Shown here: one piece after another, positions 1 to 64,000 of the stretch
Layout of the letters: every line of letters begins with the position of its first letter
Position numbering within the stretch: the first letter of the stretch is position 1
Assembly: GCA_019234295.1 (NCBI GenBank)
Contig: JAFALK010000045.1
Coordinates: forward strand, 1-64,000
Source: Roseateles sp.
Lineage (GTDB): Bacteria > Pseudomonadota > Gammaproteobacteria > Burkholderiales > Burkholderiaceae_C
DNA: 64,000 bases
Direction of reading: 5' to 3'
The notes under the pieces: generated by a model
Seen by the model: the letters and a program-made list of their open reading frames with translations, nothing else
Database searches by the model: none
What the model was told of the DNA's origin: nothing
Position numbers and translations under genes: made by a program

Positions 1-702
1 GTTGATCGTGTCGCCGCCAGCGTTGGCCAGGCCCAGGATCTGCGCGCCGCTGCCTTGGGCCTGCAGCAAGAAGGAGGAGAAGTCGCTGGCGTTGAGCGGG
101 TGCTTGACGGCGCCGAGCACCTTGCCGCCGGCCTTCTGGAGAACCTCGCTGGCATCGGCCTGCAAGGAGGCGCCGAAGGCGTAGTCGGCCGTCAGGAAGT
201 ACCAGCTCTTGCCGCCGGCCTTGACCATCGGATTGACCGTGCCGCGGGCCAGCGCCACAGTGTCGTAGGCGTAGTGGATGGAGTAGGGCGTGCAGGCCTC
301 GTTCGTCAGGCGGGCCGAGCCGGCGCCGATGACGATGAAGGGCTTGTGCTTCTCGGCCGCGATGGTGGCCATGGCCAGGGCCGTGCCGGAGTTGGTGCCG
401 CCGATCAGCAGGTCCAGGCCCTGGGTGTCGAACCACTCGCGCGCCTTGGCCGAGGCCACGTCGGCCTTGTTCTGGTGGTCGGCGTAGACGAACTCGATCT
501 TCTTGCCGGCCACCATGCCCTTCATGTCGGCAATGGCCATCTTGACGGCCTCCACGCCGCCGGCGCCGTCGATGTCTGCGTAGACGCTGGACATGTCGGT
601 GAGCATGCCGATCCGCACCACGTCGCCCGAGATCTGGGCCTGGGCTGCACCCGCGAAGCCGCAGGCGGCCAGGGCGGCCATTGCGATGTTTTTCAGTTTC
701 AT
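1..702 (-). CDS. Branched-chain amino-acid ABC transporter substrate-binding protein (partial, LivK-like)
   Basis: Periplasmic ligand-binding component of a liv-type importer. 234 residues are visible and the C-terminal part lies beyond the left edge. The protein opens with a typical signal peptide (MKLKNIAMAALAACGFAGAA, then a QAQ cleavage region), followed by a type I periplasmic-binding fold with the family features VRIGMLTDMS near residue 30 and LIGGTNSGTALAMA near residue 90. The ATG at 702 is chosen because GGAGA lies 7 bases upstream; an in-frame ATG at 714 has no comparable site. It is the third gene after livG and livF on the same strand, 19 bases after livF. No permease genes are in the window, so livH and livM are probably to the left. 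The ligand (amino acid, amide or urea) cannot be read from the sequence. Confidence 0.9.
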   Translation of the reverse strand, partial: MKLKNIAMAALAACGFAGAAQAQISGDVVRIGMLTDMSSVYADIDGAGGVEAVKMAIADMKGMVAGKKIEFVYADHQNKADVASAKAREWFDTQGLDLLIGGTNSGTALAMATIAAEKHKPFIVIGAGSARLTNEACTPYSIHYAYDTVALARGTVNPMVKAGGKSWYFLTADYAFGASLQADASEVLQKAGGKVLGAVKHPLNASDFSSFLLQAQGSGAQILGLANAGGDTIN

Positions 703-721
703 GACGGTCTCCATCGTTGAT

Positions 722-1432
722 TCAGACACTGAGCAATTCGTCGAGCAAGGCCTTCTTGGCGGGCAGCTCGGCAGCGGCGAACTGCTCCACCACCTGTCCG
801 TGCTCGATGACGTAGAAATGGTCGGCCAGGGGGGCCGCGAAGCGGAAGTTCTGTTCCACCATGACGATGGTGAAGCCCTGGGATTTCAGCGCCGTGATCA
901 TGCGCGCCAAGGCCTGGACGATGACCGGGGCCAGGCCCTCGGAGATCTCGTCCAGCAGCAGGATGTCGGCCCCCGTTCTGAGGATGCGCGCCACGGCCAG
1001 CATCTGCTGTTCGCCGCCCGAGAGCCGAGTGCCGGGGCTGGCGCGCCGCTCGGCCAGGTTGGGGAACATGGCGTAGATCTCAGCCTCGCTCATGGGCTTG
1101 CCGCGCCCGCTCTTGAGCGGCGGCGGCAGGCGCAGGTTCTCCTCCGTCGAGAGGCTGGCGAAGATGCCGCGCTCCTCCGGGCAGTAGCCAAGGCCCAGGT
1201 GGGCGATGCGGTGCGTGGGCAGGGCGATGCATTCCTGGCCGTGGACCTTGACCGAGCCCTTGCGTGAGCCCGTGAGGCCCATGATGGCGCGCAGCGTGCT
1301 CGTGCGGCCGGCGCCGTTGCGCCCCAGCAGCGTGACCACCTGGCCCGGTTCGACCTTGAAGCTCAAGCCATGCAGAATGTGGCTCTCGCCGTACCAGGCG
1401 TGCAGGTCCGTGACCTCCAGTGCAGCCGTCAT
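722..1432 (-). CDS. livF: Branched-chain amino-acid ABC transporter ATP-binding protein (LivF-like)
   Basis: Cytoplasmic ATPase subunit of the liv transporter, 236 residues, the normal LivF length. The signature LSGGEQQ, Walker B LLLDEIS and switch histidine region (VMVEQN) are present. The Walker A reads GRNGAGRTS, so the usual catalytic Lys is Arg; the codon is CGC at about 1311-1313. The ATG at 1432 shares its A with the livG stop (TGATG), with AAGGAG seven bases upstream; a TTG one codon earlier is less likely. It lies between livG and the binding-protein gene and is almost certainly co-transcribed with them. Confidence 0.93.
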   Translation of the reverse strand: MTAALEVTDLHAWYGESHILHGLSFKVEPGQVVTLLGRNGAGRTSTLRAIMGLTGSRKGSVKVHGQECIALPTHRIAHLGLGYCPEERGIFASLSTEENLRLPPPLKSGRGKPMSEAEIYAMFPNLAERRASPGTRLSGGEQQMLAVARILRTGADILLLDEISEGLAPVIVQALARMITALKSQGFTIVMVEQNFRFAAPLADHFYVIEHGQVVEQFAAAELPAKKALLDELLSV

Positions 1433-2202
1433 CAATGAGCTCCTTCGAGCGCGGCGCTTTCGCTGCCCATATATGCCTGCAGCACATCGGGATGCCTGGA
1501 GACCGTGTCGTAATCGCCTTCGGCGAGCACGGCGCCGCGCGCCAGCACCGTGATGCGGTCCGCAATGCGCGAGACGACCTTCATGTTGTGCTCGACCATC
1601 AGTACCGTGCGACCCTCGGCCACGCGCTTGATCAGTGCCGTCACGCGCTCAACGTCCTCGTGTCCCATGCCCTGTGTGGGCTCGTCCAGCAGCATGAGCT
1701 TGGGCTCCATGGCCATGGTGCTCGCGATCTCCAGCGCACGCTTGCGGCCGTAGGGCAACTCGCCGGCCTTGAGGTGTGCCATGCCGTGCAGATCGACGAA
1801 CTCGAGCAACTCCATCACGCGCGCATCCAGCCGGCTCAGCCCGCCCAAGCCGCGCCAGAAATGAAAGCTCGTGCCCGTGAAGCGCTGCAGGCCAATGCGC
1901 ACGTTCTCCAACACCGTGAGATTGGGGAAGACGGCCGAGATCTGGAAGCTGCGGATCACGCCGCGGCGGGCGATCTGCGCCGGCCGCTCCTTCGTAATGT
2001 CGTGGCCTTCGAAGTGGATGCTGCCGCGCGTGGGTTCAAGGAACTTGGTCAGCAGGTTGAAGCAAGTGGTCTTGCCGGCGCCGTTGGGGCCGATCAAGGC
2101 ATGGATGTGGCCGCGCCGGACCTGCAGGTCTACACCATCCACGGCGGTGAAGCCCTTGAAGTCCTTGCTCAGGCCGCGGGTCTCGAGGATCAGCTCACTC
2201 AT
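1432..2202 (-). CDS. livG: Branched-chain amino-acid ABC transporter ATP-binding protein (LivG-like)
   Basis: Second ATPase of the liv importer, 256 residues. Walker A GPNGAGKTT, the LivG-type segment RSFQISAVFPNLTVLENV after the helical domain, Walker B LMLLDEPTQGM and the switch HNMKVV are visible. The signature motif is degenerate (PYGRKRALEIA instead of LSGGQ), as is usual in LivG. The ATG at 2202 gives the expected N-terminus MSELILETRGL; a GTG at 2211 would add three residues. It follows the acetyltransferase gene by only about ten bases on the same strand, so transcription may enter from there. Its last base overlaps the livF start. Confidence 0.93.
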   Translation of the reverse strand: MSELILETRGLSKDFKGFTAVDGVDLQVRRGHIHALIGPNGAGKTTCFNLLTKFLEPTRGSIHFEGHDITKERPAQIARRGVIRSFQISAVFPNLTVLENVRIGLQRFTGTSFHFWRGLGGLSRLDARVMELLEFVDLHGMAHLKAGELPYGRKRALEIASTMAMEPKLMLLDEPTQGMGHEDVERVTALIKRVAEGRTVLMVEHNMKVVSRIADRITVLARGAVLAEGDYDTVSRHPDVLQAYMGSESAALEGAH

Positions 2203-2212
2203 TCGCTGCACT

Positions 2213-2839
2213 TTAGGGCCTGCCCAGGGAGGGGCGGGCGAGGGGATCTACTGAAAGAGATTCAGACAAGTCGGCCTCAACTGTCTGCCCGGCGGACGTT
2301 GGGCAGCTTCGGCGCGGGTGCCGCTGTCGCCATGTCTCGGCCGTCACGCCGTAGACCGCGCAGTCCATGTCGTACCAACGCTCCACACCACGATATTCCA
2401 TGCCAAGCTTTTCCATCACGTGAGACGAGGCGGTATTGGCCGGCTGGCAAACGGCCACGAGCTGAGGCGCTTGGACCGTCTCGAAGGCGAAGGCGGCCAT
2501 CGCCTGTGCAGCCTCGGAGGCATAGCCTTTGCCCCAGCGGTCGCGCCGCAGTCGCCAACCGGTCTCGTGCGGATTGGCCCTGTCGCGTCCCAGGTGCTGG
2601 ACACAGCCCGCGCCGACGATCCGGCCCGACTCCAGCTCGAAGAAGCTCCACCACGAATAGCCCCATTCCGCCCAGCGCGCCTTCACGCGCTGGATGGTTT
2701 CCTTCGTGTACTCGGGCGCTTCGGGCTTGCCGGTGATGTAGCGCATGACCTCGGGGTCGCGGTTCATCTCGTACAGGCCTTCGAAGTGTTCGTCGGCAAA
2801 GGGCACGAGGCGCAAACGCTCTGTCGTCAGGATGGTCAT
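2213..2839 (-). CDS. GNAT family N-acetyltransferase (RimJ/RimL-like)
   Basis: Acetyl-CoA-dependent acyltransferase of 208 residues, substrate unknown. The N-terminus MTILTTERLRLVPFADEHF is typical of the Acetyltransf_3 (RimJ/RimL) subgroup. The acetyl-CoA loop RRDRWGKGYASEAAQAM and the NTASSHVMEKLGM segment near residue 150 mark the fold. The C-terminal ~35 residues (Ser/Pro/Arg-rich) run past the domain and may be nonconserved tail. The ATG at 2839 fits the family start. It is head-to-head with the LtrA-like gene, with 18 to 57 bp between starts depending on the LtrA start, and precedes livG on the same strand. Confidence 0.85.
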   Translation of the reverse strand: MTILTTERLRLVPFADEHFEGLYEMNRDPEVMRYITGKPEAPEYTKETIQRVKARWAEWGYSWWSFFELESGRIVGAGCVQHLGRDRANPHETGWRLRRDRWGKGYASEAAQAMAAFAFETVQAPQLVAVCQPANTASSHVMEKLGMEYRGVERWYDMDCAVYGVTAETWRQRHPRRSCPTSAGQTVEADLSESLSVDPLARPSLGRP

Positions 2840-2857
2840 CAGGGCACACTCCAGCGG

Positions 2858-4012
2858 ATGAGCGAACACCATAGCACCCTGCACTGGCGCCGCCCGATGC
2901 TCGCGCGCTCGCGCGACGAGCACCACCGCGCTTCCACGCCGCTGGAGGCGATGTTCGACCTTGTCGTGGTGGTGGCCGTGGCGCAGGCCGCCGCCAGCCT
3001 GCATCACGGCCTCGCTGCGGGCGACCCGGCGAACGCAGTGCGCAGCTACTTCGCGGCCTTCTTTGGCCTGTGGTGGGCCTGGATGAACTTCACCTGGTTC
3101 GCCTCGGCCTACGACAACGACGACGTGCCTTACCGGCTCACCGTCTTCGTGCTGATGGCCGGAGCCCTGGTCTTCGCCGCCGGCATGCCGGACTTCGCCC
3201 GGGGCGATCTGCGTCTGCCCGTGGCCGGCTATGTCTTGATGCGCGTGGCCATGATCGCGCTATGGCTGCGCGCTGCCCGCCATGATGCCAAGGGCCGCGA
3301 CAGCGCGCGGCGCTATGCGCTGGGCATCTTCTTCTGCCAGTGCGCCTGGGTCGCGCTGATCCAGGTGCCGGCCGGACTGCTCTGGCCCGGTTTCATGACG
3401 CTGGCGCTGCTTGAGGTGATGGTGCCGGTCTGGGCCGAACGCAAGGGCCAGACGAGCTGGCATCCGGGCCATATCGCCGAGCGCTATGGATTGCTGACCC
3501 TGATCGTGCTGGGCGAGGCGGTGACTTCGCTCGCGCTGGGTGTGGCCGCGGCCCACGAAGGCGGCGGCTGGGACGGCGCGCGCCTGGCCAGCGTCGCCGG
3601 CGGGTTGCTGATTCTGCTCTGCATGTGGTGGCTCTACTTCGACCGGCCCAGCCAGCATCTGCTTCACCGCTTCCGCACGGCGGTGGTCTGGGGCTACGGC
3701 CACTACTTCATCTTTGGCGCGGCGGCGGCCGTTGGCGCGGGGCTGGGGGCCCAGATCGAGCATCCGCAGGCGACGATCGATGCCTGGATCGTGGCGGTGC
3801 CGGCCGCCGTTTATCTCAGCGTGCTGTGGATCCTGTTCGTCATTGCCCGTTGCGTGCCGCGTTACGAGTTCTGGCTGACGCCGCTGGCCGTCGTGGCGCT
3901 GTTGCTTTGCCCGCTGCTGGGCAGTGCCTGGGCGACGCCAGCGGCCGGCGCGGTGTTGGTGCTGATGCTGGTGATCAAGGGCTGGCTGCGGGCGAGGACA
4001 ATCGGGCCATGA
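2858..4012 (+). CDS. Low temperature requirement protein A (LtrA) family membrane protein
   Basis: Polytopic membrane protein of 384 residues matching the LtrA family, whose biochemical role is not established. The family signature around residues 25-45 (STPLEAMFDLVVVVAVAQ) is followed by WMNFTWFASAYDNDD and IAERYGLLTLIVLGE, which are strongly conserved in LtrA. About ten hydrophobic segments follow, the last ending in a short basic tail. The start at 2858 is the first ATG; the ATG at 2897 (residue 14) begins closer to the family domain and is possible. Its stop overlaps the next gene start as ATGA, implying translational coupling with the UPF0149 gene. Confidence 0.85.
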   Translation: MSEHHSTLHWRRPMLARSRDEHHRASTPLEAMFDLVVVVAVAQAAASLHHGLAAGDPANAVRSYFAAFFGLWWAWMNFTWFASAYDNDDVPYRLTVFVLMAGALVFAAGMPDFARGDLRLPVAGYVLMRVAMIALWLRAARHDAKGRDSARRYALGIFFCQCAWVALIQVPAGLLWPGFMTLALLEVMVPVWAERKGQTSWHPGHIAERYGLLTLIVLGEAVTSLALGVAAAHEGGGWDGARLASVAGGLLILLCMWWLYFDRPSQHLLHRFRTAVVWGYGHYFIFGAAAAVGAGLGAQIEHPQATIDAWIVAVPAAVYLSVLWILFVIARCVPRYEFWLTPLAVVALLLCPLLGSAWATPAAGAVLVLMLVIKGWLRARTIGP

Positions 4013-4659
4013 ACAAAGTGCCCGCCAAGCCGCTGAACGAGAAGGATCTCGCTCGGCTCGAAGAACTGCTCGATGCCGTACCGGCGCCACTGGAGCCGCT
4101 GGACGTGTCCATGCTCGACGGGTTCCTCACGGGCGTGCTTCTCCAGCCAAAGGCCGTCTCCAACCATCTGTGGACACCTTACGTGCTCGACGCGGAAGAG
4201 GGCCGCAAGCCGCCTGATGGTTTCGATGCCAAGCCGCTGCTGGAGCTGGTGAAGCGCCGCTACCAGGAGCTCAACGCGGCCATCGCTGGCCGCCAATGGT
4301 TCGATCCCTTGGTCTTCGAGCTCGAGGACACGGACAACCCTTCCGAGATCCTCTTGCCTTGGGTTGCCGGCTTTGCGCTGGCCACCGAGATCTTCCCTGA
4401 TCTGATGCGTCAGGACGCGGCCAGCCTGCTGGAGCCGCTGGCCTCGATCTTCATGCACCTGGACCCCGAGGACCTCGAGGACGCCGACGAGCTGCTCGAG
4501 GAAATCGAAAGCCTGGAGCCGCCCAAGGACCTGGAAGAAGCGGTCGAGGGCGTGGTCAGCGCCTGCCTGATGCTGGCCGACGTGACGCGCCCACTGAAGG
4601 AGGCGCCGTCTTCAGGCAAACAGCCGCGCCGCGTGCAGCCCAAGCCCCGTCGCCACTGA
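4009..4659 (+). CDS. UPF0149 family protein (YecA/YgfB-like), short form
   Basis: Protein of 216 residues of the UPF0149 (YgfB/YecA) family, function unassigned here. The N-terminal family hallmark LDVSMLDGFLTGVLLQP (about residues 33-49) and the later WVAGFALATEIFP are present. The acidic stretch DPEDLEDADELLEEIES near residue 155 is unusual in density. It lacks the C-terminal zinc SEC-C motif found in its paralogue at 9364-10128. The start overlaps the LtrA stop (ATGA). The last 48 bases overlap the convergent YegD-like gene. Confidence 0.85.
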   Translation: MNKVPAKPLNEKDLARLEELLDAVPAPLEPLDVSMLDGFLTGVLLQPKAVSNHLWTPYVLDAEEGRKPPDGFDAKPLLELVKRRYQELNAAIAGRQWFDPLVFELEDTDNPSEILLPWVAGFALATEIFPDLMRQDAASLLEPLASIFMHLDPEDLEDADELLEEIESLEPPKDLEEAVEGVVSACLMLADVTRPLKEAPSSGKQPRRVQPKPRRH

Positions 4660-5883
4660 GGCGAAGCGGTCGCCGCGCACGGCCTGCGCCTTCGAAAACT
4701 GTGCGGCAATTCGCTCTGACAGCAGGCGCAAGCCCGTGGAGCCGCCGGTGAAGTAAAGCGCGTCGATCCGCTCGGGCGCCAGGCCGGCCTGGCGCACCGT
4801 GTCGCGCGCGGCCTGCACGATGCGCTCCAGGTCGGCGTCGAGCGCCTCCACGGCCGTGGCTTCGCTCAGCTCGACGCTGAGACCGCGCTCCACATGGCTG
4901 AGGTCAATCTGCGTGTCGCCGCCGCCGGCCACGGCGATCTTGGCGCCTTCGGCCCGCGAGGCCAGCTCGTGGCCCAGGCGCTCCTCCAGCACCGTCATCA
5001 GGCGGCGATGGTGGTCGGCGTTGTCGTAGAAGCTGCGCATCTGGCGCAGCTCGGCCATGCGCTGCGGGCTGTAGGCCGTGTTGATCAGGTGCCAGGTCGC
5101 GAGGTCGAAATAGATGCCGCTGGGCACCTCGCGCTGCGTGCCGTCGGCGCGCATGGGGCCCAGGGCGCGATAGCCGAACTCGCGCAGCACGCTAGCCAGC
5201 TCGATGTGGCGGTCGAAATCGGTGCCGGCAATGTGCACGCCATGGTTGGCGAGGATGTCGTCGCGGCGGTCCAGCCGCTGCATGCGCGCGGGTCCCACGC
5301 GCACGATGGAGAAGTCGGAGGTGCCGCCGCCGATGTCGGCCACCAGGACCAGGCGCTCGCTGTCGATCTGGCTTTCGTAGTCGAAGGCCGCGGCGATCGG
5401 CTCGTACTGGAAGTGGACCTCGCTGAATCCGACCGAGCGGGCAGCGGCTTCCAGGGCGGCCTGTGCCTGCGCATCGCGCTCGGGCTCATCGTCCACGAAG
5501 AACACGGGCCGGCCCAGCACGGCGCGCTCCGGGTTGCCCGCCAGCCGGCGCAGGCGCTTGAGGTAGCCGGCCACGATGTCTGCGTACTTGGCACCGCGGC
5601 CGCCGCCGACGTCGGTCGTCTGGTCGATCAGGCTGGAGCCGAGGATGCTCTTCATCGAGCGCATCAGCCGGCCGTCGATGCCCTCGACATAGGCGGCCAA
5701 CGCCGCCCGGCCGAAGGCGCGCGGCGGGCCGTCGGCGTCATCGCGCCCCTCGGTGAAATAAAAGACCGCCGTGGGCATGGTGCGCTGGCCGGGCTCGAGC
5801 TCGACGAGCTGCATGCCGCCCGCCGCCGCGGGAATGGCGATGGCGGAGTTGGAGGTGCCGAAGTCGATGGCGCAGTAATTCAT
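4612..5883 (-). CDS. yegD: Hsp70 family protein, YegD-like putative chaperone
   Basis: Actin/Hsp70-fold ATPase of 423 residues without the substrate-binding C-terminal half of DnaK, as in E. coli YegD. Phosphate-1 loop AIDFGTSNSAIAI is at the very N-terminus, phosphate-2 loop ADIGGGTSDFSIV is near residue 190, and the adenosine motif YFTGGSTGLRLL is near residue 385. Client proteins are unknown. The ATG at 5883 is directly followed by the phosphate-1 motif, which fixes the start. It is convergent with the UPF0149 gene (48-base overlap) and 37 bases downstream of dadA on the same strand. Confidence 0.9.
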   Translation of the reverse strand: MNYCAIDFGTSNSAIAIPAAAGGMQLVELEPGQRTMPTAVFYFTEGRDDADGPPRAFGRAALAAYVEGIDGRLMRSMKSILGSSLIDQTTDVGGGRGAKYADIVAGYLKRLRRLAGNPERAVLGRPVFFVDDEPERDAQAQAALEAAARSVGFSEVHFQYEPIAAAFDYESQIDSERLVLVADIGGGTSDFSIVRVGPARMQRLDRRDDILANHGVHIAGTDFDRHIELASVLREFGYRALGPMRADGTQREVPSGIYFDLATWHLINTAYSPQRMAELRQMRSFYDNADHHRRLMTVLEERLGHELASRAEGAKIAVAGGGDTQIDLSHVERGLSVELSEATAVEALDADLERIVQAARDTVRQAGLAPERIDALYFTGGSTGLRLLSERIAAQFSKAQAVRGDRFASVATGLGLHAARLFA

Positions 5884-5920
5884 AGGGGCGCGGATTCTAT
5901 GCGCGAGCCCGGCGCGGCGA

Positions 5921-7195
5921 TCAGGCGTTGTAGAAGCCGAAATCGATATGCGGCCGGCGTCCCGCCATCAGCTCCGCCACCGCCTTGCCCGAACCCGCGC
6001 CGTGGGTCCAGCCCAGGGTGCCATGGCCGGCATTGACCCAGAGGTTCTTCGCCGTCTTGCTGCGGCCGATGTAGGGGATGTTGGAGGGCGTGCTGGGGCG
6101 CAGGCCGGTCCAGAAATTGGGCTCGCTGTGGTCGGCCACGCCGGGGAAGAGTTCCTCGTAGCGCTTGACCAGGGACTGGCAGCGCGTGCGCGCGGTGGCA
6201 CCGTCGAGATCGAGGTTGAATCCCGAGAGCTCGGCCGTGCCGGCGATGCGGACGTGGTCGCCCAGGCGCGAGATGGCGAGCTTGCGCGTGTCGTCGAGCA
6301 GGCTCACCACGCTGGCGGCTTGCGGCTTCTTCAGCTTGAGCGTGGCCGAGTAGCCCTTGGCCGGGTAGATGTTGAGGAACTCGCCCAGCGGCTTCATCAG
6401 GGCCGGGGCGTAGGAAGCGAGCGCGTTGACGAAGGCATCGGCGTGCAGGGTGCGGAGCTGCTGCGTGAGGCGCGAGCAGATGCGCACCGACTCGATGCCA
6501 TCGCCGACCTTGTCCAGGCCGATGATGTCGTGCTCGTAGAGGAAGGTCGCGCCGCGCTCTTCGCACAGCGTGGCGAGCTTTTGCGTGAACACGCGCGCGT
6601 CGCCGGATTCGTCGCTGGGCGTGTAGGTGCCGCCGTAGACCCGGCCCTGGAAGCCGGCCAGTGCAGGCTCGATCTCGAGCACCTGGTCGTGGTCGAGGAT
6701 CCGGCGGTCCACGCCGTGGCTCTGCATGATCCGGGCGGCCTCCACGCCGTTGTCGAAGTCCTTCTGGCTCGAGAAGAAGTGCAGGATGCCGCGCTCCAGG
6801 CGGTTGTATTCGATGCCGGTCTGGCCCACCACGTCCTTGAGCGCTGCATGGCTGTAGCGGCCCAGCTGCACGAGCTGCTCCACATTGCGCTCGAAGGCTG
6901 CCGTCGTGCATTCCTTCAGGAAGGACAGGCCCCAGATCCATTGCGCCGGCTCCAGGCGCGGGCGAAACAGCAGGGGCGAGTCATCGCGCAGCAGCCATTT
7001 GGCGACCTTGAGGGGCGCGCCGGCATTGGCCCAGGGTTCGCAGAAGCACACCGAGATCTGGGCGCCGTTGGCGAAGCTGGTCTCCAGGGCTGCGTCCTTC
7101 TGACGGTCGACCACGGTCACCTCATGGCCCTGCTCCAGCAGATGCCAGGCGGTGGCCACGCCGATGATGCCGGCGCCGAGGACGATGACTTTCAT
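5921..7195 (-). CDS. dadA: D-amino acid dehydrogenase small subunit
   Basis: FAD enzyme that oxidatively deaminates D-amino acids (notably D-alanine) at the inner membrane. 424 residues, the usual DadA size. The dinucleotide-binding motif GAGIIGVATAWHLLEQGHEV is at the N-terminus. ETSFANGAQISV, the DESGDARVFTQ segment and the C-terminal GHGTLGWTHGAGSG are DadA signatures. The ATG at 7195 has AGGAAG five bases upstream. It is divergent from an ArgP-like LysR gene across 93 bp that hold a perfect palindrome, so regulation by that protein is plausible. No alanine racemase gene is adjacent. Confidence 0.95.
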   Translation of the reverse strand: MKVIVLGAGIIGVATAWHLLEQGHEVTVVDRQKDAALETSFANGAQISVCFCEPWANAGAPLKVAKWLLRDDSPLLFRPRLEPAQWIWGLSFLKECTTAAFERNVEQLVQLGRYSHAALKDVVGQTGIEYNRLERGILHFFSSQKDFDNGVEAARIMQSHGVDRRILDHDQVLEIEPALAGFQGRVYGGTYTPSDESGDARVFTQKLATLCEERGATFLYEHDIIGLDKVGDGIESVRICSRLTQQLRTLHADAFVNALASYAPALMKPLGEFLNIYPAKGYSATLKLKKPQAASVVSLLDDTRKLAISRLGDHVRIAGTAELSGFNLDLDGATARTRCQSLVKRYEELFPGVADHSEPNFWTGLRPSTPSNIPYIGRSKTAKNLWVNAGHGTLGWTHGAGSGKAVAELMAGRRPHIDFGFYNA

Positions 7196-7264
7196 GCGGC
7201 TTCCTTTGAACTTCTGTGCAACCGCGAATTGTCGGCAGCCGGCCGCGAACGAAGAAGATGCATT

Positions 7265-7282
7265 TGTATTTCTCGGAATACA
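7265..7282. promoter_or_regulatory. Candidate LysR operator between dadA and the ArgP-like gene
   Basis: Perfect inverted repeat TGTATT-N6-AATACA in the divergent intergenic region, ending 7 bases before the regulator's first ATG. The position would let the regulator repress itself and act on dadA. LysR-type operators are usually AT-rich interrupted dyads like this one. Function is inferred from symmetry and place only. Confidence 0.45.
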
Positions 7283-7288
7283 TTAGCA

Positions 7289-8266
7289 ATGCTTATGAAG
7301 GACCTCGACCCCGCCGCACTCGACTGCCTGGCCGCCTTGGCCGACGAGCGCGCCTTCGAGCGCGCGGCGCAGCGGCTCACCATCACCCAGAGCGCCGTGT
7401 CCCAGCGGCTGCGCAGCCTGGAAGCCCAGGTGGGCCAGTTGCTGGTGGTGCGCTCGCGCCCGCTGCGGCTGACCGAGCCGGGGAAGGTGTTGCTACGCTA
7501 CGCGCGTCAGTTGCAGGCCCTGCGCCTGGACGCGGCACGCGAGCTGGGCAGCGCCGCGGCCCAGGGCGAGCGCATCGCCATCGCCGTCAACGCCGACAGC
7601 CTGGCCACCTGGGTGCTACCTGCCCTGGACCCGGTCGTGCAGCTCGGGCTGAGGCAGGGCTTTGGTCTCGAGCTCGTTGTCGACGACCAGGATTTCACCC
7701 ATGACCGCCTGCGCCAGGGTGAGGTGCTGGGCTGCGTGTCGACAGTCAGCCAGGCGCTGCGGGGCTGCGGCGTCCAGCCCCTGGGCCTGATGCGCTATGT
7801 GGCGGTGGCCAGTCCGGGCTTCATGGCCGCGCACCTGCCCGATGGCCTCAATGCCGCCAACTTCGCGAGCACGCCCTTCATCGTCTTCAACCGCAAGGAC
7901 GATGCCCAGGCTCAGTGGGTGTCCAGCGCCTTTGGGGTCCGCGCACCGCGGCTGATGGAGCGCTACGTGCCTGCCAGTGAGGCCTATGCGCGCGCCGTGC
8001 GAGCTGGTTGGGGTATCGGTGTTGCGCCGGAGCTACTAGTGCGGGCGCAAATTGCAAGCGGCGAACTCGTGGCGCTGCGGCCCGAACTGAGCGTGGATGT
8101 GGCGCTTTATTGGCATCAATGGAAGCTGGTTTCCGAGACCCTGGATGCGCCCAAAGCCCCGCCACGCGGGACTTTGCTCGATTTGATCGGCCAGGCGTTG
8201 GTGCAGGGCGCGCTCCAAGCACTGACGCCGCTGAAGCCGGCGAGACAGTCTCGAAAGCGGGGCTGA
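7289..8266 (+). CDS. LysR-family regulator, ArgP/LysG subgroup
   Basis: Transcription factor of about 325 residues. The N-terminal winged HTH (AFERAAQRLTITQSAVSQRL, residues ~25-45) and the ArgP/IciA-type segment GQLLVVRSRPLRLTEPGKVL identify the ArgP/LysG subgroup. That subgroup senses lysine/arginine and usually controls an amino-acid exporter (LysE/ArgO). Here no exporter is adjacent; the divergent neighbour is dadA. Two in-frame ATGs (7289, 7295) are possible and neither has a clear Shine-Dalgarno sequence. The residues after about 305 are basic and unstructured-looking. Confidence 0.88.
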   Translation: MLMKDLDPAALDCLAALADERAFERAAQRLTITQSAVSQRLRSLEAQVGQLLVVRSRPLRLTEPGKVLLRYARQLQALRLDAARELGSAAAQGERIAIAVNADSLATWVLPALDPVVQLGLRQGFGLELVVDDQDFTHDRLRQGEVLGCVSTVSQALRGCGVQPLGLMRYVAVASPGFMAAHLPDGLNAANFASTPFIVFNRKDDAQAQWVSSAFGVRAPRLMERYVPASEAYARAVRAGWGIGVAPELLVRAQIASGELVALRPELSVDVALYWHQWKLVSETLDAPKAPPRGTLLDLIGQALVQGALQALTPLKPARQSRKRG

Positions 8267-8403
8267 CTTACATCGAGGCACTTTTTTACAAATATGTCCG
8301 GATTTCCCCTGAGTCCGAGGGTGTAGTTGTCATGCAATTGGTCGACACTACAAACATGGTGTAACCCCCGATTCCCTGCTTCACGCCCTGCGCGAGGTTC
8401 GAT

Positions 8404-8604
8404 ATGCGATTCGCTTCTGCCCTGAATTTCTTCCGTCGCTCCGTCCCTCCCGTGCAGCAGGATCCGGCGGATCTGGGCACTTGCTTCGGCATGGAAGCGA
8501 GTCTGGAGGACGGCGATTACCGCAGCTCGGCCCCGCTGCCGCTGGAATCGGAATCGCCGGCCGTCGAGTCGCCGCTGGCCTGGCTTTCGCGCCGCGCTAA
8601 CTGA
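8404..8604 (+). CDS. Small hypothetical protein (66 aa)
   Basis: Unrecognised small protein. The start is supported by GAGG six bases before the ATG. The N-terminus RFASALNFFRRS is basic and amphipathic. The middle is acidic and rich in Ser, Pro and Glu (LPLESESPAVES), and the end WLSRRAN is basic again. The last eight bases overlap the convergent metallophosphoesterase gene. Small acidic/basic proteins of this kind are common and poorly conserved in Burkholderiales. It may be real or chance; the ribosome site is the main support. Confidence 0.45.
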   Translation: MRFASALNFFRRSVPPVQQDPADLGTCFGMEASLEDGDYRSSAPLPLESESPAVESPLAWLSRRAN

Positions 8605-9367
8605 AGACTTCGATCAGTTCCCGCGGCTGGAAATGCGCGGGTTCTCCCTTGTGGGCGTGTCCACGCGCATTGCACATCACCCTCGTTTGCCCGAGCCAAT
8701 AGTCGAACTGGCAATGCAGATGTCCGTGCAGCCATAGCCGCGCGCCGGGCATCAGCGCTTCGTCGTCGTTGCAAAAGCTCGCCGTGGTCGGTTGCCTGCC
8801 GTAGCGTGGGTCCGCGCTCTTGATGCTGGGTGCGAAGTGAGTGATTGCCACGGTGGCATCCCAGTCCTTGCCAGATTCACCGAGCGCCAATTCGTGCTCC
8901 AGCCAGGCGCGAGACTGCAGGCTCAATTCACGCACCGCTTCGGCGTCGAAGACCTTCTGGTGGCGTGTTGCGGCCATCACCTTCTGGAAGTAGCCGGCGG
9001 CACGCAAGGCCTTGGCCCGGCCCGCCTCTCCGAACAGATCGAAATCGCTCCAACGCGTGCTGCCCAGAAAGCGCACGCGGCGGCCCTGCGCGTCGGCGCG
9101 GATCACGCTGGAGTCATCGAGCAGCGTGAAGCCAAGATCTCGGCTCAACTGCTTCAGGCCGGCTCGCGCAGCTTCCACGTCTCGTCGGTCGAACTCGTGG
9201 TTGCCCGGCACGAACAAGACCGGCGCCGGCCAGTTGGCAAACCGCCGCAGGCCTTCCCAGTTGCTGTCGATATCGCCGGCCAGGATCAGCAGCTCCGCAC
9301 CGGGGGCGGGCTCGGGTTCGTAGGCCTCGGTCTCCAGGTGGAGGTCCGACAGGAGCTGGAGCTTCAA
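8597..9367 (-). CDS. Calcineurin-like metallophosphoesterase
   Basis: Dimetal phosphoesterase of 256 residues, substrate unknown. All metallophosphatase blocks are visible: SDLHLE (DxH) at the start, GDID near residue 32, PGNHEF (GNHE) near residue 54, THFAPS and the terminal GHLHCQFD (GHxH). The start is a TTG overlapping the stop of the upstream UPF0149 gene (TTGA). No ATG is available and [12 protein letters not shown] is exactly the family N-terminus, so the TTG start is well supported and suggests translational coupling. Confidence 0.9.
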
Positions 9368-10128
9368 TTAGCGCCGTGGCACTGCTTGTACTTCTTGCCG
9401 GAGCCGCAATGGCAGGGGTCGTTGCGGCCAAGCTTCGGGGTTTCGCGGCGCAGGGTCTCGACCCTGTAGCGCTCAGCCTCGGTGAGGTCGGCGATGTCGG
9501 CCACGGAGACGACGAGCTCCTCGATCGCATCATCCAGGTCCTTGAGCGGATGCTCGCGGTCCAGGGTCGCGACGATCTCCTTCTCTTCGTCTGTGTCGGC
9601 CGGCAGATGGCGGTACAGGCGCGCCATGGCGGCGTGAACGGCATCGTCGGTGAGTTCGGACAGCTCGGGGAAGCACAGGGCGGCGTGCTGAAAGCCGGCC
9701 ACCCAGGGCATCAGGGTCTTGGAGACATGGGGCAGCGCTTCGTAGCTCTCACGAGCGGCCTTGTCTTCGGCGCTCTCGCCGGCGAGCGGGGCCTCGGGCT
9801 TGTCGTCTTCGTCCAGGTCCAGCACCACGGGGTCGAACCAGCCGTCCTCGACCAGCTGGCGGTTCAGCGCGCCATGGCGGCGCACAACCAGCTCCTTCAG
9901 CCGCTCGAACCAGGTCGTGTTGACATCCTCGGGCAGCTCGCCGCCGTCGTAGTCGAAGATATTGGGCAGCCACTCGTCCACTTCGATCAATCGAGGCTGG
10001 CAGATCACGCCGCAGAGATACCCATCCAGCATGGAGGCATCCAGGGGCGAGAGGGGCTTGGGCGTGGTGGCGAGGAGTTCGTCCAGTTCGGCGATCTCGG
10101 TGTCGTTCAGGTCGGCAATCGTGCTCAT
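9364..10128 (-). CDS. UPF0149 family protein with C-terminal SEC-C zinc motif
   Basis: Long form of the UPF0149 family, 254 residues. The N-terminal hallmark [19 protein letters not shown] is followed by the [15 protein letters not shown] block. The C-terminus carries a SEC-C metal-binding motif [13 protein letters not shown], the module at the end of SecA that binds zinc and contacts SecB or the ribosome. Paralogue of the gene at 4009-4659, which lacks the zinc module. It overlaps the downstream phosphoesterase start. Its upstream region holds five helically phased TGCGGCC repeats (10146-10200). Confidence 0.9.
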
Positions 10129-10145
10129 CGCGCGATTGTCGCCGC

Positions 10146-10200
10146 TGCGGCCGAGTTGCGGCCAATTTGCGGCCGACTAGCGGCCTTCTTGCGGCCTACT
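10146..10200. repeat. Five direct repeats, period 11 bp, core (T/A)GCGGCC
   Basis: Cores begin at 10146, 10157, 10168, 10179 and 10190, each exactly 11 bp apart; the fourth reads AGCGGCC and the other four TGCGGCC. Spacers vary (GAGT, AATT, GACT, TTCT, TACT), so the cores rather than the whole unit are kept. The array fills the space between the UPF0149/SEC-C start (10128) and the end of the LysR gene (10198). One-turn phasing suggests cooperative protein binding, but a simple slippage array is also possible. Confidence 0.8.
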
Positions 10201-11128
10201 TCCGACGCGCGGCCTCGACGATCCTCTCGCGCAGCCAGCCGTCGGCGCGCCGGCCCTCGCTGCGCAAATGCCAGAGCATGTCCACCTGGATGCGGCCCAC
10301 GACCAGGGGCAGGGGCCGGGCAACGAGTTCGCTCTGGTAGCCGGTGACTTCCAAGAAGGCTCGTGGCAGCACGGTCAGGAGGCCGGAACCTGCCACGATC
10401 CGTCCCGCCGTGAAAAACTGGTTCACGGTCAGCATGATGCGCCGGCCGCGCTGCAGGGCCGCCAGCGCCTCGTCCACGAAGCCGAAAGGCCTGCCCGAGA
10501 AGCTCACCAGCAGGTGCTGGGCGCTGCAGAACGCGTCCAGCGTCAGCGCGCCCTCGGCCGCCAGCGGGTGATCCTTGCGCATGACGCAGACGTACTCGGA
10601 GTCGTAGAGCCGCTGCTGCAGGATGGCGGCCTGCGTGCCCTGACCGCGCAGCGTGGCCGCGGCGGCCGGGAAATAGCCAACCGCAATGTCGGCCTCGCCC
10701 TGCTCGAGCAGGCTGCGCGGGTCGCGGGTCGTCAGCGGCAGCACCTGCACATTGGCCAGGGCGCGGAGTTCCTCGAACTGGGCCACGAGGCCCGGCAGCA
10801 GCAGGGCGGCCGTGGCGTCGGCCATGGCGATGCGGAACACATGCTCCTGCTCGGACGCGCGATATTCATCGAAGGCCAGCAACTGCTCCAGGCCGGCCAG
10901 GGCCGAGCGAACTTCGGGCCAAAGCGTCTCGGCCTTGAGCGTGGGCCGTACGCCAAAGGCCTGGCGCACGAACAGCTCCTCGCCCAGCATCTCGCGCAGG
11001 CGCTTGAGCGCATGGCTGACCGCGGGTTGCGTCATGGCCAGCCGGTCCGCGGCCCGGGTCAGGTTGCGCTCGGCCATGACGGCGTCGAAGACCTTGAGCA
11101 GGTTGAGGTCGAACTGACGGAAATTCAT
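10196..11128 (-). CDS. LysR-family transcriptional regulator
   Basis: LTTR of 310 residues. It has the N-terminus MNFRQFDLNLLKVFDAVMAE, HTH LTRAADRLAMTQPAVSHALKRL (split here as residues ~22-44), and a NodD/PcpR-like effector domain with FRIAMADATAALLLPGLV and DIAVGYFP. The ATG at 11128 matches the subgroup start; one at 11137 adds three residues. The effector is unknown. It is divergent from a small gene at 11233; the gap holds LysR-type dyads. The 3' end runs into the 11-bp repeat array. Confidence 0.9.
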   Translation of the reverse strand: MNFRQFDLNLLKVFDAVMAERNLTRAADRLAMTQPAVSHALKRLREMLGEELFVRQAFGVRPTLKAETLWPEVRSALAGLEQLLAFDEYRASEQEHVFRIAMADATAALLLPGLVAQFEELRALANVQVLPLTTRDPRSLLEQGEADIAVGYFPAAAATLRGQGTQAAILQQRLYDSEYVCVMRKDHPLAAEGALTLDAFCSAQHLLVSFSGRPFGFVDEALAALQRGRRIMLTVNQFFTAGRIVAGSGLLTVLPRAFLEVTGYQSELVARPLPLVVGRIQVDMLWHLRSEGRRADGWLRERIVEAARRK

Positions 11129-11140
11129 AGACAGCATTCA

Positions 11141-11173
11141 TATCACACATGAGAACAATTCATTGGCGTGATA
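11141..11173. promoter_or_regulatory. Candidate LysR operator region
   Basis: An interrupted dyad TATCAC-N21-GTGATA spans 11141-11173. Nested inside is TGA-N7-TCA with T-N11-A spacing (11150-11162), the classic LysR box geometry. It lies 12 bp upstream of the LysR gene start and 60 bp upstream of the divergent small gene. Regulatory role is inferred from symmetry and position. Confidence 0.4.
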
Positions 11174-11232
11174 CAAAGGGTTTACCCCATACTTCGTCCT
11201 GTCGTTACCAAGATTCCTTTCAGGAGGACCCC

Positions 11233-11475
11233 ATGAGCGTTGCATCCCAAACCTTTGGCCTGCCCCTGAGCCGCACCGGCAATGGTTCGTTCGCAGCCAT
11301 CGGCCTGCGCCTCTGGAAGCATGCCGTCGCTACGATCCAGGCGCGCCGTCGCGCGGCCGCCGAAGCCCGCGCCGAGCGTGAGTTGCTGTCCCTCGCTGCT
11401 GCCTACGAAAACAGCATGCCCTCGTTTGCGGCCGATCTCCGCGCAGCCAGCGCCCGTCGCATAGCGGTGCGGTGA
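11233..11475 (+). CDS. Small basic helical protein (80 aa), DUF1127-like in character
   Basis: Small protein with a strong AGGAGG ribosome site and an intrinsic terminator 28 bases after its stop, so it looks like a real monocistronic gene. The middle is a long Ala/Arg/Glu helix (WKHAVATIQARRRAAAEARA). The end, ADLRAASARRIAVR, is basic. Composition resembles the short Arg-rich DUF1127 family, but I cannot confirm membership. It is divergent from the LysR gene and may be its target. Confidence 0.65.
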   Translation: MSVASQTFGLPLSRTGNGSFAAIGLRLWKHAVATIQARRRAAAEARAERELLSLAAAYENSMPSFAADLRAASARRIAVR

Positions 11476-11503
11476 AGTAAGCACTCGCTGCCCACAAGAC
11501 AAG

Positions 11504-11526
11504 AGCCCGCACACTGCGGGCTTTTT
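11504..11526 (+). terminator. Intrinsic terminator after the 80-aa gene
   Basis: Perfect 8-bp stem AGCCCGCA / TGCGGGCT with a 3-base CAC loop, followed by TTTT. It lies between the convergent ends of the small gene and pckG. Confidence 0.85.
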
Positions 11527-11542
11527 CAATTGAGGCCTGCGA

Positions 11543-13420
11543 TCAGAGTGCCGCCAGGCGCTCCTCGATACGGGCCTTGGTCGCCGGCAACTCGGCCGGC
11601 AGATGATGCGCCAGCTGGTTGAAGAGCTGGGCATGCAGGTCCAGCTCGGCGGTCCAGGCGGCCTTGTCGACATGCGTGACCTGCTGGAACTGCTCGGGCG
11701 TGAAGCCGAGGCCTTCCCAGTTGATGTCCTCATACCTCGGTGTCACGCCAAAAACGTTCTCCTCGCCCTCGCCACGGCCCTCCACGCGGTCCAGCATCCA
11801 CTTGAGAACGCGCATGTTGTCGCCGTAGCCCGGCCAAACGAACTTGTCGTCCGGGCCCTTGCGAAACCAGTTGACGCAGAAGATCTTGGGCAGCTTGGCG
11901 CCCGAGGCCTGAAGCTGGGCGCCCATGTCCAGCCAGTGCCTGAAGTAGTCACTCATGTTGTAGCCCATGAAGGGCAGCATGGCGAAGGGATCGCGGCGCA
12001 CCACGCCTTGCTGGCCGGCAGCCGCGGCGGTGGTTTCGGAGCCCATGGTGGCAGCCATGTAGACGCCTTCGGTCCAGTCGCGCGCTTCGGTGACGAGGGG
12101 CACGGTCGTGGAGCGGCGGCCGCCGAAGATGAAGGCGTCGATCGGCACGCCGGCGGGGTTGTCCCACTCGGGGTCCAGGGCCGGATTGTTGGTGGCGGCG
12201 ACCGTGAAGCGGGCATTCGGATGGGCCGCCTTGGCGCCGGTCTGCTTGGCGATCTCGGGAGTCCAGTCCTTGCCTTGCCAGTCGATCAGGTGCGCAGGCA
12301 GGGTGCCGGTGTCCTTCTCCATGCCTTCCCACCAGACGTCACCGTCGTCGGTCAGGGCGACGTTGGTGAAGATGACGTTCTTGTCCAACGAGCGCATGCA
12401 GTTGGGATTGGTCTGCAAATTCGTGCCTGGGGCCACGCCGAAGTAGCCAGCTTCGGGGTTGATGGCGTAGAGCTTGCCGTCCGCGTGCGGCTTGATCCAG
12501 GCGATGTCGTCGCCAATGGTCGTGACCTTCCAGCCTTCGAAGCCAGCGGGCGGCACGAGCATGGAGAAATTGGTTTTGCCGCAGGCGCTGGGGAAGGCGG
12601 CGGCGATGTGGGACTTCTTGCCCTCGGGGCTTTGCACACCCAGGATCAACATGTGCTCGGCCAGCCAGCCCTGATCGCGACCCATGGTCGAGGCGATGCG
12701 CAGGGCGAAGCACTTCTTGCCCAGCAGGGCGTTGCCGCCGTAGCCCGAGCCGTAGGACCAGATCTCGCGCGTCTCGGGGTAATGGACGATGTATTTGGTG
12801 GCGTTGCAGGGCCATTTCACGTCGGCCTGGCCGGCCTGCAGCGGCGCACCTACGGTGTGCACGCAGGGCACGAACTCGCCATCGCTGCCCAGCACGTCGA
12901 GCACGGCACGGCCCATGCGCGTCATGGTGCGCATGTTGACGGCGACATACGGGCTGTCAGACAGCTCCACCCCGATGTGCGCGATGGGCGAGCCCAGCGG
13001 GCCCATGCTGAAGGGCACGACATAGAGCGTCCGGCCGCGCATGGCGCCGCGGAACAGGGCCTTGCTGCCGGTCTGCAGCAACTCGCGCATCTCGGCCGGT
13101 GCCTTCCAGTTGTTGGTGGGGCCGGCGTCTTCCTGGCGAGCGGAGCAGATGAAGGTTCGGTCCTCGACTCGGGCCACGTCGCTAGGGTCCGAGCAGGCCA
13201 GGTAGCTGTTGGGGCGCAGGGCCGGGTTGAGTTTCTTGAAGGTACCGGCCGCGACCAGCTGGGCGCAGAGCCGGTCGTACTCTTCGGTGCTGCCGTCACA
13301 CCAGTGGACGTCGCGGGCCTCGGTCAAGGCGGCGATCTCGGCTACCCAGCTGATCAGCCGCGCGTGCTTTACAGAGGCCGGCACGTTGAGGCGCAGGCCT
13401 TCCATCACGGGTTGGTTCAT
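11543..13420 (-). CDS. pckG: Phosphoenolpyruvate carboxykinase (GTP)
   Basis: Gluconeogenic enzyme converting oxaloacetate plus GTP to PEP, CO2 and GDP; cytoplasmic. 625 residues, normal for the GTP form. The P-loop [12 protein letters not shown] (near residue 285), kinase-2 region TIGDDIAWI, the PEPCK-specific [17 protein letters not shown] and [12 protein letters not shown] are present. The start is the ATG at 13420; the TTG at 13426 would add two residues and is unlikely. It is the last core gene before the foreign island. The 280 bp upstream (to about 13700) are unusually A+T-rich, so its promoter may be partly island-derived. Confidence 0.97.
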
Positions 13421-13672
13421 GGTCAAAGTCCCAAAGCAAAGAAACTGGATTGGGTCAATCGACCTGGGTGCGATTCACCCAATACAGCTGCTCATCCCGA
13501 TTCATGGAATTGTCGGATCAATGTAACCTCGTCGTAACTGCCTACTTGGGTGGGTCGATGCAAAACAGTCATGACTTCATGCGCTGCTGATTCGGGACAA
13601 AACTCAGTCGTCCGGGACAAGAAGTCGCCTCGATCTGGTGTCGAAAACCATTCATTTCTGAAATTTGTGTCG

Positions 13673-13694
13673 AAGTTCACTGAATTCTGAACTT
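13673..13694. repeat. Inverted repeat AAGTTCA-N8-TGAACTT in an A+T-rich block
   Basis: Perfect 7-bp arms around CTGAATTC. Related half-motifs sit at about 13650 (CATTTCTGAA) and 13700 (CAATTCTGAA). The block resembles the clustered short repeats found at ends of some insertion sequences, but no transposase remnant is seen. It could equally be a binding site for the pckG promoter. Confidence 0.4.
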
Positions 13695-13747
13695 TGTTCA
13701 TTCAATTCTGAATTTCATATGCAGTCCAGCGAGCGCCGGCGGATGGC

Positions 13748-13798
13748 TTGCCCTACGAAGGCAGGGGGTTGTTGGTTCGATCCCAACCAGGTGCTCCA
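13748..13798 (+). pseudogene. 3' half of a tRNA-Arg(ACG) gene (attachment-site scar)
   Basis: The anticodon stem TTGCC/GGCAG closes a 7-base loop CTACGAA with anticodon ACG and U33. A variable loop follows, then a perfect T-arm (GTTGG, loop TTCGATC, CCAAC), acceptor strand CAGGTGC, discriminator T and encoded CCA. The upstream sequence has no D-arm and no GCACCTG acceptor partner, so only the 3' half is present. Such displaced halves mark the far end of integrative elements that use a tRNA gene as attB. No integrase gene is in the window. Confidence 0.75.
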
Positions 13799-13816
13799 TA
13801 AGCATCAATGACATGG

Positions 13817-13836
13817 GCCACCTTCGGGTGGCTTTT
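13817..13836 (+). terminator. Intrinsic terminator downstream of the tRNA fragment
   Basis: Stem GCCACC / GGTGGC with TTCG tetraloop followed by TTTT, 18 bases after the CCA end. It was evidently carried along with the tRNA 3' half. Confidence 0.75.
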
Positions 13837-13948
13837 GTTGTGGTGCCAGGAAAAGTAGGAAAGGGCTGGGGGCACGAATGGGCACTCCTAAGGCCTGAGC
13901 GAACCTCATCCGCGCCTTTCAGCGACGAGAGAGCGATCGGCAACGGCA

Positions 13949-13977
13949 GAAACAAAGAAGCCCGCTTGACGCGGGCT
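13949..13977 (-). terminator. Intrinsic terminator for the island gene pair
   Basis: Stem AGCCCGC / GCGGGCT with a 5-base loop. On the minus strand it is followed by a T-rich tract (TCTTTGTTTC). It sits just past the stop of the 72-residue gene and closes the two-gene unit. Confidence 0.7.
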
Positions 13978-13999
13978 CCTGAGGCAAGCTGGGGAAGGT

Positions 14000-14218
14000 T
14001 TACCGTGTGGCGGCAAACGCCAGCGCCAGTTCATCCTCACGCGACTCGAAGGTACGTCGCTGGGCCAAGTAGCTCTCTGCTTGTTCATTAGACAAGCCAC
14101 CGATCTTGGAGCCGGCGATTCGACGAGCTTGAATCGCAGCTTCGTAGTCGGACTTCAAAGAATCACGCGTGACCACCTCCTGGCGAGGTGCGCTCCGACG
14201 GTCTGAAAGAAATGCCAT
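14000..14218 (-). CDS. Small protein (72 aa) paired with the proteasome-like gene
   Basis: Unrecognised cytoplasmic protein. AGAGAGG lies five bases before the ATG, and the start is only 10 bases after the stop of the Ntn-hydrolase gene, so the two form an operon closed by a terminator. The sequence is hydrophilic and mostly helical: a basic N-terminus (MAFLSDRRSAPRQE), a central SDYEAAIQARRIAGSKIG and a charged end (SREDELALAFAATR). No signal peptide or membrane segment. The tight pairing suggests a partner, adaptor or inhibitor of the upstream protein; this is inference. Confidence 0.7.
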   Translation of the reverse strand: MAFLSDRRSAPRQEVVTRDSLKSDYEAAIQARRIAGSKIGGLSNEQAESYLAQRRTFESREDELALAFAATR

Positions 14219-14228
14219 AAGTGCCTCT

Positions 14229-15515
14229 CTAGTTGCGCTGTAAGCGATTGAGATAACGCGGGTTCAATGCAGGATCGAAGTACAACTTCCGCTTGATCCA
14301 AACCAGTCCTTCGGACTTGGTGATCACGGCCACATCAATGGGACCGCCGACAGATTGGGTTCTAGAGGTGACTTTTTCCTTCAAAGATTCTAGCAATACT
14401 AGCGTTTCCGCCAATTCGGCCAGCTCTTCGACGTTCAGGCTCGCCACCGAGGACCAAAGCGGCACATAGTGCGCCTGCAACGTTGCGTTGGTCCATTCAT
14501 CCTTGAACGCTCCGGCACGCGCTTGGACTTCAGCCGCAATCTGCGCCACGTCGGGAGCCGCAATGCCCCCGGCGACGCAGGCTGCCTCGGCGACCGCTGC
14601 GGCATGCGTTCTGAATGCTTGTGCAACGGCCTTCCAGACACCCGGACTCGCGCCCTGGCTGAAAGTCTCAACCATGTCCGCCTTGGCGAAAGCCTCAATA
14701 AGAGACCGCGTCGTGGAGTAATCCACGCTTCCCTTTTTGTCATCCTTCCACGCCACGGATTCGCCTACAAAGCCGAAAACCTCTTTGCTCAGGTAGCCAG
14801 GAAGGTACTCGTCCTCACCGAAGCCGGCGATCACAATTCCAGTGCTGGCGAGGATCACGTCAGGACGCTTGAAAGCGAGGTCCGCCGCCGCCGCGAGGAG
14901 ATCCGCGACCTGAATGTGCGGCTTGAGGTGAGGCCAGTCTTCGGCAAGGTAGGCGTCGACAGATGTGGTCAGTGCTGCGTGATGGCTGGCCAGCAGTTGT
15001 GCTTGGTCCGCTTGATTGACGCCATTGAACGTCGGCGCATTGTTCAGGTGCTGTGCGGTCAGATCGGCGAACCCCTGCTGCCAGTCCTGCGCCAATGTCG
15101 CGGGCGGCACCGTTGTGTCCCGGAGCGTCGGCTTCGCATCAACCACCTCAGTGATGATTTGTACCGCCGCTAGTCCGATGGCCCGCTTTCCACCGGCATC
15201 ACGCACCGCTGATGGGAGCACGCCTTGTGCGGGATCGTTCAGGAAGGCGAGGAAGTTGTCCCAGTAGCCGTGCAGCGTTGGGAATGTGCCCTTACCGAGC
15301 TTGCTGCGATAGACCTTGATGATCAGTTCCCAGGGGACACCGCCCAGCGTACTGCTGTTGTTGATCATGACGGCCACCGGCGCATCGCAGGCCAACTGGA
15401 AAATTTTGTTGGCGCCGGAGGAGTAGGTGGTCTTCCCTTGCTCCGTATACGTCACCGCGCTGTCCGCAGCCAGGGCAATCGCCAGTCGATTGGCGACCGC
15501 AACCTCACACGTCAT
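14229..15515 (-). CDS. Proteasome-beta/HslV-like Ntn-hydrolase with long C-terminal extension
   Basis: Protein of 428 residues whose N-terminus matches the proteasome beta fold. After Met removal the first residue is Thr. An Asp then falls at position 17 in LAADSAVT, aligned with VAVDSRAT of beta subunits including Thr21, and a Lys lies at position 36 in NKIFQL, where proteasomes have Lys33. These are the Thr1/Asp17/Lys33 catalytic positions, the last shifted by three. The fold region covers about 200 residues; the remaining ~230 are helical and unrecognised. The ATG at 15515 has GGGGAG five bases upstream, which puts Thr exactly at position 1. It is intact, upstream of a 72-residue gene, and divergent from a broken restriction gene. 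I recall similar unannotated bacterial proteins but know no experimental study. Confidence 0.75.
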   Translation of the reverse strand: MTCEVAVANRLAIALAADSAVTYTEQGKTTYSSGANKIFQLACDAPVAVMINNSSTLGGVPWELIIKVYRSKLGKGTFPTLHGYWDNFLAFLNDPAQGVLPSAVRDAGGKRAIGLAAVQIITEVVDAKPTLRDTTVPPATLAQDWQQGFADLTAQHLNNAPTFNGVNQADQAQLLASHHAALTTSVDAYLAEDWPHLKPHIQVADLLAAAADLAFKRPDVILASTGIVIAGFGEDEYLPGYLSKEVFGFVGESVAWKDDKKGSVDYSTTRSLIEAFAKADMVETFSQGASPGVWKAVAQAFRTHAAAVAEAACVAGGIAAPDVAQIAAEVQARAGAFKDEWTNATLQAHYVPLWSSVASLNVEELAELAETLVLLESLKEKVTSRTQSVGGPIDVAVITKSEGLVWIKRKLYFDPALNPRYLNRLQRN

Positions 15516-15950
15516 ATCCGCTCCCCATTTGATGCTTGTTTGGCGCGAAGTGTTGCCAGCCGAGGCCACGGCGAGAAGAGGGTAAACGCGAGGCTGTGAC
15601 CTGGACCTCGTCAATGAGAACTACCTGATGGTGCCCCTCTGTACAGGACGGTCTGGCAGGTGTCGTATTACGAAAAATAGTCGGATCGAATGCTCGCCGT
15701 CTACTGCGCGTGTCAAGCGAACTCGATCTTCGGGAGCGCAGACCTAGGGCTGGATGCCACGGAACCTAGCGCCTTCACGCTGACGTCAAACACGGGAATG
15801 CGCGATTCACTTGAGAGAGACTACGAGGCAACGGCCGGCCGACATTCGGGCAGACGGCGACCGAGGGCCGGCGCAGTATCAATTGCGGATTCGAGAACTA
15901 CACCAGGTGAGCTGGGTATTGTCCGGACTGGGTCCAATCAGGGAGCTGCG
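15516..15950. other. Divergent intergenic region of the island
   Basis: Holds the start regions of the leftward Ntn-hydrolase gene and the rightward restriction-enzyme stump. An open frame runs through it in phase with the latter but lacks a ribosome site and family-like sequence, so I do not call it coding. No repeat or RNA gene seen. Confidence 0.5.
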
Positions 15951-16295
15951 ATGGCGAATAAACGGGAGATCGTGGGCTTTCCCGATCTGGCGAATGCTGA
16001 TCTGCTTATCGACGCGACTTATCAAGGTGGCAGAGCCGGCAACTCGGGCGATGACCCTCTCAACCCGCTGCTGAAAGTCAGTCTGATGGGCGGCTTCCGG
16101 TATCGGGGTTCGCTCGATGCTCTCAAGCTGGTCGTTCTCACGACCACCATGAGCGACCCCGACTGGCCAGATGAGATCGATCGGGAGACGGGGATCTTCA
16201 CCTACTACGGGGACAACAAAAAGCCGGGAAGGGCGTTGCACGAAACGCCACGGAACGGTAACAAGATTCTGAAGCAGCTCTTCGACATGGCGCAC
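15951..16295 (+). pseudogene. 5' stump of an AspBHI/MspJI-type restriction endonuclease gene
   Basis: The first ~115 codons match the N-terminal domain found in AspBHI-like modification-dependent restriction enzymes: LLIDATYQGGRAGN, FRYRGS, LKLVVL, DPDWPDEIDRETG, TYYGDNKKPGRALHETPR and NGNKILKQLFDMAHG. The ATG at 15951 has GGGAG five bases upstream, so the original start is kept. After DMAHG the frame continues into sequence with no resemblance to the family and the catalytic domain is absent. It is not expected to cut DNA. Family assignment is from memory of the motif order. Confidence 0.65.
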
Positions 16296-16306
16296 GGCAC
16301 TGCGCC

Positions 16307-16558
16307 ATGTCTGCCACTGACACGCTCGGTGTCGACGGTGAATTGCGTGATGGCGGGGGCGGGCTGGAGGCGCGGGACGACGACGATGGCGAGTCTGACG
16401 ATGGTGGAGTCGGCGCCGGAGGCGCCATTGACGATGACTTCGAGGTGTCGGGTGGCTCCGTCAGGCGTCCTGCAACGATGGGCATCTCGTTCTTTGTGGA
16501 GTTGGCGACGGAGGGCGCGCTGGAAATCGAGCTGCCCGCGATGCACCGGTTTGAATGG
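16307..16558 (+). pseudogene. Fragment of unknown, possibly DrmA/helicase-like, defence gene
   Basis: This stretch is open in a different frame from the restriction stump. It encodes a Gly/Asp-rich linker (EARDDDDGESDDGGVGAGG) followed by RRPATMGISFFVE. A run of acidic residues before an RPSSMGLSFxV-like block is typical of the N-terminus of DISARM-type DrmA helicases, so it may be a piece of such a gene. It ends where M2 peptidase sequence begins. The assignment is weak; a chance open frame is possible. Confidence 0.3.
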
Positions 16559-17249
16559 CCGATATCAGCGGGCCTATAAGGGACAGCCGTTCATGTTCCG
16601 CGGCGGCGCTGATGACGGTTTTCACGAAGCAATCGGCGACTCGATCGCACTGGCCGTCACGCCGGACTATCTCAAGGAGATTGGCCTCATAGACACCGTG
16701 CCACCGGCCGAGGCCGATATCCCGCTGCAACTGCGCACAGCGCTCGACAAGATCGCCTTCCTACCTTTCGCTCTGCTGATCGACAAATGGCGCTGGCAGG
16801 TCTTTTCAGGCCAGATCAAACCGGCCGACTACAACAAGGCTTGGTGGGCCCTGCGCGAGCAATACCAAGGCGTGGCCCCGCCGGTTGCGCGCAGCGAAGC
16901 CGATTTTGATCCCGGAGCCAAGTACCACATCGCCGGCAACGTGCCCTACGCACGCTACTTCCTCGCGGCCATCTACCAATTCCAGTTCTACAAGGCCATG
17001 TGCGCGGCGAGTGGCTACCAAGGCGCGCTCAACCGCTGTACCTTCTACGGCAGCAGGGCCGCGGGCGACAAATTGAAGACGATGCTCGAAGCCGGCCAAT
17101 CGCAGCCTGCGCAGGCCACGCTCAAGGAGATGACCGGTACTGATCATCTGGACGCCGAGCCCATGCAGGAATACTTCCGCCCTTTGTACGTGTGGCTCAA
17201 GCAGCAGAATGAAATCAACCATGCCCAAACCGGGTGGAAGAGCGAATGA
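16559..17249 (+). pseudogene. 3' stump of an M2 (angiotensin-converting-enzyme-like) peptidase gene
   Basis: The C-terminal ~230 residues of a bacterial peptidyl-dipeptidase of family M2 are intact: YQRAYKGQPFMFRGGADDGFHEAIGD (in two blocks), FLPFALLIDKWRWQVF, YNKAWWALREQYQGV, SEADFDPGAKYHIAGNVPYARYF and YGSRAAGDKL. The zinc motif HExxH, which should lie just before YQRAY, is missing together with the whole N-terminal part. The open frame joins it to the restriction stump, but this is a recombination scar, not a functional fusion. It marks the right-hand junction of the island with old chromosome. Confidence 0.8.
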
Positions 17250-17497
17250 CGCGGCTCGGTGTGGGCGACCTGCGGGTTGGCTGATTTGATTTGCCTTGTC
17301 GAAGGTGCCGAGCCAACGGGAATCCGTACGACGGCCACATGCTGGCCTGGAAGATCGAGCCCACCACCACGCTGCTGTAGACATCGGTCAAACCCAAGGT
17401 GGCCGTGGTCGAGCTGGGCGACGCCTTGCACGCTGTGCCGTGTGCCGCAGGATTCAACCCGCTTTTAGCCCGAATGCATGCAGGTCCGTCCAATTCG

Positions 17498-17800
17498 TCA
17501 GAGTGACTGAGAGATGCCAAAGAGGAATCCACGGCGCGGCCCGAACTGCGGCGCGCCCACGCGCACACCCGTGCCATTGCGGATCTCGTACACCCGGTCA
17601 AACGCGTTCACGCCGTCGAGGCGCAGTGCCACATCGCCAGGACTTCCCAGCTGGAACGGATGGCTTGCGGCGAGGTTGACCTGCGTGTAGGTGGGCAGAT
17701 GCGCCCCGTTGGGAATGCTGCTGCCGTCCGCCAACGCCTCGTTGGCACGTAGACCTGATCCGAGGATGGCAGCAACGCCCCCATGCATACAGTCACCGAG
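17498..17800 (-). pseudogene. 3' remnant of a TonB-dependent receptor gene
   Basis: The last ~80-100 residues of an outer-membrane beta-barrel receptor: AAILGSGLRANE, PNGAHLPTYTQVNLAASHPF, LRLDGVNAFDRVYEIRNGTGV, APQFGPRRGFLFGISQSL and stop, ending in the aromatic-poor but barrel-like terminal strand. The plug, the rest of the barrel and any start are absent upstream (past about 17800). The 248 bp between this and the M2 stump show nothing recognisable. Another sign that the region has been eroded by deletions. Confidence 0.65.
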
Positions 17801-17884
17801 CGTCAGTTCGAGGGCTCGACGTTCGCGACGAGTCCACACGAGACGCTGCGATGATCGAGCCTGCATTCTGCAGCGAGGTCCCCC

Positions 17885-18274
17885 ATGAAGCTCGGCTACA
17901 CCATCCTCTACGTCGCAGACGTTGCCCAGTCCTTGGCCTTCTATGAGGGGGCATTCGGCCTGTCGCGGCGCTTCCTGCACGAGTCCGGCGCCTATGGCGA
18001 GCTGGACACCGGAGCGACCGTCGTCGGCTTCGCCGCGCTGGAACTGGCCAATGCCAACTTCGAGGGCGGCGTGCAGCCGCTCGATGCCCAGGCCCGCCCG
18101 CCGGCCTTCGAACTTGGCTTCGTGACCGAGGACGTGGGCGCCGCCCACGCCAAAGCGCTGGCTGCCGGTGCCGTTGAGCTGCAGCCGCCTACGGCCAAGC
18201 CCTGGGGCCAGACGGTCTCCTACCTGCGCTGCCCCGACGGCAGTCTGGTCGAAATCTGCACGCCCATGGGTTGA
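17885..18274 (+). CDS. VOC family protein (glyoxalase/bleomycin-resistance fold)
   Basis: Small metal-binding fold protein of 129 residues built from two beta-alpha-beta-beta-beta modules: MKLGYTILYVADVAQSLAFYEGAFGL at the N-terminus and a C-terminal YLRCPDGSLVEICTPMG. The closing Glu is the usual metal ligand. Substrate unknown. GAGG lies a few bases before the ATG. It is followed by the MOSC gene after 4 bases, so the two are co-transcribed. Confidence 0.88.
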   Translation: MKLGYTILYVADVAQSLAFYEGAFGLSRRFLHESGAYGELDTGATVVGFAALELANANFEGGVQPLDAQARPPAFELGFVTEDVGAAHAKALAAGAVELQPPTAKPWGQTVSYLRCPDGSLVEICTPMG

Positions 18275-18278
18275 GGGC

Positions 18279-18842
18279 ATGAAGCTTGTCTCGCTGAACA
18301 CGGCGCTCGCCGCCACGTTGCTGACCAATCGGGGCACCGTGCAGAGCGGTATTCGAAAGACTCCGCGCCAGGGGCCGGTCGCTGTCCAGCCGCTCGGCCT
18401 GGAGGGTGACGAGCAGGCCGACCCGAGTGTCCATGGCGGGATTACCAAAGCCGTCTATGCCTACCCACAGGAGCATTACGCGTTCTGGCAGACCGTGCGC
18501 GCCCAGGCCGGGGCGCAGACCTGGGGCGAGACGTTGGCCCCTGGCGCGCTGGGAGAGAACCTGACGATCACGGGTCTTATTGAGGCCAAGGCCTGGATCG
18601 GCGACTTGCTGCGCTTCCCCGATTGCGAGCTGGCCGTGAGCGAGCCTCGCTATCCCTGCTTCAAATTCAACGCCGTGATGGGCTTCAAGCAGGCCGCCAA
18701 GATGATGGTCAAGAGCGGATGGTGCGGGTTCTACCTGGCCGTGCGCAGCCCCGGAACGATAGAGGCCGGGCAGAGCTTCGAGCTCGTGCCCGGCCCCCGC
18801 GAAGTCAATATTCGCGAGCTGTTCTACGCCAAGGCAGGGTAG
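18279..18842 (+). CDS. MOSC domain protein (YiiM-like)
   Basis: 187-residue MOSC (molybdenum cofactor sulfurase C-terminal) protein. YiiM-type features: GDEQADPSVHGGITKAVYAYP near residue 45, GALGENLTITG near residue 88, and the conserved cysteine in EPRYPCFKF near residue 122. YiiM is implicated in molybdenum-dependent detoxification of N-hydroxylated base analogues; the role here is inferred from family. The gene starts 4 bases after the VOC gene and overlaps the convergent Old Yellow Enzyme gene by 19 bases. Confidence 0.88.
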   Translation: MKLVSLNTALAATLLTNRGTVQSGIRKTPRQGPVAVQPLGLEGDEQADPSVHGGITKAVYAYPQEHYAFWQTVRAQAGAQTWGETLAPGALGENLTITGLIEAKAWIGDLLRFPDCELAVSEPRYPCFKFNAVMGFKQAAKMMVKSGWCGFYLAVRSPGTIEAGQSFELVPGPREVNIRELFYAKAG

Positions 18843-19897
18843 TCGGTGTAACCATGGGCGCTGCCGCCGTAGAGCGTGGCGCGATCGACTTGGGCCAGCT
18901 CGGCATTCAGGCGCAGGCGGCGCACGAGGTCCGGGTTGGCGATGAAGGGGCGGCCGAAGGAGATCGCGTCGGCCCGGTTCTCGGCAATGGCCTGCACGGC
19001 CATCTCGCGCGAATAGCCGTTGTTGGCAATCCAGGGGCCCTTGAAGTGCGAGCGCATTTGCGCGAAGTCGAAGGGCGCGATATCGCGCGCGCCGCCAGTC
19101 TGGCCTTCCACGACCTCGAGGAAGGCGAGTCCGAGAGGCGCCAGCTGCGTGGCGACATGGTTGAACAGCGCCTGGGCATCGCTGTCCTGGCCAGCATCGT
19201 TGGACGGCGTGACCGGCGAGAGGCGCAGGCCGGTGCGGCCCTTGCCGATGGCCGTCGCGATCGCCGTCATCACCTCGACGAGCAGCCGGGCGCGGTTCTC
19301 GATGGAGCCACCATACTGGTCCTGGCGATCATTGATGCTGTCGCGCAGGAACTGGTCAATCAGGTAGCCGTTGGCACCGTGAACCTCGATGGCGTCGAAG
19401 CCGGCGTCCATGGCACAGCGCGCCGCGTGGACGAAGCTGGTCACCACGCCGGGGATTTCAGCCGTGGCCAGCGCGCGCGGAGCAGAGACGTCCACGAAGC
19501 CCTCGGCCGAGAAGGTCTTACCTGCCGCGGAGCGGGACGTTGAGGAGACCGGGGCCGCGCCGCCGGGCTGGAACTGCGTGTGCGAGATGCGTCCCACATG
19601 CCAGAGCTGCACGGCGATCTTGCCGCCCTCGGCGTGCACGGCGTCGGTCACGCGCTTCCAAGCTGCGACCTGCTCCTTGCTGTGGATGCCCGGCGTGTCC
19701 AGGTAGCCCTGGCCTTCCAGTGCGATCTGCGTGCCCTCGCTGATGATGAGACCGGCGCTGGCGCGCTGGCGGTAGTACTCGATGGCCATGGGGCCGGGGG
19801 CCAGGCCGACCGAGCGGCTGCGGGTCAGCGGGGCCATCACGATGCGGTTGGCGAGCTGGATGTCCCCGAATTGGACGGGGTCGAAAAGACTGGGCAT
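18824..19897 (-). CDS. Alkene reductase of the Old Yellow Enzyme family (NemA-like)
   Basis: FMN-dependent NAD(P)H oxidoreductase of 357 residues that reduces activated C=C bonds and often nitro compounds. It shows LFDPVQFGDIQLANRIVMAP at the N-terminus, IAVQLWHVGRIS, IEVHGANGYLIDQFL near residue 180, QYGGSIENR and the FMN-phosphate site ISFGRPFIANPDLVRR. The start at 19897 fits the family. It is head-to-head with the beta-helix gene (16 bp between starts). It converges with MOSC. Confidence 0.93.
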   Translation of the reverse strand: MPSLFDPVQFGDIQLANRIVMAPLTRSRSVGLAPGPMAIEYYRQRASAGLIISEGTQIALEGQGYLDTPGIHSKEQVAAWKRVTDAVHAEGGKIAVQLWHVGRISHTQFQPGGAAPVSSTSRSAAGKTFSAEGFVDVSAPRALATAEIPGVVTSFVHAARCAMDAGFDAIEVHGANGYLIDQFLRDSINDRQDQYGGSIENRARLLVEVMTAIATAIGKGRTGLRLSPVTPSNDAGQDSDAQALFNHVATQLAPLGLAFLEVVEGQTGGARDIAPFDFAQMRSHFKGPWIANNGYSREMAVQAIAENRADAISFGRPFIANPDLVRRLRLNAELAQVDRATLYGGSAHGYTDYPALA

Positions 19898-19913
19898 GGG
19901 GCAAGATGTGGGA

Positions 19914-21038
19914 ATGAACAATGCGCCGCATTCTCGTCGCCTGCTGCTGCAGGCGGGCCTCGCCTTGGCATTGCCCGCAGCGCGGGCAGGCACATTGAGG
20001 GTGGGGCCCGGCCAGCCGATCAAGACCCTGGTAGAGGCCTCACGGCGCGCGCGCGACGGCGAGGTGGTCGAGGTCGAGGCTGGCGAGTACGTGGCCGATG
20101 TCGCCATCTGGACCCAAAAGGACCTCACCCTGCGCGCCGTCGGCGGGCGCGTGCGCGTGATGGCGGCAGGCTCCTCGGCCGAAGGCAAGGCCATCTTCGT
20201 CTGTCGCGGCGAGGGCCAGAGCATCGAGGGTTTCGACTTCATCGGCTGCCGCGTGCCCGACCAGAACGGCGCCGGCGTCCGCTTCGAGCGCGGATCGCTG
20301 CGGCTTCGCGACTGCGGCTTTCACGACAACGAGAACGGCATCCTCGCCGGCAACGAGGGCGACGCGCGGCTGGAGATCGAGGACTGCGAGTTCGGCGCCA
20401 TCGTGCGGCACGAGGGCCAGAACCACAATCTCTACGTGGGCCGCATCGGCCGCTTCAGCATCAGCGGCTGCTGGTTTCATCATGGCCAGGCCGGCCATCT
20501 GCTGAAGAGCCGCGCCGCCATCAATCGCGTCGTTGCCAACCGCATCAGCGATGCGGGCGGGCATGCCAGCGTCGAGCTCGAGTTTCCGAACGGCGGCTTC
20601 TGCCAGGTCATTGGCAACTACGTGGAGAAGGGCCGCGCACCCGAGAACCCCCACCTTGTGTCCTACGGCGTGGAGGGCCAGGCCTGGCCGCGCAACGAGT
20701 TGCACCTGGTGCACAATACCTTGCTGGCGCCGGGTTCGGCGATCTGGCTGCGAGCGGCGCCCTGGTGCGGGCGTGTGCAGTTGCTCAACAATTTGCTGAT
20801 GGGCAACCCCTATGTGGGCGACCAGGCGCTGTGGACGCTGTGGAACGAGAAGTATGGCAACTACGTCGTCGACGCTGCCTCCGTGACGCCCGATCTGGCT
20901 CTGCTGCCGCGGTCCTCGCTGCGCGGCAAGGCCGTGCCCGTGGACGACCCGGAACTCCGGCAGACCCGCCAATACCGGGTGCCGCAGGGCACGGTGTCCG
21001 TCAACGGCCGCGCCCGCAATCCCGGCGCTGCCCAATAA
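19914..21038 (+). CDS. Exported right-handed parallel beta-helix protein
   Basis: 374 residues with a twin-arginine-like signal (SRRLLLQAGLALALPAARA). A repetitive body follows with short strands and Asn/Gly turns (LRLRDCGFHDNENGILAGN, SISGCWFHHGQ, NRISDAGG, HNTLLAPGSAIWL), typical of the pectin-lyase-like beta-helix. Such folds act on or bind polysaccharides, but no catalytic signature is recognised, so substrate and even enzymatic activity are unknown. It is followed after 8 bases by rlmJ. Confidence 0.8.
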   Translation: MNNAPHSRRLLLQAGLALALPAARAGTLRVGPGQPIKTLVEASRRARDGEVVEVEAGEYVADVAIWTQKDLTLRAVGGRVRVMAAGSSAEGKAIFVCRGEGQSIEGFDFIGCRVPDQNGAGVRFERGSLRLRDCGFHDNENGILAGNEGDARLEIEDCEFGAIVRHEGQNHNLYVGRIGRFSISGCWFHHGQAGHLLKSRAAINRVVANRISDAGGHASVELEFPNGGFCQVIGNYVEKGRAPENPHLVSYGVEGQAWPRNELHLVHNTLLAPGSAIWLRAAPWCGRVQLLNNLLMGNPYVGDQALWTLWNEKYGNYVVDAASVTPDLALLPRSSLRGKAVPVDDPELRQTRQYRVPQGTVSVNGRARNPGAAQ

Positions 21039-21046
21039 TCGCGGTC

Positions 21047-21904
21047 ATGCTCGCCTACCGCCACGCCTTTCATGCCGGCAACCATGCCGACGTGCTCAAG
21101 CACATCGTGCTTGCCGAAGTTCTCCGCTACATGGGCGAGAAGGACAAGCCTTACACCCTCGTCGACACCCACGCCGGTGCAGGCGGTTACGCCATCGAAG
21201 GCCGCTATGCGCAGAAGAAGGCCGAGTACGCGGCCGGCGTGGCGCGGCTGTGGGACGAGAAATCCCTGCCGCCGCTCGTCGAGCGCTACCTGGCCCTGGT
21301 CAAGCAGTTCAACCCGGACGGCCAGCTGCGCCAGTACCCGGGCTCGCCGGCCATTGCCAACCTCGTGATGCGCGAGACCGACCGCCTGCGCTGCTACGAG
21401 CTCCACCCGACCGACCACCGCATCCTCGCGAGCTATCTCGAACACCGGCCGCAAACCCAGGTGGCCGACACCGACGGCTTCGCGGCCCTCAAGGCCGAGT
21501 TGCCGCCGCCCTCCAAGCGCGGCGCCGTGCTGATGGACCCGCCCTACGAGATCAAGACCGACTACGCCAAGGTGCTCGCCGCCCTGCGCGAAGGCCTGCA
21601 GCGCTTCGCCGACGGCGTGTTCATGGTCTGGTACCCTCAGCTGCAGCTGCTCGAATCGAGCCACCTGCCCCAGCGCATGAAGGCCGCCGCCGATGCCGCG
21701 GCAAAGAAGGGCTGGCTCCACGTGCGCCTCACTGTGCAGCAGCAAGACAACGACCGCGGCTTCGGCATGCTGGGCTCGGGCATGTTCATCGCCAATCCGC
21801 CCTTCACGCTGCACGACGAGCTGCAGGATGCCCTGCCCCTGCTTGTCGATAAGCTCGGCCAGTACGAGGGCGCCAACTACGTGCTCGAGCGCAAGGCCGC
21901 CTGA
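21047..21904 (+). CDS. rlmJ: 23S rRNA (adenine(2030)-N6)-methyltransferase
   Basis: SAM-dependent enzyme of 285 residues that methylates A2030 of 23S rRNA. The signature N-terminus YRHAFHAGNHADVLKH, the SAM loop DTHAGAGGYAI and the catalytic DPPYE near residue 165 are all present. Length agrees with E. coli RlmJ. Its stop shares one base with the start of the CPBP protease gene (TGATG). Confidence 0.95.
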   Translation: MLAYRHAFHAGNHADVLKHIVLAEVLRYMGEKDKPYTLVDTHAGAGGYAIEGRYAQKKAEYAAGVARLWDEKSLPPLVERYLALVKQFNPDGQLRQYPGSPAIANLVMRETDRLRCYELHPTDHRILASYLEHRPQTQVADTDGFAALKAELPPPSKRGAVLMDPPYEIKTDYAKVLAALREGLQRFADGVFMVWYPQLQLLESSHLPQRMKAAADAAAKKGWLHVRLTVQQQDNDRGFGMLGSGMFIANPPFTLHDELQDALPLLVDKLGQYEGANYVLERKAA

Positions 21905-22584
21905 TGCTGACCGGCTTCTCCGCGGCGGCGCGTGCCCGCGTCCTGCCCTTCGTGCTCTTCATGCTGCTGCTGGGCCTGCGGGGCGCGCTGAGCGCAGGAA
22001 ATGCGCTTGGATTGGACGGGCGCTGGATCTACGGACTGAGCCTCGTGAGCGTAGGCGGCCTGCTGATCTGGTTCCGCCACGAGTACGGCGAGCTCGTGCG
22101 TCAGAACTTTCCGGACCCGCGCGAGGCCTTGCTCGCCGCGGCCGTGGGCCTGGCCGTCTTCGGCCTGTGGATTTACCTGGACGCGCCGTGGATGACGATC
22201 GGTGAGGGCACCGCCAGCTTTGTGCCCATCGACGACGCCGGCCGCATCGAGTGGCCGCTCGTCGCGCTGCGCTGGTGCGGCGCGGCCCTGCTCGTGCCGG
22301 TCATGGAAGAGCTGTTCTGGCGCAGCTTCCTGATGCGCTGGATCGAGAACCCGCGCTTCGAGGCCGTCAGCCCCCAAGCCGTGGGCCTGCGTGCGGTGCT
22401 GGTCTCCACCTTCATCTTCGTGCTCGCCCACACCCTGTGGCTGGCCGCGGCCCTCGCCGGTTTGGCCTATGCGTGGCTCTACGTCCGCACCGGCAAGCTC
22501 TGGACGGCGGTGATCGCGCATGCCGTCACCAATGGCGTGCTCGGGGCGTGGGTGGTGATGACTGGGCGCTGGGCGTTCTGGTGA
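21904..22584 (+). CDS. CPBP intramembrane protease, PEP-CTERM-associated CAAX type
   Basis: Membrane protein of 226 residues with about six hydrophobic segments. The CPBP/Abi protease motifs are MEELFWRSFLMRWI (EExxxR) near residue 138, VLAHTLW near residue 178 and HAVTN near residue 208. The ending VMTGRWAFW and overall layout match the CAAX-protease-related family (TIGR03008 type) that co-occurs with exosortase/PEP-CTERM systems. Two PEP-CTERM proteins lie elsewhere in this window. The role in that system is not established. Overlaps rlmJ by one base. Confidence 0.85.
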   Translation: MLTGFSAAARARVLPFVLFMLLLGLRGALSAGNALGLDGRWIYGLSLVSVGGLLIWFRHEYGELVRQNFPDPREALLAAAVGLAVFGLWIYLDAPWMTIGEGTASFVPIDDAGRIEWPLVALRWCGAALLVPVMEELFWRSFLMRWIENPRFEAVSPQAVGLRAVLVSTFIFVLAHTLWLAAALAGLAYAWLYVRTGKLWTAVIAHAVTNGVLGAWVVMTGRWAFW

Positions 22585-22588
22585 CGCC

Positions 22589-23323
22589 TTAGCGCTGCAG
22601 GTAGCGGAAGCGCTCGAACAGCCAATGCCGCAGCCCCAGAACGAGCGTGAAGCCGTGCTTCTCCTCGTCGGGTAGCTTCTGCTCGGCCATGTGCTGGCGC
22701 GCGAAATCCTCGGCCACGCGTTGCAGGCGGACGGCGAGCTCGCGGGCCATGGGGCGGCCGAGCTGGCCGTGCACGAGCATCAGGAGTTCGCCGTCGCCGT
22801 CGAAGCCACCCGAGAAATAGTCCTGCACCACGTCTTCGCGGAAGAACTGCATCACCGGCCCCTGCGCGTGCCAGCGAAAGGTCTTGGCCAGGCGCAGCTT
22901 GTAGCGATTGCCCGGGCGCAGCTCGATGACGCCAAGGCGGTCCAGCTGCACGAGGGCCGCCGTCGTCTCGGCCTCCGTGACGCGGTAGGCGGCGATGATC
23001 TGCTCGAAGCTCCACTGGCTCAGGCAGCAGATCGCCACGAGCAGCAGCTTGGGATCGGCCACCACGGCCCGCTCCTGCTCGAGCGTGAGCTCGAGGCGTT
23101 CCGTGGCCGGCTGCGCCAGCTTGGCCGTGAGCTCGGCGAAATCGCAATGCAGCACGCGGCAGATCTCGTCCAGGCGTGACAGCGGCATCTCACCGCCGCT
23201 GGCGAACATGCGCTTGATGCTCGACTCGGAGAGATCAAGCTCGCGGGCCAGGTCGGCATAGCTGATGCCGGCGCTCCTGAGCTCGGACTTGATCAGCTCG
23301 ATCAGGGTCTGTGTGCTTGCCAT
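22589..23323 (-). CDS. XRE-type HTH transcriptional regulator
   Basis: About 244 residues. The N-terminal HTH_3 domain spans residues ~8-65 (SYADLARELDLSESSIKRMF is the helix-turn-helix). The remaining 175 residues hold no recognised domain but contain a helical segment and RWHAQGPVMQFFREDVVQDYF. The ATG at 23323 gives the natural start MASTQTLIELIKSELR. Upstream, the frame stays open through five 12-bp repeats that would encode VWA(M/V) units, so a longer N-terminus cannot be excluded. It is convergent with the CPBP gene. Confidence 0.8.
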   Translation of the reverse strand: MASTQTLIELIKSELRSAGISYADLARELDLSESSIKRMFASGGEMPLSRLDEICRVLHCDFAELTAKLAQPATERLELTLEQERAVVADPKLLLVAICCLSQWSFEQIIAAYRVTEAETTAALVQLDRLGVIELRPGNRYKLRLAKTFRWHAQGPVMQFFREDVVQDYFSGGFDGDGELLMLVHGQLGRPMARELAVRLQRVAEDFARQHMAEQKLPDEEKHGFTLVLGLRHWLFERFRYLQR

Positions 23324-23383
23324 AGCCCAAACCATAGCCCAAACCACAGCCCAGACCACGGCCCAATCCACAACCCAAACGGT
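23324..23383. repeat. Five tandem 12-bp repeats abutting the XRE regulator start
   Basis: Plus-strand units AGCCCAAACCAT, AGCCCAAACCAC, AGCCCAGACCAC, GGCCCAATCCAC and AACCCAAACGGT are directly contiguous; the array ends one base before the regulator start codon. Divergence increases away from the gene. On the coding strand each unit reads ATGGTTTGGGCT-like, so the array offers more than one ATG in frame. It could be an operator array for the regulator or a slippage-prone leader. Confidence 0.85.
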
Positions 23384-23494
23384 ATCGCCAAACGCCACCG
23401 CTCGGGCCGCACGCCGCTACGCGGCGTCGTCAAACGAGACGGCAAAGGGGTGCATCTGCATCATCGCGCCACCTTCACTTGCGCAGCCCACTCC

Positions 23495-23929
23495 ATGTCC
23501 TCTCCTGCGATACGACGTGACACCGCCGCTTGGCGCCACCAGGTCTGGCTCTCCTTTGGCCTCAGCGTCGTGGCCTGCGGCACAGCCCAGGCCCACCAGA
23601 GCGACCTGTCCGAGGCCTGCGCCTTCTCGGCCTTGCCAGTGGCGGTCTCGGTGGCGGCGCCTGCGGCGCTGCTGAGGGGCGTGGTCACGCTGACGGTGGT
23701 CTCCGTCACCGCCGTGTCCGACGGCACGGTGTGGGTGCTCGAACGCGCCTCGGACGGCGCTCGCATGAGCGTTCGCTTCGTTGGCAATGTGGCGGTGGCC
23801 GTGGGCGCGGTCTGCACGCTGAGCGTGATCGCCACCGGCACCATCCTTTCGGCCGCGGGCCAGGCCGTGGCGTTCATCCCGAACGAGCTCGGCAAGTCGC
23901 TGCTCTACAGCGAGCGGGTGACGCGATGA
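23495..23929 (+). CDS. Hypothetical exported/membrane protein (144 aa)
   Basis: Unrecognised. The N-terminus contains a signal-peptide-like segment ending near AQA-HQ (residue ~33). Two hydrophobic stretches follow (ALPVAVSVAAPAALLRGVVTL and NVAVAVGAVCTLSVIATGTIL), with a hydrophilic middle and a C-terminus ending YSERVTR. First gene of a four-gene operon: its stop overlaps the DUF2145 start as ATGA. Function is likely linked to DUF2145, but unknown. Confidence 0.7.
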   Translation: MSSPAIRRDTAAWRHQVWLSFGLSVVACGTAQAHQSDLSEACAFSALPVAVSVAAPAALLRGVVTLTVVSVTAVSDGTVWVLERASDGARMSVRFVGNVAVAVGAVCTLSVIATGTILSAAGQAVAFIPNELGKSLLYSERVTR

Positions 23930-24732
23930 GGCGCTGGATCGCCGCCCTGCTGCTGGTGCTCCCGCTGTCCGCTCTGGCCGGGCAGACCTGCAGCCACGAG
24001 CCGCCGACCGTGGCCGAGATCGAGCGCGGCATGGCGTTGGCACAGGCCACGGCCATCCGGCTCGACGCCAGCGGCGCTCGGGTCGTGCTGCTGGCGCGCG
24101 CCGGGCAGGACCTCTCCGAGTACGGGCTGCGCTGGTCGCATTTTGGCTTCGTCTACAAGACGCGGGAAGGTTCGTGGCGGGTGCTGCACAAGCTCAACGA
24201 ATGTGGCTCCGCCAATAGCGCCCTCTACCGCCAGGGCCTGGGCGAGTTCTTCATGGACAAGCCCTGGCGCTACGAGGCCGCCTTCGTGGTCCCCAAGCCG
24301 GAGTTGCAGGAGGCGCTGCTGCCCCTGCTGAGCGCACAGCGGGGTGCAAATCTGGGTGCAAAGCTGGATGGAAATGACCGCGTGGACCTGCTCAACGAGC
24401 CGCGCTACAGCATGGTGGCCTATGCCTGGGGGACGCGCTACCAGCAAAGCAACCAGTGGGCGCTCGAGACCTTGGCGATGGCGGCGAGCCCCGAGGTGCG
24501 GAGTCGCCAGACGGCTCAGGACTGGCTGCGTGCCCACGGCTACCGCCCCGGCGTGCTGCATCTCTCCGCGCTCAAGCGCCTTGGTGCAGAGACTACGCGG
24601 GCCAACGTTTCCTTCAGCGACCATCCGAGCGGTGAGCGTTTCGCCGGCCGCATCGCGACGGTCACGGCGGACTCTGTCTTCAGCTGGATGCCGCGGGCCG
24701 GCCTGTCCTCGTCGGTGGAGCTCGTGCCGTGA
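23926..24732 (+). CDS. DUF2145 family exported protein
   Basis: 268 residues with a clear signal peptide (MRRWIAALLLVLPLSALA-G). The body matches DUF2145: LDASGARVVLLARAGQDLSEYGLRWSH, FVYKTREGSWRVLHKLNECG and WGTRYQQSNQWALE. The family is thought to be periplasmic, with unknown function. It is coupled to genes on both sides (ATGA upstream, TGATG downstream). Confidence 0.82.
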   Translation: MRRWIAALLLVLPLSALAGQTCSHEPPTVAEIERGMALAQATAIRLDASGARVVLLARAGQDLSEYGLRWSHFGFVYKTREGSWRVLHKLNECGSANSALYRQGLGEFFMDKPWRYEAAFVVPKPELQEALLPLLSAQRGANLGAKLDGNDRVDLLNEPRYSMVAYAWGTRYQQSNQWALETLAMAASPEVRSRQTAQDWLRAHGYRPGVLHLSALKRLGAETTRANVSFSDHPSGERFAGRIATVTADSVFSWMPRAGLSSSVELVP

Positions 24733-25934
24733 TGAACCGCCGTCGCTTCCTGTGCTGCGGCGCCGCCGCCGCCGGCCTGTTCAGCAGCCTGACCGCGGAA
24801 GGCGCCCCGCCACGCCAGCTCTGCGATCACGAGTTGATCGCGCAGTGCTGGCAGGGCCTGGACGCCCACCAGCTGTGGGACGTGCACTGCCACCTGCTCG
24901 GCACCGGCGACAGCGGCTCGGGCTGCCGCACCAACGTCAACATGAGCCAGTGGTGGCATCCCGTCGAAATGCTGCGCCGCCGCTTCATCCTTCAAGCCGC
25001 CGACGTGCCGGCCGACTCGACCAGCGTGGATCGAGCCTACGTGGCACGCCTGACCCGGCTCACGCAAGACTTTCCCGTCGGCGCGAAATGGATGCTGTTC
25101 GCCTTCGACGAAGCCATCGACGCGCAGGGCCGTATCCGCCCCGAGTGGACGACCTTCGCCGTGCCCGATGCCTATGCGCGTGGCATCGCCTGCGCCAACG
25201 CGGGGCGTTATGCCTGGGTCTCGTCCATCCACCCCTACCGAGAGGACGCGCTGCAGCGGCTGGACACCGCCATCGCCGCCGGCGCGGTGGCCGTCAAGTG
25301 GCTGCCCTCGGCCATGAACATCGACCTGCGCGAGCGGCGGTTGCGGCCCTTTTACGCACGCCTGGCCGCTACGCGCGTGCCGCTGATTGTGCACTGCGGC
25401 GACGAGAAGGCCGTACCCGGCGCCGGCCGCGACGAGCTCGGCAACCCGCTGCTCGTGCGCGCGGCGCTGGAGCAGGGCGTGCGTATCATCGTCGCGCACT
25501 GCGCCTCCTCAGGTCGTGCGCTGGACCTCGACCAGAAACGGCCGCGCGAGACCTCCGCATTTGGCCTCTTCGCGCGGCTGATGGACGAACCGGCCTGGAA
25601 GCCGCTGCTCCTCGGCGATGTGTCTGCAGTCTTCCAGGCCAACCGTGATGCGGACGTCTGGCGCGCCCTGCTCACACGCACCGACTGGCACAACCGGCTG
25701 CTGCATGGCTCGGACTATCCCCTGCCCGGCGTCGGGCCGCTGTACCGTCTGGGCAGTCTTGTCAGGGCAAACCTGCTGCAGGAGCGTCACGTGCCCGTGC
25801 TAGAAACCGTGCGCGAGCACAACCCGCTGCTGTTTGATTTCATGCTCAGGCGTCTGGTGCAGTGGCAGGGCCAGGGCTTCGACGCAGCGGTGTTCGCAAC
25901 CGCGCGCCACTTTCATGGAGGAGTTAGCACATGA
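24732..25934 (+). CDS. Exported TIM-barrel amidohydrolase
   Basis: Metal-dependent hydrolase of the amidohydrolase_2 type, 400 residues. The N-terminus has a twin-arginine-like motif (NRRRFLCCGAAAAG) suggesting export after folding. Metal ligands are visible as DVHCHL (HxH), VKWLPS (Lys), IVHCGD, VAHCAS and HGSDYP (Asp). Substrate unknown. The ATG at 24732 shares a base with the DUF2145 stop. Downstream overlap (ATGA) couples it to the lysophospholipid transporter fusion. Confidence 0.85.
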   Translation: MNRRRFLCCGAAAAGLFSSLTAEGAPPRQLCDHELIAQCWQGLDAHQLWDVHCHLLGTGDSGSGCRTNVNMSQWWHPVEMLRRRFILQAADVPADSTSVDRAYVARLTRLTQDFPVGAKWMLFAFDEAIDAQGRIRPEWTTFAVPDAYARGIACANAGRYAWVSSIHPYREDALQRLDTAIAAGAVAVKWLPSAMNIDLRERRLRPFYARLAATRVPLIVHCGDEKAVPGAGRDELGNPLLVRAALEQGVRIIVAHCASSGRALDLDQKRPRETSAFGLFARLMDEPAWKPLLLGDVSAVFQANRDADVWRALLTRTDWHNRLLHGSDYPLPGVGPLYRLGSLVRANLLQERHVPVLETVREHNPLLFDFMLRRLVQWQGQGFDAAVFATARHFHGGVST

Positions 25935-27823
25935 GCCAGAACGGCCACGGAAACCAATTTGCGCTAATGGGCCAGCGGCGCTTTGCGCCCTTTTTCTGGA
26001 CCCAGTTCCTCGGGGCCGGCAACGACAACCTCTTCAAGTTTGCCTTCACCGTGATGGTGACCTACCAGCTCGAGGTGAGCTGGCTCAAGCCGGAGCAGGC
26101 GGGTCTCATGATCGGCGCGCTCTTCATCCTGCCCTTCGTACTGTTCTCTGCCACCTCGGGCCAGCTGGCGGACAAGTACGACAAGGCGAGGGTGATGCGG
26201 CTGGTGAAGTCGCTGGAGATCCTCATCATGGCGCTGGCGGCATGGGGCTTCATGAGCGCCAATGTGCCGGCCCTGCTGGCCAGCGTGTTCGGCATGGGCC
26301 TGCACTCCACGCTGTTCGGCCCCGTCAAGTACGCCTACTTGCCCGCCCACCTCGACGAGCATGAGCTGACCGGTGGCAACGGCATGGTGGAGATGGGCAC
26401 CTTCGTGTCCATCCTGCTTGGCAATGTGGCCGGCGGCATCCTGATCGCCATTCCTGGCGAGGGGCCGCGCTACGCGGCGCTCGGCTGCCTGGCCATGGCC
26501 GCGCTTGGCCGTCTCGTGGCCCAGTTCATTCCGGCCACGCCGTCCACCGATTCTGCTCTGCGGATCAACTGGAATCCGATCACGGAGACCTGGGACAACC
26601 TCAAGCTCGCGCACCGCTACCTGGCCGTGTTCCGCTCGCTGCTGGGCATCTCGTGGATGTGGTTTTTCGGTGCCGTCTTCCTCGCCAACTTCCCCGCTTT
26701 CGCCAAGCAGGTGCTGCACGGCGACGAGCATGTGGCCTCGCTGCTGCTCGTGGTCTTCTCGGCCGGCATCGGCATCGGCTCGCTGATGTGCGAGAAGCTC
26801 TCGCGCGGCCAGGTCGAGATCGGCCTCGTGCCCCTGGGCGCGATCGGCATGAGCGTGTTCGCGGTGGATCTCTATTTCGCCTCGCGCGGCCTGGGCGACA
26901 CCGGCGTGAAGACGATCAGCGAGTTCATGGCCGTCCACGCCCACTGGCGCGTGCTTGCCGACCTTGCCTTGCTCGCCTTCTTCGCCGGCCTCTACAGCGT
27001 GCCCATGTACGCGCTGATCCAGCTGCGCGCCCCTGGCACGCACCGGGCCCGGATCATCGCCGCGAACAACATCCTCAATGCCCTCTTCATGATCGCCAGC
27101 AGCCTCATGGCCTGGGCCTTGCTGGCTGCGCACTTCACGATCCCCGAGATCTTCCTGACCGTTGGCCTGCTGAACCTGCTCGTGGCAGGCTACATCTTCT
27201 TGATCGTGCCCGAGTACCTGATGCGCTTCCTCGCCTTCGTGCTCACGCGTGTCGTCTACGTCATGCGGGTGCGCGGCGCAGAGAACATCCCGAACAAAGG
27301 TGCGGCTGTGCTGATCTGCAACCATGTCTCCTTCATTGACCCGGTGCTGATGATGGCGGCTTCCCCGCGGCCGATCCGCTTCATCATGGACCACCAGATC
27401 TTCCGCTCGCCGGTGCTGGGCTGGCTGTTCCGGCTCGTGAAGGCCATCCCCATCGCGCCGCAGAAGGAGGACCCGCGCACGTATGAGGCCGCCTTCGAGC
27501 AGGCCCGCGCGGTGCTCGACGACGACGAGCTTCTGTGCATCTTCCCCGAGGGTGGCATCACCCGCGATGGCTCGCTGCAACCCTTCAAGGGCGGCGTGAT
27601 GAAGCTGCTTGAAGGCCGCGAGCATGTGCCGGTCGTACCCATGGCGCTGCAGAACCTCTGGGGCTCCTACTTCTCGCGCGTCGAGGGCGCGGCCATGAGC
27701 AGACCCTTCCGGCGCGGCCTGCGCAACGAGGTGGGCCTGCAGGTCGGTACGCCGCTGGCCGGACCGGAGCTCAGCCCCCAGACCATGCAGGACCGCGTGG
27801 CCGGCTTGCTGGCTCGGGCCTGA
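25931..27823 (+). CDS. MFS lysophospholipid transporter fused to PlsC-type acyltransferase (LplT-PlsC)
   Basis: Bifunctional membrane protein of 630 residues. Residues ~1-425 form an MFS domain with LplT-like features (FLGAGNDNLFKFAF, DKYDKARVMRLVK). Residues ~430-630 are a 1-acyl-glycerophosphate acyltransferase with NHVSFIDPV (NHx4D box) and FPEGGITRDG. The likely role is to flip lysophospholipid inward and reacylate it, as LplT plus Aas do in E. coli; the acyl-ACP synthetase part of Aas is absent. GGAGGAG lies seven bases before the ATG. It is the last gene of the operon starting at 23495. Confidence 0.92.
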   Translation: MSQNGHGNQFALMGQRRFAPFFWTQFLGAGNDNLFKFAFTVMVTYQLEVSWLKPEQAGLMIGALFILPFVLFSATSGQLADKYDKARVMRLVKSLEILIMALAAWGFMSANVPALLASVFGMGLHSTLFGPVKYAYLPAHLDEHELTGGNGMVEMGTFVSILLGNVAGGILIAIPGEGPRYAALGCLAMAALGRLVAQFIPATPSTDSALRINWNPITETWDNLKLAHRYLAVFRSLLGISWMWFFGAVFLANFPAFAKQVLHGDEHVASLLLVVFSAGIGIGSLMCEKLSRGQVEIGLVPLGAIGMSVFAVDLYFASRGLGDTGVKTISEFMAVHAHWRVLADLALLAFFAGLYSVPMYALIQLRAPGTHRARIIAANNILNALFMIASSLMAWALLAAHFTIPEIFLTVGLLNLLVAGYIFLIVPEYLMRFLAFVLTRVVYVMRVRGAENIPNKGAAVLICNHVSFIDPVLMMAASPRPIRFIMDHQIFRSPVLGWLFRLVKAIPIAPQKEDPRTYEAAFEQARAVLDDDELLCIFPEGGITRDGSLQPFKGGVMKLLEGREHVPVVPMALQNLWGSYFSRVEGAAMSRPFRRGLRNEVGLQVGTPLAGPELSPQTMQDRVAGLLARA

Positions 27824-27824
27824 A

Positions 27825-30324
<2,500 letters not shown>

Positions 30325-30337
30325 CGAAAATGCGGCC

Positions 30338-30931
30338 ATGCCCTCCTGCCTGGCCGCGGCCGTCCACAGCCAACTGATCATCAAGAAAAGCCGCTTCATC
30401 GGCTGCGTGCAGCCCTGCGCCGGACGCGCTGAAGCGCTGGCCATCGTGGCTTCCCTGCGCAGCGCGCATCCCGGCGCGGTCCATGTGTGCTGGGCCTTGA
30501 TGGCCGGCGGGCAATCGGCCGCCAATGACGACGGCGAGCCCGGCGGCACTGCCGGCCGGCCGATGCTGGAGGTCTTGCGCCACCAGGATCTGGAAGGCGT
30601 CCTGGCCACGGTGGTGCGCTACTGGGGTGGCGTCAAGCTCGGCGCCGGCGGGCTGGTGCGCGCCTACACCGATGCCGTGGCCCAGGCCCTGGTGGGCGCC
30701 GAGAAGGTGGCTCTCACGCGCCAGGCGCGCCTGCGCTGCACCTTGCCCTACTCGCTGGAGGGACTGCTTCGGCGCGAGATCGAGCAGGCCGCGGGCGCGG
30801 CCCTGCTCGACGTGCAGCACGGAGCCCAGGTCGAGATGCTGCTGAGCCTGCCCGAGACGGCCGCCGCCGAGTTCGCCCGCCGCCTGGACGAATCTGGCCA
30901 GGGCCGCATCGGCTGGCTCCGCCCTGACTGA
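30338..30931 (+). CDS. yigZ: YigZ/IMPACT family protein
   Basis: 197-residue member of the UPF0029 (IMPACT) family: KKSRFIGCVQPC, the family signature ANDDGEPGGTAGRPML near residue 65 and VVRYWGGVKLGAGGLVRAY near residue 88. The C-terminal domain resembles the DUF1949 fold. Eukaryotic IMPACT inhibits Gcn2; the bacterial function is not known. It probably shares a transcript with the binding-protein gene. Confidence 0.9.
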   Translation: MPSCLAAAVHSQLIIKKSRFIGCVQPCAGRAEALAIVASLRSAHPGAVHVCWALMAGGQSAANDDGEPGGTAGRPMLEVLRHQDLEGVLATVVRYWGGVKLGAGGLVRAYTDAVAQALVGAEKVALTRQARLRCTLPYSLEGLLRREIEQAAGAALLDVQHGAQVEMLLSLPETAAAEFARRLDESGQGRIGWLRPD

Positions 30932-30933
30932 GC

Positions 30934-31446
30934 TCAGGCCAGGCCGGCCTTGTCGAGGCCATAGGCCTTGTCCATGGAGCCGGGCACCGAGCGAGAGGCG
31001 ATGCTGGCACGGTTCCAGCCGTTGATGGCCATCACCAGAAAGGTCAGGTCGCCAAGTTCCTTTTCCGAGAACTGCTCGCGCAGCTCGGCATACAGCGCGT
31101 CGGATACACCTTCGGGCGCAAGCCGGGTCAGCGCCTCGGTCCAGGCCAGGGCGGCACGCTCGCGCGGCTCGAACAGCGGCGACTCGCGCCAGACCGCCAC
31201 ATGGTGCAGACGCAGCTCGCGCTCGCCCTCGATGCGGGCTTCCTTCACATGCATGTCCACGCAGAAGGCGCAGCCGTTGAGCTGCGAGGCGCGCAGGTCG
31301 ACCAGGTGGACGAGCGCGGGCTCGATGCTGCTGTGCTTGCAGGCCATGCTGAAGTCCAGGTACTTCCTGAACTGTTCCGGCGACTGCTGGGCGATTTGGG
31401 TGCGGGGGTGGTTCACGACAGGCTCCTTGAGAACGGGTTGAGTCAT
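30934..31446 (-). CDS. Carboxymuconolactone decarboxylase-family (AhpD-like) protein, ECF41 target
   Basis: 170-residue all-helical protein with the redox motif CAFCVDMH (CxxCxxxH) near residue 60, the AhpD-type peroxidase/thiol-disulfide site. It is immediately downstream of the ECF41 sigma gene and has its own ECF41-type promoter at 31455-31481. ECF41 sigma factors typically pair with one carboxymuconolactone decarboxylase, oxidoreductase or epimerase gene, so this is the expected target. The predicted transcript start is only a few bases before the ATG, with no proper ribosome site. It converges with yigZ. Confidence 0.92.
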   Translation of the reverse strand: MTQPVLKEPVVNHPRTQIAQQSPEQFRKYLDFSMACKHSSIEPALVHLVDLRASQLNGCAFCVDMHVKEARIEGERELRLHHVAVWRESPLFEPRERAALAWTEALTRLAPEGVSDALYAELREQFSEKELGDLTFLVMAINGWNRASIASRSVPGSMDKAYGLDKAGLA

Positions 31447-31454
31447 GCCTTGAA

Positions 31455-31481
31455 GACGTCCGGGCGTCGCGGCTTGTGACG
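31455..31481 (-). promoter_or_regulatory. ECF41-type promoter of the AhpD-like gene
   Basis: On the minus strand CGTCACA, exactly 16 bases, then CGTC. It matches the ECF41 consensus TGTCACA-N16-CGTC with one mismatch in the -35. The -10 ends 8 bases before the start codon. Confidence 0.85.
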
Positions 31482-31500
31482 GCCAAGCGAAGAATTTTCT

Positions 31501-32391
31501 TCAGCGCTGCGCGAAGGCCGCGGCGATGCGCGCGAGCTTGTCGGGGTTGCGCTGCGTGTGCACGCGCAGAATGCGCGCGCCGTCGGTCTCGAAGGCCTGC
31601 ACCGATTCGAGCCGACCGTCGACGAAGCGCAGCAGGCTCCACTGGCCGTTCACGCGTGCCAGCTCGATGCGCTGCGTGCTGCCCAGGCGCATGTGCACGG
31701 CCAGGTAGAGTTGCGCGATGCGCGCGGCACCCCTGAGCACCTTGCCGAAGCTCGGCACTTTGCCGCCGCCGTCGCTGATCAGCTCCGCGTCTTCGGCGAG
31801 CAGGGACTGCAGCCGCGCGAAGTCGCCGCTGCGCGCGGCCTCGGCAAAGCCGGCCAGCAGCCGGTAGTGTGCGTCGGCAGAGACGACCTGGCGTGGACGG
31901 GCATCCTTGAGCTGCGCCTTGGCGCGCGACACGATCTGGCGACACGCCGCCTCAGTCTTGCCCAGGGTCTTGGCCACCTCGGCGTACTCGGCCTCGAAGA
32001 CCTCGCGCAGCAAGAAGGCGGCACGTGCCTCGGGCGCCAAGCGCTCCAGCAGGGCGAGAAAGGCCACCGAGATGTCGTCGGCCCGCTCCAGCACCTGCTC
32101 AGGGCTTGGCGTCGAGGCGGCCCCGTCCTCATCGAGCTGCGGTTCCGGCAGCCAAAAGCCCGGGTAATGCTCGCGCTGCAGTTTGGCAGCGCGCAGCCGG
32201 TCGATCGCCAGCCTCGTGGTCACCGTTACCAGCCAGGCCTCGGGCGTGGCCAGCTCGGCGCGATCCGCCGCGTGCCAGCGCAGCCAGACGTCCTGCACCA
32301 CCTCCTCGGCCTCGGCCACCGAGCCGAGCATTCGGTAGGCGATGCTTTGCAGCCGCGGGCGCAGGCCTTGGAAGTGCTGGGTGTCGTCCAT
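31501..32391 (-). CDS. sigJ: ECF41-family RNA polymerase sigma factor (SigJ-like)
   Basis: 296 residues: sigma2 (VAEAEEVVQDVWLRWH), sigma4 (EYAEVAKTLGKTEAACRQIVSRAK) and a C-terminal SnoaL/NTF2-like extension replacing an anti-sigma factor. ECF41 hallmarks are all present: WLPEP at residues 80-84 in the linker, DGGGK at 207-211 and NPDKL at 282-286. In the family the extension both inhibits and is needed for activity. A perfect consensus promoter for this family lies at 32401-32427, so it is autoregulated. The predicted mRNA is nearly leaderless. The inducing signal is unknown. Confidence 0.95.
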   Translation of the reverse strand: MDDTQHFQGLRPRLQSIAYRMLGSVAEAEEVVQDVWLRWHAADRAELATPEAWLVTVTTRLAIDRLRAAKLQREHYPGFWLPEPQLDEDGAASTPSPEQVLERADDISVAFLALLERLAPEARAAFLLREVFEAEYAEVAKTLGKTEAACRQIVSRAKAQLKDARPRQVVSADAHYRLLAGFAEAARSGDFARLQSLLAEDAELISDGGGKVPSFGKVLRGAARIAQLYLAVHMRLGSTQRIELARVNGQWSLLRFVDGRLESVQAFETDGARILRVHTQRNPDKLARIAAAFAQR

Positions 32392-32400
32392 GCGAGGCTA

Positions 32401-32427
32401 GACGTTTGGCGCACCCGGTCTGTGACA
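32401..32427 (-). promoter_or_regulatory. Perfect ECF41 promoter of the sigma gene
   Basis: On the minus strand TGTCACA, exactly 16 bases, then CGTC: a full match to the ECF41 consensus. It lies between the queA stop (32431) and the sigma start (32391), giving a leader of only about 4-6 bases. Confidence 0.92.
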
Positions 32428-32430
32428 GCC

Positions 32431-33471
32431 TCAGCGCCGTTGCAGCAACATCGCGTCGCCGTAGCTGAAGAAGCGGTAGCGCGCCGCGATGGCGTGGTCG
32501 TAGAGCGCACGGATGCGTTCGTAGCCGGCAAAGGCGCTGACCAGCATCATCAGCGTGCTGCGGGGCAGGTGGAAGTTCGTCACCAGGCGGTCGACGACCT
32601 GGAACTCGAAACCCGGGGTGATGAAGATGTCGGTCTCGCTTGCGCCGGCCCGCAGGCCGCCGCCGCGCGCTGCCGATTCCAGCGCCCGCAGTGTCGTCGT
32701 GCCCACCGCCACGACCTTGCCGCCGCGCTCGCGTGTGGCCGCGATCGCATCTACCGTCGCCTGCGACACCTCGAAGCACTCGCTGTGCATCTTGTGCTCC
32801 TCGAGTCGCTCCACACGCACCGGCTGGAACGTGCCCGCGCCCACGTGCAGGGTCACATGCGCCTGCTCCACGCCTCGCTCGGACAGCTGGCCGAGCAGGG
32901 CCTCGTCGAAATGCAGGGCGGCCGTGGGGGCGGCTACCGCACCGGGCTCGCGGGCGAAGACGGTCTGGTAGCGCCGCACGTCGTCGGCCTCGTCGGCGTG
33001 GGTGATGTAGGGCGGCAGTGGCACGTGACCGTGCTGCTCGAGCAACTGGAAGGGGTCGCCCGACAGGCGCAGGTGGAACAGACCGCTGTCGGGTCCGCAG
33101 CGGCCCAGGACCTCGGCGTCGAAGGCCTGGGCAAAGCGCACGCGGGCGCCGGGCTTGGGTGACTTGCTGGCGCGCAGATGGGCCCAGACCTCCTGCGTGC
33201 CAGGGAGCACTCGCTCGACCAGCGCTTCTACCGCGCCACCACTGGTCTTGGCGCCGTAGAGCCGAGCCTTGATCACCTTGGTGTTGTTGAAGACGAGCAG
33301 GTCACCGGCGTCGAGAAGGTCGGGCAGCTCGCGGAACACGCGGTCCACCGGGGGCACCGCGCGGCCGTCAAGCAGGCGCGAGCCGCTGCGCTCGGGCGCG
33401 GGGTGCTGGGCGATCAGTTCCTGGGGGAGGTCGAAGTCGAAATCAGCGACCGTGTAAGAGGGGGCAGACAT
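32431..33471 (-). CDS. queA: S-adenosylmethionine:tRNA ribosyltransferase-isomerase
   Basis: Transfers the ribosyl part of SAM to preQ1-34 of tRNA, forming epoxyqueuosine. 346 residues, normal length. Family motifs: [15 protein letters not shown] at the N-terminus, [43 protein letters not shown] and the C-terminal [17 protein letters not shown]. It works downstream of Tgt (28331-29461). The gene is monocistronic in appearance, with the ECF41 promoter starting four bases past its stop. Confidence 0.97.
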
Positions 33472-33540
33472 GGTGTCGAGGGCCGGACAGACCCGTACCG
33501 GGAGGGTCGGATTCTCCCATGCAGCCTGACCGCTCTGCGC

Positions 33541-33552
33541 ACAAACGTTTGT
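33541..33552. promoter_or_regulatory. Palindrome ACAAACGTTTGT, candidate activator site
   Basis: Perfect 12-bp dyad about 110 bp upstream of the sigma-54 promoter at 33650, a normal distance for an enhancer-binding protein. It also lies 70 bp upstream of queA. PEP-CTERM genes are known in some betaproteobacteria to depend on the PrsK/PrsR two-component system and RpoN; linking this site to PrsR is inference. Confidence 0.35.
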
Positions 33553-33649
33553 CGAGGAACTTTACGTTTGGGACTGACAAATGAATTAATGCATTGGTCG
33601 ATGAAAAAAACACCAGCACCAGCAATGACTTAAATCAACACCATGAACG

Positions 33650-33665
33650 TGGCATGGCCATTGCT
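33650..33665 (+). promoter_or_regulatory. Sigma-54 (-24/-12) promoter of the PEP-CTERM gene
   Basis: TGGCATG-N4-TTGCT, with GG and GC exactly ten bases apart, a near-consensus RpoN promoter. The expected start is near 33676, about 50 bases before the ATG and just before a hairpin. It is on the correct strand for the PEP-CTERM gene only. Confidence 0.8.
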
Positions 33666-33679
33666 TTCCCCAAAGTAGT

Positions 33680-33703
33680 GCGCCGCTCTGACGGCGCTTT
33701 TTT
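33680..33703 (+). terminator. Terminator-like hairpin in the 5' leader of the PEP-CTERM gene
   Basis: Stem GCGCCG / CGGCGC, loop CTCTGA, followed by TTTTTT. It starts only ~4 bases after the predicted sigma-54 start, so it cannot serve an upstream gene (the nearest one points away). It may instead be an attenuator or a 5' stabilising stem-loop. Confidence 0.65.
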
Positions 33704-33727
33704 GAACTGGATAGGGAAGAGAGATTC

Positions 33728-34531
33728 ATGCAAATCAACAAGGTTCTTGGCGCCGTGGTGCTGGCCCTGGGCGCTGCCGCCGTTCAGGCAGCGACGGTCT
33801 ACGACAGTCTCGGCCCGGCGGTCGGCAATCTGCCGAGCCTGGGTTATCAGGCGACCCAGACGGCCGAGTTCGGCGATCGCATCGCCCTGGGCGGCACGGC
33901 GCGCGGCCTGGATTCGGTGACGATCCGCATGAGCAGCTGGGCTCTGGCTTCGACCTACGGCAGCCAGGCCGCCGGCTACAACCATGACCTGACGCTCAAT
34001 GTCTACGGGGCAGGCTCGGGCGCCTTTGCCGGCTCGCTGCTGGGCAGCGTCACCCTGGATGCCTTCATCCCGTGGCGTCCCGAGGCCAGCGACAGCTGCA
34101 CCAACGGCCGCTGGTCCGACGGCGCCGGCAACTGCTTCAGCGGCAAGGCATTCGACGTCACCTTCGACTTCGGTTCGCTGGGACTGGTGCTGCCCGACAG
34201 CGTCGTGGTCGGCCTGGCCTTCAACACCCAGAGCTGGGGCGCGCAGCCGATCGGCATTGACGGCCCCTACGACTCGCTGAACTTCGGCCTCGCCTCCGGC
34301 GCGCCGACGATCGGCACCGACGTCAATCCCGACGGCGTGTTCTGGAACACCGCGACAGCGGGCAACCTGAGCAACCCCGCGAACGTGAACCTGTTTGCCG
34401 AAGACACGAACTGGACGGGCTACGTGCCCGCCATTGCAGTGGACGCGCACGACGTCCCCGAGCCCGCCTCCCTCGCCCTGGTCGGCGTGGCCCTGGCCGG
34501 CGTGGGCTTTGCCCGCCGCCGCAAGGCCTGA
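33728..34531 (+). CDS. PEP-CTERM sorting-domain protein
   Basis: Secreted or surface protein of 267 residues. Signal peptide MQINKVLGAVVLALGAAAVQA, then an Ala/Ser/Gly-rich beta-type body with few cysteines. The C-terminal sorting signal is VPEPASLALVGVALAGVGFA followed by RRRKA: the PEP motif, a transmembrane helix and a basic cluster recognised by exosortase. No known enzymatic domain. A sigma-54 promoter and leader hairpin lie upstream and an intrinsic terminator downstream, so it is monocistronic. Exosortase itself is not in the window. Confidence 0.93.
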   Translation: MQINKVLGAVVLALGAAAVQAATVYDSLGPAVGNLPSLGYQATQTAEFGDRIALGGTARGLDSVTIRMSSWALASTYGSQAAGYNHDLTLNVYGAGSGAFAGSLLGSVTLDAFIPWRPEASDSCTNGRWSDGAGNCFSGKAFDVTFDFGSLGLVLPDSVVVGLAFNTQSWGAQPIGIDGPYDSLNFGLASGAPTIGTDVNPDGVFWNTATAGNLSNPANVNLFAEDTNWTGYVPAIAVDAHDVPEPASLALVGVALAGVGFARRRKA

Positions 34532-34550
34532 GGCTCCTGCTACAGAGCAC

Positions 34551-34573
34551 GGCCCGCTTCGGCGGGCCTTTTT
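34551..34573 (+). terminator. Intrinsic terminator of the PEP-CTERM gene
   Basis: Perfect stem GGCCCGC / GCGGGCC with TTCG tetraloop followed by TTTTT, 20 bases after the stop and 30 before recG. Confidence 0.92.
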
Positions 34574-34603
34574 CATGGGCGCGCGGACTGCACAATCGCG
34601 CCC

Positions 34604-36658
34604 ATGCCCGAGGCCAAGCCGCCAGTCCCGAACAAGCCCAAGTCCGCGCCGCAGAAGGCCATGGAGAAGCTGGGCCTGCTGCGCGACATCGACCTGGCCC
34701 TGCACCTTCCGCTGCGCTACGAAGACGAGACCCGCATCGATCCGATCGCGGCCGCGCGCGAAGGGCAGACAGTGCAGATCGAAGGCGTGGTCACCGAGAG
34801 CCGTGTGGAACTGCGCAACCGCCGCCAGCTGCTGGTCACGGTCGAAGATGCGAGTGGCGAATTGCTGCTGCGCTTTCTGAATTTCTACCCCTCGCAGCAA
34901 AAGCAGATGGCGCCGGGCCAGCGCCTGCGTGTGCGTGGCGAGCTGCGTGGAGGCTTCTTCGGGCGCGAGATGGTGCACCCCACCGTCAAGCCGGTGAACG
35001 AAGACACGCCGCTGGCGACCTCGCTGACGCCGGTCTACCCTGCCAGCGCCGGTCTGCCCCAGGCCTATCTGCGCAAGGCCGTGGCAGCAGGCCTGGCGCG
35101 CGCGCCGCTGGCCGAGGTGTTGCCCGTGGGCAGCCTGCCCCCCGGCCTGCCCACGCTGCGCGAGGCGCTGAACTTCCTCCATCACCCGCCACCGCGCGTG
35201 GCCCTGGCAACGCTCGAGGACCACAGCCATCCGGCTTGGCAGCGGCTCAAGTTTGAGGAGCTGCTGGCCCAGCAGATCAGCCAGCTGCGCGCGCGTCGCG
35301 AGCGGGCCGACCTGTGCGCGCCGGCCCTGCGCGCCGCGCCCGGCGGCCTTCACGAGAAGCTGCTTGCCGTGCTGCCCTTTGGCCTGACCCGTGCGCAGCA
35401 GCGCGTCTGCGAGGAGATCGCGCAGGACCTGGCCAAGCCCGCGCCCATGCACCGCCTGCTCCAGGGCGACGTGGGCTCGGGCAAAACCGTCGTCGCGGCG
35501 CTGGCCGCGGCCGTGGCCATCGACGCCGGTTGGCAATGCGCGCTGATGGCGCCCACCGAGATCTTGGCCGAGCAGCATTTCCGCAAGCTCGTGCAATGGC
35601 TGGAGCCGCTGGGGGTGAAGGTGGCCTGGCTGACCGGCAGCGTCAAGGGCAAAACGCGGCAGAAGATGCTCGACGCGGCGGCCGATGGCTCCGCCCAGCT
35701 CGTACTCGGCACCCACGCGGTCATCGAGGACAAGGTGCAGTTCGCCCGCCTGGGCCTGGCCATCATCGACGAGCAGCATCGCTTCGGCGTGGCGCAGCGG
35801 CTGGCCTTGCGCAAGAAGCTCGCCTCGCAAGCCTTGGAGCCGCATCTGCTGATGATGAGCGCCACGCCGATCCCGCGCACCTTGGCGATGACGTATTTCG
35901 CGGACCTGGAGGTCAGCACCATCGACGAGCTGCCGCCCGGGCGCTCGCCCATCGTCACCAAGGTCTTCGCCGACGACAAGCGCGCCAGCGTCATCGCGCG
36001 CATCCGCGACGAGGTGGAGAAGGGCGCCCAGGTCTACTGGGTCTGCCCGCTGATCGAGGAGAGTGAGGCGCTCGACCTCAAGAACGCGACCGAGACGCAT
36101 GCGGAGCTGACGGCGCATTTGAGCGGCCACAGGGTGGGCCTGCTGCATGGCCGCATGCCCGCGGCCGAAAAAGCCGCGGTGATGTCGTTGTTCAGCCAGA
36201 ACCAGATGAGCGTGCTCGTCGCGACCACTGTGATCGAGGTTGGCGTGGACGTGCCCAATGCGAGCCTGATGGTGATCGAGCATGCCGAGCGCTTCGGCCT
36301 GGCCCAGCTGCACCAGCTGCGCGGCCGCGTGGGCCGCGGCGCCAAGGCCAGCGTGTGCGTGCTGGTCTACACCGGCCCGCTCTCGCCCACGGGCAAGGAC
36401 CGGCTGCGTGCCATGGCCGAGACGACCGACGGCTTCGAGATCGCCCGCCGCGACCTCGAGATTCGCGGTCCTGGCGAGTTCATGGGCGCGCGCCAAAGCG
36501 GCGCGGAGCTGCTGCGCTTCGCCGACCTGCAGGAGGACTCGGCCCTGCTCAAGGCCGCGCGCGATCTAGCGCCCCGCCTGCTGGAGCGGGATGCGGGGGC
36601 GGCCGAGCGGCATGTCGAGCGCTGGCTCGGGACGAAGGCGGAGTTCTTGAAAGCCTAG
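34604..36658 (+). CDS. recG: ATP-dependent DNA helicase RecG
   Basis: Branched-DNA helicase that reverses stalled forks and processes recombination intermediates. 684 residues. The N-terminal wedge/OB region (GQTVQIEGVVTESRVELRNR) is followed by helicase motifs: Q/I LLQGDVGSGKTVVA near residue 290, LAIIDEQHRFG (DEQH box), MSATPIPRTLAM, VATTVIEVGVDVPNA and HQLRGRVGRG, plus the RecG-specific end DLEIRGPGEFMGARQSG. Complete. It overlaps the convergent peroxidase gene by four bases. Confidence 0.97.
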   Translation: MPEAKPPVPNKPKSAPQKAMEKLGLLRDIDLALHLPLRYEDETRIDPIAAAREGQTVQIEGVVTESRVELRNRRQLLVTVEDASGELLLRFLNFYPSQQKQMAPGQRLRVRGELRGGFFGREMVHPTVKPVNEDTPLATSLTPVYPASAGLPQAYLRKAVAAGLARAPLAEVLPVGSLPPGLPTLREALNFLHHPPPRVALATLEDHSHPAWQRLKFEELLAQQISQLRARRERADLCAPALRAAPGGLHEKLLAVLPFGLTRAQQRVCEEIAQDLAKPAPMHRLLQGDVGSGKTVVAALAAAVAIDAGWQCALMAPTEILAEQHFRKLVQWLEPLGVKVAWLTGSVKGKTRQKMLDAAADGSAQLVLGTHAVIEDKVQFARLGLAIIDEQHRFGVAQRLALRKKLASQALEPHLLMMSATPIPRTLAMTYFADLEVSTIDELPPGRSPIVTKVFADDKRASVIARIRDEVEKGAQVYWVCPLIEESEALDLKNATETHAELTAHLSGHRVGLLHGRMPAAEKAAVMSLFSQNQMSVLVATTVIEVGVDVPNASLMVIEHAERFGLAQLHQLRGRVGRGAKASVCVLVYTGPLSPTGKDRLRAMAETTDGFEIARRDLEIRGPGEFMGARQSGAELLRFADLQEDSALLKAARDLAPRLLERDAGAAERHVERWLGTKAEFLKA

Positions 36659-37776
36659 CGGCAAGCTTCAACGGGAGGCCGGCCGCGCGCATAGCCGTCG
36701 TTGAGGGTGGCTAGGAAGCAAGCGACGTCGTGCAGGTCCTGCGCGCTCAGGCCCGGTGCCAGCGGGATGACGTTGCTGCGGTAGGCGGCCGGCAGGTCGT
36801 CGAACTTTTCTGCGGGATACCAGCGCGCCGACTCGCTGTCGCGCGAGGCATAGAAATCAAGCACCTGCGCCAGGCTCGTCATCTTGCCGTTGTGGAAGTA
36901 GACGGGCCGGCGCGCGATGTTGCGCAGGCTCGGCGTGCGGAACAAGCCGCAGAGCTCGGTGCGCGCGGCGAGCTCGGGCCGTTGGCACAGGCCAAGGTCG
37001 AAGGACTGCGGATTGGCATTGGCCGGGATGGCGGCATTGCGCGCCACGCCCACAGCGGCGTAGCCGAAGTCGGTGAATAGCGGCGGCTTGCCATCGGCCC
37101 CGGGCCGGCTCGTGTGGCAGCTTGCGCAGTTGCCGCGCTTGGGGTCCTCGAAGGCCTGGAGGCCGCGCGCTTCCGCGGCGCTGAGACGCTCGTGGCCGGC
37201 GAGCACCGCGTCGTACTTGCTGTCGTAGGGATGGAAGCGCGGATCTTCAAGCTGGAAGGCCTGCAGGGCCTCGGCGATCTGCTGCACCGTGGTGGCCGCA
37301 TCGGACTCGCCGTAGACGGCCTTGAACTCGCTGGCGTAGACGCCCTGGTGCACCTTGCGGGCGACGGTCTCGGCATCGCCGGCGTCGAGCTCGCGCGCGC
37401 CGAACAGGGGCAGCAGGGCCTGGGCGGCGAGGGTGTCGGCGCGGCCGTCGAGCATGAGGCCGCCGCGCAGGCGCACGGCGTCGAAAGGGGGCTGCCGTTC
37501 GAGGTAGCGGATCGACGGGGCGGCGCGCAGGCCGAAGAGCTGCTCGAAGGCGCCGCCGACCTGTACCGGCTGTGCGTTCGGCGGGCCATGGCTGAAGGCG
37601 GGATCGTGGCATGTGGCGCAGGACATGCGGCCCGAGCCCGAGAGCGTGCGGTCCTCGAAGATGCGCGCGCCCAGGGCTGCCTGCGGGCTCAGCGGCGAGA
37701 CGGGCGCGCGCGCACTGCCTCCGCCACAAGAAACATTGAGAAGCAATAGCAGGAGGACAAGGGCCAAGCGCAACAT
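36655..37776 (-). CDS. Di-heme cytochrome c peroxidase / MauG family lipoprotein
   Basis: Periplasmic protein of 373 residues with a lipoprotein signal (LLLNVSC lipobox near residue 17). It has two CxxCH heme sites: CATCH near residue 53 and CASCH near residue 218. The second half has TPSLRNIARRPVYFHNGKMTSL, the usual block after heme 2, with LFRTPSLRN as the calcium/low-potential heme region. Either a peroxidase reducing H2O2 or a MauG-like oxidising enzyme; the sequence does not decide. It is divergent from the PQQ-propeller-like gene (50 bp). Confidence 0.9.
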   Translation of the reverse strand: MLRLALVLLLLLLNVSCGGGSARAPVSPLSPQAALGARIFEDRTLSGSGRMSCATCHDPAFSHGPPNAQPVQVGGAFEQLFGLRAAPSIRYLERQPPFDAVRLRGGLMLDGRADTLAAQALLPLFGARELDAGDAETVARKVHQGVYASEFKAVYGESDAATTVQQIAEALQAFQLEDPRFHPYDSKYDAVLAGHERLSAAEARGLQAFEDPKRGNCASCHTSRPGADGKPPLFTDFGYAAVGVARNAAIPANANPQSFDLGLCQRPELAARTELCGLFRTPSLRNIARRPVYFHNGKMTSLAQVLDFYASRDSESARWYPAEKFDDLPAAYRSNVIPLAPGLSAQDLHDVACFLATLNDGYARGRPPVEACR

Positions 37777-37826
37777 CAGCCGGCGATGCTACGCTGGCTT
37801 TCATCGACCACGGATGCCCACGATTC

Positions 37827-39410
37827 ATGACGACTCGACGTGACCTGCTGCGCTATGGCGTGCCGATCCTTCTGACGGGCTGCGGAGGCGGCGGTGCGCC
37901 GAGCCCGGCGCCCTCGCCTGCACCCGCGCCTGCACCGGTCCCCACGCCCGTCCCCGGTCCACCGCTGTGGAGCGGCTACGCGGGCAGCGCCCAGCACCAG
38001 GCGATCAGCGGCGTGGCCACGCAGGCACTGGCGCGCGTGCTCTGGACCACGCCCGTCGACCTGGCTCCGCCCTATCGTGCCGGCGGTGAGCTGCTGATCC
38101 ATTACGGCTCGCCGGCCATCACGGCCACGGGCACGGTGTTGCTGCCCGTGCGCACGGGCTCGGGCAATGGCGTTCGCCTCGAGGCGCGCGTCGGCACCAC
38201 GGGCGCACTTCTGTGGCAGCAGGACAGCGCCTATGTGCTGCCGACCTCGAGCTGGACGCCATCCTGCAGCGTGGCAGTGGACGCGAACAACCGCGTCTAC
38301 TTCCCCGAATCCGGCGGCCGACTCCTGCGCCGCGATGCGGCCGACAGTGCCACGGGCACGCTGGTGCGCCTATGCTTCTACGGTGACGCGGTCTACGCCG
38401 CCGATGCCGCCGGGCTCGATGCCGCCGTCCAGGTCTGCACGCCGCTGACGGTTGGCGCCGACGGGTCCGTGTATTTCGGTTTCATGGCGACGCCGACCAA
38501 CTCGGCCAACGTGCGCAGCGGCTTCGTGCGCATCGCAGCCGACGGCAGTGGCACGTGGGTCGGCGCCACTGCCGTGGCCGCGCCCATAGGCGCCTTCGAC
38601 AAGCCCGCCATGAACGCGGCGCCCGCGCTGTCCGCGGACGGCCTCACGCTGTACGTGGCCGTCAACACGCAGCCCGACGGTACAGGCCTGCAGAACGGCG
38701 CCATCCTCGCGCTGGACGCCGCCACCCTGGCCTTGAAGCAGGGCCGCACCCTGCGCGAGCCCAGCGCGGGTGCGCTGGCCTACGTGACCGACAGCTCCAC
38801 CGCCTCGCCCCTGGTCGGACCCGACGGAGACGTCTACTACGGCGTGCTCCAGAACGTGCGCAACGATCACAACGGCCGCGGCTGGCTGCTGCATTTCGAT
38901 GCCGGCCTGACGATGGACAAGACGCCCGGCTCCTTCGGCTGGGATGACACGCCCTCGGTGGTGGCCGCGTCGCTGGTCTCTTCGTACACAGGCAGCTCGA
39001 GCTACTTGCTGCTGTCCAAGTACAACAACTACTACGGCGCGGGCACCGGCGACGGCCAGAACAAAATGGCCGTGCTCGACCCGAATGCGGCGCAGCCCGA
39101 CTTCATCACGCCGGGCGTGCAGGTCATGAAAGAGGTGATCACGGTCCTTGGCCCCACGCCCGACCCGACCACGCCGGGAGGCGTGCACGAATGGTGCGTG
39201 AATACGGCCGCGGTGGATCCGGCCACTGCCTCCGTGCTGATGAACAGCGAGGACGGGGTGCTGTATGGCTGGGACTTGCGCGCGAACCGCCTGAGTGAGA
39301 GCCTGCGCCTGAACGCCGGCCTCGGGCAGGCCTACACGCCGACGGTGGTCGGCCGGGGCGGCATCGTCTATGCGATCAACAACGCCACCCTGAACGCTGC
39401 GGGATCCTAG
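37827..39410 (+). CDS. Exported beta-propeller-like lipoprotein
   Basis: 527 residues. The N-terminus combines a twin-arginine motif (TTRRDLLRYG) with a lipobox (LLTGC), followed by Gly and a Pro/Ala linker (APSPAPSPAPAPAPVPTP). The body has repeated blade-like units (VAVDANNRVYFPESGGRLLR, LTVGADGSVYFGF, LVGPDGDVYYGVL, LMNSEDGVLYGWDLRA), consistent with a PQQ/outer-membrane-assembly-like beta-propeller. Ligand and role unknown. It is divergent from the di-heme peroxidase and convergent with the cyclophilin gene (2 bp apart). Confidence 0.82.
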   Translation: MTTRRDLLRYGVPILLTGCGGGGAPSPAPSPAPAPAPVPTPVPGPPLWSGYAGSAQHQAISGVATQALARVLWTTPVDLAPPYRAGGELLIHYGSPAITATGTVLLPVRTGSGNGVRLEARVGTTGALLWQQDSAYVLPTSSWTPSCSVAVDANNRVYFPESGGRLLRRDAADSATGTLVRLCFYGDAVYAADAAGLDAAVQVCTPLTVGADGSVYFGFMATPTNSANVRSGFVRIAADGSGTWVGATAVAAPIGAFDKPAMNAAPALSADGLTLYVAVNTQPDGTGLQNGAILALDAATLALKQGRTLREPSAGALAYVTDSSTASPLVGPDGDVYYGVLQNVRNDHNGRGWLLHFDAGLTMDKTPGSFGWDDTPSVVAASLVSSYTGSSSYLLLSKYNNYYGAGTGDGQNKMAVLDPNAAQPDFITPGVQVMKEVITVLGPTPDPTTPGGVHEWCVNTAAVDPATASVLMNSEDGVLYGWDLRANRLSESLRLNAGLGQAYTPTVVGRGGIVYAINNATLNAAGS

Positions 39411-39412
39411 CC

Positions 39413-40120
39413 TTACTTCATCCGCTTGGCCCAGTACAGCAGGACCTCAGTGGCCGGCGTGTCGGCCACGCCGCTGAGCTCGGGCTCGACGTTGATCTTG
39501 GCGATGGTGTTCAGGCTCGTTGTCGTGATGACCTTGCCGAACACGGCGTAGCCGGGGTTGGCCGCGTTGACGTAGTCGAGGCTCGTGTTGTCCACGGTGT
39601 TGAAGTAGAACTGGCTGGTGGCCGAGTTCGGATCGCTCGTGCGCGCCATGGCGATGGTGCCGCGCAGATTGCTCAGGCCGTTGTTGCTCTCCAGCGCGAT
39701 AGCCGCGTAGGACGGGTTCTTGGCCACGGAGCCGGTGATGTAGCCGCCGCCTTGCACGACGAAGTTGTAGACCACGCGGTGGAAGATCGTGTTGCTGTAG
39801 AAGCCGTCGTCCACGTACTTCATGAAGTTGGCCACCGTGGCTGGGGCCTTGCTTGCGTACAGCTCGACGACGAGCTCGCCGTCCGAGGTCAGCATGCACA
39901 CGACGTTGCTGGCGGTGCTCGCCGCGGCCGCAGCCGTGCCCTCAGCCGAGCAGGAGTTGGTGGGAGCCGTTGTGACGGGATTGGGCTTGGCCGTCGCGGT
40001 TGTGCTGGTACCGCTCGACGAATTGTCGGAGGAGCTGCCGCCGCCGCCGCAGGCGCTCAGGGACAGGGAGGCCGCCACCAGGATCGGGAGTGCGGCGAAA
40101 GAGGGCTTCGTAGACTTCAT
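39413..40120 (-). CDS. Lipoprotein peptidyl-prolyl cis-trans isomerase (cyclophilin)
   Basis: 235-residue cyclophilin attached to a membrane. Lipobox LSLSAC followed by a Gly/Ser tether (GGGGSSSDNSSSG). The cyclophilin domain starts near residue 80: ELYASKAPATVANFMKYVDD, TIFHRVVYNFVVQGGGY, GTIAMARTSDPNSATSQFYF and GYAVFGKVI. Residues of the PPIase site (R in FHRV, F and Q in QFYF) are present. The ATG at 40120 gives MKSTKPSFAALPI; a longer start is unlikely. It assists folding of exported proteins. Confidence 0.92.
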   Translation of the reverse strand: MKSTKPSFAALPILVAASLSLSACGGGGSSSDNSSSGTSTTATAKPNPVTTAPTNSCSAEGTAAAAASTASNVVCMLTSDGELVVELYASKAPATVANFMKYVDDGFYSNTIFHRVVYNFVVQGGGYITGSVAKNPSYAAIALESNNGLSNLRGTIAMARTSDPNSATSQFYFNTVDNTSLDYVNAANPGYAVFGKVITTTSLNTIAKINVEPELSGVADTPATEVLLYWAKRMK

Positions 40121-40203
40121 GGCAAGGGAGACTCGTGGCCGAAAAAGCCGCAAGACTACAGCAAGCCTGTGAAGTTGCTCATTACGCTTGAAACCGTAGA
40201 TTG

Positions 40204-41031
40204 CTACAGCTCGAAATTGTCGATCAGCCGCGTCTTGCCCAGCTTGGCGGCGCCCAGGGCCACGAGGGCGTCGCCCTCGACCGCCGGGCCCAGGTCGTGC
40301 TGCCGGCGCAGGGTCATGTAGTCGACCTGCCAGCCGTGATCTGCGAGCCGCTGGGCGGCCACGGCCTCGAGCGCGGCGAGATCGCGCTGGCCGGCCTGCC
40401 AGCCGGCAATCAGCTGCCTGAGCGTGCGCGGAAGGCGCAGCGCCTCTTCTTTCTCCTCGGCCGAGAGATAGCCGTTGCGTGAGGAGAGGGCCAGGCCCTC
40501 GGGGCTGCGCGTGGTCTCGCCGCCGAGGATGGTGATGGGCAGGCCCATCTGCACCACCATGCGGCGGATCACCATCAGCTGCTGGTAGTCCTTCTTGCCG
40601 AAGGCGGCCACGGCGGGCTGGACGATGTTGAAGAGCTTGTGCACCACCGTGCTCACGCCGATGAAGAAGCCGGGCCGGAAGTGCCCCTCCAGGATGTCGG
40701 CCAGCTCCGCCGGTGGGTGGACCTTGAAGCCCTGAGGCTCAGGGTAGAGCTCGCCCTCAGAGGGCGCGAAGACGATGTCGCAGCCCGCGCCCTCGAGCAG
40801 CTCGCAATCGCGGGTCAGCGTGCGCGGGTACTGGTTGAAGTCCTCGTGCGGCAGGAATTGCAGGCGGTTGACGAAGATGCTGGAGACGACCGGCCCGTTC
40901 GTGGCCTGCTTGACCTGGCGGACCAGGGTCAGGTGCCCGTCATGCAGATTGCCCATGGTGGGCACGAAGCCCACGCCGCTCTTGCCCGCGAGGGCGGCGC
41001 GCAGCTCGGCGACGGTGTGGAGGACCTGCAT
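40204..41031 (-). CDS. panC: Pantothenate synthetase (pantoate-beta-alanine ligase)
   Basis: Joins pantoate and beta-alanine with ATP in the vitamin B5/CoA pathway. 275 residues. [14 protein letters not shown] (the HxGH-type site reads LHDGHL), [46 protein letters not shown] and [14 protein letters not shown] are all standard. Two bases downstream of panB, so one operon. panD and panE are not in the window. Confidence 0.97.
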
Positions 41032-41033
41032 CG

Positions 41034-41840
41034 TCAGAAGCCGTGGACGGCGTCAACGGGGAAGGTGCCGGCTTTGACCTCTTGCACATAGCGGGCCACG
41101 GCCTCCTGGATGCTGGCGCTGCCTTGCATGAAGTTGCGCACGAAGCGCGGATGGCGGCCGTGGCTGATGCCCAGCATGTCGTGCAGCACCAGCACCTGTC
41201 CCGAGCAGCCGACGCCCGCACCGATGCCGATCACGGGGACGGACAGGCTCTCCGTGATTTCCTTGGCCAGCGCGGACGGCACCATCTCGAGCACGAGCAT
41301 CTGCGCGCCGGCTTCCACCAGTTCCTTGGCATGGCGCTTGAGCAGAGCCGCGCCGGCCTCGCTGCGACCCTGCACCTTGAAGCCGCCCAGGGCCGTGACC
41401 GTCTGGGGCGTGAAGCCCAGATGGCCGCACACGGGAATGCCGCGCTCGGTCAAGAAGTGCACGGTCTCGTTGACCCAGCCGCCGCCCTCGAGCTTGACCA
41501 TGTGGGCGCCGAGCTTGAAGAGCTGGGCCGCGTTGCGCCAGGCCTCTTCCTTGGAGGCGTGATAGCTGTCGAAGGGCAGGTCGCCGACGATCCAGGCGTG
41601 GGTATTGCCGCGTGCCACGCTGCGTGTGTGATAGAGCATGGAGTCCATGGACACGGCCACGGTGGACTCAGCGCCGTGCAGCACGTTGCCCAGCGAATCG
41701 CCGATCAGCATCACATCGACACCGGCCTCGTCCAGCACATGGGCGAAGCTCGCGTCATAGCAGGTGAGCATGGCGATCTTCTCGCGGCGCGCGTGCATGT
41801 CGAGCAGGCGCTGCAGGTTCATGGGCTTGCGTTCAGTCAT
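41034..41840 (-). CDS. panB: 3-methyl-2-oxobutanoate hydroxymethyltransferase
   Basis: First pantoate-pathway enzyme; adds a hydroxymethyl group from methylene-THF to alpha-ketoisovalerate. 268 residues from the ATG at 41840, which has GGAG six bases upstream (a TTG at 41852 is possible but not needed). Motifs: [59 protein letters not shown] and [22 protein letters not shown]. Operon with panC. The 270 bp up to oxyR hold a triple 10-bp repeat. Confidence 0.96.
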
Positions 41841-42014
41841 GGCGGTCTCCAAGGCGGCCGAAGTTTAGCCCCGGGCCCATTTCAGTGATTCATGGCGGAT
41901 GAATCGGGGGGCTTCCTGGCCGCACCCCCTGGCCGCGCCCCCGGGCCTCTCCCAAGCCGGCCCGCTCCCGGCGCAGGCCGGTCCATCCGGCTTGTGTCCT
42001 CGTCCCCTCTGGGA

Positions 42015-42044
42015 CCCGAAGCAGCCCGAAGCAGCCCGAAGCAA
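42015..42044. repeat. Three tandem 10-bp repeats CCCGAAGCA(G/A)
   Basis: Units at 42015, 42025 and 42035, the first two identical and the third differing in its last base. They lie 67 bp before the oxyR start, in the 270-bp panB-oxyR gap. The 10-bp period puts the copies on one face of the helix, but slippage is an adequate explanation. Confidence 0.8.
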
Positions 42045-42110
42045 CCCACTAGCGTCCAGCGCGGCGGGATTGGGCGAGGGGTTTCACGCCAGGGACGTAG
42101 AGTCGGGGTC

Positions 42111-43037
42111 ATGACCCTGACCGAGTTGCGCTACATCATCGCCCTGGCCCGCGAACGCCATTTCGGCCGCGCGGCGGAGGCCTGCCACGTCTCCCAGCCC
42201 ACGCTGTCGCAGGCGATCAAGAAGCTGGAGGAGGAGCTCGACGTCAAGCTCTTCGAGCGCGGCGGCAGCGAGGTCAGCACCACACCGCTGGGCGAGGAGA
42301 TCGTGCGCCAGGCCGGCCGCGTGCTGGAGGAGGCCGGCACGATCAAGGAGATCGCCCGACGCGGCAAGGACCCGCTGGCCGGTCCGCTGCGCCTGGGCGT
42401 GATCTACACCATCGGCCCCTACCTGCTGCCGGCTCTCGTGAAGCGCTGCATCGAGCAGGTGCCGCAGATGCCTCTGATCCTGCAGGAGAACTTCACCGCC
42501 CGGCTGCTGGAGATGCTGCGCGTGGGCGAGATCGACTGCGCCATCCTGGCCGATCCCTTCCCCGATATGGGGCTGGCGCGCGCCGAGCTCTACGACGAGC
42601 CCTTCGTGGTGGCCATGCCCTCCGGCCATGCGCTCGCTGCGCACGAACGCATCAACAGCGCCGAGCTCAAGAACGAGACCCTGCTGCTGCTCGGCACCGG
42701 TCACTGCTTTCGTGACCACGTGCTCGAGGTCTGCCCCGAGTACGCCCGCTTCGCGCCCGACGCCGAGGGCCTGCGCAAGAGCTTTGAGGGCAGCTCGCTG
42801 GAGACCATCAAACACATGGTGGCGGCCGGCATGGGCGTGACGGTGCTGCCCACCCTGGCCGTACCCTCGGCGCCGCAGGAGCATCTGCGCTTCCTGCCCA
42901 TGGCCGACCCGGTGCCGACCCGGCGCGTGGTGCTGGTCTGGCGCCGCAGCTTCACGCGCTACGAGGCCATCGCAGCTCTGCGCAACGTGATCTTCGGCTG
43001 CGATCTGCCGGGCGTGAGCTGGGTCGAGGCGGGCTGA
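42111..43037 (+). CDS. oxyR: Hydrogen peroxide-sensing regulator OxyR
   Basis: LysR-family regulator of 308 residues. HTH FGRAAEACHVSQPTLSQAIKKL (residues ~18-40). The redox switch is visible: GTGHCFRDHVLEVCPE has two cysteines nine residues apart, exactly as C199 and C208 in E. coli OxyR. GVIYTIGPYLLPALV and SLETIKHMVAAGMGVTVLP are OxyR-type. The ATG at 42111 starts MTLTELRYIIALA. No peroxidase or catalase gene is adjacent; the di-heme peroxidase at 36.6 kb is 5 kb away. Confidence 0.95.
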   Translation: MTLTELRYIIALARERHFGRAAEACHVSQPTLSQAIKKLEEELDVKLFERGGSEVSTTPLGEEIVRQAGRVLEEAGTIKEIARRGKDPLAGPLRLGVIYTIGPYLLPALVKRCIEQVPQMPLILQENFTARLLEMLRVGEIDCAILADPFPDMGLARAELYDEPFVVAMPSGHALAAHERINSAELKNETLLLLGTGHCFRDHVLEVCPEYARFAPDAEGLRKSFEGSSLETIKHMVAAGMGVTVLPTLAVPSAPQEHLRFLPMADPVPTRRVVLVWRRSFTRYEAIAALRNVIFGCDLPGVSWVEAG

Positions 43038-43062
43038 GCACGCCCGTGCCGTTTCAAGCGCC

Positions 43063-44889
43063 TTAGAGCACCGCCAGCAGCCCGATCACGCCCAGCGTGA
43101 GTGCCGCCAGCGCGTCGCCGGCAATCATGCCGCCGCCCACCAGCGATGTGGCGCTCATGTCCGAGGGCAGGTCGGCCTCGCCGCCCTGGGCCTTGGGCTT
43201 GAGCGTGTTGATCAGGCTGGAGATCACACCACCCGCGCCGAACCACAGCGCAGGCGGCAGGTTCACGAAGCCGCCGAAAGACGAGGCGTAGGGGCTGGGG
43301 ATGACCATGGTGTCGAGCACGAAGTCCAGCGCGTAAGCACCTTTGCTGGTGCGCTTGTAGGCGTGCCAGCTGCTGCTCTGCAGCACGAACTTGCGCAGCA
43401 GCTCGGTGACAAAGCCGATCGCCATGCCGATAAGGATTGCGTCGGTCTGGTAGGGCTTGGGCTCGGTGATCGAGCGCAGCGCCCCGACGAACTTGTAGGT
43501 CATCGCCGAGGACCATTGCGCCGGCGCGGCGTCCTTGGACAGCATGGTTTGGTCGATCTTGAGGATCGGGTAGGCCGTCATGAACAGGTGCGCGGCGGCC
43601 ACCGCCAGCACGGCGCCCAGGACCAGGCCCGCGGCCTGGAAGCGGAACTGCAGGGTGCGGTTGGAGCCCAGGCGCCAGCCGGTGGAGCGGTCCTGTTGCA
43701 TGTCGCCGGCCACGCTGCACGAGACGAAGACCACGGTGGCGCCCATCAGAGCGAGGATCGGGTCCTTCAAGCCGGTGGCGGCGAGGATCAGCACCGTGAC
43801 GACGAAGGCCGAGGAGATCGGGTTCCAGTCCGTCAGGCCCAGCGAGATGCCGTTCACGAGCGCGAACAGCACGACCAGCACGATGGCCAGCACCATGTGG
43901 CCGGGCGCGACGCCGAAGAATTGCACGCCGCTGACGCCCGTGGCCACGGCCCAGAAGGCCACCCAGGCGAACAGGCGCGGCATGCTGGCGCGCGGGCCGG
44001 TTCGCTGTTCCTCAGGCACTTGCACGGGCGCGCCCTCGGGCGCGGTCGTGAGCTGCTTGAGGGCGCGCCAGAGGATCAGGGCCATGTCGATGACGGCGGC
44101 GCCCAGGATCATGCCCAGGGCGATCAGGAAGGCGATCTTGCGGAAGGGCTCGCCGTCCTTGAGCCAGCCAATGCTGACAAAGTAGGGCGTGAGCGACCAG
44201 AACGTGAGGCCGCCCACGATGGCCGGCACGCCGACGCGTGCGCCGACGATCAGACCGGCGCCGAAGGTCGAGGTCGAGAACTCGATGGCGCTCAAGAAGG
44301 CCACCTTGGTGCCGGCGAAGCCGCCCAGCAGGCCCACGCCCATGCCGCCGAACAGCCGACCCACCGAGCGCTTGAGCAGCTCGGGGTCAGTCAGGGCGCG
44401 CAGGATGTTGGCCACGGCCAGGCCGGAGGGGAAGGTCAGCTGCATCTTCTCCACGAGGATGGGCGTGTAGAGCATGCCCACGCCCGCAGCCATCATGCTG
44501 ATGCACAGCATGTACACGATCAGCTGCCAGGCCGGTACGGCCGGCATGTTCATCCAGACCATGGCCTGGATCAGCGCGCTCATGGCCATCATGCCGGCCA
44601 CGGAGGCGGCCGTGGTTTGGATGTAGTTGGCGCCGTGGCGGCCCTCGGAGCCATAACCGTAGGTGACCACGGAGCCGAGGATGCCGGCCAGCACCTGGCC
44701 GCCGACGAAGAATCCAATCGAGAAGTTCATGAAGGCGGCCGTGATGCCGCCCAGCGGGCCCAGCACCAGCATGCCGATGGCGCCCAGCAGCAGGTAGTAG
44801 CCCTTGGAGCCCACGGGCGGCAGCCATTGCCAGCGGCGGGTGTCGGGCACGGAAACGGGCATGGAATCAGAGAGGACAGCGGAGTTCAT
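43063..44889 (-). CDS. OPT family oligopeptide transporter
   Basis: Proton-coupled membrane transporter of 608 residues with about 14-16 hydrophobic segments. OPT family blocks: GYYLLLGAIGMLVLGPLGGI, NYIQTTAASVAGMMAMSAL, LTFPSGLAVANILRAL, SCSVAGDMQQDRSTGWRLGS and PYASSFGGFVNLPPALWFGAGG. The bacterial branch carries short peptides or metal chelates; the cargo is unknown. It stands alone, divergent from prfC across 113 bp and convergent with oxyR. Confidence 0.92.
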   Translation of the reverse strand: MNSAVLSDSMPVSVPDTRRWQWLPPVGSKGYYLLLGAIGMLVLGPLGGITAAFMNFSIGFFVGGQVLAGILGSVVTYGYGSEGRHGANYIQTTAASVAGMMAMSALIQAMVWMNMPAVPAWQLIVYMLCISMMAAGVGMLYTPILVEKMQLTFPSGLAVANILRALTDPELLKRSVGRLFGGMGVGLLGGFAGTKVAFLSAIEFSTSTFGAGLIVGARVGVPAIVGGLTFWSLTPYFVSIGWLKDGEPFRKIAFLIALGMILGAAVIDMALILWRALKQLTTAPEGAPVQVPEEQRTGPRASMPRLFAWVAFWAVATGVSGVQFFGVAPGHMVLAIVLVVLFALVNGISLGLTDWNPISSAFVVTVLILAATGLKDPILALMGATVVFVSCSVAGDMQQDRSTGWRLGSNRTLQFRFQAAGLVLGAVLAVAAAHLFMTAYPILKIDQTMLSKDAAPAQWSSAMTYKFVGALRSITEPKPYQTDAILIGMAIGFVTELLRKFVLQSSSWHAYKRTSKGAYALDFVLDTMVIPSPYASSFGGFVNLPPALWFGAGGVISSLINTLKPKAQGGEADLPSDMSATSLVGGGMIAGDALAALTLGVIGLLAVL

Positions 44890-45002
44890 GCTTGTCTAGG
44901 CAAGTGTCAGTGCCGGGACTTTAGCTGCTGGGCATGGGCATCATGCGCGGGTACACCCTGGGCCGGGGATAATCGCCGGTTGCCCGATCTGCAGCCGCCA
45001 TC

Positions 45003-46643
45003 ATGTCCACCGCCACCCCGTCTCCCATCGAAAGCGAAGTCCGCCGCCGCCGCACCTTCGCCATCATCAGCCACCCCGACGCGGGCAAGACCACGCTGAC
45101 GGAGAAGCTGCTGCTGTTCTCCGGCGCCATCCAGATCGCCGGCTCGGTGAAGGCGCGCAAGGCCAGCCGCCATGCGACCTCGGATTGGATGGAGATCGAG
45201 AAGCAGCGCGGCATCTCGGTCGCGTCCTCCGTCATGCAGATGGAATACCGCGATTGCGTGATCAACCTGCTCGACACGCCTGGCCACCAGGACTTTTCGG
45301 AAGACACCTATCGCGTGCTGACCGCCGTGGACGCGGCCCTCATGGTCATCGACGCGGCCAACGGCGTGGAGCCGCAGACCCGCCGCCTGCTCCAGGTCTG
45401 CCGCGCGCGCAACACGCCCATCCTCACCTTTGTCAACAAGATGGACCGCGAGGTGCAGGAGCCGCTGGCGCTGATGGACGAGATTGAGCGCGAGCTGGGT
45501 ATGACGGTCGTGCCCTTCACCTGGCCCGTGGGCATGGGCAAGCATTTCCATGGCGTGATGGACCTGCGCGAGGAGCGCATGCGGGTGTTCTCGCCTGGCG
45601 AGGACCGCGTGGCCGGCACCGAGGAAGTGCTCGATGGCCTGGACAACCCGGCCTACGCCGAGCGCTTCGGCATGCAGTACGACAACGCCCAGGGCGAGAT
45701 CGAACTGGTGCGTGAGGCCGCGCCCGAGTTCGACCTCGAGCAGTTCCTGACTGGCAAGCAGACGCCCATGTTCTTCGGCTCGGCCGTCAACAACTTCGGC
45801 GTGCAAGAAGTGCTCGACGCCCTCGTAGCCCTCGCACCCGCCCCGGCCGAGCGCGCCGCCCTGCAGCGCGTGGTCCAGCCCGAGGAGCCCAGGTTCACCG
45901 GCGTGGTCTTCAAGATCCAGGCGAACATGGATCCGGCCCACCGCGACCGCATCGCCTTCGTGCGCGTGGCCTCAGGTCATTTCGAGCGCGGCATGCGATT
46001 GAAGGTCGTGCGCTCGGGCAAGGAGCTTCGGCCCAACACGGTCGTGAGCTTCCTGTCGCAGCGCCGCGAGCTGCTCGACGAGGCCTTCGCCGGCGACATC
46101 ATCGGCATCCCGAACCATGGCGTTCTCCAGCTCGGCGACACCATCACCGAAGGCGAGGCTCTGCAGTACACGGGCCTGCCCTTCTTCGCGCCCGAGATGT
46201 TCCGATCGGTCGAGGTGGCCGATCCGCTGCGCACCAAGCAGCTGCGCGAAGGCCTGCGCCAGCTCGGCGAGGAGGGCGCGATCCAGGTCTTCCGCCCCGA
46301 AGCGGGCAGTGTGCTGCTGCTCGGCGCCGTGGGCCAGCTGCAGTTCGAGGTCGTGGCCCACCGCCTGGAGCATGAGTACGGCGTCAAGGCCCGCGTCATG
46401 CCGGCGCGCTACAACGTGGCGCGCTGGGTGACCTGCGATGAGGCGGATGGCGGCGAGAAGGAGCTGCGCCGCTTCATCGACCACAACGCCCACCGCGTGG
46501 CCTGGGACGCCGTGAACGCCCCGACCGTGCTGCTGGAGTACGCGGGCGAGCTGCGCGCCATGCAGGAGAACTGGCCAAAGATCAAGTTCCACGCGCTGCG
46601 GGAGCATGCGGGGCTTGTGTTCCAGAAGCAGCTGGACGCTTAG
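45003..46643 (+). CDS. prfC: Peptide chain release factor 3
   Basis: GTPase of 546 residues that recycles RF1/RF2 after termination. G1 AIISHPDAGKTTLTEKLL, G2 region RGISVASSVMQMEY, G3 LLDTPGHQDFSEDTYRVL and G4 FVNKMDRE are present, followed by the RF3-specific C-terminal domains (FRPEAGSVLLLGAVGQLQFEVV). Complete and canonical. ATG at 45003. Confidence 0.97.
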   Translation: MSTATPSPIESEVRRRRTFAIISHPDAGKTTLTEKLLLFSGAIQIAGSVKARKASRHATSDWMEIEKQRGISVASSVMQMEYRDCVINLLDTPGHQDFSEDTYRVLTAVDAALMVIDAANGVEPQTRRLLQVCRARNTPILTFVNKMDREVQEPLALMDEIERELGMTVVPFTWPVGMGKHFHGVMDLREERMRVFSPGEDRVAGTEEVLDGLDNPAYAERFGMQYDNAQGEIELVREAAPEFDLEQFLTGKQTPMFFGSAVNNFGVQEVLDALVALAPAPAERAALQRVVQPEEPRFTGVVFKIQANMDPAHRDRIAFVRVASGHFERGMRLKVVRSGKELRPNTVVSFLSQRRELLDEAFAGDIIGIPNHGVLQLGDTITEGEALQYTGLPFFAPEMFRSVEVADPLRTKQLREGLRQLGEEGAIQVFRPEAGSVLLLGAVGQLQFEVVAHRLEHEYGVKARVMPARYNVARWVTCDEADGGEKELRRFIDHNAHRVAWDAVNAPTVLLEYAGELRAMQENWPKIKFHALREHAGLVFQKQLDA

Positions 46644-46663
46644 ATCCCCGTTAGCAGGGGGTA

Positions 46664-46677
46664 GGCGAGGCGGCTGC
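46664..46677 (+). promoter_or_regulatory. Weak candidate -24/-12 element before the second PEP-CTERM gene
   Basis: AGGC-N8-TGCC gives GG and GC ten bases apart, 40 bases before the ATG. Outside these bases the match to the RpoN consensus is poor and such spacing arises easily in GC-rich DNA, so it is reported only because the other PEP-CTERM gene has a clear one. Confidence 0.2.
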
Positions 46678-46715
46678 CCATCCCTAACATCGCGCCCTTG
46701 CAAAAATACAAGAGA

Positions 46716-47321
46716 ATGTCCCGCATGAACTCGCAAGTCCTTGCCGCCTTTCTTGCCCTGGGCCTGTGCACCGGCGCCGCACATGCCGACACCAACTTGC
46801 TCGGCGACGGCAACTTCGAGAGCTTCAGCGCGCAGGTGGCCAATGGCACCTACACCGCCTTCTACGGCGGCACGATCGGTGCCTGGACCGTGACTGGCAG
46901 CGTGGACCTGATCCGCAACGCCTACGGTGCCATCGACGACATCAGCGTGGATCTGGCCGGCACGCCAGGTCCGGGCTGGATTTCGCAGACCTTCAACGCC
47001 GTCGCCGGCCAGACCTACACACTCAGCTGGGACCTGTCCAAGAACGGCCCGGGCACCCAGCTCGACGTGAGTTTCGGCGGCGTCACCACCAGTTATGCGC
47101 CGGTGGCCTCCGTCGCGAACGAGACCCTGAGCTGGACGGCCACCGTCAGCGGCCTGCAAACGGTGAGCTTCGGCACCGCCGTGGCAAGCTACCAGGGTCC
47201 GGTCGTGGACAACATCAGCCTCACCACCGTGAGTGCCGTTCCGGAGCCCGCGAGCTACACCCTGATGCTGGCCGGCCTGGCCACCGTGGGTTTGATCGCC
47301 GGCCGCCGCAAGCAGCGCTGA
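46716..47321 (+). CDS. PEP-CTERM sorting-domain protein with choice-of-anchor-C-like body
   Basis: 201 residues. Signal peptide ending near AAHA-DTN. The body begins NLLGDGNFESF and has WTVTGSVDLIRN, GWISQTFNAVAGQTYTLSWDLS and DNISLTTV, the pattern of DUF642/choice-of-anchor-C carbohydrate-binding-like modules. The C-terminal signal VPEPASYTLMLAGLATVGLI plus GRRKQR is the exosortase sorting motif. Start at 46716 (ATG after ACAAGAG); 46725 is a possible alternative. It ends exactly one base before the convergent dppF stop. Confidence 0.9.
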   Translation: MSRMNSQVLAAFLALGLCTGAAHADTNLLGDGNFESFSAQVANGTYTAFYGGTIGAWTVTGSVDLIRNAYGAIDDISVDLAGTPGPGWISQTFNAVAGQTYTLSWDLSKNGPGTQLDVSFGGVTTSYAPVASVANETLSWTATVSGLQTVSFGTAVASYQGPVVDNISLTTVSAVPEPASYTLMLAGLATVGLIAGRRKQR

Positions 47322-48266
47322 TCACACCTCGTGGCAGGCAACCTGCCTGCCATCGACTTCCCTGAGCAGCGGCGCGTCCTCCGCGCAGCGCTTCGTCGCC
47401 AGCGGGCAGCGCTTGTGGAAAGCGCAGCCCATGGGCGGGTTCAGCGGGCTGGGCAGCTCGCCGTGGATGCGGATGCGCTCGCGCCGGTCTGCCGCGTGCA
47501 GCGCCGGCGTCGCGCTCATCAGCGCCTTCGTGTACGGGTGCAGGGGCATCGCGAAGATGCGCTTCTTGTCGCCGACCTCGACGGCGCGGCCGAGGTACAT
47601 GACCATCACCTCGTCGGCCACATGCTCGACCACGCTGAGGTTGTGCGAGATGAACACATAGCCTGTGCCGTTTTCGACCTGCAGGTCCATGAAGAGATTC
47701 AGGATCTGGGCCTGGATGGAGACGTCCAGGGCCGATGTGGGCTCGTCGGCCACGACCACGCCAGGCTGCAGAATCATGGCCCGCGCGATCGCGATGCGCT
47801 GGCGCTGGCCGCCCGAGAACATGTGCGGGTAGCGGCGCAGGTGCTCGCTGCGCAGGCCGACCTTGGCGGCCAGCAGCTCGATCTTTTCGCGCCGCTCGGC
47901 CTTTGAGAGCCGGGTGTTGATGGCCAGTGGCTCGTCCAGCGTGGCAGCGATGCTCTTGCGCGGGTTCAGCGAGGCGAAGGGGTTCTGGAACACCATCTGC
48001 ACCTGGCGGCGCATTTCGGGCGTGGCCGTGGCGGCCTTGCCGTTCAGCAGCAGCGCGCCGCTCGTGGGCGGCTCGATCAGCGTCAGCTGGCGCGCCAGCG
48101 TGGACTTGCCGCAGCCCGATTCACCGACGACGGCGATGGTGCGGCCGGCCTCGAGCTTGAAACTCACGCCATCGAGCGCCTTGACCGTGGCTTTGGGCTT
48201 GAAGAAGCCTTGGGCGACGCGATAGTGCCGCGCCAGGTCGCGCGCTTCGAGCAGGGGCGCCTTCAT
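47322..48266 (-). CDS. dppF: Peptide ABC transporter ATP-binding protein DppF-like
   Basis: ATPase of 314 residues. Walker [13 protein letters not shown]-loop [13 protein letters not shown], signature [15 protein letters not shown], Walker [12 protein letters not shown], switch ISHNLSVV, and the C-terminal cysteine cluster [14 protein letters not shown], which is typical of oligopeptide-transporter ATPases. Last gene of dppBCDF; its start overlaps the dppD stop (ATGA). Confidence 0.93.
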
Positions 48267-49207
48267 GACAGACCTCGGGGGAAGAAGCAGCGCACGCCCT
48301 GCACCAGCGCCGGCTGCTCGCGGCGGCAGCGCTCCTGCACGTGCGGGCAGCGCGGCGCGAGCAGGCAGCCCTGTGGGCGGTCGTAGGCGCCGGGCACGAT
48401 GCCGGGCAAGGCGTTGAGCCGCTTCATCCCGGCGTTGTGTTCGGGGATCGCGGCCAGCAGGGCCTCGGTGTACGGGTGGCGCGGCCGCTCAAAGAGGCCG
48501 GGCACGGCGCCGAGCTCGACGAGCTGGCCGCCGTACATGACCGCCACGCGCTGCGCCATCTCGGCGATCACGGCGAGGTCGTGCGTGATCATCACGAGGC
48601 CCATGCCGCGCTCCTTCTGCAGCTTGAGCAGCAGGTCCATGATCTGGGCCTGGATGGTCACGTCCAGCGCCGTGGTGGGCTCGTCGGCGATCAGCAGCTT
48701 GGGCTCGCAGGCGATGGCCATGGCGATCATCACGCGCTGGTTCATGCCGCCAGAGAGCTGGTGCGGATAGGCGCTGGCGCGGCGAACCGGGTCGGGGATC
48801 TCGACGAGCTCGAGCAGCTCGATCACGCGCCGCTCCAACGCGGCGCCGCGCAGACCCAGGTGGATCTTCAGGACCTCGGCGATCTGCGCGCCCACGGTGT
48901 AGCTCGGGTTCAGGCTGGACAGCGCGTCCTGGAACACCATGGCGATGTCGCGGCCGATCAGCTGGCGGCGGCGCGCGGGGCTGACCTGAAGCAGGTCTTC
49001 GCCCATGAACTCCAGCGCGTCGGCCGTGACCACGCCGGGCGCGTCGATCAGACCCATCAGCGCCAGCATCGTGACCGATTTGCCCGAGCCCGATTCGCCC
49101 ACGATGCCCAGCAGCTCGCCGGGCTCCACGTCCAGGTCCACGCCGTCGACGGCCGGGAAGTTGCCGAATCGGACGCGCAGGTTGCGGATGCGAAGAAGGC
49201 TGCTCAT
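48263..49207 (-). CDS. dppD: Peptide ABC transporter ATP-binding protein DppD-like
   Basis: ATPase partner of DppF, 314 residues. Walker [17 protein letters not shown], signature [16 protein letters not shown], Walker [19 protein letters not shown], switch [11 protein letters not shown] and the C-terminal cysteine cluster [14 protein letters not shown]. 82 bases separate it from dppC upstream, the only real gap in the operon. Confidence 0.93.
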
Positions 49208-49289
49208 GCTGACCTCTGGTCTGCGGAGTACCGCAGCCTCTCTCCCGAGGGGACGCGAGCTTGCTTGGGGTGGCCCGGCGCTGCGATCA

Positions 49290-50204
49290 TCAGGACACCT
49301 TCTTCAGCTTCGGATCGAGCGCATCGCGCAGGCCGTCGCCCATCAGGTTGACAGCCAGTACGCTGACCAGGATGGTCAGGCCCGGCAGGGTCACGACCCA
49401 GGGCGCGCGCTCCATGTAGTCGCGGGCGGAGGAAAGCATGGTGCCCCACTCGGCTGTCGGCGCCTGCACACCCAGGCCCAAGAAGCCAAGGCCCGCCGTT
49501 TCCAGAATCGCGGAGGAGAAGGAGAGCGTGGCGTTCACGATCAGCGGTGCCATGCAGTTGGGCAGGACCGCCGAGAACATCAGGCGCAGGGTGCCGGCGC
49601 CAGCGACGCGGCTGGCGGTCACGTAGTCGCGGCCGATCTCGGCCAGGGCTGCAGCGCGGGTGAGCCGCGTGTAGCCGGGCAGCGCGCCGATGGCGATGGC
49701 GATCACGGTGTTGACCAGACCCGGGCCCAGCACCGTGATCACGCAGATCGCAAGCAGCAGGCCCGGCAGGGCGAGCATCACGTCCATCACGCGCATGATG
49801 GCCGGCGAGAGCGTCGACTGATAGAAGGCCGCGAGCAGGCCGAGGATCACGCCGGGCAGCAGGCTCATCAGCACTGATGCCAAGCCGATGCCCAGCGAGA
49901 TGCGGCCGCCGTGGAGCAGGCGTGAGAGCATGTCGCGACCGAGTTCGTCGGTGCCGAGCAGGAACTGGGAGCTGCCGCCATCGCCCCAGACCGGGGCCTG
50001 CAGCATGTGGCTGCGGAACTGCTGCACGGGATCGTGCGGTGCCACCCAGGGCGCGAGAAGGGCGGCCAGGGCGAGCAGCGCGAACACCATCAGCGCCGCC
50101 AGCGCGCCGCGGTTGGCGCAGAAACCGCTCCAGAATTCCTGCAGCGGCGAGAGCGGGGCCGAAGGAGCCGAAGAGGCGGGGGGAGTCAAAGGCTTTGCGT
50201 CCAT
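49290..50204 (-). CDS. dppC: Peptide ABC transporter permease DppC-like
   Basis: Inner-membrane permease of 304 residues with a ~28-residue Pro/Ala-rich N-terminal tail before the first helix. Features: [20 protein letters not shown], the EAA-like loop [20 protein letters not shown] and [21 protein letters not shown]. Its ATG shares one base with the dppB stop. Confidence 0.93.
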
Positions 50205-51214
50205 CAGTGCTGCGACCTGATGCGCGGGTTGACCACGCCGTAGAGGAGGTCGACGATCAGGTTGACGCCGATGAAGGTGAGGGCCGAGATCAGGATGCCG
50301 GCCTGCACCACGGGATAGTCGCGCCGCGCGATCGAGTCGATCAGCCACTTGCCGATACCGGGCCAGGAAAAGATGGTCTCGGTCAGCACGGCGCCGGCCA
50401 GCAGGCTGCCGGTCTGCATGCCGATGACGGTGAGCACCGGGATCAGGGCATTGCGCAGCGCATGGACGACGACGATGCGCCGCGGCGAGAGGCCCTTGGC
50501 GCGGGCAGTGCGGATGTAGTCCTCGCGCAGTACCTCGAGCATGCTGGAACGCGTCATGCGCGCCACCACGGCCATGGTGCTGGTGCCCAGCACCAGGCCC
50601 GGCAGCAGCAGGTGCAGCACGCTCGAGGCGAAGGCCCCGCGCTCGCCCGAGAGCAGGCTGTCGATCAGCATGAAGCCGGTGACGCGATCGACCTCATATT
50701 CCACGCTGATGCGGCCTGAGATCGGCGTCCAGCCCAGCTGTACCGAGAAGAACATGATGAGGATGAGGCCCCACCAGAACACGGGCATTGAGTAGCCGAT
50801 GGTGGCCGTGCCCATCACGCCCTGGTCGAGCACGGAGCCGCGCTTGAGCGCCGCAAGCATGCCTAAAGTGAGGCCCAGGCTGACGGCCAGGAGCAGGGCC
50901 ATGAAGGCCAGCTCCACCGTCGCCGGGAACAGAGCCTTGAATTCATCCACCACGGGCAGGTGGCTCACGAGCGACTGGCCCAGGTCCCCGTGCAGCAGAT
51001 TGCCGACGTAGGCGAGGTACTGCTGGTACAGGGGCTGGTCCAGGCCCAGGCGATGTGCCATCTCTGCATGCGTGGCTTCGTCCATGCCGCGCTCGCCCAT
51101 CATGACCTCGATGGGGTCACCCGGCACCAGGCGGATCAGGCCGAAGGCGACGATGGTGACGCCCACGAGCGTGGGTAGCAGCGTGGCGAGCTTGCGGAGC
51201 AGGAAACCGAACAC
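50204..51214 (-). CDS. dppB: Peptide ABC transporter permease DppB-like
   Basis: Permease of 336 residues. N-terminal FLLRKLATLLPTLVGVT, VPGDPIEVMMGERG, LGLDQPLYQQYLAYVGNLLHGDLG, the EAA loop MLEVLREDYIRTARAKGLS and ETIFSWPGIGKWLIDSIARRDYPVVQ are all typical. It begins 6 bases after the stop of the amidase gene at 51221, so peptide uptake and cell-wall amidases share a transcript. No dppA-type binding-protein gene is in the operon. Confidence 0.94.
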   Translation of the reverse strand: MFGFLLRKLATLLPTLVGVTIVAFGLIRLVPGDPIEVMMGERGMDEATHAEMAHRLGLDQPLYQQYLAYVGNLLHGDLGQSLVSHLPVVDEFKALFPATVELAFMALLLAVSLGLTLGMLAALKRGSVLDQGVMGTATIGYSMPVFWWGLILIMFFSVQLGWTPISGRISVEYEVDRVTGFMLIDSLLSGERGAFASSVLHLLLPGLVLGTSTMAVVARMTRSSMLEVLREDYIRTARAKGLSPRRIVVVHALRNALIPVLTVIGMQTGSLLAGAVLTETIFSWPGIGKWLIDSIARRDYPVVQAGILISALTFIGVNLIVDLLYGVVNPRIRSQH

Positions 51215-51220
51215 GAGGGG

Positions 51221-52063
51221 CTACTTCTTGGCGGGTTCGGCCTGGGGCGCCATCAGCATGCCACCCTTGGTCGTGGCCACGTCGATCAGTGCGGCAGTCT
51301 CGGCGTCGAGAGCGCCGTCGTACTTCGCGGGCCGATACTTCATCTGGAAGGTCTGGATCACATCGCGCGTGCCATCGTCCCATTGCCCGCTGTGGCTGAT
51401 GTTGTAGCCGAAGCGGGCGAGCTTGTCCTGCGCCCAGGCTGCGTCGGGCAGGCCGTTGGCTTCGAAGAAGGTCTTCTTCTCGGCCACCTGCGCGGCATCG
51501 GGCCAGGGGATGATGCCGGCGTCAAAGAGCTGCTTCCACGGGAACATCGGGCCCGGGTCCTGCTTGCGGCCGGGGGCGATGTCGGCATGCCCCAGCACGC
51601 GCTCGGGCAGGATCTTGTGGCGGGCCTGGATGTCCTTGGCCAGCCGGATCACTTCGTCGATCTGGGCCTGCGGGAAGGGCGCGTAGACGCGGCCCTCGGG
51701 CGCGTCCTTCCAGCCGAGGTTGACGATCTCGATGCCGATGGAGGCGGAGTTCAGGTTCTGGTTGCCGGCCCAGTAGCTGTTGCCCGCATGCCAGGAGCGG
51801 CGGTTCTCGTCCACGAGCTGGTAGACGAGCGCGGGCTCGTCGCGCACCAGGTAGTGGGCACTGACGCCACGCCCGGCCTGGGTGAGCGCACGCACCGAGC
51901 CCGGGTAGTCCAGCACCGTGTAGTGCAGGATCAGGAACTGCGCGCGGCTGTCTTGGTTGGCCGAAGGGAAATGTTCGAGCGAGGCGCCCTTCATGCCGAC
52001 GGGGCCAGTGGCGCAGCCGGCGAGAACGAGGGCGCTGGCCGCGCAAAGCAGAATCTTCTTCAT
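51221..52063 (-). CDS. Lipoprotein N-acetylmuramoyl-L-alanine amidase (AmiD-like), copy B
   Basis: Cell-wall amidase of 280 residues anchored by a lipobox (LVLAGC). The Amidase_2 domain (residues ~40-180) has zinc/catalytic motifs FLILHYTV, VSAHYLVRDE and GHADIAPGRKQDPGP. A C-terminal peptidoglycan-binding domain follows (DVIQTFQMKYRPAKYDGALD). AmiD-type enzymes release peptides from muropeptides at the outer membrane. It is a close tandem paralogue of the next gene; the two also share upstream sequence. It directly precedes dppB. Confidence 0.92.
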   Translation of the reverse strand: MKKILLCAASALVLAGCATGPVGMKGASLEHFPSANQDSRAQFLILHYTVLDYPGSVRALTQAGRGVSAHYLVRDEPALVYQLVDENRRSWHAGNSYWAGNQNLNSASIGIEIVNLGWKDAPEGRVYAPFPQAQIDEVIRLAKDIQARHKILPERVLGHADIAPGRKQDPGPMFPWKQLFDAGIIPWPDAAQVAEKKTFFEANGLPDAAWAQDKLARFGYNISHSGQWDDGTRDVIQTFQMKYRPAKYDGALDAETAALIDVATTKGGMLMAPQAEPAKK

Positions 52064-52100
52064 GGAGGGCTTACCTTAAGCGCCGGCCCGCGAGCCGGCA

Positions 52101-52129
52101 AATGGTTTTGCGGGCTCGCAACATAACTT
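52101..52129 (-). repeat. Upstream element shared by the two amidase genes, copy B
   Basis: 29-bp segment matching 53047-53075 at 21 of 29 positions without gaps: conserved blocks AATGG, TTTGCGGG and CATAACTT in plus orientation. It lies about 37 bases upstream of its start codon, the same distance as copy A. It is probably a promoter or leader element duplicated together with the gene. Confidence 0.7.
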
Positions 52130-52134
52130 TTGAG

Positions 52135-52156
52135 AATGCCGGGTTAACCCGGCATT
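52135..52156. repeat. Perfect 22-bp palindrome between the amidase genes
   Basis: AATGCCGGG-TTAA-CCCGGCATT lies 3 bases past the stop of amidase copy A on its coding strand. It can form a 9-bp stem with TTAA loop, but no T-tract follows on either strand, so it is a weak terminator at best. It could be an RNA-processing hairpin or a protein site. Confidence 0.75.
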
Positions 52157-52159
52157 GTC

Positions 52160-53011
52160 CTAGTTCAGGGCCTTGCCGTCGGCCATGCGCATGCCGCCCG
52201 GGGTCGTGGCCACGTCGATCAGCGCGGCGGTCTCGGCGTCGAGTTCGCCATCGTATTTCGCAGGCCGGTACTTCATCTGGAAGGCCGAGATGACGTTGCG
52301 CGTGTGCTCGTCGAGCTTACCCGTCACCGGGATCAAGTAGCCGTATTTGCCGAGCTTGGTCTGAGCCCATTCGACGCTCGGCAGCGCGGTCGCGAACTCC
52401 GCCGTCTTCGTCCCGACCTGCGCCGCGTCGGGCCAGGCGATCACGCCCGCCTCGTACAGGCGATGCCAGGGGAAAAACGGCCCCGGATCGCGACGGCGGT
52501 CAGGGGCGATGTCCTCGTGGCCGACGACGCGGTCGGGCTTGATGTGGTGGCGCGCGACGATGTCCTTGACCAGGGCGACCACCGCGTCCAGCTGCATCGC
52601 CGGGTAAGGCGCGTACTGGCCGTTGCGGACTCCGGTGGCGAGGTTCTTGTCGCCCGGATTCACGATCTCGATGCCGATCGAGGCCGAGTTCAGGTTTTGC
52701 GTGCCTTGCCAGTAACTCGCTCCGGCCTGCCAAGCACGACGGTTCTCGTCGACGAGCTGATAGACCTTCACGGGATCGTCGCGCACGAGGTAATGCGCGC
52801 TGACCGTGCCGCCGCCGGCTGCCCTGTCGCGCGCCAGCAGTCGCAGCGAGTCGTCCCAGCTTTCCTCGGTGTAGTGCAGCACGAGGAAGAGCACGCGGCT
52901 GTCCTCGTTGGCCGAGGGGTAGTAGTCGAGCTGCGCGCCCTTCATGCCCATGGGTGCGGTGCAGGCTGCGAGCAAAGTGGAGGCGAGTAGAGGGAGGAGC
53001 GACTTTTTCAT
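52160..53011 (-). CDS. Lipoprotein N-acetylmuramoyl-L-alanine amidase (AmiD-like), copy A
   Basis: 283 residues, lipobox LLAAC. Same architecture as copy B: Amidase_2 with FLVLHYTE, VSAHYLVRDD and GHEDIAPDRRRDPGP, plus the C-terminal peptidoglycan-binding domain (NVISAFQMKYRPAKYDGELD). The two copies share long identical blocks (QNLNSASIGIEIVN, QLVDENRR) but differ elsewhere, so the duplication is not recent. First gene of the amidase-dpp cluster. Confidence 0.92.
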   Translation of the reverse strand: MKKSLLPLLASTLLAACTAPMGMKGAQLDYYPSANEDSRVLFLVLHYTEESWDDSLRLLARDRAAGGGTVSAHYLVRDDPVKVYQLVDENRRAWQAGASYWQGTQNLNSASIGIEIVNPGDKNLATGVRNGQYAPYPAMQLDAVVALVKDIVARHHIKPDRVVGHEDIAPDRRRDPGPFFPWHRLYEAGVIAWPDAAQVGTKTAEFATALPSVEWAQTKLGKYGYLIPVTGKLDEHTRNVISAFQMKYRPAKYDGELDAETAALIDVATTPGGMRMADGKALN

Positions 53012-53046
53012 GGCTGCACTTGTACGGGGCTATGGACTCGGCCGCC

Positions 53047-53075
53047 AATGGCTTTGCGGGGGTCGGCCATAACTT
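53047..53075 (-). repeat. Upstream element shared by the two amidase genes, copy A
   Basis: Counterpart of 52101-52129 (21 of 29 identical), about 36 bases upstream of the copy A start. The conserved AAGTTATG on the coding strand could include a -10-like sequence. Confidence 0.7.
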
Positions 53076-53224
53076 GTCGAAGCGCATGGCAACCGCTCAC
53101 TCGATCAAAGACCTGGCTCAGTGATTCATTGAAGCTGCGCAGTGTTGCACTTCAATTTTGAGGCACAAGACGGGGGTGTGCGGCCTGATTGCGAGCAGCG
53201 TGACTTGCATCGTCTTGATGATCG

Positions 53225-53290
53225 GCGACAGGCGACAGGCGACAGGCGACGGGCGACGGGCGACGGGCGACGGGCGACGGGCGACAGGCG
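53225..53290. repeat. Heptanucleotide tandem array, unit GCGAC(A/G)G, nine copies
   Basis: Three GCGACAG, five GCGACGG, one GCGACAG and a partial GCG, head to tail without interruption. The variants are grouped, as expected from slippage. Intergenic, so copy-number change would not alter a protein. It is not a CRISPR array: no spacers. Confidence 0.9.
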
Positions 53291-53642
53291 TCATGCGCCA
53301 GATCGGCAAAGGTGTTCACCTTGCCGACACGGACGAGTTGAGCCTCAATTTACGGGGGGCGTGCTTCCGCACGAGTCGTCAGTCGTGTCTTGGCGTAGAT
53401 CAGAGAATTGCTCCCCGACCAAGCCAAGATGCTGGGTGCGGGCTGTGGACCCAGGTCCACTGTGGTGACGGCAAGATTTGCTGCCCCCGCCAGGCGTGCC
53501 GCTTCATTTCAGAAGCGATGTCGAGGTCCTCTGATTCGGAGTGCAGGTGTCCGTGATCGGGGCAGCACCTTGGCTGGACGAACCGCGCCGGTCCGTCGCG
53601 AGCGAGCCGAGCCGCATCGGCAACCAAGGGCCGAAGGCGCGC

Positions 53643-54689
53643 TCAGGCTTGGAAAGCGAGCCGGCCGGGCTTGAGATCAAGCAGCTGACCCACGACGCAA
53701 GCCTGCTCGAATCCTGCGGCGCGGAAGGTCTTCAGCACCTGCTCGGCTGCCTCGGTCGAGCAGCTGACGAGCAGTCCGCCGCTGGTCTGCGGATCGGTCA
53801 CCAGCGTCTTCTGGGCTGCACTGCCGTTTTCGGGCCAATCCACGTCTTTGCCGTATGCAGCCCAGTTGCGGCCGGAGGCCCCGGTGGCGATGCCTTGCTC
53901 GGCAAACGCCTGGGCCGATTCGATGATCGGCAAGTCCGCCAGCCGCACCGTCGCACCGAGCCTCGAGCCGCGGCAGATCTCCAGCAGATGCCCCGCCAGG
54001 CCGAAGCCCGTCACGTCGGTGACCGCGTGCACGGCGTCCATCTGCGCCAGCTCCGCACCCACCTTGTTCAGCTGCGTCGTATAACGGACCATTTCAGCGT
54101 ACCCGTTCGGATCGAGCAGGCCCTTCTTGAGCGCTGCCGACAGGAGACCCACGCCCAGCGGCTTGCCCAGGATCAGCACGTCGCCCGCCTTCGCATCCGC
54201 ATTGCGGCGCACCCTCTTCGGGTGCACAAGGCCCAGCGCGACGAGACCGTAGATTGGCTCCAGCACATCGATGCTGTGCCCGCCCGCGATCGGGATGCCT
54301 GCAGCGCGGCAGACGTCTGCACCACCTTGCAGCACTTTGCCGATGACTTCGGGCGGCAACTTGTCCAGCGGCATGCCGACGATGGCCAGGGCCATGATGG
54401 GTGTGCCGCCCATGGCGTACACGTCGGAGATGGCGTTGGTGGCGGCGATGCGGCCGAAGTCGTAAGGGTCGTCGACGATGGGCGTGAAGAAGTCGGTTGT
54501 CGCGACGAGGGCCTGCTCCTCGTTGAGCTTATAGACAGCGGCGTCGTCGCTGGTCTCAATGCCCACCAGCAGCTGCGGCGGGATGATGCCCTGCGGCGCT
54601 CTCGAGAGAATGTCGGTCAGCACGCCGGGCGCAATCTTGCAGCCGCAGCCGCCGCCGTGGGAGAAGGTGGTGAGACGGATGGGGTCCAT
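53643..54689 (-). CDS. selD: Selenide, water dikinase
   Basis: Makes selenophosphate from selenide and ATP. 348 residues. The active-site region SHGGGCGCKIAP carries Cys at the Cys/Sec17 position and the essential Lys. TSDDAAVYKLN, TTDFFTPIVDDPYDFG, AGGHSIDVLEPIYGL and TDPQTSGGLLV follow. It is head-to-head with mnmH (19 bp between starts). selA, selB and selC are not in the window, so selenium may serve tRNA modification only. Confidence 0.96.
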   Translation of the reverse strand: MDPIRLTTFSHGGGCGCKIAPGVLTDILSRAPQGIIPPQLLVGIETSDDAAVYKLNEEQALVATTDFFTPIVDDPYDFGRIAATNAISDVYAMGGTPIMALAIVGMPLDKLPPEVIGKVLQGGADVCRAAGIPIAGGHSIDVLEPIYGLVALGLVHPKRVRRNADAKAGDVLILGKPLGVGLLSAALKKGLLDPNGYAEMVRYTTQLNKVGAELAQMDAVHAVTDVTGFGLAGHLLEICRGSRLGATVRLADLPIIESAQAFAEQGIATGASGRNWAAYGKDVDWPENGSAAQKTLVTDPQTSGGLLVSCSTEAAEQVLKTFRAAGFEQACVVGQLLDLKPGRLAFQA

Positions 54690-54708
54690 GAGATGGCACC
54701 ATAGCACC

Positions 54709-55755
54709 ATGTCCCATCGCACTCCCGTCCGCCCCGCCGACCTCGCCCGCTTCGACGCCGTGATCGACGTCCGCTCGCCCTCCGAGTTCGCGCTCGACCA
54801 CATCCCTGGCGCCATCAATTGCCCCGTGCTCGATGACGAGGAGCGCGCCCGAGTGGGCACGATCTACGTCCAGCAGAGCGCCTTCGAGGCGCGGCGCATC
54901 GGCGGCCCGCTGGTGGCGATGAACATCGCGCGTGCGATCCAGCAGCGCTTCGCCGACATGCCCGAGCGCTGGCGCCCGGCAGTCTACTGCTGGCGCGGCG
55001 GAATGCGCAGCGGCGCGATGGTCACGGTGATGCGCCAGGTCGGCTGGGACGCGCAGCAACTGGCCGGCGGCTACAAGGCCTACCGCCGCCATGTCGTTGA
55101 CATGCTGGAGCAGCAGGCGCCCAAGCTTGAGCTGCGCGTGCTTTGCGGCCCCACGGGCAGCGCCAAGACGCGCGTGCTGCAGGCGCTGGCCGAGCAGGGC
55201 GCGCAGGTGCTGGACCTAGAAGCCTGGGCCTGCCACAAGGGCTCTTTGCTCGGCGAGCTGCCGGGCCAGCCGCAGCCCTCGCAGAAGGCTTTCGAGACAC
55301 GCCTGGGCACGGCCATCGCCGTGCTCGACCCCGCCCGCCCCGTGTTCATCGAGGCCGAGAGCTCACGCATCGGCCGGCTCTCGGTGCCGCGGCCGCTGTT
55401 GGAGCGGCTGCGCGACGCGCCCTGCATCGAGCTGCAGGCGCCGCGCGAGCAGCGCGTGAGCTTCCTGTTGCGCGACTATGCGGAATTGAGCGCTGACGCT
55501 GCGCTGCTGGCAGAGCGCCTGGGCGCCCTGCGCGAGCTGCACGGCGCTGCCGTGATCGAGGCGTGGAAAGGCCTGGCCGCTTCAGGGCGCCTGACTGAGC
55601 TCGTCGAGGATTTGCTGGCGCGCCACTACGACCCGCATTACTCGCGCTCTCAGGAGAAGCATCTGCGGCGCTGGAACGAGCGCCGTTTCGCGCAGGCGGA
55701 CGATCTGTCGCAGGCCGGCATCGCCGCGCTCGCGGCGCAGCTGCTCGCCAGCTGA
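54709..55755 (+). CDS. mnmH: tRNA 2-selenouridine synthase
   Basis: Replaces sulfur by selenium in 2-thiouridine 34 (via a geranylated intermediate) using selenophosphate from SelD. 348 residues. N-terminal rhodanese domain with VIDVRSPSEFALDHIPGA and catalytic cysteine in YCWRGGMRSG; P-loop domain with CGPTGSAKTRVLQAL; end HYDPHYSRSQEKH. The divergent arrangement with selD is functionally sensible. Confidence 0.95.
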   Translation: MSHRTPVRPADLARFDAVIDVRSPSEFALDHIPGAINCPVLDDEERARVGTIYVQQSAFEARRIGGPLVAMNIARAIQQRFADMPERWRPAVYCWRGGMRSGAMVTVMRQVGWDAQQLAGGYKAYRRHVVDMLEQQAPKLELRVLCGPTGSAKTRVLQALAEQGAQVLDLEAWACHKGSLLGELPGQPQPSQKAFETRLGTAIAVLDPARPVFIEAESSRIGRLSVPRPLLERLRDAPCIELQAPREQRVSFLLRDYAELSADAALLAERLGALRELHGAAVIEAWKGLAASGRLTELVEDLLARHYDPHYSRSQEKHLRRWNERRFAQADDLSQAGIAALAAQLLAS

Positions 55756-55761
55756 TGGTTC

Positions 55762-56591
55762 CTATGCCAGCGACTTCGCGTGGTGCGCGATGTGCTCGCC
55801 GATGAAGCTGGCGATGAAGTAGTAGCTGTGATCGTGGCCCGCTTGCATGCGCAGCGTCAACGGATGGCCTTCGGCAGCGCAGGCAGCCTGCAGCATCTCT
55901 GGCCGCAGCTGCGTGGCCAGGAATTCGTCCGCGTCGCCCTGGTCCACGAGCAGCGACAGGCGTTCGCCAGCGGAGGCGATCAGGGCCACTGCGTCGTGCG
56001 CCGCCCAGGCGGCTCTGTCTGTGCCAAGGTAAGCGGTTAGCGCCTTCTGCCCCCAGGCCACTTGGCTGCGCGCCACGATGGGCGCGAAGGCCGAGACGCT
56101 GGCATAGCGCCCCGGGTGCCGCAGCGCCAGCGTCAGCGCACCGTGGCCGCCCATGCTGTGGCCGAAGATGCCCCGCCGGTCCGAGGCGGGGAAATGCCGC
56201 TCGACGATGGCAGGCAGCTCCTGCACCACGTAGTCCTCCATGCGGAAGTGTGCGGCCCAGGGCTCCTGCGTGGCGTTGAGGTAGAAGCTCGCGCCCTGGC
56301 CCAGGTCGTAGGCCGCGTCGTTGGGCACGCCGTCTCCGCGCGGGCTTGTGTCCGGCGCGACGAGGATCAGCCCGTGCCGCGCCGCATGTCCCTGCGCGCC
56401 AGCCTTGGTGATGAAGTTTTGCTCGGTGCAGGTCAGGCCCGAGAGCCAGTACAGCACGGGGCAGGCTTCACCGCGCAGCGCTGCGGGCGGTAGGTACAGG
56501 CCGAAGCGCATCTCGCATCCCAGGGCACTCGACGCATGCCGCCACACCTCCTGCCGGCCGCCGAAGGACGCGTGGGACTCCACGCGCTCCA

Positions 56592-56592
<1 letters not shown>
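55762..56592 (-). CDS. fghA: S-formylglutathione hydrolase
   Basis: Alpha/beta hydrolase of 276 residues, second step of glutathione-dependent formaldehyde oxidation, giving formate. The nucleophile is in IFGHSMGGHGAL near residue 145; WLSGLTCTEQNF and APDTSPRGDGVPND are family hallmarks; the catalytic His is in AGHDHSYYFI. The ATG shares a base with the adhC stop, so the two are translationally coupled. Confidence 0.96.
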
Positions 56593-57767
<1,175 letters not shown>

Positions 57768-58271
57768 TCAGTTCGTCCCTTGTTCCGGCACGCGGGCTGC
57801 CTGTAGGGAAACCGTCTTCATCCCGCCCGCCACGAGCTGGCGGCCGACTTCCGCAAAGCCGAACTTGGCATGGAAGCGTTCCGAGACCGGGTTGGGCGGC
57901 TCCACGTCGAATTCGCAGGTCACCCAGGGCACCTCCTTGGCGGCCGCCCACGCAAACGCATGCCGGTAGAGCGCGGAGCCGGCGCCCTGGGTCTGAAGGC
58001 GCCGAGAGACGACGACGCGATCGATGTAGAGGAAGCGCGCGTACCGGCCGGCGAACCATTGGTAGTTGACGCTGTCGTACGCAGCGCCTTCCCGGAAGGC
58101 CAGCAGGAACGCAAGGACCTGGCCCTGGTCCTCGAGGACCTGATGCAGAGCAGCCTGTTCGTGCAACCGCGCGAGGCGTGCGCCGGAGAGAGGGCTCAGG
58201 AAGTGAACTGATTCTTCGTTGAGCGCGAGTACGGCAGGCAAGTCGTCCGACGTGGCGAGGCGGATGTTCAT
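57768..58271 (-). CDS. GNAT family N-acetyltransferase
   Basis: 167-residue acetyltransferase, substrate unknown. MNIRLATSDDLPAVLALNEESVHFL is the usual start. FLYIDRVVVSRRLQTQGAGSALYRHAF is the acetyl-CoA-binding segment (RxxGxG/A), and PPNPVSERFHAKFGFAEVGRQ the C-terminal strand-helix. It begins 10 bases after the HxlR gene stop on the same strand, so both share a transcript. Confidence 0.88.
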   Translation of the reverse strand: MNIRLATSDDLPAVLALNEESVHFLSPLSGARLARLHEQAALHQVLEDQGQVLAFLLAFREGAAYDSVNYQWFAGRYARFLYIDRVVVSRRLQTQGAGSALYRHAFAWAAAKEVPWVTCEFDVEPPNPVSERFHAKFGFAEVGRQLVAGGMKTVSLQAARVPEQGTN

Positions 58272-58281
58272 GGAGCTGGCG

Positions 58282-58737
58282 CTATCGAAGGCGGTGAACG
58301 CGCGAGCGACTCTGCGCTGCGCGCTGGCGCTCTTCGCAGGTCTCGCGTTCGGCCTGGAAGGCCTGCACCTTGCCCACATTGAGTTCGATCCAGTCCGCCA
58401 GCCCGCGCACCCGCTTGGCGCCGTCGCGACCCAGCGGCGTGAGGCGGTATTCCACGTGGGGCGGCACCACGTCGTGCACGATGCGCTGCACCAGGCCATC
58501 GCCTTCCAGCCATTGCAGGGTCTGGGCCAGCATGCGTTCGCTGACGCCCTGCACGGCGCGGCGCAGCTCGGCGAAACGGTGCGGCCGCAGCTCCAGCGCC
58601 ATCAGCACGAGCACGCCCCAGCGGCTCGTCACGTGCTTGAGCACATCGCGAGAAGGACAGGCCTCGGCCAACAGATCTCCGCGCCGCAGGCGCTTGGAGA
58701 GGCTGGTCTTGGCGTCGGGCAGGGTACTTACATTCAT
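58282..58737 (-). CDS. HxlR-family regulator (QorR-like)
   Basis: Winged-helix repressor of 151 residues: CPSRDVLKHVTSRWGVLVLMAL, HRFAELRRAVQGVSERMLAQTLQ and YRLTPLGRDGAKRVRGLADWI. Members such as QorR/YodB respond to quinones or electrophiles through cysteines; Cys27 lies at the matching N-terminal place. It is divergent from a QorB-like quinone reductase, like E. coli ytfH-ytfG. GTACTTAC repeats overlap both the gene start and the gap. Confidence 0.92.
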   Translation of the reverse strand: MNVSTLPDAKTSLSKRLRRGDLLAEACPSRDVLKHVTSRWGVLVLMALELRPHRFAELRRAVQGVSERMLAQTLQWLEGDGLVQRIVHDVVPPHVEYRLTPLGRDGAKRVRGLADWIELNVGKVQAFQAERETCEERQRAAQSRSRVHRLR

Positions 58738-58760
58738 GTGCGTACTTACAAAAAGTAAGT
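58724..58760. promoter_or_regulatory. HxlR-type operator: GTACTTAC repeats and ACTTAC dyad
   Basis: GTACTTAC occurs at 58724-58731 and 58742-58749, 18 bp apart on the same strand. The second forms a perfect dyad ACTTAC-AAAAA-GTAAGT at 58744-58760. QorR/YodB-like regulators bind TACTTACN-type half sites, so this is very likely the shared operator of both divergent genes. The first copy lies in codons 2-5 of the regulator. Confidence 0.75.
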
Positions 58761-58806
58761 CCAGATCCTACAGTGAAGACACCTTCACCACAACGGGACT
58801 CGCATC

Positions 58807-59655
58807 ATGAACATTGCCATCACCGGCGCCACCGGCCAGCTCGGCCGCCTTGTCGTCCAGCAGTTCCTTGCCGGCCGTACCGACGCGAAGCTGATCGCCC
58901 TCGTCCGCTCTCCCGCCAAGGCGAGCGGACTGGGGATCGAAGTGCGCGAAGCCGATTACGCCCGACCCGAGACGCTGAGCAAGGCCCTGGCCGGCGTCGA
59001 GCAACTGCTGCTGATCTCCTCCAGCGAGCTCGGCCAACGCGCGACCCAACACCGCAACGTCATCGCCGCCGCGAAGGCTGCCGGCGTGAAGCACATCGTC
59101 TACACCAGCCTGCTGCACGCCGACCGCTCGCCGCTGAGCCTGGCTGCCGAGCACCTGGACACGGAGGCCGCGCTCAAGGCCTCGGGCCTGAACTACACCA
59201 TTCTTCGCAACGGCTGGTACACCGAGAACTACACAGGCTCGATTCCGGCCGCCTTGGCCGCTGGCACCTTCATCGGCAGCGCGGGGCACGGGCGCATCGC
59301 CTCGGCCGCGCGGGCCGACTACGCCGCGGCCGCCCTGGCCGTGCTGAGCACCGCCGGCCACGAAGGCAAGACCTACGAGCTGGCGGGCGATGCGGCCTGG
59401 ACCCTGGCTGAGCTGGCCGCCGAGGTCTCCAGGCAGACTCGCCGCGACATCCCCTACGCCGATCTGCCTGAGGCCGAATACGCCAAGGCCCTGGCTGGCT
59501 TCGGCCTGCCCGAGGCGCTGGCCGCGGCCATTGCCAGCTGGGACGTGGGCGCCGGCCAGGGCGCCTTGTTCGACGACGGCCGCCGGCTTTCTGCGCTGAT
59601 CGGCCGGGCGACGACGCCGATGGCTGAGACCGTCAGGCTGGCGTTGAAGGGCTGA
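58807..59655 (+). CDS. qorB: NAD(P)H:quinone oxidoreductase of the QorB (NmrA-like SDR) type
   Basis: Atypical SDR enzyme of 282 residues that reduces quinones with NADPH. GATGQLGRLVVQQFLAG is the nucleotide-binding motif, IVYTSLLHAD and LNYTILRNGWYTENYTGSIP are QorB/YtfG signatures. Controlled, by inference, by the divergent HxlR protein through the ACTTAC operator. Confidence 0.93.
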   Translation: MNIAITGATGQLGRLVVQQFLAGRTDAKLIALVRSPAKASGLGIEVREADYARPETLSKALAGVEQLLLISSSELGQRATQHRNVIAAAKAAGVKHIVYTSLLHADRSPLSLAAEHLDTEAALKASGLNYTILRNGWYTENYTGSIPAALAAGTFIGSAGHGRIASAARADYAAAALAVLSTAGHEGKTYELAGDAAWTLAELAAEVSRQTRRDIPYADLPEAEYAKALAGFGLPEALAAAIASWDVGAGQGALFDDGRRLSALIGRATTPMAETVRLALKG

Positions 59656-59713
59656 GAAGGTTCAATCGACGATGAAGAGCTTGGCGCAGCCCGCTGGAGG
59701 CGTTGAAGCCATT

Positions 59714-59736
59714 GGCCAGCCCTTGCTGGGCTGGCC
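59714..59736. terminator. Hairpin between convergent qorB and GHL10 genes
   Basis: Perfect 9-bp stem GGCCAGCCC / GGGCTGGCC with TTGCT loop. It directly follows the GHL10 stop on its strand. No T-tract on either side, so it is called a terminator only by position and strength. Confidence 0.4.
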
Positions 59737-61227
59737 TCAGCCGGCCAGCCGCCATCCTGCCCGCGGGCCCTCGAGGCCGGAGCGACCCAGTCGCGCCGCA
59801 ACCACGGCCGTGAGGCCGGCCCCTTCCGCCTCGACGACGGCGCCGCGCCGCAGCTCCCAGCCATCGCCGCGCTGCAGCCACACGGCGCAGTCGCCGTCGA
59901 AGCTCAGGCGCAGCCGCGTGCCGACCGTGCTGGCACTCAGTGTCGGAGCATTCGCCGGGGCATCGCCGCGCCAGGGCATGGCGGGCGTCAACGCTGCTTG
60001 CGCATACGCCCCGGCCTTGAGCGCATCCCCCAGGCCGCGGCGGTTCTGCTGCAAGGCGATCATGCTGAAGTGCACATGGCCCATGCCGGGCGCGATCTCG
60101 CGTTGCAGGGCGATCTGGCCCGTGATCTCGTCCACCGGCCAGCTGTCGTCGCGCGTCGTCACCTTGCTCGTGAACATGCCAGCGTAGATGTGGCGTTCGC
60201 GCGGGTTGTGGGTGCGCCAGGCTTGCAGCAGCGGGCCGAAGGCCTGGGCTTTTTGTTCGCGCTTCCAGTAGAGCTGGGGCACGAGGTAGTCCAGCCAGCC
60301 CTGTTCGAGCCAATGCTCTACGTCGGCGTAGAGCTTGTCGTACTGGCTGTAGCCGCTGATGCCCTCGGGCCGAAGCGCGGGCTTGGGTAGGCCGAAGGGG
60401 CTGATGCCGAAGCGCAGATGCGGCTTGATCTCGCGCGAGGCCTCGTAGAGCCGCGCGATCAGTGCGTCCACATTGCTGCGGCGCCAGTCGGCGCGGGTCA
60501 GCGTCCCGCCCGAGGCGGTGTAGCGCTGCCAGCTCGGGTCGTCGGGGAAGTCGATGTCCTGCTTGGTGTCCTTGTCGCTGATGGCGTAGGGATAAAAGTA
60601 GTCGTCGATGTGGATGGCGTCGATGTCGTAGCGGCTGATGATGTCGCGCACCACGGCGAGGGTGTGGTCAGCGGCGCCGGGCTCGCCGGGGTCGATCCAG
60701 AGCTGGTCGCCGTAGGTCTTGACCCAATCGGGATGGGTCTTGCTGATGTGGCTCGCGGCTTCAGCACTCTTGGCAGCGCTCTGGCGGGCGCGAAAGGGGT
60801 TGAGCCAGGCGTGGAGCTCGAGGCCGCGCGCATGGGCCTCGGCCACCCAGAAGGCGAGCGGGTCGTAAAAGGGCTCGGGCGACTGGCCTTGCGTGCCGCT
60901 CAGGTACTCGCTCCAGGGCTCGAGCTTGGAGTCGTAGAGCGCGTCGGCGCCGGTGCGGACCTGGAAGACGATGGCGTTGAGCTTGAGTGCCACGGCGGCG
61001 TCGAGCAAGGCGCGCGCCTCGGCCTGCTGCTCGGCGCTGCCGAGGCCGCGCCGACTGGGCCAGTCGATATTGGCCACCGTCGCCACCCAGGCGCCACGAA
61101 ACTCGCGCGGTGCGGCCGGGGCTGCACTGGCCAGCTCGAGAGCGGGTGTGAGCCGCGGGCCGAAGCCGGGCAGTTCGGCACAGGCTGTGAGCGCGAGAGA
61201 GGAGGCGAGGAGGCTGCGGCGTTTCAT
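59737..61227 (-). CDS. Family 10-like glycosyl hydrolase lipoprotein (GHL10/YngK-like)
   Basis: Exported lipoprotein of 496 residues (KRRSLLASSLALTAC: twin-arginine-like start and lipobox). The GHL10 (DUF187) TIM barrel spans about residues 40-390: REFRGAWVATVANIDWPS, LNAIVFQVRTGADALY, LHAWLNPFRA, YDIDAIHIDDYFYPY and LDYLVPQLYWKRE. A C-terminal beta-rich region follows. The substrate of this family is not firmly known; cell-wall or storage glycans are suggested. Last gene of an operon with the DUF5009-like and AmpG-like genes (3 bp gap). Confidence 0.9.
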   Translation of the reverse strand: MKRRSLLASSLALTACAELPGFGPRLTPALELASAAPAAPREFRGAWVATVANIDWPSRRGLGSAEQQAEARALLDAAVALKLNAIVFQVRTGADALYDSKLEPWSEYLSGTQGQSPEPFYDPLAFWVAEAHARGLELHAWLNPFRARQSAAKSAEAASHISKTHPDWVKTYGDQLWIDPGEPGAADHTLAVVRDIISRYDIDAIHIDDYFYPYAISDKDTKQDIDFPDDPSWQRYTASGGTLTRADWRRSNVDALIARLYEASREIKPHLRFGISPFGLPKPALRPEGISGYSQYDKLYADVEHWLEQGWLDYLVPQLYWKREQKAQAFGPLLQAWRTHNPRERHIYAGMFTSKVTTRDDSWPVDEITGQIALQREIAPGMGHVHFSMIALQQNRRGLGDALKAGAYAQAALTPAMPWRGDAPANAPTLSASTVGTRLRLSFDGDCAVWLQRGDGWELRRGAVVEAEGAGLTAVVAARLGRSGLEGPRAGWRLAG

Positions 61228-61230
61228 GAC

Positions 61231-62364
61231 TCAGACCTTGAAGAACCAGCGCTTCTTGAACAGGACCCAGGCGACGGCGTACATCACCGCGACGAAGCCG
61301 ATCGCGAAGATCAGCGAGGCGTTCACGGGCTCGATGGGCAAGGCCGTGATCGGGGCATAGGCCAATGCCTTGAGGCTCTGGCCCTGGGCGTTCTTGATCA
61401 GTCCCATCAGCCGGCCGACCAGGCCCGACAGGGCGAACATGAATAGCGCGTTCATGCCGAAGACCACGAGCGGGTGGGCCAGGCGGGCCCAGCGCGCTCG
61501 CCACAACGGCAGCGGCATGGCGTCGAGCAGCCAGTAGAAGATGCCGAAGAGGAAAGAGGCCCAACCGGCCATTAGCAGCACATAGGGCGGCGTCCACAGG
61601 CTTTTGTTGATGGGCATGAGCCAGGCGTCGCCGATCTGCGCCAGCCACAGCAAGGGCAGGCTCGCGAGCATGAAGCCCATGGCCTTCTCGCGCGGGTCGC
61701 GCTTTGCTCCCAGCCAGTGGCCTGCCAGCACGCCGGCCAGCAGGGTGCCCACGGCGGGCAGGGTGGAGAGCAGGCCTTCCGGGTCCCAGGTCTTGGACTG
61801 CACCCAGAGATGGCCGCTCATCAGCTGGCGGTCTAGCCAGGCGCCCACGTCCTGCCCGGCCACGAGCGCGCCCTGGTGAATCACGCCCTGCGCATCGGGC
61901 ACCGGCACGCCGAGCTGGATCGCGCTGTAGCCCGCTAGCAGAATGAGCAAGGCCGCGAGCTGCGCGCGCCAGGAGAGCCAGATCACCAGTGGCGCCGCCA
62001 GCATGGTGCACAGCCCGATGCGCTGCAGCACGCCGGGGATGCGGATGGTGTCCAGGCTCGAATGGCCGATGGCGTTGAGCGCCAGGCCGATGGCGATGAT
62101 GGCCAGACCCCGCCGCCAGGTCGTCAGCAGCAGTTTCAGGCGGTCAGCGCCTTCGCCGGCGCGGCGTGCCAGGCTCATGGTCATGGCCATGCCGCTCATG
62201 AAGAGAAAGAAGGGGAAGACGCCGTCGGTGAAGGTCCAGCCGTTCCACTCGGCGTGCTCGAGCGGGCCGTAGATGTGGCCCCAGTCGCCCGGGTCGTTGA
62301 CCAGCAGCATGGCGGCCACAGTGAAGCCGCGCAGAGCGTCGAGGGACAGGAGTCTTTGCTTCAT
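61231..62364 (-). CDS. DUF5009 / NagX-like membrane acyltransferase
   Basis: Polytopic membrane protein of 377 residues related to heparan-alpha-glucosaminide N-acetyltransferase and NagX: RLLSLDALRGFTVAAMLLVN at the N-terminus, FTDGVFPFFLFMSGMAM, LQRIGLCTMLAAPLVIWL and NKSLWTPPYVLLMAG. About ten hydrophobic segments. NagX-type genes occur in N-acetylglucosamine utilisation clusters. Its start overlaps the AmpG-like stop (ATGA). Confidence 0.88.
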   Translation of the reverse strand: MKQRLLSLDALRGFTVAAMLLVNDPGDWGHIYGPLEHAEWNGWTFTDGVFPFFLFMSGMAMTMSLARRAGEGADRLKLLLTTWRRGLAIIAIGLALNAIGHSSLDTIRIPGVLQRIGLCTMLAAPLVIWLSWRAQLAALLILLAGYSAIQLGVPVPDAQGVIHQGALVAGQDVGAWLDRQLMSGHLWVQSKTWDPEGLLSTLPAVGTLLAGVLAGHWLGAKRDPREKAMGFMLASLPLLWLAQIGDAWLMPINKSLWTPPYVLLMAGWASFLFGIFYWLLDAMPLPLWRARWARLAHPLVVFGMNALFMFALSGLVGRLMGLIKNAQGQSLKALAYAPITALPIEPVNASLIFAIGFVAVMYAVAWVLFKKRWFFKV

Positions 62365-63653
62365 GCCTTCTTTCCGAAGTGCTCAGGGATCTTGATCAGC
62401 GCCGCCATCACGAGCGAGGGCAGCGTGCATAGCAGTACCCAGGCGAAGAAATGGAAATAGCCCAGCTGCTGCTGCAGCCAGCCGCTCCACAGGCCCGGCA
62501 GCATCATGCCCAGGGCCATGAAGCCCGTGCAGATGGCATAGTGCGCCGTCTTGTGCGCCCCTTCGGCCACCAGCACCATGTACATCATGTAGGCCGTGAA
62601 GCCCAGGCCATAACCGAACTGCTCGACGGCGAGCGCCGTGCAGATCAGGGGCAGGCTGGTCGTCTGCGACTGCGCCAGCAGTACGAAGACCACATTGGGC
62701 ACGTGCATCACCAGCACCAGCGGCCACAGCACGCGGCGCAGGCCCAGCCGGCTCACGACCCAGCCGCCGAGCAGGCCGCCCAGCGTCAGGGCCGCTACAC
62801 CCACCGTGCCGTAGGCCAGGCCCACCTGCGCGGTCGCCAGGCCCAGGCCGCCGGTCTCGGGCTTGTCCAGCAGGAAGGGCACGGCCAGCTTGAGCAGCTG
62901 CGCCTCCGGGAAGCGGTACAGCAGCAAGAAGCCGAGCGTCACCAGGATGCCGGGTTTCTTGAAATACAAGGCGAAGACCGCTAGGAAGCCGCGCCAGAAG
63001 TCGCCCTGACGCGCTGCGGGTCGATCCTGGCCAGGCCGTGGCAGCACGCGCCAATGCCAAGCCCCCAGCAGCGCGAAGGCGCCGGCCAGGGTCCAGAACA
63101 CCACCGACCAGGCCACGGCCGTGCTGCCCATCGTCTTTTGCAGATGGCCAGCGATGGCCACGAGCCCGCCCTGCACGCAGATGTTGGCGAGCCGGTAGCA
63201 GGTCGAGCGCACGCCGATGAAGGCGGCCTGGCTGCCCACGTCCTGGGCCAGCAGGTAGAAGCCGTCGGCCGCGATGTCGTGCGAGGCCGAGGCGAAGGCC
63301 ATCAGCCACAGCACGGCCAGGCTCAGCCGGAAGAACTCGGAGCCGGGCAGGGTCAGCGCTACCAGGGCCAGTGCCACGGCCACGCAGAATTGCAGCGCCC
63401 AGATCCAGCCGCGCTTGGTGCCGATCAGCTCGGCCAGCGGCGACCACAAGGGCTTGAGCACCCAGGGCAGGTACAGCCAGCTTGTGTAGAAGGCGATCTC
63501 GGCATTGGAGATGCCCATGTTCTTGTACATGACGACTGCCAGGGCCATCACGACCGCATAGGGGATGCCTTGCGCGAAGTACAGGCTCGGGATCCAGATC
63601 CATGGATTGCGCTGATCGGTGTGCGAGCTGCGGAGAGTTTCGGTCGTGGGCAT
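62361..63653 (-). CDS. AmpG-like MFS permease
   Basis: Twelve-helix transporter of 430 residues related to AmpG muropeptide permeases: WIWIPSLYFAQGIPYAVVMALAVVMYKN (in two parts), YLPWVLKPLWSPLAELIGTKR and AFASASHDIAADGFYLL are AmpG hallmarks. The cargo is probably a muropeptide or amino-sugar disaccharide. First gene of a three-gene operon with the DUF5009-like and GHL10 genes. Confidence 0.88.
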   Translation of the reverse strand: MPTTETLRSSHTDQRNPWIWIPSLYFAQGIPYAVVMALAVVMYKNMGISNAEIAFYTSWLYLPWVLKPLWSPLAELIGTKRGWIWALQFCVAVALALVALTLPGSEFFRLSLAVLWLMAFASASHDIAADGFYLLAQDVGSQAAFIGVRSTCYRLANICVQGGLVAIAGHLQKTMGSTAVAWSVVFWTLAGAFALLGAWHWRVLPRPGQDRPAARQGDFWRGFLAVFALYFKKPGILVTLGFLLLYRFPEAQLLKLAVPFLLDKPETGGLGLATAQVGLAYGTVGVAALTLGGLLGGWVVSRLGLRRVLWPLVLVMHVPNVVFVLLAQSQTTSLPLICTALAVEQFGYGLGFTAYMMYMVLVAEGAHKTAHYAICTGFMALGMMLPGLWSGWLQQQLGYFHFFAWVLLCTLPSLVMAALIKIPEHFGKKA

Positions 63654-63761
63654 GTACTTTTCGGGAGACAGCCGGGCACTCTAGAGGCCGGTCCAAGACC
63701 CTGCCAATGCCCAGGCCCATTGCCCCCATAACCGGCGGTAATCAGAATATGCGAGCCGGAG

Positions 63762-63788
63762 TGTAAGGACTGCCCCCCGCAGCCCGAC
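63762..63788 (+). promoter_or_regulatory. Candidate ECF sigma promoter of the bufferin-like gene
   Basis: TGTAAGG, 16 bases, CGAC: an ECF-type -35/-10 pair with correct spacing, 66 bases before the ATG. Bufferin operons are known to be controlled by ECF sigma factors. The match is by general ECF shape, not to a defined consensus. Confidence 0.4.
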
Positions 63789-63854
63789 ACAAGCCGGCAA
63801 GCCGAGTACAAGGCTTGTTTCCACAGTTCTCAAACTCAACTTCCGGAGACCGAG

Positions 63855-64000
63855 ATGAACCAATCGTTGAAGACCGGCATCAGCGTTGCCGCTGCTGCTG
63901 CTGCCCTGTTTGCCATGACCGCACCGCTGGGCACCGCTAGCGCCGCGGACGCGGCCACCGTCAAGTGCACGGGCGCCAACAGCTGCAAGGGCTCGTCCGA
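63855..64000 (+). CDS. BufA2-like small exported precursor peptide (partial)
   Basis: 48 residues are visible and the gene runs off the right edge. GGAG lies seven bases before the ATG. An Ala-rich signal peptide (MNQSLKTGISVAAAAAALFA, then MTAPLGTASA) is followed by VKCTGANSCKGSS. The signal peptide plus repeated K-C and N-(A)C-K-G motifs match BufA2-type bufferin precursors, copper-binding RiPPs whose cysteines are modified by an MNIO (DUF692) enzyme. If so, DUF692 and DUF2063 genes should follow outside the window. Confidence 0.65.
   Translation, partial: MNQSLKTGISVAAAAAALFAMTAPLGTASAADAATVKCTGANSCKGSS

Follow-up and report, generated by a model that had tools for sequence, protein, structure and literature searches.

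We asked what a proteasome-like hydrolase and the very small protein encoded directly after it could be doing together in a Roseateles sp. genome. Both genes lie in the window, by which we mean the whole 64,000-nt stretch of DNA that was analysed (Table 1). The initial annotation had described an intact two-gene unit with a strong ribosome site at the enzyme start, and this description held: the 428-residue ORF, a gap of exactly 10 nt between the enzyme stop and the 72-residue ORF, and a terminator-like inverted repeat just past the small gene are all present, and the expected ribosome-binding region precedes the enzyme. The small gene is itself preceded by GAGAGGCACTT. The enzyme translation contains MTCEVAVANRLAIALAADSAVTYTE...GANKIFQL, and its second codon is Thr. 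The same arrangement was found in another genome (L002), where the enzyme is 82% identical, the 10-nt gap is kept and the small ORF is 64% identical.

Table 1. Coordinates of the two-gene unit and of its flanks in the window.
Feature	Position	Strand	Basis
Proteasome-like Ntn-hydrolase gene, 428 aa, phrog_5990, PMI-4-like	14229..15515	-	translation, PHROG, AlphaFold2, VIA-align
Thr codon 2, catalytic Thr1 once Met is removed	15510..15512	-	121/121 unique relatives; aligned with beta5 residue 1
Asp18, Asp17 in mature numbering	15462..15464	-	121/121 unique relatives
Lys37, Lys36 in mature numbering, counterpart of proteasome Lys33	15405..15407	-	121/121 unique relatives
Ribosome-binding region GGGGAGCGGAT before the enzyme start	15516..15530	-	sequence
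Partner gene (small ORF, 72 aa), beginning 10 nt past the enzyme stop	14000..14218	-	sequence; L002 counterpart
Intrinsic-terminator-like repeat closing the unit	13950..13979	-	GCCCGC-GTCAA-GCGGGC, then TTCTTTGTTT
Truncated methyl-directed restriction enzyme, AspBHI-type N-terminus	15969..16301	+	PDLC03203, E 2e-44; PF18062, E 6e-30
M2 peptidase gene, C-terminal part, in frame with the restriction fragment (junction)	16560..17237	+	PF01401 positions 354-581 only
tRNA 3'-end-like sequence, possible attachment remnant	13774..13798	+	by eye, T-arm pattern

The unit is flanked on one side by the tRNA 3'-end-like sequence and on the other by the junction of the restriction fragment with the M2 peptidase. 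ARAGORN reported no tRNA for the tRNA-like sequence at 13774-13798, and its 25-mer occurs just once in the window when up to 3 mismatches are allowed. The restriction fragment continues in frame into an M2 peptidase of which only the final 228 profile positions are present, and a profile search found no further M2 piece elsewhere in the assembly, which is 86.7% complete; from this the island in the window looks like a small remnant. The case for the defence-like island that had been proposed for this locus is weak in the window, since the truncated AspBHI-type fragment is the sole defence gene among the scanned ORFs. The statement that no AAA+ gene lies nearby was supported by 20 chosen ORFs from the first 1-32 kb of the window, among which Pfam gave no integrase, transposase or AAA+ family and no alpha subunit, HslU or other unfoldase was found.

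The enzyme was modelled with AlphaFold2 from a 61-sequence alignment (mean pLDDT 92.9, pTM 0.88). VIA-align superposed residues 2..411 of the model on residues 1..192 of yeast 20S beta5, its best match (Z 18.1, 184 residues, 3.2 A), a pairing by which codon 2 falls on the catalytic Thr1. When the model was searched with Foldseek, 20S beta chains came first in the PDB (best 6bdf, E 1.7e-4, probability 1.00), and a phage protein named proteasome beta came first among viral models (E 1.2e-4). A second model, built for a 28% identical relative (L085), contains the core elements in the same order. According to the model, the proteasome fold would take up residues 2-411, split by two helical insertions: the first is made of helices within 102-216, after H1/H2, and the second of helices at about 291-358, between H3 and H4. 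Helices are also predicted at 62-73 and 81-93, and strands 21-25 and 28-32 are joined by a turn of just 2 residues. The Ntn fold of the initial annotation is thus supported, and the large C-terminal domain that went with it is absent, because the fold spans nearly the whole chain.

Profile comparisons gave a fainter picture. The family profile reached proteasome beta chains of the PDB at E 3e-4, a weak link made via residues 388-404, and other proteasome chains via residues 2-39 at E 0.03 and above, among unrelated proteins of similar E. Beyond the first three proteasome beta chains the PDB matches were weak and mixed (apolipoprotein E, for example, at E 0.2), so that the assignment to the family rests on the fold and the triad. 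No Pfam family matched the enzyme (P0001) even at E 10, a PF00227 search of its own genome did not pick up its gene, and NCBIfam gave no match to it, the relative L006 reaching TIGR03634 only at 0.046. Such curated profiles help to recognise proteasome relatives and say nothing about structure as such. A full-length match was obtained with phrog_5990, a phage family of unknown function (E 5e-78). A separate proteasome/HslV-like gene is present in the same genome (G000:C44).

Relatives were gathered from seven contig/genome scans and from collections of plasmids, phages and E. coli genomes. When their loci were scanned with the profile, 240 full-length copies were obtained, which include many contigs sampled more than once, and 121 unique ones. 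These counts exclude 15 hits with incomplete coverage of the profile, a part of which are divergent and not truncated. Every full-length relative begins with Met, Val or Leu followed by Thr. Moreover, Thr2, Asp18 and Lys37 are conserved in all 121 unique full-length relatives, and these residues lie outside all the peptide patterns used in the DNA scans. In mature numbering they are Thr1, Asp17 and Lys36, as had been proposed. We conclude that the enzyme is, as modelled, a proteasome-beta-like protein of the Ntn fold with a Thr1/Asp17/Lys36 triad, and very probably an active proteasome-like hydrolase. Methionine aminopeptidase would expose Thr1, with no propeptide needed, and the enzyme would hydrolyse peptide bonds.

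To place the enzyme among known proteasome relatives, we compared it with the 22 proteasome-like families defined by Fuchs, Alva and Lupas (2021; PMC8665760), which that paper calls too divergent for earlier detection. One of them is PMI-4, 'Proteasome homolog with Multiple Insertions' variant 4, to which the paper assigns no function. Insertions after H1/H2 plus between H3/H4 mark PMI-3 and PMI-4 there, and among the PMI variants phages are listed, in its Table 1, for PMI-4 alone. The window enzyme resembles PMI-4, as described there, in its beta core with N-terminal Thr, Asp and Lys, in the same two insertion sites, with nothing inserted between S3 and S4 (a pattern that PMI-3 has too), and in occurring in bacteria, some archaea and phages, with no propeptide and no known AAA+ partner; phage occurrence, a PMI-4 trait, was found for the window enzyme family. 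Since both insertion sites are present and, among PMI variants, phages are listed only for PMI-4, we filed the enzyme as PMI-4-like, which it appears to be by architecture and phage occurrence; the comparison with PMI-4, whose representative is HDY66466.1, is one with the published description. The paper states that neither genomic context nor any co-occurring gene pointed to a function, whereas here a small downstream gene follows the enzyme gene in 109 of 115 unique relatives. The initial annotation knew of no described system with this layout. For the enzyme this has to be revised, as it fits PMI-4 (PMC8665760); for the pair it stands, the two-gene module with its cargo positions not being found in the literature searched, which lacked bioRxiv and most subscription journals. 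What appears to be already known, then, is the enzyme architecture, uncharacterised under the name PMI-4, and what appears to be new is the conserved two-gene unit and its cargo positions.

The fold (Z 18.1), the triad and the weak profile link are shared with 20S beta subunits and HslV, but the window enzyme is about twice as long and carries helical insertions. HslV is a compact double-ring subunit that goes with HslU, whereas the window enzyme has 428 residues and two insertions, with no AAA+ gene among the 20 scanned ORFs. PMC8665760 argues that helical insertions could block double-ring assembly, and the two predicted in the core would make a double ring of the HslV type improbable, so that the enzyme probably forms none. 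The phage proteasome homologs PPH and AAH are likewise spread by phages, but PPH, by the same paper, has about 140 residues and no H2, whereas the window enzyme family has about 425 residues with insertions.

A further proteasome relative, connectase, ligates rather than degrades (PMC8665760), which raises the question of whether the window enzyme could be a protein ligase or transpeptidase that uses the small protein as substrate or carrier. The small protein, being dedicated, would make a natural substrate. However, connectase as described there is without H1-H2 and has a helical insertion between S3 and S4, while the model of the window enzyme contains H1-H2 and no S3/S4 insertion, and the 66 small proteins searched have no common recognition motif. 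A connectase-like activity is thus improbable.

The dedicated small partner proposed in the initial annotation is supported by its position. An ORF of 30-160 codons begins no more than 30 nt past the enzyme stop in 109 of 115 unique relatives (median 55 aa), 6 of the 121 being omitted for having less than 200 nt downstream of the gene. In the 70% non-redundant (nr70) set, which has 65 genes and from which two close to a contig end were omitted, 58 of 63 genes are followed by an ORF of 30-160 aa that begins at most 30 nt past the stop. Control ORFs of the same loci have such a follower in 114 of 246 cases; these controls are mechanical ORFs of at least 250 codons, of which some may be spurious. 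When a Shine-Dalgarno sequence and an ATG were required, the numbers became 45 of 63 versus 30 of 246. No small ORF was found in the stretch tested in 6 of the 115; one of these six, the Mesorhizobium copy, has a 65-aa ORF that overlaps the end of the enzyme gene, and Rhizobium copies retain a small partner ORF of 67 aa. E. coli 120899 has no CDS annotated at this place, yet a 49-aa ORF follows its enzyme gene, and the small gene is annotated in a Providencia record and in two Streptococcus satellite records.

The partner dN/dS is well below 1 where dS is moderate, as in L025/L090 (dN 0.10, dS 0.96), L047/L052 (dN 0.17, dS 0.80) and L230/L027 (dN 0.19, dS 0.62), with dS saturated or undefined in most pairs. 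The partner dN exceeds the enzyme dN in 43 of 49 pairs, often by about twofold, and is lower or tied in the remaining 6; these comparisons overlap and do not count as independent. As judged from these substitution rates, the partner is under purifying selection where measurable and evolves faster than the enzyme.

Most of the small proteins have 35-78 aa; they are polar, 54 of 66 carrying a positive net charge, and by eye they look like soluble, charged helices with no signal peptides. A hydrolase adjoining a hypervariable ORF of mostly this length could be a processing protease, the small ORF encoding a precursor that would be trimmed to a signal or antibacterial peptide. This is very unlikely given the soluble, charged appearance of the small proteins, the lack of signal peptides, and neighbour families that include no export or immunity gene among the matches listed. 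At width 8, a motif search over the 66 small proteins reached a log-likelihood of 148 where five shuffled sets reached 99-111; at width 11 the values were 201 for the proteins and 148-161 for the shuffled sets. The sites come from subgroup motifs, such as LREWQKKFNP, and a universal partner motif was rejected, motifs being common only within subgroups. Phe is slightly enriched among the six C-terminal residues, with 22 of 66 where 1000 shuffles gave a mean of 15 (p 0.023). The adjacency of homologues to the small gene, a point of the initial annotation, is therefore seen nearly always as far as position goes, and homology among the small genes only within subgroups.

We also modelled a read-through fusion, in which the stop between adjacent in-frame ORFs of relatives is read through. 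The enzyme core was well predicted and the partner had a pLDDT of about 40, so we claim no docking or binding mode. Enzyme and partner very likely work together. The partner, probably flexible and mostly basic, would most likely bind the enzyme and control the timing or the target of its action, whether by inhibiting, adapting or sensing; that it is a restraint or a sensor rather than a substrate is put forward tentatively, and we lean slightly against it. The conserved pair, whose active site is invariant and whose partner evolves fast, opens the question of PMI-4 function to testing.

That the unit is mobile, as had been suggested, was borne out by relatives carried on viral contigs, in phage records and in E. 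coli prophages. Of 184 stretches of viral contigs that match the patterns, 165 encode a relative, and so do 13 of 50,697 phage records, 9 of which are Streptococcus phages or satellites. In E. coli, a near-identical copy of one prophage version (enzyme WP_000123148.1) was found in 9 of 5426 complete genomes, beside the antiterminator gene Q and on the opposite strand. The gene is rare among whole genomes: 3 of 300 in the order of the window and 11 of 398 in the phylum have a relative, its own genome being counted in each. The cassette lies between Q and holin in a Providencia phage, with a methylase gene near, beside holin and lysozyme genes on the opposite strand in a Stenotrophomonas phage, after the lysin gene in a Streptococcus prophage, in two satellites at the end or close to it, and before a RelBE pair in a third satellite. 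In a Porphyromonas phage the gene sits in the structural module, between portal/adaptor and neck/tape-measure/tail genes. This one placement would suit a protease of the structural module acting in head or tail maturation. The remaining copies that were viewed lie in satellites, on plasmids or chromosomes, or beside Q, CI-like and lysis genes, and presence is as sporadic as the phage-record count above indicates, which makes a structural role most unlikely.

To describe the immediate surroundings, we took, for 72 nr70 loci, the closest ORF to the left and to the right; 141 of the 142 neighbours were scanned, one L053 neighbour being omitted, and the tallies list the first 25 families. Upstream neighbours are on the same strand within 300 nt in 42 of 71 cases. 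Among the matches listed, CI-like or HTH genes are the commonest of these, with 11 HTH_3, 5 Phage_CI_repr and 5 Peptidase_S24, classes that overlap. Repressors and regulators also top the PHROG tally of the 141 neighbours (phrog_4 in 13 and phrog_8 in 12, overlapping), and type II methyltransferase and RmrA models have 3 members each among the matches listed. ImmA, which acts with ImmR, offers an analogy here: the enzyme could be a lysogeny-switch protease that, when triggered by the small protein, cleaves the repressor of the prophage or an anti-repressor. The HTH_3 and Peptidase_S24 neighbours and the lead of repressors in the PHROG tally would agree with such a switch. Against it, most of the 42 upstream neighbours are without an HTH family among the matches listed, the cassette is also found at lysis modules and in satellites, plasmids and chromosomes, and the E. 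coli copies adjoin Q on the opposite strand. A lysogeny switch is unlikely. As for chromosomal copies, nine neighbourhoods with 94 ORFs are mostly ordinary, with ABC transporters and kinases, and integrase, IS4/5 transposase, GmrSD_N and AAA_21 were found in 2 of 94 each (best 25 of 95 families). An enrichment in defence islands was rejected, since these nine neighbourhoods are mostly ordinary and the nr70 neighbours give, among the matches listed, repressors and a few methyltransferases or RmrA. The ordinary chromosomal surroundings and the Porphyromonas copy also speak against a single niche.

Altogether, these results indicate that the pair is a mobile cargo cassette, often in prophage cargo sites and satellites. 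Because it is often found in lysogeny-expressed or lysis-proximal prophage sites and in satellites, protection of the lysogen is the most likely role. Our overall explanation, to which we give a probability of roughly one half, is that of a mobile threonine-hydrolase cargo module with a dedicated partner, protecting the lysogen from other phages. A competing phage would disturb the partner, and the hydrolase would cut phage or host proteins. This anti-phage step rests on the location and on the fast-evolving partner, and a role in anti-phage or superinfection immunity is an evenly balanced call. In lambda, the cargo gene pair rexAB lies downstream of the gene for the CI repressor, is expressed in lysogens and excludes other phages. 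The cassette resembles rexAB in layout, with a repressor upstream at only some cassette loci. Against the anti-phage reading, the 2023 PADLOC models matched nothing at E 1 in P0001, P0002 and L018 and gave Cas5 at 0.0078 for L006 (four proteins scanned). If the enzyme is an immune protease, it is therefore one missed by PADLOC models in the four proteins scanned.

A multiubiquitin gene was found about 1.2-1.5 kb from the enzyme gene in four Rhizobium plasmids and one Mesorhizobium plasmid, that is, in 5 of the 10 plasmid records with the enzyme gene; 3 of the 5 were seen as annotated regions, and the distances in two Rhizobium records come from match positions alone. An E1 (ThiF) gene adjoins the multiubiquitin gene in the three annotated records, and DUF6527 and ClpP genes are next in line in the two annotated Rhizobium records. 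The four Rhizobium plasmids represent one lineage, with enzymes 83-100% identical, and the Mesorhizobium enzyme is 28.5% identical. Given this identity and the different arrangements, two independent joinings of the enzyme with the multiubiquitin locus are likely. Toxin-like genes are present too in the rhizobial islands of both lineages, and the proximity may reflect no more than the clustering of genes in islands. No multiubiquitin is annotated within about 5 kb in 3 of the other 5 plasmid records, and one more is without annotation there; the fifth is an Enterococcus record. In 12 chromosomal stretches, the ORFs of at least 100 codons included no relative of the multiubiquitin, E1, ClpP or ART-like proteins seen in rhizobia, the enzyme gene itself being in the ORF set of 9. 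A ubiquitin link as a general feature was rejected, with two lineages only and 0 of 12 chromosomal stretches, and the rhizobial proximity is retained as a lead. We give only an outside chance to a broader proposal, in which a phage or satellite immune protease, its target sensed or selected by the hypervariable partner, would in rhizobia have been joined to a polyubiquitin-conjugation operon (multiubiquitin, E1, DUF6527, ClpP) as a counterpart of the ubiquitin-proteasome system. If true, this link, though local, would be a rare bacterial meeting of ubiquitin-like tagging with a proteasome-like enzyme. Multiubiquitin relatives as a whole were found in 170 of 72,556 plasmid records.

On three plasmid records (L261, L262 and L017), two from Rhizobium and one from Mesorhizobium, the proteasome-like gene was found within about 1.5 kb of a multiubiquitin gene, itself adjoined by a ThiF E1 gene. 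DUF6527 and ClpP genes were also present in both Rhizobium records, and the three loci showed two distinct arrangements. This proximity points to a possible bacterial ubiquitin-proteasome link. Judged by eye, a toxin-antitoxin-like set lies between the multiubiquitin operon and the proteasome-like gene in L261: genes for an ADP-ribosyltransferase-like protein, a 60-aa product and an HTH protein.

Among the E. coli copies, an ORF left without annotation in the 120899 record occupies the position of the window's 72-aa gene. A divergent relative lies directly 3' of an HTH gene in a prophage that also carries RecE and RecT genes. The compact relatives likewise begin with Met-Thr, and a small ORF again lies 3' of them. 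Downstream of the proteasome-like gene in the Streptococcus satellite Javan421 are genes for RelB/RelE and HAD hydrolase, so several cargo genes share this accessory region.

The window's own genome also encodes an ordinary proteasome/HslV-like gene, distinct from the window's gene. Beside the unit in the window lies a chimeric ORF, and no further M2 peptidase piece was found in the assembly; the features are located below.

Coordinates of the features described
Feature	Location	Strand	Details
Ordinary proteasome/HslV-like gene	G000:C44:37995-38513		PF00227, E 4e-23
Chimeric ORF	window 15690-17249	+	AspBHI-type methyl-directed restriction enzyme N-terminus, in frame with M2 (ACE-like) peptidase C-terminal part
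49-aa ORF	L123 7308-7454		E. coli 120899; starts 23 nt past WP_000123148.1
467-aa relative	L124 5787-7190		E. coli prophage
Compact relatives, 271-274 aa	L008 9374-10195; L009 9377-10189		Bacillus and Sporolactobacillus
Toxin-antitoxin-like set	L261 5784-6961		by eye
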